31,700 bases of DNA, taken from the IMG/VR virus record IMGVR_UViG_3300037042_000544, positions 1 through 31,700 of that record, one strand, 5' to 3'. The notes beneath the pieces are model-generated. The model did no database searches. It was given only the letters and a program-made list of their open reading frames with translations, and was not told where the DNA came from. Each line of letters starts with the position of its first letter. Position 1 is the stretch's first letter. Source of the stretch: a virus. Both the position numbers and the translations under genes were made by a program. Below, piece after piece: positions 1-31,700 of this stretch.

Positions 1-2
1 CC

Positions 3-200
3 ATGATAGCATCGTTGATTGCTTGGTTTGTCATGGAACAGTTTGAGATGGACTCGATGTATAAGGCAGTTGCTTATGGATTGGTTGGGTTAAATAGTCC
101 TGAGATTATAAATGGTGTTCTTAAAATAAGTGGGCAGTTTGCAGAAAACCCCATGTCATTCATAAAAAAAGAACAACCAAAACCTAAAAGGAAGCGATGA
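3..200 (+). CDS. Holin-like membrane protein, possibly 5'-truncated
   Basis: A 65-residue reading frame starts at the window edge, so the true start may lie upstream. Residues 3-11 are hydrophobic. A second segment around AYGLVGLNSPEIINGVLKI (24-42) has the small-residue-rich, membrane-compatible look of the C-terminal half of LydA/superfamily III-type phage holins. The protein ends in a basic tail (KKEQPKPKRKR), which normally sits in the cytoplasm. The stop overlaps the next start as ATGA (197-200), pointing to translational coupling. The following genes are lysis genes, which supports a role in inner-membrane permeabilization. The family assignment is tentative because only the C-terminal part may be visible; it could simply be a small membrane protein. 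Confidence 0.5.
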   Translation: MIASLIAWFVMEQFEMDSMYKAVAYGLVGLNSPEIINGVLKISGQFAENPMSFIKKEQPKPKRKR

Positions 201-853
201 AGAATATACTGCTAATAATCCTAACCGCTATTATACTATCGGTTGCAGGATTCGGAAAGTACGTTGAATACACTATCAATAAAACTGCTACAAGTATTTA
301 TGAAGACAGATTGGTTCCTCAACCATATTTAAGCAGGAAATTTGACTACTACGGGTCAACCATCCAAGACCAAATAAAAGTTATAAAGGGTGGTAAGATT
401 GACCTAATTGCTATCCAAAAAGAGAAGGACATCACCGACACGATGTGGAGGGCATATCTCAAAACATATCAAACGCCTGAAGAGAAAGAGGTAAGTGATA
501 AGGCACAAATGCACATTGATAGTGCTGATGCGTATTTTATCAAAATAACTGAGGATGGATATGTTACTGATGATGAGGCAAAGGAGATGGATGCAAGAAT
601 TTATCCTGTTCTTGAATACGTTAATGACTTGATTAATATTCAGACAACAATAGGAGCAAGGGATACGAAGGGTATGATTAACCTTCTTGACAAGTTTTCC
701 AACTTCATGATTGGAGCTATTGCTCTTGCTATTGCGCTTCTTGGTTCTATTATATATGACATGATTAAAAAGCCGAAGGTTGTAAAGAAGCCTATAAAGA
801 AAGCTGTAAAGAAGGTTGTAAAGAAGGCAGCACCTAAAAAGAAAAAGAAATGA
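197..853 (+). CDS. Two-TM protein with 4HB_MCP-like extracytoplasmic sensor domain
   Basis: 218 residues. An N-terminal membrane helix (about 3-20) is followed by a roughly 145-residue helical domain and a second membrane helix (about 170-189), then a very basic C-tail (191-218) made of KK(A/P)-type repeats. The helical domain starts with IYEDRLVPQPYL (34-45) and continues with a W-x-x-Y-L-x-T-Y segment (84-91), a TPEEKE turn, a YP helix start (136-137) and NDLINIQTT (143-151). This pattern is what I know from the four-helix-bundle ligand-binding domain of methyl-accepting chemotaxis proteins (4HB_MCP_1). HAMP and signalling domains are absent. The predicted topology is N-in, sensor in the periplasm, C-tail in the cytoplasm. 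It overlaps both neighbours by ATGA, so it is translated with the lysis genes. Function is unknown; a holin regulator or antiholin is a hypothesis. Confidence 0.65.
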   Translation: MKNILLIILTAIILSVAGFGKYVEYTINKTATSIYEDRLVPQPYLSRKFDYYGSTIQDQIKVIKGGKIDLIAIQKEKDITDTMWRAYLKTYQTPEEKEVSDKAQMHIDSADAYFIKITEDGYVTDDEAKEMDARIYPVLEYVNDLINIQTTIGARDTKGMINLLDKFSNFMIGAIALAIALLGSIIYDMIKKPKVVKKPIKKAVKKVVKKAAPKKKKK

Positions 854-1284
854 GGTACATATTAATAATTTGTCTGCTATTTAGTCTTAGTGCAAAGGGT
901 CAGTATTATGTTATGGTAGCTCCAAATGTGGCGTTTAATACCCCATTAAAAGATATCAAGAATCTTTTGGGAGGAACGATTGAAGTAGGGAAGTATTTTG
1001 GGCAAACAGCTGTTGGGATTAATAGTGGTTGGTGGACTTATGACAGCAAAGACTTCTATCAAGAACTTATGGTTACATTCCCAATATACTTGAACTTTAG
1101 TGTCACCTCTGCTATTGGGTACTTTTACCACCATAAGGACATTACCATGGAATATGATTTGAATTATACACTACCTTTGAACAAGAAATATTCATTTGTT
1201 TTAAGCTATGGAGTTCAGAGTGCTTTTGGAGGAACCTATGCTTCGTACTCTTTAGGTATTAATAAAGACTTTAAAATAAAATAA
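850..1284 (+). CDS. Exported outer-membrane beta-barrel-like protein
   Basis: 144 residues. It has a clear signal peptide: MRY, hydrophobic core IILIICLLF-like (4-11), and a probable cleavage after AKG before Q18, a common Bacteroidota pattern. The mature part (about 126 residues) is rich in Tyr, Phe, Gly and Asn and alternates hydrophobic and polar residues in many 8-11 residue strands. Examples are YYVMVAPNVAF, TAVGINSGWWTY, SFVLSYGVQSAF and YASYSLGINKDF. This fits a small 8-strand barrel of OmpX/Ail type. A C-terminal aromatic residue is not present (it ends DFKIK). It overlaps the previous gene by ATGA, and the next gene follows after one base. Phage-borne OmpX-like proteins such as lambda Lom are known; a role in masking receptors or in envelope disruption is inference. 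Confidence 0.6.
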   Translation: MRYILIICLLFSLSAKGQYYVMVAPNVAFNTPLKDIKNLLGGTIEVGKYFGQTAVGINSGWWTYDSKDFYQELMVTFPIYLNFSVTSAIGYFYHHKDITMEYDLNYTLPLNKKYSFVLSYGVQSAFGGTYASYSLGINKDFKIK

Positions 1285-1285
1285 G

Positions 1286-1504
1286 ATGAAACAATTCTTT
1301 TGCGAAGAAAACGGAAGGTTATCAATGAAAAGGCTATGCGGATTTATTTGTGTTGTTGTAATTTGTATTACAACATATCATAATTCGTTTTACGAAACTG
1401 AACCATCAGAAGCATTGGTGTACTCTGTATCTGCTCTTGCGTTCGGTTGCCTAGGATTAACATCTGCTGAAAAAATATTTAAGAAAGATGAAAACAAAGA
1501 TTAG
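1286..1504 (+). CDS. Small two-TM putative holin
   Basis: 72 residues. A basic, polar N-terminus (1-17) is followed by a hydrophobic helix around GFICVVVICITTY (19-31), a short acidic loop (ETEPSE) and a second helix around VYSVSALAFGCLGLTS (45-60). It ends in a charged tail (AEKIFKKDENKD). The size and two-helix hairpin fit class II holins. The ENGRLSMKRL start and the G-L-T-S-A-E-K end resemble small holin-like proteins I associate with Bacteroidota phages. The last 17 bases overlap the spanin gene, as often seen in lysis cassettes. With the holin-like fragment at 3-200 this makes two candidate holins, so one might be an antiholin. The exact role cannot be read from the sequence. Confidence 0.6.
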   Translation: MKQFFCEENGRLSMKRLCGFICVVVICITTYHNSFYETEPSEALVYSVSALAFGCLGLTSAEKIFKKDENKD

Positions 1505-1943
1505 TCTTTTATTGCTATTATTGGTTGGATGCAACCCGGTAAAACAGGTCCTTCGTGACCAAGAGAAGTTGGAGGAAGTGGCAAAGGTTGTGGTAAAAGG
1601 GGGGTGGTGCGCTAATGACACCACGTTTATTACAACATCAGATACGCTTGTTGAGGTGGACACATTGGTGCGTATTGATACGCTAACCGACACTTATGTC
1701 TTTAATGACACCGTTCACATCACCAAGTGGAAGACAAGGGATATTATTAAGTCTATAACAATACATGACACGATTAAGTCATTCATTGTTGATAACGCCC
1801 GTGTAAGGCTATTGCAGGCTGATAGCGTAAAATTTACTAACTTAGCGAATGATTATAAGGCGAAAGCCGATAGTCGTTTGAATTGGTTAATATTCCTTTT
1901 GGTGATTATTGCATTGTTTGTTTATTTAAAACTTAAAAAATGA
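1488..1943 (+). CDS. Unimolecular spanin (u-spanin) candidate
   Basis: 151 residues with both anchors expected of a u-spanin. There is a lipoprotein signal with lipobox LVGC (12-15, Cys15 to be lipidated for the outer membrane). A C-terminal membrane helix (about 132-147, WLIFLLVIIALFVYL) ends in KLKK and would sit in the inner membrane. The linking periplasmic part begins with a short helix (18-37) and then alternates D-T pairs with hydrophobic residues (D52, D58, D64, D68, D74), a beta-strand pattern. A charged helix (103-130) comes before the membrane anchor. Phage T1 gp11 has the same layout and fuses inner and outer membranes in the last lysis step. It overlaps the holin candidate by 17 bases and the M15 gene by ATGA. 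The assignment rests on architecture; u-spanins share little sequence. Confidence 0.75.
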   Translation: MKTKISLLLLLLVGCNPVKQVLRDQEKLEEVAKVVVKGGWCANDTTFITTSDTLVEVDTLVRIDTLTDTYVFNDTVHITKWKTRDIIKSITIHDTIKSFIVDNARVRLLQADSVKFTNLANDYKAKADSRLNWLIFLLVIIALFVYLKLKK

Positions 1944-2404
1944 AGCTTAGTGAACACCTTGACCTATCAGAAGTAATAAGGTCTGAATCTGCAAAACGTA
2001 ATGGCATCTCAAATATGCCAACAGCACAGCACATTGAAAACTTTAAGTTATTGGCAGAGAAAGTATTTCAGCCAATCAGAGAGCACTTCAGATGCCCTAT
2101 ACATATCTCAAGTGGATACAGGTCCAAGGAGCTCAATTCTATCATTGGGGGGAGTAGTTCGTCACAACATTGTACGGGCGAAGCGATTGACGTGGATATG
2201 GATGGTACGCCAAATGGCGTTACCAATAGGATGGTTTTCGACTACATCAAGGACAATCTTGAATTTGACCAATTGATTTATGAGTTTGGTGATGCAAACA
2301 ATCCTGATTGGGTTCATGTGTCTTACGAGTCAAGTGGAAAACAAAGGAAGCAAGTGTTAAAGGCGGTCAGAGTAAATGGAAAGACTCAGTACGTGGCAAT
2401 ATGA
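1940..2404 (+). CDS. M15-family peptidoglycan peptidase (endolysin)
   Basis: 154 residues, a single catalytic domain of the M15 (Peptidase_M15_3, D-Ala-D-Ala carboxypeptidase/endopeptidase-like) fold. Zinc and catalytic residues are visible: SGYRSKELN (58-66) contains the conserved Arg61, SSSQHCTGEAIDVD (73-86) carries the metal ligands His77 and Asp84, and DWVHVSY (123-129) supplies His126. The N-terminal segment LSEVIRSESAKRNGISN matches the usual start of phage M15 endolysins. It should cut peptide cross-links in the cell wall. No signal peptide or wall-binding domain is present, so it needs a holin to reach the wall. It is translationally coupled to the spanin (ATGA, 1940-1943) and closes the lysis cassette; 20 bases follow before the tail-fibre gene. 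Confidence 0.92.
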   Translation: MKLSEHLDLSEVIRSESAKRNGISNMPTAQHIENFKLLAEKVFQPIREHFRCPIHISSGYRSKELNSIIGGSSSSQHCTGEAIDVDMDGTPNGVTNRMVFDYIKDNLEFDQLIYEFGDANNPDWVHVSYESSGKQRKQVLKAVRVNGKTQYVAI

Positions 2405-2424
2405 GGAAGTAAAAAAAACAGTAG

Positions 2425-5400
2425 ATGGCTAAAATAAGTACATATCCCATAATATCTATACCAACTTTAAATGACTTATTGATTGGTACTGATGTAGATA
2501 ATCTCAATGAGACCAAGAATTTTACTATTGGGGATATTGCTAATTTAATCATTGTAGGCAACTATGTTCCATACATAGGTGCTACTACCGATGTGGACTT
2601 AGGCATACACAGTATTACTGCTTCTTCTTTTATTGTTCCGGGTGGACTATCTACTGAGTTTGTAAAGGCTGATGGTAGCCTTGACTCTACTGTTTACCAA
2701 CCTGCCGGTAACTATATTACGGGTCTTAGTGGTGAAGCTACTGCTTCAGGACCCGGTGTGTCTGCTGTTGTATTAGACAATGGTGCTGTTATTGGGAAGG
2801 TTCTTACGGGGCTGACCATAACAGGTGGTTCAATATCTAGTTCTGACAGCATATTGCAGGCTTTTGGAAAGCTGCAGAATCAAGTAAATGGGTTGTATGG
2901 CGGAGCAATATACCAAGGAACTTGGAACGCTTTAACCAATACTCCGACATTAACTAGTAGTGTTGGTGTACAAGGGTACTATTATATTGTAAGTGTTGCA
3001 GGGAATACCGTCCTTGACGGTATATCTGATTGGAATGTTGGTGATTGGGCAATTTTTGATGGTACGGCATGGCAGCAAGTTGACAATACTGACACTGTGG
3101 TGTCTGTAAATGGTCAAGTGGGTGTTGTTGTTTTAACAACTACAGACATTGCTGAAGGAACTAATCTATACTATACTGACACTAGGGCAAGAGCTTCACT
3201 TACACTTACTACAACAGGAAGCAGTGGAGCTTCTACTTATAATAATTTAACGGGTGCGTTCAATATACCCAACTATACTCTTTCGGGTCTTGGTGGTGTA
3301 CCATCTAGCAGGCAATTAAGCATAAATGGCACAGCTTATGACCTTTCTGCTGATAGGTCTTGGTCTGTAGGTACGGTTACAAGCATCGGCACTAGTGGTC
3401 CTTTAACGGGCGGTACAATAACCGGTAGTGGAACGATAGGAATTACGCAATCGGGTGCTGCCTCAGATGGTTATCTGTCGAGTACTGATTGGAATACATT
3501 CAATAACAAGCAGAATGCATTGGTTAATCCTGTTACGGGAACGGGCACTGTGTATTATATACCGATGTGGTCAGCTGTTACAGCTTTGACCGATAGCATT
3601 ATATCTTATTCGTCTAATGTAGTTAACTATAATTACAACTCAGCATCAGGTGCTACTGTAAATTATATCAACACAAATGGTACTGCTTACACCTATACTA
3701 TTCAAATGAATAATACAGGTACTAGGCAGACATACCATTCATACACTGATGGCAATATTATTCAACGCATTAATAGCAATGACGTTAGTAGGAACCTTCA
3801 GAGTGGTCAGTTTGTGCTTCCTTATTATACCGCAACAAGTTCATTTACGGGAACTAGTGTAGGGTATTTAGGGTTTGATGCTTCAGGCAATATACTTACT
3901 CTTGCTATTCCAAGTCTTTCCGGTTATGTAACGGGTAGCGGAGTAGCAGGACAGGTAACATTTTGGGATTCAACTACTAATATAACAGGTAGTAATAATC
4001 TGTTTTGGGATGCTGCTAATGCGAGGTTGGGGATTGGGACTAATTCACCAACAAGAAAATTACACGTTGTTGGAACAAGTGTTTTGTTTCAAAATGCAGG
4101 TACTTTTGAATTGGATTTACTTAACACTACAAGCGGAAATTATTTAAGAGCAGTCGCAGGAGCAACAGATTCAAATATTGGAACTATCCAAAATATTCCA
4201 TTCAGCGTTATAATGAATGGCACAAGAGTTGGTCAGTTTACAAGCACCAATGGGAATCTTATCCTCCAAAACGGAGGAACATTTACAGACGCAGGCTATC
4301 GTCTTGATGTACAAGGAACTGCGAGGGTGAGTGGGGCAGCTACGTTCAGCAATCTTGCAGGTACAGGAACAAGGTTAGTTGTTGCTGACACAAATGGACT
4401 ACTGTCCACTCAATCAATAGGAAGTGGTGTAGTAACAGGAACGGGTACAACTAACTACCTAGCGAAATGGACAAGTGGGAGTGCGATAGGGAATAGCTTG
4501 ATTTATGATGATGGAACAAATGTAGGGATTGGTACTACAACTCCATTTACTAAATTAGAAATTATTGGTAAACTTCAAGTTGGAGAAGGCGGTACTACCG
4601 GAATAGCAGGTGCAAGTGTTGTAAACTTATATAAATTAGCTAATCCAAGAATATCCTTTTATGATGATGTTGACCACGAGGCTTCTATTGGAGTTGTAAC
4701 TGTTGGAGGTTTTACTTATGGTTCATTAACGTTTAATGTTGGTTCAGGAACGCCTGAACGTATGCGTATAACCTCTGGCGGCAACCTCCTTGTAAATTCC
4801 ACCACCGATAACGGCAATCGTTTGCAGGTCACGGGGAATGGGTATTTTAGTGCGAATGTGGGGATAGGAACTGCTGGACCATATTTTGCAAAACTTCAAG
4901 TAAACGCAAGTGGTGCAGGATTTCAAGATGCATTAATATTAGAAAATACAAATTCAGCAGCAGCTAATTTAGGTACTGCATTAACATTTGCAGGAGTAGG
5001 AAGTGCCGCTCAAACAGTAATAAGAAGTGCTTGGGATGGTGCAGCAACTACCGATGCCTATATGTCATTTTTGACAAAAGGTTCTGGTTCTGTAACAGAA
5101 CGTATGCGACTCACCTCCTCTGGCAACCTCGGATTGGGAGTAACGCCGAGTGCATGGTGGTCTACTGTAAAAGTTTTAGAGCTACCAAATGGAGTTTCAT
5201 TTTTTAGCAATACATCAGTACCAGCATCAAGCATAACTACAAATGCATTTTTTAATACTTCTACAACTTGGATTTACAAAACATCAGCACAAGCAACCAG
5301 GTATGACCAATATCAAGGTCAACACCAATGGTACAACGCCCCATCCGGAACCGCAGGAAACGCAATCACGTTCACCCAAGCGATGACGCTGACAAGTGGT

Positions 5401-5838
5401 GGCAATCTGCTTGTAGGCACAACTGCTGACCAAGGCTATCGTGTGCAAATAACAGGCAGTGGTGATAATATGCTGAATGTATGGGGTGCAACAGCTCCAT
5501 CAATTAGGCTTGACAATGCTGCAAGTGGAGCAACGCAAAGGTTTGTTATAGGTCTTGCAACAGCTACAAATAACTTTATACAGGGTGCAAGTGCAGGTGA
5601 TGTGTGTATAACTACAGCAACAGCATCTCCAATGGTGTTTGGAATGTGGCAGACTAGTACAGCAAGTGAGGCGATGCGTATCACTACATCTAACAATCTG
5701 CTTATAAACAAAACTGCAGATGGTGGGCAAAAGCTTCAGGTTAGTGGAAAGGTTAACTTTGCATCACTTCCAACATCAGCAACAGGATTAAGTGCAGGGG
5801 ATATATGGAATAATGGAGGCGTACTTAACATAGTTTAA
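2425..5838 (+). CDS. Tail fibre with repeated beta-rich modules
   Basis: 1137 residues. The N-terminal 42 residues (IS-Y, LIGTDV, NETKN, IGDI motifs) recur in the 79-residue protein at 6219 and probably attach the fibre to the virion. Residues about 163-234 form a W/G-rich domain (YQGTWN, GDWAIFDG, WQQVD) resembling small carbohydrate-binding domains of phage fibres. From about 533 on, repeated modules appear: LGIGT/VGIGT at 535, 700 and 812 with a variant at 902; and E-R/A-M-R-I/L-T boxes at 778, 892 and 1082 (with a QAMTLT variant at 985). These are followed by NLLVN/NLLVG/NLLIN and then by RLQV/RVQI/KLQV strands. Such units are typical of trimeric Bacteroidota phage fibres. The C-terminus is a short DIWNNGGVLNIV end, and I see no S74 self-cleaving chaperone. 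Receptor binding is the likely role. Confidence 0.85.
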   Translation: MAKISTYPIISIPTLNDLLIGTDVDNLNETKNFTIGDIANLIIVGNYVPYIGATTDVDLGIHSITASSFIVPGGLSTEFVKADGSLDSTVYQPAGNYITGLSGEATASGPGVSAVVLDNGAVIGKVLTGLTITGGSISSSDSILQAFGKLQNQVNGLYGGAIYQGTWNALTNTPTLTSSVGVQGYYYIVSVAGNTVLDGISDWNVGDWAIFDGTAWQQVDNTDTVVSVNGQVGVVVLTTTDIAEGTNLYYTDTRARASLTLTTTGSSGASTYNNLTGAFNIPNYTLSGLGGVPSSRQLSINGTAYDLSADRSWSVGTVTSIGTSGPLTGGTITGSGTIGITQSGAASDGYLSSTDWNTFNNKQNALVNPVTGTGTVYYIPMWSAVTALTDSIISYSSNVVNYNYNSASGATVNYINTNGTAYTYTIQMNNTGTRQTYHSYTDGNIIQRINSNDVSRNLQSGQFVLPYYTATSSFTGTSVGYLGFDASGNILTLAIPSLSGYVTGSGVAGQVTFWDSTTNITGSNNLFWDAANARLGIGTNSPTRKLHVVGTSVLFQNAGTFELDLLNTTSGNYLRAVAGATDSNIGTIQNIPFSVIMNGTRVGQFTSTNGNLILQNGGTFTDAGYRLDVQGTARVSGAATFSNLAGTGTRLVVADTNGLLSTQSIGSGVVTGTGTTNYLAKWTSGSAIGNSLIYDDGTNVGIGTTTPFTKLEIIGKLQVGEGGTTGIAGASVVNLYKLANPRISFYDDVDHEASIGVVTVGGFTYGSLTFNVGSGTPERMRITSGGNLLVNSTTDNGNRLQVTGNGYFSANVGIGTAGPYFAKLQVNASGAGFQDALILENTNSAAANLGTALTFAGVGSAAQTVIRSAWDGAATTDAYMSFLTKGSGSVTERMRLTSSGNLGLGVTPSAWWSTVKVLELPNGVSFFSNTSVPASSITTNAFFNTSTTWIYKTSAQATRYDQYQGQHQWYNAPSGTAGNAITFTQAMTLTSGGNLLVGTTADQGYRVQITGSGDNMLNVWGATAPSIRLDNAASGATQRFVIGLATATNNFIQGASAGDVCITTATASPMVFGMWQTSTASEAMRITTSNNLLINKTADGGQKLQVSGKVNFASLPTSATGLSAGDIWNNGGVLNIV
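4018..5757 (+). repeat. Degenerate repeat modules of the tail fibre
   Basis: Protein-level repeats inside the fibre gene: G-I-G-T strand turns near 4027, 4522 and 4858 with a G-L-G variant near 5128; MR-I/L-T boxes near 4756, 5098 and 5668 with an M-T-L-T variant near 5377; each MR-T box leads into a NLL(V/I) or NLGLG strand. Spacing is irregular (about 90-170 residues), so these are domain repeats rather than a tandem DNA array. Short stretches around 4765-4850, 5096-5150 and 5335-5410 use more C-ending codons than the DNA between them. Confidence 0.7.
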
Positions 5839-5864
5839 ACAATTAAAAACAAATAAAAATGGCA
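5833..5864 (+). promoter_or_regulatory. A-rich translation leader shared with the capsid gene
   Basis: The 20 bases between the fibre stop and the DUF7936 start read ACAATT, AAAAAC, AAATAAAA. They align base for base with two single-base shifts to the 20-base leader of the major capsid gene (13830-13849). Both are preceded by GTT-TAA (last Val codon and stop of the upstream gene) and followed by ATGGCA. Bacteroidota initiate from A-rich, unstructured leaders, so this is read as a strong ribosome-loading site. Confidence 0.5.
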
Positions 5865-6209
5865 ACAACAAATTTTGAGTGGGTCATCAGCCAATTAAAT
5901 TGCGCTGTAGAATCAGAAGGACTTCCTGATGTAATCAATATGATTCATTGGAGGTATAACGCAACACAAGTGGATGGAGACAAGACTTGGTTTGCTGAGA
6001 CGTATGGTGCTACAGCCGTAGCTCAACCAAATCCACAAAACTTCATCCCTTACGCAGATGTAACTGAGGCTGAAGTGATTGGATGGTTAGAGGCAATCCT
6101 TCCTGTAGATGCTATGCAAGCAGGCTTGGAAGCTAACATTAACCTGCAAATCAACCCTGTTGAGGTGACACTCCCTCTTCCATGGGCAACAACCAATAAT
6201 TTAGTTTAA
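5859..6209 (+). CDS. DUF7936-like small virion-associated protein
   Basis: 116 residues. The pattern FEWVISQL, then IHWRYNAT, PYADVTEAEVIGWLEAIL and finally NPVEVTLPLPW (near 98-108) matches the small family I know as DUF7936. These proteins are common beside tail-fibre or capsid genes in podoviruses of aquatic bacteria. The domain is beta-rich N-terminally and helical C-terminally; no catalytic motif is visible. Its function is unknown in the family; a structural or decoration role is plausible. The start ATG is preceded by a 20-base A-rich spacer with no Shine-Dalgarno sequence. That spacer, together with the upstream GTT-TAA end and the following ATGGCA, is nearly identical to the leader of the major capsid gene at 13850. 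This suggests the product is made in large amounts. Confidence 0.65.
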   Translation: MATTNFEWVISQLNCAVESEGLPDVINMIHWRYNATQVDGDKTWFAETYGATAVAQPNPQNFIPYADVTEAEVIGWLEAILPVDAMQAGLEANINLQINPVEVTLPLPWATTNNLV

Positions 6210-6214
6210 ATTTG
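6207..6214 (+). promoter_or_regulatory. TAnnTTTG box (Bacteroidota -7-like)
   Basis: TAAATTTG overlaps the TAA stop of the DUF7936 gene and ends 4 bases before the ATG at 6219, followed by TA. It matches the Bacteroidota primary-sigma -7 element. No TTG -33 element is seen 17-23 bases upstream. A transcript from here would be almost leaderless. Chance occurrence in AT-rich DNA is possible. Confidence 0.3.
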
Positions 6215-6218
6215 TACA

Positions 6219-6458
6219 ATGGGAAGAATTAGTTCATACTCGACAGACGGAAGTGTTTCCGTTAATGACAAGTTAATTGGCACTGATGTTAATAGTTCAA
6301 ATGAGACAAAGAACTATTTGATTGGCGATATATTATCTTTGCCTTTACCAAGCGTTCCTGTATATGCAAATAATGCAGCTGCTGTAGCAGCAGGATTGGC
6401 TTTGAACAAAGTTTATAGGATTACCGGAACGGATTACTTAGGAGTAGTCCACGCATAA
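6219..6458 (+). CDS. Mini tail protein sharing the fibre N-terminal domain
   Basis: 79 residues. Residues 1-38 align with the first 38 or so residues of the 1137-residue fibre: M-x-R/K-IS-S/T-Y, ND-x-LIGTDV, NETKN and IGDI are shared. The second half, PVYANNAAAVAAGLALNKVYRI (49-70) and then VVHA, is a short motif I know from the ends of phage tail and fibre proteins (Y-x-N-N-A-A-A, A-x-G-L, Y-x-T). The protein is thus a virion-attachment domain joined directly to a short cap, without the repeats. It could be a competing short fibre, a cap for unused fibre sockets, or the remnant of an exchanged fibre. A TAnnTTTG box sits just before the start. Confidence 0.65.
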   Translation: MGRISSYSTDGSVSVNDKLIGTDVNSSNETKNYLIGDILSLPLPSVPVYANNAAAVAAGLALNKVYRITGTDYLGVVHA

Positions 6459-6469
6459 ATAATAATTTA

Positions 6470-6482
6470 ATCAAATCAAATG
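6470..6482 (+). promoter_or_regulatory. Repeated ATCAAAT leader element
   Basis: ATCAAATCAAATG runs into the start codon at 6480. Similar doubled (A)TCAAA leaders precede the starts at 12729 and 15339. No Shine-Dalgarno sequence is present. Whether it is a translation signal or an operator cannot be told. Confidence 0.3.
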
Positions 6483-6710
6483 CAAGATATAAGGAAAATA
6501 TCTGTTGGTCCCGACTATAAGGGTGGTGCTATGCACTACATTATAGGTCAAAAAATCTTGAACGAGACGAATGAAATACATCTTATTAAGTATGATGTAG
6601 ACAATAAATCGTTTAAGATTTACATAATCAACGATGGAAATGAAGTAATTCTTTGGAAGGAATTCAATTCCACAATCCCTGTATCTGTAGAATATAATAT
6701 AAACTACTGA
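6480..6710 (+). CDS. Small conserved phage protein of unknown function
   Basis: 76 residues, no signal peptide or membrane helix. The opening RKISVGPDYKGGAMHYIIGQ (5-24) and the end WKEFNSTIPVSVEYNINY (59-76) look like a family I have seen in Bacteroidota phages next to the GroES-like and oxygenase genes, with no known function. The middle (IHLIKYDVDNKSFKIYIIND) alternates hydrophobic and charged residues, suggesting a small beta-sheet protein. The stop and the next start share one base (TGATG at 6708-6712), so it is coupled to the gene at 6710. It opens the three-gene accessory block between the fibre and packaging genes. I cannot assign a role. Confidence 0.6.
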   Translation: MQDIRKISVGPDYKGGAMHYIIGQKILNETNEIHLIKYDVDNKSFKIYIINDGNEVILWKEFNSTIPVSVEYNINY

Positions 6711-7273
6711 TGAAATCTCCATTCAACTTCATAGCGAAGCCCATGAATGGTAAAAGATACGACAACACTAAGAACATATCAGGGGTTGAACTTATAGTTA
6801 GCACCTCAGAGGAAGACCATAAGTTTTCAAACAGGTATGCAGAAGTCGTAGAAGTACCATTAGGTTACGATGGACCAATCTCTAAGGGAGACACCCTATT
6901 GGTCCATCATAATGTATTTAAGTTTTATAATGACATTAAGGGCAATCAAAAAAGCGGTAGGTCTTTTTTCAAAAACGACTTGTTCTTTATAGAACCTGAA
7001 CAATTCTACCTATACAAAAAAGGTTCCACGTGGAACACTTATGATAGGTATTGCTTTGTTAAGCCTATAAAAGCAATAGACTCATACGTTAAGAAGCCAT
7101 TTACCCACGAACCATTGATGGGTGAGATGGTATATCCTAATGAATACCTTACCTCACAAGGGGTCAAAGCAGGTGACTTAGTCTGCTTCAAGCCGGACAG
7201 TGAGTATGAGTTTACCGTAGATGAACAGAAGCTTTACAGAATGTTTGACCACCAAATAACCATTATACTATGA
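6710..7273 (+). CDS. GroES/Hsp10-like putative co-chaperonin
   Basis: 187 residues. Two segments look like GroES-type beta-barrel halves. The first is RYAEVVEVP (42-50) followed by PISKGDTLLVHHNVFKF (56-72), i.e. the 'keeps P, then GD-x-V-h-V-H-H' layout. The second is GVKAGDLVCFKPDSEYEF (151-168), then LYRMFDHQITIIL (175-187), similar to the closing dI-x-A-I strand of Hsp10. Between them lie an aromatic-rich loop (FIEPEQFYLYKKGSTW) and VKPI. Phages such as T4 encode GroES analogues (gp31) that help host GroEL fold the large capsid protein; the same role is inferred here, given the capsid genes downstream. The gene overlaps its neighbours on both sides (1 base; ATGA 7270-7273). The fold call needs structural confirmation. 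Confidence 0.5.
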   Translation: MKSPFNFIAKPMNGKRYDNTKNISGVELIVSTSEEDHKFSNRYAEVVEVPLGYDGPISKGDTLLVHHNVFKFYNDIKGNQKSGRSFFKNDLFFIEPEQFYLYKKGSTWNTYDRYCFVKPIKAIDSYVKKPFTHEPLMGEMVYPNEYLTSQGVKAGDLVCFKPDSEYEFTVDEQKLYRMFDHQITIIL

Positions 7274-7746
7274 ATGTACTATTATTCGACAATGTTATTC
7301 AATCTCCGGTAGATTACGTTAAAGACATCCTAGACAATGACTTTGAAGACATCTATGATGGTGTAAATGTATTCAAGAACATACAAGCTAGAGACCATGA
7401 TGATGAGTTTGCTTTGTTTGTAAAGGACTTATTCTCTGATTATTTAATCAAGTGGAACTTCATTAGGAAGTCACCGTTGCATCAAGAAGAGCCGAACTTC
7501 ATACACAAAGATGATATGATGGGAGATGTTACTGCGGTTTTATACTTGAGTGGTAATCATCCCGACACTGATGGCACTACGCTATATGATGACAACGCCA
7601 AACCGGCTTGTGTTATTCACTCAAAGTTTAACAGGGCAGTTATGTTTGACTCCAATGTTCCTCATTCTAGGAACATATTTGACAACTTTGGAGAAGAGAA
7701 CAATGCTAGATTGATTCAAGTAATATTTCTTAAAAAGAAAAAATGA
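7270..7746 (+). CDS. 2-oxoglutarate/Fe(II)-dependent oxygenase
   Basis: 158 residues, about the size of a single double-stranded beta-helix (P4Hc-like/2OG-FeII_Oxy) domain. Iron ligands are visible as His79-x-Asp81 in NFIHKDDMM, followed by the strand VTAVLYLSG (87-95), and a distal His132 in NVPHSRN. Arg147 in NARLIQVIFL is placed to bind 2-oxoglutarate. The motif set H-x-D...H...R is complete, so an active hydroxylase is likely. The substrate is unknown: a virion protein, a host factor or a modified base are all possible. The ORF ends in four lysines and overlaps the terminase small subunit gene by ATGA (7743-7746). Its neighbour upstream is the GroES-like gene, with ATGA overlap. Confidence 0.82.
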   Translation: MNVLLFDNVIQSPVDYVKDILDNDFEDIYDGVNVFKNIQARDHDDEFALFVKDLFSDYLIKWNFIRKSPLHQEEPNFIHKDDMMGDVTAVLYLSGNHPDTDGTTLYDDNAKPACVIHSKFNRAVMFDSNVPHSRNIFDNFGEENNARLIQVIFLKKKK

Positions 7747-8027
7747 AAGATTCAAGGGAGATAAAGCTAAGGATAATTGAAGCAGGGTACAAAGCGGTTA
7801 ACCATCTTGTAAAAGTAGCTGAGGAAGATATTGTCGGAACGGATTCAGATACTGATGTCTCTGCCGATAAGATGAAAAATGCAGCAGCTGCTAAGAAGTT
7901 AGCCATCTTTGATGCCTTTGAGATACTGAGCAGGATTGAGCAGGAGAAAGAAAATTTAGATTCAATAGAGAAAGGGGTAAGTAAAACAGATACAAAACAA
8001 GGTTTTGCAGAACGAAGGTCAAAGTAA
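7743..8027 (+). CDS. Terminase small subunit candidate
   Basis: 94 residues, largely helical and highly charged. A central segment KMKNAAAAKKLAIFDAFEIL (44-63) continues with SRIEQEKENL. It resembles short proteins lying directly before the large terminase in Bacteroidota phages. Position, size and helical character fit a DNA-recognition subunit that forms a ring on the packaging start site, but no helix-turn-helix can be confirmed by eye. The 3' end overlaps the large-subunit reading frame by 23 bases if the TTG at 8005 is used. The ATGA overlap with the oxygenase gene suggests coupled translation across the block. Confidence 0.6.
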   Translation: MKDSREIKLRIIEAGYKAVNHLVKVAEEDIVGTDSDTDVSADKMKNAAAAKKLAIFDAFEILSRIEQEKENLDSIEKGVSKTDTKQGFAERRSK

Positions 8028-10251
8028 TATATACAGGGTAGTTGAGGACTACATACCAAGGGGTGTAATTCCGAAAAAGAATATGACACGCTTGTGGAAG
8101 TATGGGTATAATGAGCAGCATGATATGGTTGTTATATCTAAGACCGGACAAATTGGAGAGATTGTTGAAATATCAGGACTTAAGATTGCATTGCCGATTG
8201 CCCCAAAAGAGTGTCTTCAAAGACACGAAAAGAAGTCTGAGCAGTATTGGAAAAGAACTGATTTACCTAAAACGCTAGATAAAATTCAGTCAATATTCCA
8301 GTGGAATGAGATGCCATCAGAGTTTAAGGACAGATGGGTCGATTACATTGAGCAGGAGTTTGACTATAGGGACAATGGTTTTTGGTTTATGAACAATGGA
8401 GTCCCTACTTATATTACAGGTTCTCATTATATGTATCTGCAGTGGTCTAGCATTGACATTGGATACCCCGACTTTAGGGAAGCAAATAGAATATTCTTTA
8501 TATTTTGGGAGGCATGCAAGGCTGACCCTAGATGCTTTGGGATGATATATCTAAAGATAAGGCGTTCAGGATTCTCATTCATGTCATCATCAGAGTGCGT
8601 AAATATAGGAACTCTTGCACGTGATGCAAGGGTTGGTATCCTATCAAAGACGGGTGCTGATGCCAAGAAGATGTTTACAGATAAGGTTGTTCCTATCAAC
8701 AGCAGGTTGCCATTCTTTTTTAAACCTGTTATGGATGGAATGGACAAGCCTAAGACTGAGCTTGCCTATAGGGTTCCTGCTTCAAAGATTACAAAGAAGA
8801 ACATGTACGACACCTCAAACGAAGAGGTGATTGGACTTGATACCACTATAGATTGGAAGAATACTGAGGAGAATAGCTATGACGGTGAAAAGCTACTTTT
8901 TCTTGCGCACGATGAGAGCGCAAAATGGGTAAAACCCAATAATATTTTAAATAATTGGCGTGTAACAAAGACATGTCTTAGGTTGGGTAGCAAGATAATT
9001 GGTAAGTGCATGATGGGGTCTACCTCAAATGCACTTAGCAAAGGTGGTGATAACTACAAGAAGCTATACGAGGACTCTAGTATTAATAGCAGAAATGCGA
9101 ATGGTCAGACCAAGAGTGGATTATACTCTCTATTCATTCCAATGGAATGGAACATGGAAGGGTTTATTGACATACATGGCATGCCTGTATTTAGAAAACC
9201 GGACACTCCAATATTGGGAGTAGATGGTCAAAAAGTAAAAAATGGTGCTATAGACTATTGGGAGGCTGAGGTTGAATCTTTGAAAGGAGACGCAGACGCT
9301 CTTAACGAATACTACAGACAGTTCCCTCGTACTGAAAGTCACGCTTTTAGGGATGAGAGCAAGTCTTCAATATTCAATCTTACTAAGATATACCAACAGA
9401 TAGATTACAATGACTCCCTTATTAAGGAGCATCACCTAACCAAGGGTTCATTCCATTGGAAGGACGGTGAGAAAGACTCTAAGGTTGTTTGGACTCCTGA
9501 CACTAGGGGTAGGTTCTTGGTAAGTTGGATGCCAAACTCAAGGATTCAGAACAATGTACTGAAGAAGGGTGAGATGAAGTTCCCCGGCAATGAGCACCTT
9601 GGTAATTTTGGGTGCGACTCTTATGATATTTCTGCAGTAGTTGGAGGAAGGGGGTCAAATGGTTCCCTTCACGGGATGACCAAGTTTCACATGGATGAAG
9701 CTCCAATCAATGAATTCTTCTTAGAGTATATTGCCCGTCCACAGACTGCTGAAATATTCTTTGAAGAGGTACTTATGGCGTGTTGCTTTTATGGCATGCC
9801 AATCTTGATAGAGAATAATAAGCCTAGGCTTTTATACCATTTTAAGAACAGGGGTTACAGGAACTTTTGCCTAAATAGACCCGACAGGCATTACTCAAAA
9901 CTAACAAAGACAGAAAAGGAGCTTGGTGGCATACCCAATACATCTGAGGATGTGAAGCAGGCGCATGCCTCAGCTATTGAGACATACATAGAAAGATACT
10001 TGGGTATTGATACTACCGGTATTTATAGAGATAATGACGAGATTGGGAGCATGCCATTTACTAGGACTCTTGAGGATTGGGCAAAGTTTGATATAAATGA
10101 CAGAACTAAGTTTGATGCCTCTATTAGTTCAGGATTGGCTATTATGGCTAACCAAAAGCACGTATATTTACCGGAGAAAAAAGAGTCGAAAATTAGTATT
10201 AATTTTGCTAGGTATACCAACAACGGCAGTTTAAGTCAAATTATTAAATGA
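8005..10251 (+). CDS. terL: Terminase large subunit (packaging ATPase/nuclease)
   Basis: Up to 748 residues. The ATPase part contains a terminase-type degenerate P-loop, KIRRSGFSF (184-192, with R187-S-G-F-S191), and a Walker B strand KLLFLAHDES (296-305, D303-E304). The C-terminal RuvC-like nuclease begins with NFGCDSYDISAVVGGRGSNG (534-553), where D538 or D541 is the first metal ligand. It pumps DNA into the prohead and cuts the concatemer. The start is uncertain: the longest form uses TTG at 8005. The first in-frame ATG is at 8083 and would drop 26 residues, including the conserved-looking EDYIPRGVIPKKN segment, so I prefer the upstream TTG. The stop overlaps the portal start as ATGA (10248-10251). 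The length is typical for Bacteroidota podovirus terminases. Confidence 0.92.
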   Translation: MQNEGQSNIYRVVEDYIPRGVIPKKNMTRLWKYGYNEQHDMVVISKTGQIGEIVEISGLKIALPIAPKECLQRHEKKSEQYWKRTDLPKTLDKIQSIFQWNEMPSEFKDRWVDYIEQEFDYRDNGFWFMNNGVPTYITGSHYMYLQWSSIDIGYPDFREANRIFFIFWEACKADPRCFGMIYLKIRRSGFSFMSSSECVNIGTLARDARVGILSKTGADAKKMFTDKVVPINSRLPFFFKPVMDGMDKPKTELAYRVPASKITKKNMYDTSNEEVIGLDTTIDWKNTEENSYDGEKLLFLAHDESAKWVKPNNILNNWRVTKTCLRLGSKIIGKCMMGSTSNALSKGGDNYKKLYEDSSINSRNANGQTKSGLYSLFIPMEWNMEGFIDIHGMPVFRKPDTPILGVDGQKVKNGAIDYWEAEVESLKGDADALNEYYRQFPRTESHAFRDESKSSIFNLTKIYQQIDYNDSLIKEHHLTKGSFHWKDGEKDSKVVWTPDTRGRFLVSWMPNSRIQNNVLKKGEMKFPGNEHLGNFGCDSYDISAVVGGRGSNGSLHGMTKFHMDEAPINEFFLEYIARPQTAEIFFEEVLMACCFYGMPILIENNKPRLLYHFKNRGYRNFCLNRPDRHYSKLTKTEKELGGIPNTSEDVKQAHASAIETYIERYLGIDTTGIYRDNDEIGSMPFTRTLEDWAKFDINDRTKFDASISSGLAIMANQKHVYLPEKKESKISINFARYTNNGSLSQIIK

Positions 10252-12683
10252 AAGATGTAGTAGTTAACATATCGGCTACGGGTTTCCCAAGTCAATTTAT
10301 GTCTGATGCAGAAAAAGCATCTGACTCATTTGGGTTGCAAGTAGGTCAAGCCATACAATACGAGTGGTTTAGGAAGGACGGTAATCAGTGTAGGTATTAC
10401 AACCAATGGAGAGACTTTCATCGGCTGAGGCTTTATGCAAGAGGCGAGCAGTCTGTTCAGAAATATAAGAATGAACTAGCTATTGACGGAGACCTGTCTT
10501 ACCTAAACTTGGATTGGACTCCCGTTCCTATCCTTCCAAAGTTTGTGGATGTTGTTGTTAATGGTATGTCTGACAGGTTATTTAAGGTTAAGGCGTATGC
10601 GCAGGATGCAATGTCTCAATCAAAAAGAAGCAAGTATCAAGACATGGTTGAGGGTCAGATGGCAGCCAAAGATGTTTTGACTACAATACAAGAGTCTACA
10701 GGTGTTAATCCATTTATGATGAACCCTGAAGAACTTCCTCAAACAGATGAGGAGTTGTCTTTGTACATGCAGCTTAACTATAAACCTGCAATAGAGATTG
10801 CAGAAGAGGAAGCTATCAATACAATATTTGACGAGAATCACTATCAAGATACTAGGAAAAGGATAGACTATGACTTGACCGTTATTGGTATTGGTGTTGC
10901 GAAACACGAGTTCCTTCCCGGTGCAGGAGTTGAGGTTTCTTACGTAGACCCTGCAAACATTGTTTATAGTTATACCGAAGACCCATTCTTTCAAGACTGT
11001 TTCTATTGGGGTGAGATAAAGACACTTCCAATTACTGAGCTTCTCAAGATAGACCAAAGCCTTACGCCTGAGCAGCTTCAAGAGATTTCAATGTACAGTC
11101 AGAGTTGGTACAACTACTATAATGTTGCACAATTCTACGAGAATAGTTTGTTCTATAGAGATACTTGCACATTGCTTTATTTCAATTACAAGTCCACAAA
11201 GAAGATAGTTTACAAGAAGAAAATTCTTGAAGGTGGTGGTGCTAGGGTAATTGAGAAGGACGATACATTTAACCCTCCTGTCGAGATGATGGAAGAGGGT
11301 AAGTTTGAGAAGATTGAGAAGACCATAGATGTATGGTATAATGGTATCCTAGTAATGGGAACCAACATTCTCTTGAAGTGGGAGATGGCAGAGAACATGG
11401 TAAGACCAAAGTCTGCTAGTCAACACGCTTTACCAAACTACGTAGCTGTAGCACCAAGGATGTACAAGGGTGTTATTGAGTCATTGGTCAGAAGGATGGT
11501 TCCTTTTGCTGACTTGATTCAGATTACTCATCTAAAGCTTCAGCAAGTTATCGCACGTACAGTACCTGATGGTGTCTTTATTGATGCTGATGGATTGAAT
11601 GAAGTTGACTTGGGAACGGGCAATGCCTATAATCCCGAAGATGCGCTTAGGCTTTACTTCCAAACGGGTAGTGTTATTGGTAGAAGCTATACCCAAGATG
11701 GTGAGTTTAATAATGCTAGGGTTCCAATCCAACAGCTTACTTCTAACTCAGGAGCTAGCAAGACGCAGATGCTGATAGCAAACTACAACCACTACCTTGA
11801 TATGATTAGGTCTGTAACCGGACTTAATGAAGCTAGGGATGGTTCTACGCCCGACCCTAACTCTTTGGTTGGTGTACAGAAGTTAGCAGCACTCAATTCA
11901 AATACCGCCACTAGACATATCCTTGAAGGAGGATTGTTCATTTATCGTTCATTAGCAGAAGCTTTGACGTATAGGGTTGGTGATATTCTTCAGTATGCTG
12001 ACTTCAAGGATGACTTTGCCAATAAGATAGGCAAGTACAATGTGTCTATTCTTAATGACATTAGTGACTTATACATTTACGACTTTGGTATTTTCATAGA
12101 GATTTCTCCTGACGAAGAACAGAAGGCTCAGCTTGAAGCAAACATTCAGATAGCTTTGTCCAAGGGTGACATAAATCTTGAGGATGCCATTGACATCCGT
12201 GAGATTAAGAACCTCAAGTTGGCAAATCAGTTGCTTAAGATGAAGAGGATTAAGAAGCAGGACAGGGAAGAAAAAATGGCAATGCAACAGCAGGCTATGA
12301 TTTCTCAGCAACAGCTTAAGTCTCAGGAGATGGCAGCTCAGACAAACATGGCTAAGATACAGGCTGAGACTCAATCTAAAATGCAGATTAAGCAATCTGA
12401 GGCTGCCTTTGATATTGAGAGGTTGAAGGCTGAGGCTGAGCTAAAGAGGATGCTGATGGCAGAGGAGTTTAGCTACAACATGCAGCTTGCCGGAATACAG
12501 CAAAGTGCATTGGGTGCTAGGGAAACTCAGAAGGAAAAAGAGAAGAATGCCCGTATTAGCAAGCAGAATACCGAGCAATCAAAACTAATAAATCAAAGAA
12601 AAAATAACCTTCCACCGATAAATTTTGAGTCAAACGAAGATTCCTTAGATGGTCTTGGTTTTGCTGAATTTGAACCTCGTTAA
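10248..12683 (+). CDS. Portal protein
   Basis: 811 residues directly after the terminase, the usual place for the portal. The N-terminal third has YEWFRKDGNQCRYYNQWRDF and LDWTPVPILPKFVDVVVNGM (around 84-105, a clip/stem-type helix) followed by SDRLFKVKAYA. Around 232-250, VDPANIVYSYTEDPFFQD matches a segment found in many podovirus portals. GASKTQMLIANYN and SVTGLNEARDGS follow near 502-530. The last 150 residues (about 665-790) are a Q/K/E/A-rich coiled coil that may form a long barrel into the capsid. Twelve copies should make the DNA entry and exit channel and dock the terminase. Arginine is mostly AGA/AGG, in contrast to the capsid gene. Confidence 0.88.
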   Translation: MKDVVVNISATGFPSQFMSDAEKASDSFGLQVGQAIQYEWFRKDGNQCRYYNQWRDFHRLRLYARGEQSVQKYKNELAIDGDLSYLNLDWTPVPILPKFVDVVVNGMSDRLFKVKAYAQDAMSQSKRSKYQDMVEGQMAAKDVLTTIQESTGVNPFMMNPEELPQTDEELSLYMQLNYKPAIEIAEEEAINTIFDENHYQDTRKRIDYDLTVIGIGVAKHEFLPGAGVEVSYVDPANIVYSYTEDPFFQDCFYWGEIKTLPITELLKIDQSLTPEQLQEISMYSQSWYNYYNVAQFYENSLFYRDTCTLLYFNYKSTKKIVYKKKILEGGGARVIEKDDTFNPPVEMMEEGKFEKIEKTIDVWYNGILVMGTNILLKWEMAENMVRPKSASQHALPNYVAVAPRMYKGVIESLVRRMVPFADLIQITHLKLQQVIARTVPDGVFIDADGLNEVDLGTGNAYNPEDALRLYFQTGSVIGRSYTQDGEFNNARVPIQQLTSNSGASKTQMLIANYNHYLDMIRSVTGLNEARDGSTPDPNSLVGVQKLAALNSNTATRHILEGGLFIYRSLAEALTYRVGDILQYADFKDDFANKIGKYNVSILNDISDLYIYDFGIFIEISPDEEQKAQLEANIQIALSKGDINLEDAIDIREIKNLKLANQLLKMKRIKKQDREEKMAMQQQAMISQQQLKSQEMAAQTNMAKIQAETQSKMQIKQSEAAFDIERLKAEAELKRMLMAEEFSYNMQLAGIQQSALGARETQKEKEKNARISKQNTEQSKLINQRKNNLPPINFESNEDSLDGLGFAEFEPR

Positions 12684-12703
12684 AAAGGTATTTATTTTTT
12701 GTA

Positions 12704-12711
12704 TAAATTTG
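12704..12711 (+). promoter_or_regulatory. TAnnTTTG box before scaffold and capsid genes
   Basis: TAAATTTG followed by TA lies in the 45-base gap between portal and scaffold genes, 17 bases before the ATG at 12729. It matches the Bacteroidota -7 element. No TTG at the expected -33 distance; the nearest upstream TTG (12670) is 31 bases away. A transcript from here would cover scaffold and capsid and stop at the terminator at 15287. Confidence 0.4.
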
Positions 12712-12731
12712 TATCAAAATCATATCAAATG
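12712..12731 (+). promoter_or_regulatory. Repeated ATCAAA leader element
   Basis: TATCAAAA, TC, then ATATCAAATG runs into the ATG at 12729. The same ATATCAAATG ending with an upstream ATCAAA copy occurs at 15324-15341, and a shorter form at 6470-6482. It supports ATG 12729 rather than the upstream in-frame TTG at 12699, which lies inside the promoter-like stretch. Confidence 0.35.
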
Positions 12732-13829
12732 GAATTTACTGTAAGAGCAATTGACAATTCTGACGTTAAGAGCGTTCAGGAAGTTGAGAAGGAGTTACTT
12801 GAAAAGCATGAGCAAGAGATTAGTGGGCAGGTAGATAATGCAGTTACTATTGACGACACGAACTTGCGTCTATCAGCTGAGCCCACAAATGAATCTTCTG
12901 AACTAACAGAAGACCAAGTTCTTTCATATATTGGAAAGCGATACAATAAGCAAATCAATTCATTCGATGAGTTGATGGCAGAACGGAAGGAGAATGGAGA
13001 CATGCCCGAAGACGTTGCCGCTTATATGAAATTTAAGAAGGACACAGGTAGGGGATTCGATGACTTCGTCAAATTAAGGAAGGACTACGATTCAATTCCT
13101 GCTGACGAAATTCTTAAAGAATACCTTTCTGCAACTCAAGAAGGTTTAGATGAAGATGACATCGACACCTTGATGGATGATTACAGATATGATGAGGACC
13201 TCGATGATGATTCCACAATCAAAAAGGTAAAAATCGCTAAGAAAAAAGCTTTAGCGGAAGCTAAAAAGTTCTTTAATGAGCAGAAAGAGAAATACAAACT
13301 CCCACTTGAGTCAAGTGGTGCAGGTGTTTCTGAATCTGAAAAAGAAGAATTTGAGGCATACCGTCAGTATATAAAACAGGCAAACACTGTACAGGAGGAA
13401 AACGACAGGAAGCGAAAGTGGTTTGAGCAAAAAACAGACGAGGTCTTTAGTAAGGACTTCAGTGGTTTTGAGTTTAATCTAAATGACAAGAAGGTTACTT
13501 TTTCTCCCGGTAATCCTGCAGAATTAAAAAACATGCAATCTAACCCAATGAACTTCATAAGCAAGTACTTGGATGAAAGCGGATTGATTAAGGATGCAAC
13601 AGGATACCACAAGGCTTTGTCTATTGCAATGAATCCCGACAGATTTGCCAAGTTCTTTTATGAGCAGGGTATGTCTGATGCCACTGAGGATGTAATGCGC
13701 AAGACAAAAAATATAAATATGTCTGAGCGTAGAGCACCTGAAGTTGTAAACAAAGGAGGAATGCAGGTAAAAGCGGTGAACCAAGATACCGGAAGGGGTC
13801 TAAAAATACGCAGTATTAAAAAAGTTTAA
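12729..13829 (+). CDS. Capsid scaffolding-like protein
   Basis: 366 residues from the ATG at 12729; the frame extends upstream to a TTG at 12699, but that would start within the promoter-like stretch. The protein is strongly charged and mostly helical. It has a SELTEDQVLSYIGKRYNKQ segment (about 54-72), an acidic patch DEDDIDTLMDDYRYDEDLDD (about 140-160), and then a lysine-rich helix KKVKIAKKKALAEAKKFF. The C-terminus is basic (KIRSIKKV). Position between portal and major capsid, helical charge-patterned composition and length fit a scaffold that templates head assembly and then leaves. No protease domain is seen. The sequence itself does not match a scaffold family I can name, so the call is mostly positional. 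Confidence 0.65.
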   Translation: MEFTVRAIDNSDVKSVQEVEKELLEKHEQEISGQVDNAVTIDDTNLRLSAEPTNESSELTEDQVLSYIGKRYNKQINSFDELMAERKENGDMPEDVAAYMKFKKDTGRGFDDFVKLRKDYDSIPADEILKEYLSATQEGLDEDDIDTLMDDYRYDEDLDDDSTIKKVKIAKKKALAEAKKFFNEQKEKYKLPLESSGAGVSESEKEEFEAYRQYIKQANTVQEENDRKRKWFEQKTDEVFSKDFSGFEFNLNDKKVTFSPGNPAELKNMQSNPMNFISKYLDESGLIKDATGYHKALSIAMNPDRFAKFFYEQGMSDATEDVMRKTKNINMSERRAPEVVNKGGMQVKAVNQDTGRGLKIRSIKKV

Positions 13830-13855
13830 CAATTTAAAAAACAAAAAAAATGGCA
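13824..13855 (+). promoter_or_regulatory. Capsid-gene translation leader, twin of the leader at 5833
   Basis: The 20-base gap CAATTT, AAAAAAC, AAAAAAA before ATGGCA copies the leader of the gene at 5859 apart from small A/T-run shifts. It includes the preceding GTT-TAA. It has no Shine-Dalgarno sequence. Presence at the capsid gene, normally the most expressed gene of a phage, argues that it is a strong initiation signal. Confidence 0.5.
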
Positions 13856-15271
13856 GTTTTAGCAACTCCGGGTTTTCAGCTTCAGCCAAGTGCGGAGCAA
13901 GTCCCATTGTCCACGAATTATATTACCAACTTCAACTTCTTGAATCAGTATCTTCCTGATACTTATGAGAAGGAGTTTGAGCGTTATGGTAATCGTACTA
14001 TAGCATCTTTCCTCCGTATGGTAGGTGCTGAAATGCCTTCTAACTCAGACATGATTAAGTGGGCTGAGCAAGGTCGTTTGCATACCAAGTATGTAAACTG
14101 TGATTCAAGTGCTTCAGCTGCTGCTGATTCAGCAACAATCACCGTATCTGATGCAGGCGTTACTGCTATTGCAATCCGTGCAGGTCAAACTGTTTACATC
14201 TCTGACAATGCAACAGGATTGTCAAACAAGGGTATTGTAACTTCAGTAAACGTAGCTGCAAACACTTTCGTTGTTGCATACTACGAAGCAGGTGGTCAAA
14301 CATTCTCTGGAACAGCTGTACTTTCTGTATGGATTTACGGTTCTGAGTTTAGAAAAGGAACTATCGGAATGATTGGTTCTTTGGAAGCTCAAGACGAATT
14401 CTTCAGCAACTCTCCAATCATCATTAAGGACAAATACGCTGTAAGCGGTTCTGACATGGCACAGATTGGATGGGTAGAAGTAACCACTGAAAATGGTGCT
14501 ACCGGATATCTTTGGTATTTGAAGAGTGAGCACGAAACTCGTCTGCGTTTTGAGGACTACCTTGAGACTGCAATGATTGAGGCTGTTCCTGCTGAGTCAG
14601 GTTCAGGTGTTGCTAACGCAGGTCTTAACCCTGACTATGGTAACAAAGGTTCAGAAGGTATCTTCTACACCGTTAACGACCGTGGTAACGTATGGGGCGG
14701 TGGAAACCCAACAACTTTGGCTGACTTTGATGCAATTATCTCTCGTCTTGACAAGCAAGGTTCTATCGAAGAGAACGTAATCTTCGTTAACCGTGCCTTC
14801 AGCTTTGACATTGATGACATGCTTGCTTCTCAGAACAGCTATGGTGCAGGTGGTACATCTTATGGTCTGTTCCAAAATGACAAAGAAATGGCTCTTAACC
14901 TTGGTTTCACAGGATTCCGCAGAGGTTATGATTTCTACAAGTCTGATTGGAAGTACCTGAATGACCCAACCATGCGTGGTGGTTTGCCAACCGGAGCTTC
15001 TGCTTCAGGCACTGTAACAGGACTTTTGGTTCCTGCAGGTTCTACTACCGTTTACGACCAAATCCTTGGCAAGAATGCTAAGCGTCCTTTCCTCCATGTA
15101 CGTTACCGTGCATCTGAGACTGAGGACAGAAGGTACAAGTCTTGGATTACTGGTTCTGCCGGTGGTGCTCAAACAAGTGACCTCGATGCAATGGAAGTCA
15201 ACTTCCTTTCTGAGCGTTGCGTATGTACCCTTGGTGCTAACAACTTCGTGTTGTTCCGCTACGGTTCATAG
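13850..15271 (+). CDS. Major capsid protein
   Basis: 473 residues. It follows the scaffold-like gene and is followed at once by a strong terminator, the usual setting of a major capsid gene. The N-terminal arm ends in EFERYGNRTIASFLRMVGAE. Residues about 83-165 form a Thr/Ala/Val-rich beta insertion (ATITVSDAGV, AGQTVYISDNATGLSNKG). Helical and mixed segments follow: EFRKGTIGMIGSLEAQDEFF, LRFEDYLETAMIEAVPAE, and a C-terminal beta part ending LGANNFVLFRYGS. An HK97 fold is expected but cannot be seen by eye. Arginine codons are 17 CGT/CGC against 4 AGA/AGG, unlike the neighbouring AGA/AGG-rich genes. This is a codon bias typical of very high expression. Confidence 0.88.
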   Translation: MAVLATPGFQLQPSAEQVPLSTNYITNFNFLNQYLPDTYEKEFERYGNRTIASFLRMVGAEMPSNSDMIKWAEQGRLHTKYVNCDSSASAAADSATITVSDAGVTAIAIRAGQTVYISDNATGLSNKGIVTSVNVAANTFVVAYYEAGGQTFSGTAVLSVWIYGSEFRKGTIGMIGSLEAQDEFFSNSPIIIKDKYAVSGSDMAQIGWVEVTTENGATGYLWYLKSEHETRLRFEDYLETAMIEAVPAESGSGVANAGLNPDYGNKGSEGIFYTVNDRGNVWGGGNPTTLADFDAIISRLDKQGSIEENVIFVNRAFSFDIDDMLASQNSYGAGGTSYGLFQNDKEMALNLGFTGFRRGYDFYKSDWKYLNDPTMRGGLPTGASASGTVTGLLVPAGSTTVYDQILGKNAKRPFLHVRYRASETEDRRYKSWITGSAGGAQTSDLDAMEVNFLSERCVCTLGANNFVLFRYGS

Positions 15272-15286
15272 TTAAAATAAAAAAGG

Positions 15287-15319
15287 GGAGTGTCTTTAAG
15301 GACACTCCTTCTTTTCTTT
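15287..15319 (+). terminator. Intrinsic terminator after the capsid gene
   Basis: GGAGTGTC (15287-15294) pairs perfectly with GACACTCC (15301-15308) across a 6-base loop TTTAAG, followed by the T-rich stretch TTCTTTTCTTT (15309-15319). It lies 15 bases after the capsid stop and would end or attenuate the scaffold-capsid transcript. Confidence 0.88.
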
Positions 15320-15323
15320 AAAA

Positions 15324-15341
15324 ATCAAATTATATCAAATG
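15324..15341 (+). promoter_or_regulatory. Repeated ATCAAAT leader element
   Basis: ATCAAATT followed by ATATCAAATG leads into the ATG at 15339. It shares the ATATCAAATG ending with the leader at 12712-12731. No TAnnTTTG box is present in this gap, so the gene probably depends on read-through of the terminator just upstream. Confidence 0.3.
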
Positions 15342-16088
15342 AAAAAGAATGTTGCTTTAGTAGATAAGATTTACAAACTGAAAGGAGAAGCGGCTCCGCT
15401 TTCCTATACTCTTCCATCAAGAAACAACAAGAGGTATCCACTTCTTTGGTTTGATGAAGAAAAAAATATTAATAAACCACTCAGGTACGCAATCAACCAA
15501 AAGTCTCCTTTTGAGGATGAGCAAGATGGTAATGCAATTGTGGAACCGGTTATTTTTGAGAATGGTTTTCTTAGGGTTCCTAGAAACAACCCTGCACTTC
15601 AGCAGTTTTTGTTCTACCATCCTTTGAATGGAAGGACATTTGTGGAAGTTGACAATGAAAAAGATGCAAATAAAGAGGTTGAGATACTCAATGCAGAGGT
15701 TGATGCCTTGGTTGAAGCTCGTCAATTGAGCATAGAGCAGTTGGAAACAATGTCTAGGGTATTGTTCTCTAAAGACCCATCTAGGTATACCACTGCTGAA
15801 TTAAGGAGGGATATTCTTGTTTATGCCAAAAGAGACCCTAGGGGGTTCCTTAATGCAGTAAGCGACCCAATGCTTAAATTGCAGTCTAATATCCATGTAT
15901 TCTTTGAGGAAAAGCTGTTGGTATTTAAGAATGGCAAAAAAGAGGTGTGGTTTAATACCGCAACTAATAAGAAGAAGATGCTGAATGTTCCTTACGGGGA
16001 AGACCCATACACCACCATAACTCAGTTCCTTAAGACTGATGATGGTATTGATGTCCTTAAAATGCTAGAAAATAATATATCACAATAA
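15339..16088 (+). CDS. Head-associated protein of unknown function
   Basis: 249 residues between two terminators, directly after the capsid gene. The N-terminal part KIYKLKGEAAPLSYTLPSRN (10-29), PLLWFDEE and INQKSPFEDEQDGNAIVEPV reads like a family I recall from Bacteroidota phage head modules without known function. A middle acidic helix (about 105-140) and a C-terminal beta part with FKNGKKEVWFN (194-204) follow. No enzyme motif or membrane segment is visible. Position suggests a minor head, completion or decoration protein. Isolation between terminators implies its dosage is set apart from that of the capsid protein. The start shares the ATATCAAATG context of the scaffold gene. Confidence 0.65.
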   Translation: MKKNVALVDKIYKLKGEAAPLSYTLPSRNNKRYPLLWFDEEKNINKPLRYAINQKSPFEDEQDGNAIVEPVIFENGFLRVPRNNPALQQFLFYHPLNGRTFVEVDNEKDANKEVEILNAEVDALVEARQLSIEQLETMSRVLFSKDPSRYTTAELRRDILVYAKRDPRGFLNAVSDPMLKLQSNIHVFFEEKLLVFKNGKKEVWFNTATNKKKMLNVPYGEDPYTTITQFLKTDDGIDVLKMLENNISQ

Positions 16089-16116
16089 CTCGGTGTTTGG
16101 TTAAAGTTTAAATGAC

Positions 16117-16146
16117 GGGGGGTACTTCTGTACCCTCCTTTTTTTT
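16117..16146 (+). terminator. Intrinsic terminator before the adaptor genes
   Basis: GGGGGGTAC (16117-16125), loop TTCT (16126-16129) and GTACCCTCC (16130-16138) form a 9-bp stem with one G-T wobble, followed by eight T residues (16139-16146). It sits 28 bases after the stop at 16088. It also shows that the in-frame ATG at 16112, which would read through the hairpin, is not the real start of the next gene. Confidence 0.92.
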
Positions 16147-16149
16147 AAT

Positions 16150-16157
16150 TATATTTG
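16150..16157 (+). promoter_or_regulatory. TAnnTTTG box just after a terminator
   Basis: TATATTTG followed by TA lies 3 bases after the terminator T-run and 14 bases before the ATG at 16172. It matches the Bacteroidota -7 element; a clear TTG -33 is lacking because the hairpin occupies that region. Terminator followed at once by a promoter-like box suggests a new transcription unit for the connector and tail genes. Confidence 0.45.
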
Positions 16158-16171
16158 TAAAAAATAAACAG

Positions 16172-16927
16172 ATGATTAATTCAGTTAGGAATACTGTTTT
16201 GTCCGTTTTGAACAAAAATAATTACGGCTATATTTCTCCTTCAGATTTTAATCTGTATGCGAAGCAAGCACAAATGGAAGTGTTTGAGGAATATTTCTCT
16301 GCATATAACAAGACTATAAATATGGAGAACGCCCGTCTTTCGGGTAGTTCATACGCTGATGCTAAAAAAACAATCGAAGAGTGCATTGAAGTTTTTTCAC
16401 AAACATCATCCCTTACCCAAGTTTCTCCCGGAATAAACCAATACTATTTACCATCAATATCTACAACGGGATTTAATTATTATATGATTAATAAGGTCCT
16501 TTGTTTTGATGCATCGGGGATGACTAGGGTGTACAAAGGAGAGATTGAGAAGGTTAATCATAGCAAGATAACCTTGTTGCTTAACTCAATGCTTACTGCT
16601 CCAACGGAGACATATCCTGCGTATACTCAAGAGTATGATAAAATGACTGTGTATCCGTCAACTATAAACCTACCCGGTGAAGTTGATGCACAATACTTTA
16701 GGTATCCAAAAGACCCTAAGTGGACATACATTACACTGTTAAATGGCACTCCTGCGTTTGACCAATCTCAACCTGACTACCAAGACTTTGAGGTTCCTTT
16801 TGAGGATGAGTATAAATTAGTTCTTAAAATTTTGCAATACTGTGGTATATCCATTAGAGAGAATGAGGTTGTTCAGTTTGGAATGGTACAAGAGCAAATG
16901 CAAGAACCAAGCTTTACCGCTAAATAA
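16172..16927 (+). CDS. Head-tail ring/adaptor protein
   Basis: 251 residues from the ATG at 16172; an earlier in-frame ATG (16112) is rejected because a terminator lies between them. The N-terminal helix-rich part VRNTVLSVLNKNNYGYISPSDFNLYAKQAQ resembles the start of ring or connector proteins downstream of the capsid in crAss-like and related podoviruses (Y-x-x-x-A-Q-x-x-x-F pattern). A beta-rich middle (GINQYYLPSISTTG, about 107-120; KMTVYPSTINLPGEVDAQYF, about 173-192, with YFRYPKDPKW) and an acidic C-terminal helix FEDEYKLVLKIL (about 210-221) follow. It probably forms part of the collar below the portal. It starts a tight row with the next gene 13 bases on. Confidence 0.65.
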   Translation: MINSVRNTVLSVLNKNNYGYISPSDFNLYAKQAQMEVFEEYFSAYNKTINMENARLSGSSYADAKKTIEECIEVFSQTSSLTQVSPGINQYYLPSISTTGFNYYMINKVLCFDASGMTRVYKGEIEKVNHSKITLLLNSMLTAPTETYPAYTQEYDKMTVYPSTINLPGEVDAQYFRYPKDPKWTYITLLNGTPAFDQSQPDYQDFEVPFEDEYKLVLKILQYCGISIRENEVVQFGMVQEQMQEPSFTAK

Positions 16928-16940
16928 TAAACTATAAAAG

Positions 16941-17864
16941 ATGGCATATATTTCTCAATATCAATACTACGAAAATGGTGGAGTAAACCCTAAAGATGAA
17001 AATTGGGGGTCTTACCAATATGTTAGTTTGTATGATATAGTAAATAATTTCTTGTTGATGTATTCCGGTAATCACTCTTTGGTGAATAACTCGGAGCGAT
17101 TTAAGATTCTATTTCATGCAAAACGTGCCATACAAGAATTGAACTACGATGCGTTCAAGGAGATTAAGATGCTAGAACTTACCGTTGACGATGGTCTTAG
17201 GTATATTCTTCCATCTGATTATGTGAATTGGGTTAGGGTAAACCTATATAAAGATGGTTATCTTAGACCACTTACAGAGAACATTCAGATATTGTCCTCA
17301 CTGGCATACCTTCAAGACCAAACTGGAAAGATATTATTTGACCAAGATGGCAATGCATTGTCTCCTGAACATTCTGAGATTGAAATACAAAGACTGATGG
17401 GTACAAAGAAAAGCATTTACTTGAATCCACAAAGCATGTACAATGGTCAATATGGTTGGGACACAGGGGGTACTTGGTATTTTGAGTACACACTTGGTGA
17501 GAGGTATGGTCTAAATACTGAGACAGCAAACGGGAATCCTACATTTGCAATTGATAAAAAGGCAGGTGTTATCAACTTCAACTCAGACATGTATAACCAA
17601 TCTGTTATACTTGAGTATATTTCTGATGGCATGGAGAATGGCAATGATGCAAATGTTAGTGTAAATAAACTATTCGAGAAATATGTTTATGCGTATATTC
17701 AATATGAGATACTAAATTCCAAGATTGGTGTTCAGGAGTATGTGGTTGCTAGGGCAAGAAAGGAAAAAAGTTCTTTGTTGAGAAATGCTAAAATAAGAAT
17801 TAGTAACATACATCCCGGCAGATTGCTAATGAATTTGCGTGGAATGGATAAGTGGCTCAAATAA
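16941..17864 (+). CDS. Head-tail ring/adaptor protein (tail-tubular type)
   Basis: 307 residues. Early helix SERFKILFHAKRAIQELNYD (about 50-69) is followed by ELTVDDGLRYILPSDYVNWV (about 77-96), the strand-turn pattern of T7 gp11-like adaptors and crAss ring proteins. Later come YGLNTETANGNPTFAIDKKA (about 190-209), VINFNSDMYNQSVILEYISD and a C-terminal helix with YVVARARKEKSSLLRNAKIR. It probably binds the portal or the preceding ring protein and carries the tail hub. Start context AAAAGATGGCA, one base from the next gene's start at its end. The family resemblance is from memory, so the subtype is uncertain. Confidence 0.7.
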   Translation: MAYISQYQYYENGGVNPKDENWGSYQYVSLYDIVNNFLLMYSGNHSLVNNSERFKILFHAKRAIQELNYDAFKEIKMLELTVDDGLRYILPSDYVNWVRVNLYKDGYLRPLTENIQILSSLAYLQDQTGKILFDQDGNALSPEHSEIEIQRLMGTKKSIYLNPQSMYNGQYGWDTGGTWYFEYTLGERYGLNTETANGNPTFAIDKKAGVINFNSDMYNQSVILEYISDGMENGNDANVSVNKLFEKYVYAYIQYEILNSKIGVQEYVVARARKEKSSLLRNAKIRISNIHPGRLLMNLRGMDKWLK

Positions 17865-17865
17865 T

Positions 17866-20800
17866 ATGGCAAACATTACAAGAAATTTCATAGCAGGTAG
17901 GATGAACAAGGTAGTTGATGAACGCCTTGTTCCCAATGGAGAATACATTGATGCGATGAACATTCGCATGGGGTCTACCGAGAACTCAGAAATTGGAGTA
18001 ATAGAAAACGTAAGAGGTAACAATGCCCTTACCCAAATAAAATATATAGATGGCACTCCACTTAGTGCATCTGCAAAGTGTATTGGAGCAATAGATGATA
18101 GTGCTAACGAGACCATATATTGGTTTATTCACGATACAGCATTCCCCGTTGGTGCAACAGGAAAGCTTGATATGATAGTTTCTTTTAATGTGTATACCAA
18201 CGTACTGACGTATCATGTTATTAGTATCGATGATGGAGGAGGTATTAATACTACACTTAACTTTAATGAGAAGTATCTTATAACAGGAGTAGACATTGTA
18301 GATAATCTTGTATTTTTTACTGATGATTATAATCCTCCTAGAGTTATCAATAGGAAGAGAAATTACCCAAATCCTGTAGCAAACATAGACCAATTTAGTG
18401 AAGAGTCTATTCTTGTAATCAAGAAGCCACCAATGGAATCACCTGCTGTTCAACCCATAACTACGGGTGCTCAGGATGTTTTCATGCAGACTAGGTACAT
18501 CTGTTTTGCTTATAGGTATAGATACCAAGACAACGAGTACTCAGCTACTTCTCAGTTCTCAGCACCTGCATTCTTACCTAAACCATTTGATTTTAGTATT
18601 AATAGTTACCTAAACGAGGGAATGATTAATGCTGCAAACTCCGCAATAGTAACATACAATTCAGGCGGTCCATTGGTTGTTGGTATTGACTTGTTGTTTA
18701 AAGAAGCTCAGAGCAATGTAATTAGGATAATTGAAAAGTTAGACAAGTCTATTTTGGGATTGTCAGACAACACTGAGTATACTTATACTTTTAGCAATAG
18801 CAAGATATTTACCATCCTTCCCGAATCTGAATTGCTTAGGCTTTATGACAACGTACCACTTCTTGCCAAGGCTCAGACAATTATGGGCAATAGGTTGATG
18901 TATGGTAACTATGTAGAAGGTTATGACTTAATTGACAAGTACGGCAGTGCTGTAAAGTTTGAGTATAATACTGATTTAATAAGCGAGTTGATAGACGCTA
19001 CCTCTCTTACTGATACAACAGGAAGCGGAAACTATACTTTCAATGGCTCTCAAACAATACCAAACTCTGTTGTTTACTTTGATTTAGCTGATTCAGAACT
19101 AATCGAAGGTTCTTCAGTTACGCTTGAGGTAAGGCTTAACCATAATTCATTCTCAGGTATTGCTCCATTCCCAACTGAAATATCAGAAAACATCTCAGCT
19201 ACATTCTCATTCTCTTTGCCTACAACATATACATCAGTATACGAGATGGCAACTAGCATTGAGTTTCAAGATATGGTTGGAACGGTTGCAAATATTCAAC
19301 CTATAACTACGGCTTGTAATGGTACAACATTTACAGACCAAATCAATTGTGCTTTACCAAACAACTTGGATGCTCTTATTAAGTATGAGAGTGGTATAAG
19401 TGCCGGCAATCAAGGTATTGGTATTATAACTACTCCTGCAAGTACGCTGATAGGGTTTCAGTTCTTGGCAATGAGATATGTTGACAATGTCATTACTCCC
19501 GTTCAGAGTGTTTACGAGTACTATGAGGTTGTGTTTGCAGAAGCTACATACCAAAGAATAAACTCACCAAGGAGTCTTCATAGCAACAGAGGTTATGAGA
19601 TTGGTATAGTTTACATGGATGAATTTAATAGGTCATCAACTGCATTGGTTAGTCCCAACAATACTGTAAGCGTTCCATGCTCAGCATCAGACACCAAGAA
19701 CAGCATTCAAGTTACAATACCAAGCACACAGATTGCTCCTTATTGGGCGACTAGGTATAAGTTTGTAATTAAGCCTGACGAGGAGAACTACGATACCATA
19801 TACAGCAGCGTATTTTTTAATGACCCATTATCTAATGATGCATTCTTCCTTCTTGAAGGAGAGAACGCTAGGAAGATTGAGCAGGGAGATAGGTTGATTG
19901 TTAAAGCTGATACTAGTGGTCCAACGAATAGTTGTGTATATGCAACAGTTCTTGAGAAAGAAGCTAAGGCAGAAGGGTTTATAACTATACCAAGCGAACT
20001 AGACCCTTCAGTTGACATACCTGTTCCATCGGGAGTTTACATGAAAATCAACCCAAGCAATTTTGCTGTTGTTCAGGATGAACTTTCAATCATTGCCCCC
20101 GGAACTCTTCAGTTTGATGAGAATACACCGGGAGACTTTGTATACGGTCAATACCCAATGAACAGGTATGACACAGCAACAAGTGCATGGGTCGACTATG
20201 ACGTACCGGCAGGAAGCAGAATTAAAATATCATTTAAGTTTCAAAGGCTTGGAACCGGTGACGGAAACAGTGCCTGTGAAAAAAGAATATACACATTAGA
20301 AAAAACACTAATATCTTCTTCCACTTACAACAACATGAAAGATTGGTGGGATGGGGATAATGTCGCTCAAATAATTGACGATGGTGTTCAAGATGTTGGT
20401 GCAGGTGGAGGCGTTATCAACAACACGTACATCTCTACTTTGGCATCTTCGGTTTTTGATATACCAACTGCAGTAGATACCAACTACTACAGGTTCTATA
20501 GGAACGGAGCAACAAATCAATTGCAACTTCTTCTTTCAGGTACGGTAAGGTGCACTGGCGTATTGTCTGCTTCCAAAAGGAGGTCAACCATTATCGCTAA
20601 CGTAGAAGTATTTAGGGCGGAGACTACATTAATATTTGAGACAGAGCCGTCAGATGCTTTGCCTGATGTATTCTTTGAGAACGATTTGTCATTCTCTATT
20701 GATGTTGATGGTAATCATAGTGGTAATGTTCAAGACCAAGATATAATAACGGGCACTCCTGCAATTGTAGACACACAGTTCTTTAACTGCTTTTGCTTTG

Positions 20801-22275
20801 GCAACGGAGCAGAGAGTTATAAGATTAGGGATTCAATTGTTGGAAAGACTTTTAACTTGGGCAACAGGGTGACTTCTGTAGCTGCTCAAGACTACAAGCA
20901 ATCAGATAGGTTTGCTGATATTACGTACAGCGGAACGTACAATGACGAGTCTAACATCAATAGATTCAATGAGTTTAATATTGGACTAATAAATTATAAA
21001 CCACTTGAGGATTCTTTTGGACCTATTTACAAGATGGACGGTCGTGAAACAGATGTACTTGTTTTACAGGAAGATAAAATATCTTATGTCTTGGCAGGTA
21101 AAAACCTTCTTTCGGATTCTGCAGCAGGTGGTGCTATCACTTCAGTCCCTGAAGTTTTGGGTACGCAAATAGCTAGAGTTGAGAAGTATGGCATTAGCTT
21201 TAACCCTGAGAGTTATGTTCAGTGGGGATACGACAGGTACTTTACTGATGTAAAGCGTGGTGCTGTAATACAATTGAAAGGAAACTCATACAGCAATGAC
21301 CAACTTCGTGTGGTATCTGAGAGTGGAATGAGGACTTATTTTAGGGATACATTTATTGAATCAATGAATACTCAGAAGCTTGGTGGTTTTGACCCGTATC
21401 TTAATGAGTATGTATTGACTATTAATGAAAACCTATTGCCTAGTATAGTAGAGTGTGTAGATTGCGGAATATCTCAAACAACTACAGTACTTGCAGGTGC
21501 GACTTTAAATTATTGCGTAGAATTGGGTCCAATAGTAGGACTTGTTACCATTGACTATGAAGTCCCTGCATTGTCAACAGGTGAATTTACCGTCATAGCT
21601 ACATACAATGGTACACCTGTTTCTTCAGGATTGGTATCTGTATCGGGTTCTATATCTTTTAACAAAGATGAAAATAGCATAAACTTTGTTGACATATCTG
21701 TAATTGCAAATGACGAAATAAGCATAAGCGTTACAACACAGTGTCCCGTTTCTGCTTTGCTTACCATAATAGAAGTATGTGTAACTAGTAACACTGATTC
21801 AGGTTTATTTATACATAACGAACACAGGTATACCAACGGAGCATATACATCTCCATTGCAATCAAACTTAGTTACGTTTGCAACGGGAACAGAGAGTCCA
21901 TTGGTTTCTAGGTACAATGCATCAACGGGCTATCCGGGCACAGGTGGTTTCCCTCCTGTAGCAAGTACAATGAGGCTTGCTTCAAACAAGATTGGGTTTG
22001 ATACTTTTGATTTTGATATAGCATCTGACAACTTCATGTACCTAAGAAGCAATACCCTTTATAACAACATAGCATCTGAAATAGCGACACTGTTGGGATT
22101 AGCTACTTCAATTGCTCCAGTTGCAGGTGGAGTGGGATATTATTATGGTGATTTCACAGTACCTTCGGTAGGACAGTATTTATATATTATTTGGGATTAC
22201 AGAAACTCAAACCCATTAACATTGTGCTATAGTGATGTAGACCAATTTGATGCATGCTGTTTGTGTGGTGGTTAA
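17866..22275 (+). CDS. Large tail hub (muzzle/stabilization-type) protein
   Basis: 1469 residues from the ATG at 17866, one base after the previous stop; the frame extends to a GTG at 17839 inside the preceding gene, which is less likely. The N-terminus GRMNKVVDERLVPNGEYIDA (11-30), then MNIR and VIENVRGN, is the hallmark of the so-called stabilization proteins of Bacteroidota and crAss-like podoviruses, identified as the tail muzzle in the crAss001 structure. The rest is almost all beta-strand, including ATRYKFVIKPDEENYDTIYS and DGRETDVLVLQEDKISYVLA. A CVDC pair (C1197, C1200) and a terminal DACCLCGG add clustered cysteines. It should close the tail tube and hold the ejected proteins. Confidence 0.8.
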   Translation: MANITRNFIAGRMNKVVDERLVPNGEYIDAMNIRMGSTENSEIGVIENVRGNNALTQIKYIDGTPLSASAKCIGAIDDSANETIYWFIHDTAFPVGATGKLDMIVSFNVYTNVLTYHVISIDDGGGINTTLNFNEKYLITGVDIVDNLVFFTDDYNPPRVINRKRNYPNPVANIDQFSEESILVIKKPPMESPAVQPITTGAQDVFMQTRYICFAYRYRYQDNEYSATSQFSAPAFLPKPFDFSINSYLNEGMINAANSAIVTYNSGGPLVVGIDLLFKEAQSNVIRIIEKLDKSILGLSDNTEYTYTFSNSKIFTILPESELLRLYDNVPLLAKAQTIMGNRLMYGNYVEGYDLIDKYGSAVKFEYNTDLISELIDATSLTDTTGSGNYTFNGSQTIPNSVVYFDLADSELIEGSSVTLEVRLNHNSFSGIAPFPTEISENISATFSFSLPTTYTSVYEMATSIEFQDMVGTVANIQPITTACNGTTFTDQINCALPNNLDALIKYESGISAGNQGIGIITTPASTLIGFQFLAMRYVDNVITPVQSVYEYYEVVFAEATYQRINSPRSLHSNRGYEIGIVYMDEFNRSSTALVSPNNTVSVPCSASDTKNSIQVTIPSTQIAPYWATRYKFVIKPDEENYDTIYSSVFFNDPLSNDAFFLLEGENARKIEQGDRLIVKADTSGPTNSCVYATVLEKEAKAEGFITIPSELDPSVDIPVPSGVYMKINPSNFAVVQDELSIIAPGTLQFDENTPGDFVYGQYPMNRYDTATSAWVDYDVPAGSRIKISFKFQRLGTGDGNSACEKRIYTLEKTLISSSTYNNMKDWWDGDNVAQIIDDGVQDVGAGGGVINNTYISTLASSVFDIPTAVDTNYYRFYRNGATNQLQLLLSGTVRCTGVLSASKRRSTIIANVEVFRAETTLIFETEPSDALPDVFFENDLSFSIDVDGNHSGNVQDQDIITGTPAIVDTQFFNCFCFGNGAESYKIRDSIVGKTFNLGNRVTSVAAQDYKQSDRFADITYSGTYNDESNINRFNEFNIGLINYKPLEDSFGPIYKMDGRETDVLVLQEDKISYVLAGKNLLSDSAAGGAITSVPEVLGTQIARVEKYGISFNPESYVQWGYDRYFTDVKRGAVIQLKGNSYSNDQLRVVSESGMRTYFRDTFIESMNTQKLGGFDPYLNEYVLTINENLLPSIVECVDCGISQTTTVLAGATLNYCVELGPIVGLVTIDYEVPALSTGEFTVIATYNGTPVSSGLVSVSGSISFNKDENSINFVDISVIANDEISISVTTQCPVSALLTIIEVCVTSNTDSGLFIHNEHRYTNGAYTSPLQSNLVTFATGTESPLVSRYNASTGYPGTGGFPPVASTMRLASNKIGFDTFDFDIASDNFMYLRSNTLYNNIASEIATLLGLATSIAPVAGGVGYYYGDFTVPSVGQYLYIIWDYRNSNPLTLCYSDVDQFDACCLCGG

Positions 22276-22290
22276 ATAAAAAATAATTAT

Positions 22291-22929
22291 ATGGCAATTT
22301 CAGCAACATATTACTTAGACGCACCTTCACTTGGTTCTGCATCAATAATCTATAGCGATGCAGCTTTGACTACCGTTGCAGCAAACGGGTACTATTCTGA
22401 TGGTATAATAGTTCGTGAACAAGTGTCAGGCGTATTGCTTCCTCAAGAAGTATGTCCATCATGTACGCCTGTAAGCTACAACTGCGTAGAGGGTACATGC
22501 GTTGACCCCGGAGATGGCAGTGGAACCTATGACACACTAGAAGAATGCATTGCTTCTTGCGGTGCTAGTCCTGTTCTTAGGATAGATTGGAATGTTGGAA
22601 ATCAAAATGGAGGTCAGTTGATTATATACAATAGCTCAATGGTAGAGCTATTGAATATAACTAGTACTTCTGCAACGCCACAAAACGGGACAATATTCCC
22701 ATTGGTGTCAGAAATGCCATACACCGTAAGGGGTCAGTGGTTGACTGGAAGCGGTAATATAATTCGTTACAACATTTGCAATATCATAGATGAGGTATTG
22801 GTGTATGCTAGTTCGGTGATTGACATCAGTAATCCGTATGAGGATTATGTAGTTACACCAACTCCCGTGCATTCACTTGTTCAATTAAACGCAGGTAACG
22901 TACCTGTTGCTGCTTGTCCAATTGCTTAA
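22291..22929 (+). CDS. Cys-rich tail-associated protein
   Basis: 212 residues. The N-terminus AISATYYLDAPSLGSASIIY (2-21) with YSDGIIVREQVSG reads like a family found after the muzzle gene in Bacteroidota phages. Then comes a cysteine cluster: C55-x-x-C58, and NCVEGTCVDPGDGSGTYDTL (64-83) with C65, C70, C86 and C90. This last motif (C, GTCVDPG-x-G-x-GTY, EEC, C) is one I know from exported proteins of Flavobacteriia, where the Cys pairs probably form disulfides. Residues about 92-205 form a beta-sandwich-like domain (VLRIDWNVGNQNGGQLIIYN). A surface-exposed tail component is likely. No signal peptide is present, as expected for a virion protein. Confidence 0.6.
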   Translation: MAISATYYLDAPSLGSASIIYSDAALTTVAANGYYSDGIIVREQVSGVLLPQEVCPSCTPVSYNCVEGTCVDPGDGSGTYDTLEECIASCGASPVLRIDWNVGNQNGGQLIIYNSSMVELLNITSTSATPQNGTIFPLVSEMPYTVRGQWLTGSGNIIRYNICNIIDEVLVYASSVIDISNPYEDYVVTPTPVHSLVQLNAGNVPVAACPIA

Positions 22930-22940
22930 AATAAATATAT

Positions 22941-23747
22941 ATGCCAAATAGTACATTAACATATAGCGAGTCAGCCCAAGGTTGGGTTTCATTCTACTCA
23001 TTCTATCCTGATTGGATGATTGGAATGAACAATTACTTCTACACTTTTAAAGGTGGGGACTTGTATAGGCACAATGTAAACGAATCTAGGAATACGTTCT
23101 ATGGGGTTTTTACACCATCTCTTATGAGGTCTGTATTTAACGATGCCCCATTGGAGAACAAACTGTTCAAGACTTTAAACTTAGAGGGTGATGACGCTTG
23201 GAGTGCTACTCTTGAGACTGACATTCAAGATTCGGGATTTATTGAAAAGGATTGGTTTGAGAAGAAAGAGCAGTCTTTTTATGCTTTTATAAGGAATTCA
23301 GGAACTACTCCTGCTCTGCCATCAGAGTACTTTCTAAGGTCGATGAATGGCATAGGCAGAAGCACAACCATTACGGGTACAGGTGCTGCTGTTCAAGTAA
23401 ACTTTGTAATTGGGTCAAGTCCTATTCAGATAGGGAGTATTATAAGCATAGGAGATACGCTATACTATAACCTACCTCCTTCGTTTTCTTCTCCTGTTCT
23501 CTTTGGTAGAGTAACCAATATACAGGTTAACTACCCTGCTTCTTTAAATAGGATTACAGTTGATACGACTATACCGGGAGCAACCATACCGGGAATACAG
23601 AACCCATATATTATGTACATCAAGAATTCAGTAGCAGAATCTCACGGGGTTTTGGGTCACTATTGTGTTTTTGAGTTGGAAAATGACTCTACCGATAAAA
23701 TTGAGCTGTTTGCCACAGAGTCTAGTGTAATGAAAAGTTATCCTTAA
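22941..23747 (+). CDS. Tail-associated structural protein
   Basis: 268 residues. The N-terminal block WVSFYSFYPDWMIGMNNYFY (15-34) is followed by TFKGGDLYRHN, FYGVFTPSLMRSVFNDAPLE (54-73) and KLFKTLNLEGDDAWSATLET (75-94). This matches a family typically found directly after the muzzle gene in short-tailed Bacteroidota phages. The C-terminal part (about 145-268) is beta-rich with YIKNSVAESHGVLGHYCVFE. No enzyme motif, membrane segment or repeat. A role as part of the tail hub or collar is inferred from position and family memory. It follows the Cys-rich gene by 11 bases and ends just before a TAnnTTTG box. Confidence 0.65.
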   Translation: MPNSTLTYSESAQGWVSFYSFYPDWMIGMNNYFYTFKGGDLYRHNVNESRNTFYGVFTPSLMRSVFNDAPLENKLFKTLNLEGDDAWSATLETDIQDSGFIEKDWFEKKEQSFYAFIRNSGTTPALPSEYFLRSMNGIGRSTTITGTGAAVQVNFVIGSSPIQIGSIISIGDTLYYNLPPSFSSPVLFGRVTNIQVNYPASLNRITVDTTIPGATIPGIQNPYIMYIKNSVAESHGVLGHYCVFELENDSTDKIELFATESSVMKSYP

Positions 23748-23756
23748 AATTTTCAA

Positions 23757-23764
23757 TATCTTTG
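23757..23764 (+). promoter_or_regulatory. TAnnTTTG box before the GNAT-like gene
   Basis: TATCTTTG followed by TG lies 4 bases before the GTG start at 23769, in a 21-base gap. It matches the Bacteroidota -7 element; no TTG is seen at the -33 distance. As with the box at 6207, the transcript would be nearly leaderless. Confidence 0.3.
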
Positions 23765-23768
23765 TGAA

Positions 23769-24179
23769 GTGGCACTTAATATACGACCATTGAACATTCA
23801 TGATTATGACACCATTTTAGTGGGGTGGTGGAAGGATTGGGGATGGACTCCTCCTGAAAAAGACTTTTTACCGGGGGATGGAACAGCAGGGATAATGGTT
23901 TTAGATGAGGAGGTTCCGGTATGTGCAGGGTTTATGTACACCACAAACTCAAAGGTGGCTTGGATTGATTGGATAGTATCCAACAAGGAATACAGAAAGA
24001 AGCCACATAGAAAGCAGGCATTATCATTACTCGTAGATACTCTGACTAATATCAGTAAAAATACGGGACATAAGTATGGTTACGCATTAATAAAACACAA
24101 TAGCCTGATAGATACCTATAAAGAACTAGGGTACATAAAGGGTGATGTATACACAGGAGAAATGATTAAAGTATTATAA
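23769..24179 (+). CDS. GNAT-like acetyltransferase domain protein
   Basis: 136 residues, starting at GTG. The order of elements fits a compact GNAT fold. Strand ALNIRPLNIHDYDTI (2-16) is followed by a helix with WWKDWGW and strands GIMVLDEEVPVCAGFMYTTN (41-60) and VAWIDWIVSNKEYR (63-76). Then come the motif A helix (80-98), YGYALIKHNS (103-112) and YKELGYIKG (117-125), the usual motif B end. The acetyl-CoA loop, normally R/Q-x-x-G-x-G/A, reads RKKPHRKQ (76-83) and lacks the glycines, so activity is in doubt. Similar small proteins occur among virion genes of Bacteroidota phages. Substrate unknown. It sits between tail genes and ejection proteins, one base before the next start. Confidence 0.65.
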   Translation: MALNIRPLNIHDYDTILVGWWKDWGWTPPEKDFLPGDGTAGIMVLDEEVPVCAGFMYTTNSKVAWIDWIVSNKEYRKKPHRKQALSLLVDTLTNISKNTGHKYGYALIKHNSLIDTYKELGYIKGDVYTGEMIKVL

Positions 24180-24180
24180 T

Positions 24181-25044
24181 ATGGCAGTTACAACAGCAGC
24201 AGTAGTTGGTATAGCGGCAACAGCAGGAACAACAGCTATGTCTTTCACACAAGCAGGAAAGCAAAGGAAACTTCAGCGTCAGGCAGAATCAGAAGCGGCT
24301 GAAGCAATGTCTGCAGCAAGGAAGAAGCTTGATGTAAATTTCTATGAGCAATTAGCTATTCAAAAAGAACCATACGAACTTGAGCGTGAGGCATTGTTAT
24401 CGGCAGGAGCACAGGCTATTGCTGCAGGTCAAGAAAGTGAGAGAGGTTCAGCAGCCACAGCAGGTAGGGTTTACATGGCACAGCAAGCAGGTCAAAGACA
24501 AATAGCAGGTGCTATGGGTCAAGAGATGGCAGGTCTTGAGAAACTTACTGCTGCAGAGGATGCAAGGCTTGCAGGTGCACAGGCAGGTCTTGATTTGGCT
24601 ACAGCACAAGGCGCACAGCTTGCAGCAAGAGATGCTAATGAAGCGGCAAATTTAGCAACAGCACAAGGTGTGGCAGGCGTTACAAGTCTTGCAGGACAAG
24701 TTGCTAGTGCATTACCATTGTTTGCAAAAACACCAAGTGCTAGAATTACTAATCAAATAGAAAATGTTGGAAGCAAACAACTAGGACTTCAACAGTCTGA
24801 TATTCAAAAAAGTATTGGTTCATTAGGTGTAGTTGATAACGTAGACTTTAGTAGGGTTGGAAACATGAGCGAGCTACAATTTAAAGATTTTATGGGCAAG
24901 GTTAACCCTGATACGTTAAGAAAAATACAATCACAGTTTCCAAACTCAGCAAGTTCATTTATGCCTGATATGTATAAATCCCCTAATTTATTTTCTCCAT
25001 CATCATCATTAGGAGCATTTGCAATACCGGGTATTGGTGGTTAG
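24181..25044 (+). CDS. Internal virion (ejection) protein, T7 gp14-like layout
   Basis: 287 residues. A hydrophobic Ala/Thr/Gly-rich N-terminal helix (VTTAAVVGIAATAGTTAMSF, 3-22) is followed by a long Ala/Gln/Glu-rich helical region (24-165), GQESERGSAATAGRVYMAQQ (80-99) being a typical piece. A Ser/Phe/Pro-rich end (265-287) finishes with AIPGIGG. This layout, a membrane-active N-terminus plus helices and no enzyme, is that of T7 gp14, the first core protein ejected to form a channel in the outer membrane. It precedes two larger candidates in the same order of increasing size as T7 gp14-gp15-gp16. The call rests on architecture and position. Confidence 0.6.
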   Translation: MAVTTAAVVGIAATAGTTAMSFTQAGKQRKLQRQAESEAAEAMSAARKKLDVNFYEQLAIQKEPYELEREALLSAGAQAIAAGQESERGSAATAGRVYMAQQAGQRQIAGAMGQEMAGLEKLTAAEDARLAGAQAGLDLATAQGAQLAARDANEAANLATAQGVAGVTSLAGQVASALPLFAKTPSARITNQIENVGSKQLGLQQSDIQKSIGSLGVVDNVDFSRVGNMSELQFKDFMGKVNPDTLRKIQSQFPNSASSFMPDMYKSPNLFSPSSSLGAFAIPGIGG

Positions 25045-25065
25045 TAAACAATAAATAATTAAAAG

Positions 25066-26850
25066 ATGGCAGGTACATACTATAGTTACGCTGAGAGAAA
25101 CGCAAGTGATGAAATAAATTGGTCGCAGGTTGGTAAGAATCTTACCGACATGCTTAGCAAGGAATCACAAGTTCGTGAGGAAAAGAAGGCTGCTATTGAT
25201 AAAGCAACAAGGGAGTATGGCGAAACTTTGGCAAATGCTCCTCAAGGTGAACACCAAGGTATAAACCAATGGGCATTGACCTATGCTGATAGTGCTCAGC
25301 AAGCTAGGCTTATGCAGGACAGGCTTTTAAAGTCGGGTCAATTAAAGCAGAAGGACTATATGGTAATGCGTCAGAACATAACTGATGGAACGTCTCAAGC
25401 TTTTGGTTTAATAAAAGAATATCAGGCTGAGTACAATGATAAGATGGAGAGATATAAGAAAGGTGATTCTCAAGCACTTGAGCAATGGTTGATGGCAGAG
25501 GCTGAAGGATTTGCCAACTTTAACAACTCAGAACTGTATATAAACCCAACTGACTTTACTGTCAATGTTGCTAAAAAAGAAAAGCAAATAGTTGATGGTA
25601 AGGAGGTTTATGTGATGAGCAAGAACCCAAATGAATTTACCACAGTAAACGCAATGCGTAATCGCATTAAGGGTAAATTTGATAAATTGGATATAGATAA
25701 GACATTGCAAGGAGGAGTTAATGTGTTAGGAAAAGATATTGAATCATTAGTTTCACAGGTAAGCAATACTGCACAGGGTGGACTAATAAAGTCAATAAAT
25801 GACATAACTCAAAGAAAAGATTTTGGCGTTGAGACTAATGAAGCTATAAGTCTTTTTGAAAGGTCTGAGTCAACATACCTTGACTCTATTATGACTCAAC
25901 CAACAAATATTAGTTCAATACTAACAGAATTTGTTGTAAGTGACCCTAAGACAAAACAAGCATATACATATACTTGGGATGCAAAAAAGGCAGGTGGTAA
26001 TGTAATATTATTGAAGAATGATAGTGCGGGAAGACCTGTGCCTGAATTTACAGATGGGCAAAAGGAAGTTGCAAAGAATGCACTTCGTGAGAGGTTCAGA
26101 ATAATGCTTGATAAAGAAATAGAACTTAAGGCAACTCCACAAACACAGTTGCAGGAAAGAAGAGCACCTACTCTTGGGGAAATGGACCGTGCTGATAAGA
26201 AAAAAGAGGCAAAGAACTTTGCAGATAACCTATCAGCTCTTTTAACAGGTGATGATGACCAAGTACAAGCTGCTCTTGGGTATTTTGGTGGTCTAGGAGT
26301 AAAATTAAGAAGAGGGCAAGACGGGATATTTGTAAAAACAAAAGGTGGAGAAGTTCCGTACCTATTTAAAGATAACAATGCAGATGATTTAGCTAAAGCA
26401 ATAGTTAGTGGAACAAATGTAAGAGAACTTAATGAAGATGATGTTGTAGGATTTGCAAAGCAATTTAATAAAAGTAGAGGTGCTATAAATCCTTATCCAA
26501 CGGGAGAATCTATAATTGGACCCGAAGCTCCTCAAGAGTTTACTGCAGTGATAAGTCCTTCAATATTTACTAGCAAGTCAGAAAAGTCAAGTGTAAACCT
26601 GCAATCAATTTTACCAACAGGATTTGTAGTTAAGGATATTGGTGGACCATTTGGAAACGATGTTGAAGTTACTGCACCGGATGGAGTTACAAAGTATGTA
26701 TATAACGCAAATATGAAAAAGGATGATGCAGCAGATGCAGCTAGTGACCTTCAGCAATTTATACAACTAAATAATGTAACTTCAACTGCAAAACCTGCGG
26801 CAGCAAAACCTGCAGTTAATTCAACAATGAAACCGGGAAAAGGCAGATAA
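25066..26850 (+). CDS. Internal virion (ejection) protein, mid-size
   Basis: 594 residues, mainly helical and charged. The start YYSYAERNASDEINWSQVGK (5-24) is followed by helices with NQWALTYADSAQQARLMQDR (67-86) and LKQKDYMVMRQNITDGTSQA (93-112). Then comes a long helical middle, a beta-containing module near 400-435 (GYFGGLGVKLRRGQDGIFVKT), and a C-terminal Ala/Pro/Lys tail (AKPAAAKPAVN). No membrane helix or catalytic motif is evident. Lying between the gp14-like protein and the giant protein, it matches T7 gp15 in relative position, and phage cargo proteins in composition. The start context AAAAGATGGCA is the same as at 16941. The role in DNA or protein ejection is inferred. Confidence 0.55.
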   Translation: MAGTYYSYAERNASDEINWSQVGKNLTDMLSKESQVREEKKAAIDKATREYGETLANAPQGEHQGINQWALTYADSAQQARLMQDRLLKSGQLKQKDYMVMRQNITDGTSQAFGLIKEYQAEYNDKMERYKKGDSQALEQWLMAEAEGFANFNNSELYINPTDFTVNVAKKEKQIVDGKEVYVMSKNPNEFTTVNAMRNRIKGKFDKLDIDKTLQGGVNVLGKDIESLVSQVSNTAQGGLIKSINDITQRKDFGVETNEAISLFERSESTYLDSIMTQPTNISSILTEFVVSDPKTKQAYTYTWDAKKAGGNVILLKNDSAGRPVPEFTDGQKEVAKNALRERFRIMLDKEIELKATPQTQLQERRAPTLGEMDRADKKKEAKNFADNLSALLTGDDDQVQAALGYFGGLGVKLRRGQDGIFVKTKGGEVPYLFKDNNADDLAKAIVSGTNVRELNEDDVVGFAKQFNKSRGAINPYPTGESIIGPEAPQEFTAVISPSIFTSKSEKSSVNLQSILPTGFVVKDIGGPFGNDVEVTAPDGVTKYVYNANMKKDDAADAASDLQQFIQLNNVTSTAKPAAAKPAVNSTMKPGKGR

Positions 26851-26872
26851 AAACTAAAATAAAAAATTAAGC

Positions 26873-29800
26873 ATGCCGGACTTAAGACAAGCATTAAGGG
26901 ATTTTGTAACTACATCTAATAGCGGAAAGTATAGTGATGAGGCTACGTTGCTATCTAAATTCCCTGAACTGCAAGGATATAGTGTTGATGTTTTGAGGGA
27001 CTTTGTAACCACATCAAATAGTGGCAAGTACGCTACAGAAGATGATTTGCTATCCAAGTTCCCTGAGTTTGGAATTGGTGCTACAGAAATAAAAAAAAAA
27101 GAGGTCGTCCTCCCTCCAAGCCCAAGCCCAAATGCTACGGATTTACCATTGGGAATTGGTTCTTTGGAGTTTGCAAAACCTTCTAAGCCTGCTCAACAAG
27201 GTCCAACCGAGAAGCTTGCGGTTGGTCCAATGGGTATAACAGGATTAGAAAGAACCAAGGACTATGTATCTGCTAGCGACCAAGGCAAGCAGGGCACTAT
27301 ATTAAACACCGTATCATCATTAGATAAAGGGTTTTATAAGAACCTTATAGGTAGTCCGGTAAAAGGATTAGGAACAGCACTTGAAGGAGTTACCGGAAAA
27401 GGTTTTGTCAGTGATGCCCTTATCAAGTTTGGTAACTACTTTAATAAAACAATTGACGAACTAACTCCTCAAGATGAAGAGTTTAAAAATAGTTTGACTG
27501 ACCAATTTGGTCAAGCCTTTGGACAGGTTGCGTCACTAGTTGTTACACAAGGTGCTGCAGGATTGGCATCAAAAGCTCCAACTGCTGCACAAGCAGCAAC
27601 GTCAGCATTAGCAGCACAGACTGCACCAACTGCAGCAGGAGCTGTGTCAGCTTTAAAGACATTGGGTTCGGAACTAGCTAGTCCAACTGCAGTAAGTGCA
27701 GGTCTTGCAATGGGTCAAGGAGAATTTGAAAGGGCAAAGGAAGCAGGGGCAACAGATGAGCAGGCGTTTGAAGCGTTTTACAAGAACGCAGCAGTTGGTT
27801 CTGTACTTGAGAAGATACCTGTAATGCAATTCTTAAAACGATTTGAGAAGGCAAGTGCAGGTGGTATCAGTAACTATATTAAGACGAAAGGTGTTGCAGG
27901 TTTGACTGGAGGAATTGAAGAGATGACCACAGAGATTCTTCAAGGTATCTACGCAAACTTAACAGCACAAGATATTTACGATGCAAACCAACAGATGTTT
28001 GATGGTATTGGTGAAGCAGGTGGTGTTGGTTTTGGCGTTGGATTCTTGCTTAACGCCATGGGTGCTAATGCAAAAATTCTTAGAAGCCAAGGGAAAGAAG
28101 AAGAAGCGCAGGTTGTAGAAAACCAAATGGCGCAGTTTGAATCTCAAGCGGCTAAGGGTGGTGTGTCCTCCTACAAGATGGGTGGTGTAAAGATTGAGTC
28201 TCCTGAGATTATCAGCAAGATGATTGACAACATGGATGCCACTGAGTTAGTGAAAGCTAATATTGAAATAGAGAATGACCCCGAACTTAACACCAAGTTG
28301 CAGGATAAGATTATAACATCATCTATTAAGGAGCAAGTAAGACAAGGAAATCCCGACCTTAATGAGACTAGTCTTGATGCCATAACTAAACTAGAGTTGG
28401 AGCTAAGGTCACTAGAAGGCAATACTACTCAGACAGGTAAGGATAAAGCCGCTGCCATCCGTACTCAGATTAAAAATATTCAAGAGAATCAACTGACCGA
28501 AGAGGTAGATAATTCAGCTAGGATTGCTGAGTTAGAGGGTATACTTTCAAGTGCTGACAGGAACCTTGCAGAAACAGGATTTACGTCATTGTCTCAAGAT
28601 GCAAGAGTTGAAATAGAAAAAGAATTACAAACCTTAAAAACAAAACAAAATGTTCAAGAGCAAACAGCAGGTGAAGTACCTGTACAGTCAGGAGCCGAAG
28701 TTAGCGGAGAAGTGGCGCAAGGAGAACCCCAAGCAGGACCTCAAGTCACTACCGAAGAAGGTGTCCAAGCAGAAGTCGCCCAAGAAGAAGTAACACCTGA
28801 AATGACCGAGCGAGATGAGGATAATGAAAGGGTGAGGCTTGGCGATAAAGTTTTTGAAGCAAAGAAAAACATAGCAAGGGCGAGTGATACTGAAGCGGCA
28901 ATAGAGCAATACAATGCAGCTAAGAAAGAGTTGGATGACTTTGATTCATCTGTACAGCAAAGGAAAAATAAGAAGAGGGCACAGTCAAATATTGAATCTC
29001 TTATTGAGGATGAGAAAACTTATTCTCAAAGAGCCGGTTATGAGTACAAAGAACTGTACGACAAAGACCCAAGGCTTGCTGCATTGCAAAATTCAAAAGA
29101 CTTGCTTGACTTCATTGAGTCTGAAGACATAGAGGAAAGGCGTGCTATAAGAGGAGAGACTATTGAAGAGGCAGAAAAAACTAAAGAAAGCAGCATATCA
29201 TATATTAAACAAAGCATTGCTGATTTAGAAGCAGACCTTAAATCAAATCCCGTAGTGTCTTCAAAGACACAAGATGTCGCACCTGTAACTGAAGCAGTAC
29301 TTGAGATAGAGCAGTACGAACCAATAACAGAACAGCAGGTAAGCCATGAGAGGAAGTTCAATAAGAATACTGCAACTGACTACGAAGAGGATACAAGGGA
29401 GACTGACAGCGGTCGTGAAGTAACATACCTATCAAGGGTTACAGTTGAGGCGTTAGACGATAACACCGGTGATGCAATTGGTGGTTTAGTTAAGATTGTA
29501 GACGAGGACAAGAATGTTAGTTGGCAGGCTGTAGATTTGGATGGCAATGACTTGGGCAAGGAAGACTTTGACTCACTTGAAGAAGCAAAGACTGCTCTTG
29601 TAAAAAATTGGAATAAGATTCAGAAGAAAGAGTTTGATAAAGAGGCTAAGAAAAAAGCTAAAGAAGCCGCTAAAAAATCTAAAAAAATATATGAGACTTT
29701 ACCGACTAAAAGGGTACAGCCCGAATCCGGGATTGTTCAACCCAAAGCAAAAGCAGAGACTAAGCCAACAGGACTTGCAGTCCCTTCAGGACCTTCTACA

Positions 29801-31700
29801 AAAAGAGAAGAAGTCAAAGGTTCAATCCAAAGAATCGCCAATGCAGGACTCCTCCGTTCCGCAGAAACAGGAAAGCCTGCAATAACCGAACAGGAGATTG
29901 ATGTTCAGATGGCATTAACAGATGCCATGGCAAGTGTATGGGAAGAGACAACCGGTAAGAATAACTTTTATGAAACCTTTATCAGCGATGTAAAAGAAGG
30001 TGACGTAGAAGCTATTAAACAAAAGGGTGGTGCTCTTTTCCAAAATACAGAAGTTCCTAAAAGACCAATCAGCAGAGTTACTCTCGGAGTATTTGAAGAA
30101 CCATTATTTCAAAATATGAAAGGCGCTATGGTTGCTCCGCAATCCATAAGTGACTTCATGAAATCAAAGGGTAAGCAGATTGAAAAAGACATAATCAATA
30201 ACGTACTGTCATACGATAAGTATAAAGGTCAAAAGAGAATATCATTTGACGAGTTCAGGGATGATGTTGAGACGCAGATTATGAAGCTTGAGCGTATTGA
30301 CTCAAAGTCATATTCTGATTATGGAATGGACAACCTTGGTGACAATCATAGTTATGGTAGAGACCAAACAATAATATTTAACAGTCCTATAGACCATGGA
30401 CAATACGGTCATTTCCGTGGAGATTTTACCAAGGGTCAACTTAATGATGTAACATGGGAAGTAAGGCAAATACCAAACACTGAGCAGTATGTAGCAATTG
30501 ATGCAGACATGCCTCCCGGTACTCCTTCAAATCAAATAGCTCAGTACGTAGGTACTGCAGGTTCTATTGAAGAAGTAAATAAATGGGTTTCTGATAGAAC
30601 TTCTGTGGCATTAGACGCACAAATTAACAAAGGATTGTTCGGTCACATTCGCAATTGGTTTAACCAAAATACGGGCGTTTATACTTTGGCAGAATTGCAG
30701 AGTGACTACTTCCAAAAGAATAAGGCTAATGATTTATATGCGTCAAAGATTTCTCAAGATGAAGTAAATGAATATGTAAACAAGAACTTTAGAAGGAAGT
30801 TAGACAACGAGACTACTGAAGCTATTAAAAAAGAATTTGGTATTGTTGTTGATTATACAACAAATGCGGATGGTGATACAATAGCTACTGCTACCATTAA
30901 AGGATTTCCTAAGATTCCTGATGACTACCCTCTTTCTCAAGGTTCATATTCCGCATCTTACGTTCCCGTTCCGGGATTCACTTTAGAAGATGTTTCAGAG
31001 AACCGAGCAGTAGTAGAGGCTTTAAGAATTTTGGCTACTAAAAACACCGATGTTGCTGCAAGAAGAAGGGAGATTGTTGACGAATATGAAGCGAAGAGAC
31101 TTGAAATAAAAAAAGAAGAAAACAAATACATAGCTAAACGCATAGAGGAGATTAAAAAGTCTGAGCCTGCAAACTTAATGATGAGTCAGTTCATTGCCTC
31201 ACAGAAGGTACATGAGCTTAGGCTGTTCAGGGAATCACTCAAGCATGCTGCTGATAAAGGTGCTACTGAACTTTGGTTTCCTACTCCATACACTATTGCT
31301 GTTATAGAAGGATATGTAAGCTCTACTGGAAATGCTCCTTACGAAGTTATTAATGGAGATGAAAGCTATCTTGTACCGGGAGACACGATTGAGTATGGTG
31401 GCACAGAAATGACTGTTGTTGAATCAAACCGTTTCTCAATAACTGTAGCACCAAGCGATGAGGTTTCTGTTTATGACATTGACTCTCTTAGAGAAGATGA
31501 GACTGATAACAGGATGGATGAGTTGGAATACAGCCTAAAGCGTCAAGTAGGTAACCTCAACACCATCACAAGAGAACAGGTAGAAGAGTATGATACAGAT
31601 GAGTTTCTTTCTGAGCAAATAAAAACAAGCTTTATTGAATGGTTTGATAATAACCCTGAAGAAGAGTATGCTACTTGGTCAGAGATTGAAGATGAAGTTA
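26873..31700 (+). CDS. Giant polyvalent internal-virion protein, 3' end outside window
   Basis: I read this frame from the ATG at 26873 without a stop to the window end: at least 1609 residues. Residues 4-67 hold two copies of a 33-residue repeat. Residues about 217-403 are Ala/Gly-rich and hydrophobic, with A-G-A-T-D-E-Q-A, GGISNYIKTKGVAG and GGVGFGVGFLLNAMG. This is a membrane-active region like those in ejected proteins. Helical, charged linkers follow (about 430-1000). Residues about 1160-1480 form a domain with GHFRGDF, TLAELQSDYFQK (E1274-L-Q-S-D) and ESLKHAADKGATELWFPTPY. It resembles the 'idEiQSDwxQ ... AAdxGaxxlxwPT' domain of large polyvalent phage proteins. Such multi-domain proteins are thought to be injected with DNA. 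The role of each domain is unknown. Confidence 0.7.
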   Translation, partial: MPDLRQALRDFVTTSNSGKYSDEATLLSKFPELQGYSVDVLRDFVTTSNSGKYATEDDLLSKFPEFGIGATEIKKKEVVLPPSPSPNATDLPLGIGSLEFAKPSKPAQQGPTEKLAVGPMGITGLERTKDYVSASDQGKQGTILNTVSSLDKGFYKNLIGSPVKGLGTALEGVTGKGFVSDALIKFGNYFNKTIDELTPQDEEFKNSLTDQFGQAFGQVASLVVTQGAAGLASKAPTAAQAATSALAAQTAPTAAGAVSALKTLGSELASPTAVSAGLAMGQGEFERAKEAGATDEQAFEAFYKNAAVGSVLEKIPVMQFLKRFEKASAGGISNYIKTKGVAGLTGGIEEMTTEILQGIYANLTAQDIYDANQQMFDGIGEAGGVGFGVGFLLNAMGANAKILRSQGKEEEAQVVENQMAQFESQAAKGGVSSYKMGGVKIESPEIISKMIDNMDATELVKANIEIENDPELNTKLQDKIITSSIKEQVRQGNPDLNETSLDAITKLELELRSLEGNTTQTGKDKAAAIRTQIKNIQENQLTEEVDNSARIAELEGILSSADRNLAETGFTSLSQDARVEIEKELQTLKTKQNVQEQTAGEVPVQSGAEVSGEVAQGEPQAGPQVTTEEGVQAEVAQEEVTPEMTERDEDNERVRLGDKVFEAKKNIARASDTEAAIEQYNAAKKELDDFDSSVQQRKNKKRAQSNIESLIEDEKTYSQRAGYEYKELYDKDPRLAALQNSKDLLDFIESEDIEERRAIRGETIEEAEKTKESSISYIKQSIADLEADLKSNPVVSSKTQDVAPVTEAVLEIEQYEPITEQQVSHERKFNKNTATDYEEDTRETDSGREVTYLSRVTVEALDDNTGDAIGGLVKIVDEDKNVSWQAVDLDGNDLGKEDFDSLEEAKTALVKNWNKIQKKEFDKEAKKKAKEAAKKSKKIYETLPTKRVQPESGIVQPKAKAETKPTGLAVPSGPSTKREEVKGSIQRIANAGLLRSAETGKPAITEQEIDVQMALTDAMASVWEETTGKNNFYETFISDVKEGDVEAIKQKGGALFQNTEVPKRPISRVTLGVFEEPLFQNMKGAMVAPQSISDFMKSKGKQIEKDIINNVLSYDKYKGQKRISFDEFRDDVETQIMKLERIDSKSYSDYGMDNLGDNHSYGRDQTIIFNSPIDHGQYGHFRGDFTKGQLNDVTWEVRQIPNTEQYVAIDADMPPGTPSNQIAQYVGTAGSIEEVNKWVSDRTSVALDAQINKGLFGHIRNWFNQNTGVYTLAELQSDYFQKNKANDLYASKISQDEVNEYVNKNFRRKLDNETTEAIKKEFGIVVDYTTNADGDTIATATIKGFPKIPDDYPLSQGSYSASYVPVPGFTLEDVSENRAVVEALRILATKNTDVAARRREIVDEYEAKRLEIKKEENKYIAKRIEEIKKSEPANLMMSQFIASQKVHELRLFRESLKHAADKGATELWFPTPYTIAVIEGYVSSTGNAPYEVINGDESYLVPGDTIEYGGTEMTVVESNRFSITVAPSDEVSVYDIDSLREDETDNRMDELEYSLKRQVGNLNTITREQVEEYDTDEFLSEQIKTSFIEWFDNNPEEEYATWSEIEDEV
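26882..27073 (+). repeat. Tandem 33-residue repeat, two copies
   Basis: Copy 1 (residues 4-35) and copy 2 (residues 40-67) of the giant protein share LRDFVTTSNSGKY (8-20 and 41-53) exactly, and LLSKFPE (26-32 and 59-65). The period is 33 residues (99 bases). Across the 13 identical residues the DNA differs at 7 positions, all silent, so the copies are old and the peptide is under selection. Confidence 0.9.
27091..27100 (+). other. A10 homopolymer within the giant gene (slippery site)
   Basis: Ten A residues encode part of I-K-K-K just after the N-terminal repeat; the frame splits them as A-AAA-AAA-AAA, which allows ribosomal or polymerase slippage. In the -1 frame the next codons read RGRPPSKPKPK and a stop follows at 27184-27186. 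The main frame stays open for 4.6 kb beyond. Confidence 0.6.

Follow-up and report, generated by a model that had tools for sequence, protein, structure and literature searches.

A two-TM phage protein with a predicted chemoreceptor-type four-helix bundle, encoded directly behind LydA-type holins, as a possible holin partner

A 218-residue protein with a predicted periplasmic four-helix bundle (4HB) of the chemoreceptor ligand-binding type was found to be encoded directly behind a LydA-type holin in the lysis cassette of a virus (IMG/VR record IMGVR_UViG_3300037042_000544, positions 1 to 31,700; this 31,700-nucleotide stretch, analyzed as a whole, is referred to as the window), and this gene order was retained in every viral relative in which it could be checked. 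On the best-supported reading, which we rate at about even odds, the protein is a two-TM partner and regulator of the LydA-type holin and carries a periplasmic 4HB sensor. The arrangement is widespread and would add a new architecture to the known forms of holin-linked lysis control, in which a sensing role is plausible. To our knowledge, only a few phages (T4, ICP1, and N4) are known to tune lysis to their surroundings, and how they sense them is little understood. The pairing suggests that phages may sense an envelope signal before the host bursts, with a bacterial sensor fold at work without its usual signaling parts; a ligand-binding fold locked to a holin is a domain open to ligand screening and would make the question of what phages sense before lysis directly testable. 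The features of the region are listed in Table 1.

Table 1. Features of the holin-4HB region of the window, with the basis of each assignment.
Feature	Coordinates	Strand	Basis
LydA-type holin, C-terminal 65 aa; start beyond window edge	3..200	+	clusters with upstream genes of relatives
Proposed holin partner, TM-4HB-TM-basic tail, 218 aa	197..853	+	ORF, PF12729, structure model, viral relatives
TM1	206..256 (about residues 4-20)	+	hydropathy and conservation
Periplasmic four-helix bundle (predicted)	257..703 (residues 21-169)	+	model, PDB fold matches
YEDRLVP motif	299..319 (residues 35-41)	+	conservation
FDYYG motif	341..355 (residues 49-53)	+	conservation
TM2	704..760 (about residues 170-188)	+	hydropathy and conservation
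Lys-rich tail, predicted cytoplasmic	761..850	+	hydropathy/composition
Exported 8-stranded outer-membrane beta-barrel (predicted), 144 aa	850..1284	+	AlphaFold, fold matches
2-TM protein, second holin-like gene, 72 aa	1286..1504	+	TM segments; cluster 3, 55 members
Candidate unimolecular spanin, 151 aa	1488..1943	+	lipobox LLVGC near N-terminus, C-terminal TM
M15-type endolysin	1940..2404	+	PF08291 E 7.7e-19; PHROG endolysin E 6e-35

Hydropathy analysis of the 218-residue protein identified two transmembrane (TM) segments (residues 1-19 and 172-190) separated by a periplasmic stretch of about 150 residues, and only about 30 residues were found C-terminal of TM2, these last 30 including 16 Lys or Arg and no Asp or Glu. 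The ORF overlaps its neighbors by ATGA at both ends (197-200 and 850-853), as the sequence-only reading had claimed for the holin gene upstream and the exported-protein gene downstream. When compared with the Pfam family 4HB_MCP_1 (PF12729), the window copy scored below the cut-off and aligned over residues 4-100 only (E = 2e-4; 21.4 bits, cut-off 27), while six divergent relatives (L168, L170, L173, L178, L239, and L337) scored above it at 34.5-41.1 bits, nearly all of them over the full domain. Thirteen of 14 diverse family members matched PF12729 at E ≤ 0.1 and nine matched TarH. Neither HAMP nor MCPsignal was detected by the Pfam profiles in the window protein or in any of the 14 members; the protein is thus not an MCP in the sense of one carrying HAMP and signaling domains. 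The landmarks previously read as typical of 4HB_MCP domains were all present (YEDRLVP at residues 35-41, WxxYxxTY at 84-91, and INIQ at 146-149); DRL, T90, and Q149 proved to be family-wide, whereas W84 was phage-specific.

An AlphaFold model of the protein, of moderate confidence (mean pLDDT 78), predicted helices at residues 2-39/41-62, 70-89, 94-117, and 125-191, arranged as an antiparallel four-helix bundle that is flanked by the TM segments, the first and last helices continuing into TM1 and TM2. The comparison of residues 21-169 with 4HB_MCP domains that had been suggested earlier thus returned four helices and fold matches to chemoreceptor ligand-binding domains: the best PDB match was the chemoreceptor McpB (E 0.014), and others included the ligand-binding domains of Vc1313, Tar, and MCP2201, as well as OspC; TMt reached up to 0.68 among the matches to 4HB ligand-binding domains. 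Since no PDB fold match reached E < 0.01, these results support the fold class, and the structure search is not by itself proof; a PDB sequence search with the protein gave chance matches only. Overall, hydropathy and the model agree with the earlier description of a TM segment, a helical periplasmic domain, a second TM segment, and a Lys-rich tail, and the Pfam matches of the relatives together with the four-helical model support the assignment of the periplasmic domain as a 4HB_MCP-type bundle that lacks HAMP and signaling domains. The best viral structure match (BFVD A0A8S5L4P1) was a 4HB MCP-type protein named from the ssRNA phage SRR5466725_21, so that an RNA phage may have adopted this fold independently.

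Relatives were collected by iterated IMG/VR searches, which yielded 77 distinct viral 4HB proteins, the most divergent sharing about 38% identity, on uncultivated viral contigs of up to 322 kb. The same LydA-type holin gene was located immediately before the 4HB gene in all 76 relatives with the upstream side present; the two genes usually overlapped, in 40 cases by 4 bases. In the reverse count (best 80 of 175), 73 distinct holins had enough sequence after them to be scored and 72 were followed by a 4HB gene, some of these loci having been retrieved by the holin search itself. The intact holins of the relatives (111-131 aa) fall in the same cluster as the window fragment, have 2-3 TM segments by hydropathy, and match PHROG holin 6384 (E 5e-7) and, below the cut-off, the LydA holin family PF16083 (E 6e-5; 23.5 bits, cut-off 28.4). 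TTG was the sole possible start codon in 46 of 72 holins upstream of 4HB genes, as if holin translation were held low. Basic C-terminal tails were present on holins with a 4HB partner and absent from the partnerless L313 holin.

An endolysin was detected near the holin-4HB genes in 69 of 75 loci and was GH19-like in 45, M15 in 18, and T4-lysozyme-like in 6, where the GH19 and T4-lysozyme labels are presumptive, having been assigned by reading the sequences. On the well-supported branches of a tree of 74 4HB proteins, the M15 label changed at least five times and the lysozyme label at least twice; the figure for the GH19 label was higher but overestimated, owing to loci without a recognized endolysin. 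Pairwise distances between 4HB proteins correlated with those between holins (r = 0.94). As the distances correlate and the endolysin family switches often on the 4HB tree, it is the holin-4HB pair that is inherited and not the cassette, and the holin, the 4HB gene, and usually the barrel gene that follows appear to move among different phages as one unit. The synteny owes partly to common descent, yet the endolysin changes indicate that the surroundings are not fixed. The sequence-only reading had tied the gene to lysis and had named homologs scattered away from lysis genes as evidence to the contrary; none was found among the viral relatives, in which the gene keeps its place behind the holin amid three endolysin families. 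Acquisition of the 4HB gene by chance, as a 'moron', was rejected in view of the strict synteny. Values of dN were 0.07-0.11; dS was saturated, and no dN/dS ratio is given. In two loci (L109 and L110), the same triad was found beside unusual genes encoding Pro-Ala-rich proteins with one TM.

In the mechanism we propose, the 4HB protein would be translated right after the holin and would lie beside it in the inner membrane, where the bundle would read a periplasmic cue, whether a small molecule, the state of the wall or envelope, or incoming phage material. Helices 1 and 4 would relay the resulting change to TM1 and TM2, and these would restrain or release the holin, such that the output is direct in the membrane and not via a HAMP or signaling domain. 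We infer that the protein touches the holin, that it senses a ligand, and in which direction it acts; on the last point, an antiholin-like delay is favored by analogy, as (i) P1 keeps its antiholin gene behind that of the LydA holin in the same operon (PMC9025707); (ii) antiholins commonly have TM segments and are encoded near holins (PMC7182436, PMC11413866); and (iii) elsewhere a 4HB sensor without HAMP, GlnX, signals through contiguous helices 1 and 4 (PMC9769921). The 4HB fold is no proof of ligand binding. The ligand-binding domain of Vc1313 binds D-amino acids (PDB 8bsa, 8bsb), and by analogy these would be one sensible ligand class. A bolder form of the proposal, which we regard as possible though somewhat doubtful, is a ligand-gated holin, in which a chemoreceptor-type sensor is coupled straight to the holin and the timing of lysis follows an envelope cue, the sensor having come from growth of the periplasmic loop of a small 2-TM partner or from a host-derived 4HB fused into its slot.

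How such a sensor could have arisen is suggested by more distant holins, which were found with a holin profile weighted to a distant MAG copy. No profile-detectable 4HB was found behind these holins; the gene directly behind them encoded a 2-TM protein in 12 of 34 cases, compared with 34 of 426 (8%) other ORFs. These slot proteins were mostly 51-79 aa, and several had the same 4-base overlap with the holin gene. One of them, L468, is larger (198 aa) and has an FDWYG motif and a 4-base overlap with its holin; it could be aligned over its length to the phage 4HB profile (E 5e-7), and a weak match to PF12729 (0.012) was also obtained. Judged by these alignments, it appears to be an intermediate, a remote 4HB homolog in the holin slot. 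Further relatives of the L468 partner were searched for and only L468 itself was recovered. Given these short occupants of the slot, the 4HB resembles a periplasmic loop that has grown within a holin partner, and we read the series as a small 2-TM partner whose periplasmic part became, or gave way to, a 4HB domain. The short 2-TM proteins of the L482, L502, L516, and L481 group, which lie directly behind distant LydA-type holins, are possibly antiholins or co-holins of those holins.

The neighborhood alone cannot separate an antiholin from a co-holin, and the latter, while unlikely in our view, is to be taken seriously. As a co-holin, the 4HB protein would be a structural subunit for hole formation or depolarization and its bundle a scaffold or spacer and not a sensor. 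The near-obligate pairing with the holin is no less compatible with an essential subunit than with an accessory regulator, holin systems of two proteins exist in which the second protein is required for efficient lysis (PMC13056207), and the short 2-TM slot partners are too small for a sensor. However, the bundle stays recognizable as a ligand-binding-type domain across great divergence, and L313-type holins often lack a 2-TM partner, which indicates that the holin can work alone.

The genes downstream bear on another explanation, namely that the 4HB protein and the barrel form a unit that spans the envelope and disrupts the outer membrane or keeps out superinfecting phages, its link to the holin being a matter of operon economy. 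The AlphaFold model of the 144-residue barrel (pLDDT 83) predicted a signal helix and exactly eight strands, with fold matches to OmpA and OmpX. In favor of such a unit, the barrel gene came directly after 61 of the 72 4HB genes for which enough downstream sequence was present, usually overlapping it or nearly so, and 4HB and barrel distances were as closely correlated as those of the 4HB and holin (r = 0.94). Nonetheless, the barrel was missing in 11 loci, such that at least 11 distinct copies have the holin and manage without the barrel, and a spanin-like lipoprotein is encoded separately in the window and in many relatives; we therefore consider this explanation improbable. No spanin family match was found in Pfam or PHROGs for the 151-residue lipoprotein of the window, and in relatives another lipoprotein with this layout occurs (cluster 14). 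The 72-residue 2-TM gene is usually at another place within the same cassette in relatives. With the holin, this 2-TM gene, the spanin candidate, and the M15 endolysin around the 4HB gene, the earlier description of the region as a lysis cassette was correct.

Bacterial homologs of the 4HB protein were examined on Bacteroidota chromosomes. PF12729 was present in 103 of 247 Bacteroidota genomes, in many cases as standalone frames of about 210-240 aa. These frames are built as TM-4HB-TM, carry the landmarks DRL and Q-G, and have unrelated neighbors that include no lysis genes. The phage and bacterial 4HB profiles matched at E 1.5e-14 over 189 columns; in the same comparison chemoreceptor-type domains matched at 9e-12 and controls gave no match. 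When 17 phage representatives were compared with 12 bacterial standalones, D37, R38, L39, T90, E96, L145, Q149, and G153 were common to both, whereas T10, A17, G20, A31, P43, S46, FDYYG (49-53), W84, D111, N143, F167, N169, F170, G173, and S184 were conserved among the phage proteins but missing or infrequent in the bacterial ones; within this set, T10, A17, and G20 are invariant and FDYYG is nearly so. These phage-only residues are located in both TM segments and the middle of helix 1, as expected with a membrane partner that is missing from the bacterial homologs; the holin would be the obvious candidate for this partner. The standalones thus resemble the phage form in length, topology, profile match, and invariant residues and differ from it in having no lysis neighbors, no Lys-rich tail, and differently conserved TM residues. 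That the phage protein is a captured bacterial standalone that blocks or mimics a host homolog, unrelated to lysis, would fit how common such standalones are and the profile match, yet is very improbable given its fixed position behind the holin in every relative that could be tested, the phage-only conservation in the TM segments and FDYYG, and the absence of lysis genes beside the bacterial copies. Among the bacterial standalones (L417-L436), a subgroup carries a C-terminal IPEPPS(L/M)N.

The proposed holin partner was also compared with known systems. Chemoreceptors with 4HB_MCP_1 (McpB, Tar, Vc1313, and MCP2201) share with the phage protein the profile, a bundle between TM segments, and the DRL/T/E/LxxxQxxxG residues; unlike them, the phage protein has no HAMP or signaling domain and has phage-only TM and FDYYG motifs, a basic tail, and a place in a holin operon. 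P1 LydA/LydB is similar in that a LydA-type holin and a dedicated partner gene lie in one operon and could time lysis; however, LydB is predicted to lack TM segments and is without known homologs (PMC9025707), in contrast to the two TM segments and periplasmic bundle found here. In T4 T/RI, too, the holin is controlled from the periplasm by a protein that could sense superinfection, as is proposed here; RI, however, is made with a signal peptide that can be cleaved off, and it binds the periplasmic domain of T (PMC11413866), whereas a large periplasmic domain is missing from the present holin. The analogy to T4 RI drawn in the sequence-only reading holds as a functional likeness only, as no match of the 4HB protein to antiholin families, including T4 RI and P1 LydB, was found in Pfam or PHROGs. 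GlnX of Corynebacterium glutamicum also has a periplasmic 4HB without HAMP and is thought to signal via continuous helices to a partner, but it has two bundles and four TM segments and acts on the kinase PknG (PMC9769921). A full-text literature search returned no paper on a 4HB_MCP protein linked with a holin.

In cultured phages (INPHARED), no match was found for three phage 4HB proteins, one bacterial 4HB, or the close-family holin, and for a distant holin the sole match was weak and was to a Pseudoalteromonas phage protein annotated as a holin. The sequenced phages nearest by terminase were without the holin-4HB module. A genome scan with the close 4HB family found nothing, and one with the holin found a single MAG contig with phage-like tail genes and no 4HB neighbor; the holin profile recovered only this contig and two marginal matches in 395 Bacteroidota genomes, and this near-absence indicates that integrated copies are not common. 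The terminase of the window was closest to that of an uncultivated podovirus (78%) and those of Flavobacterium elemoviruses (45%), and the host is therefore probably a Bacteroidota bacterium; the module is carried by many uncultivated aquatic phages, most likely of Bacteroidota. Beside the terminase, the window encodes a DUF7936 protein (5859-6209), a GroES-like co-chaperonin (6710-7273), and a protein with a weak 2OG-Fe(II) oxygenase match (7270-7746).
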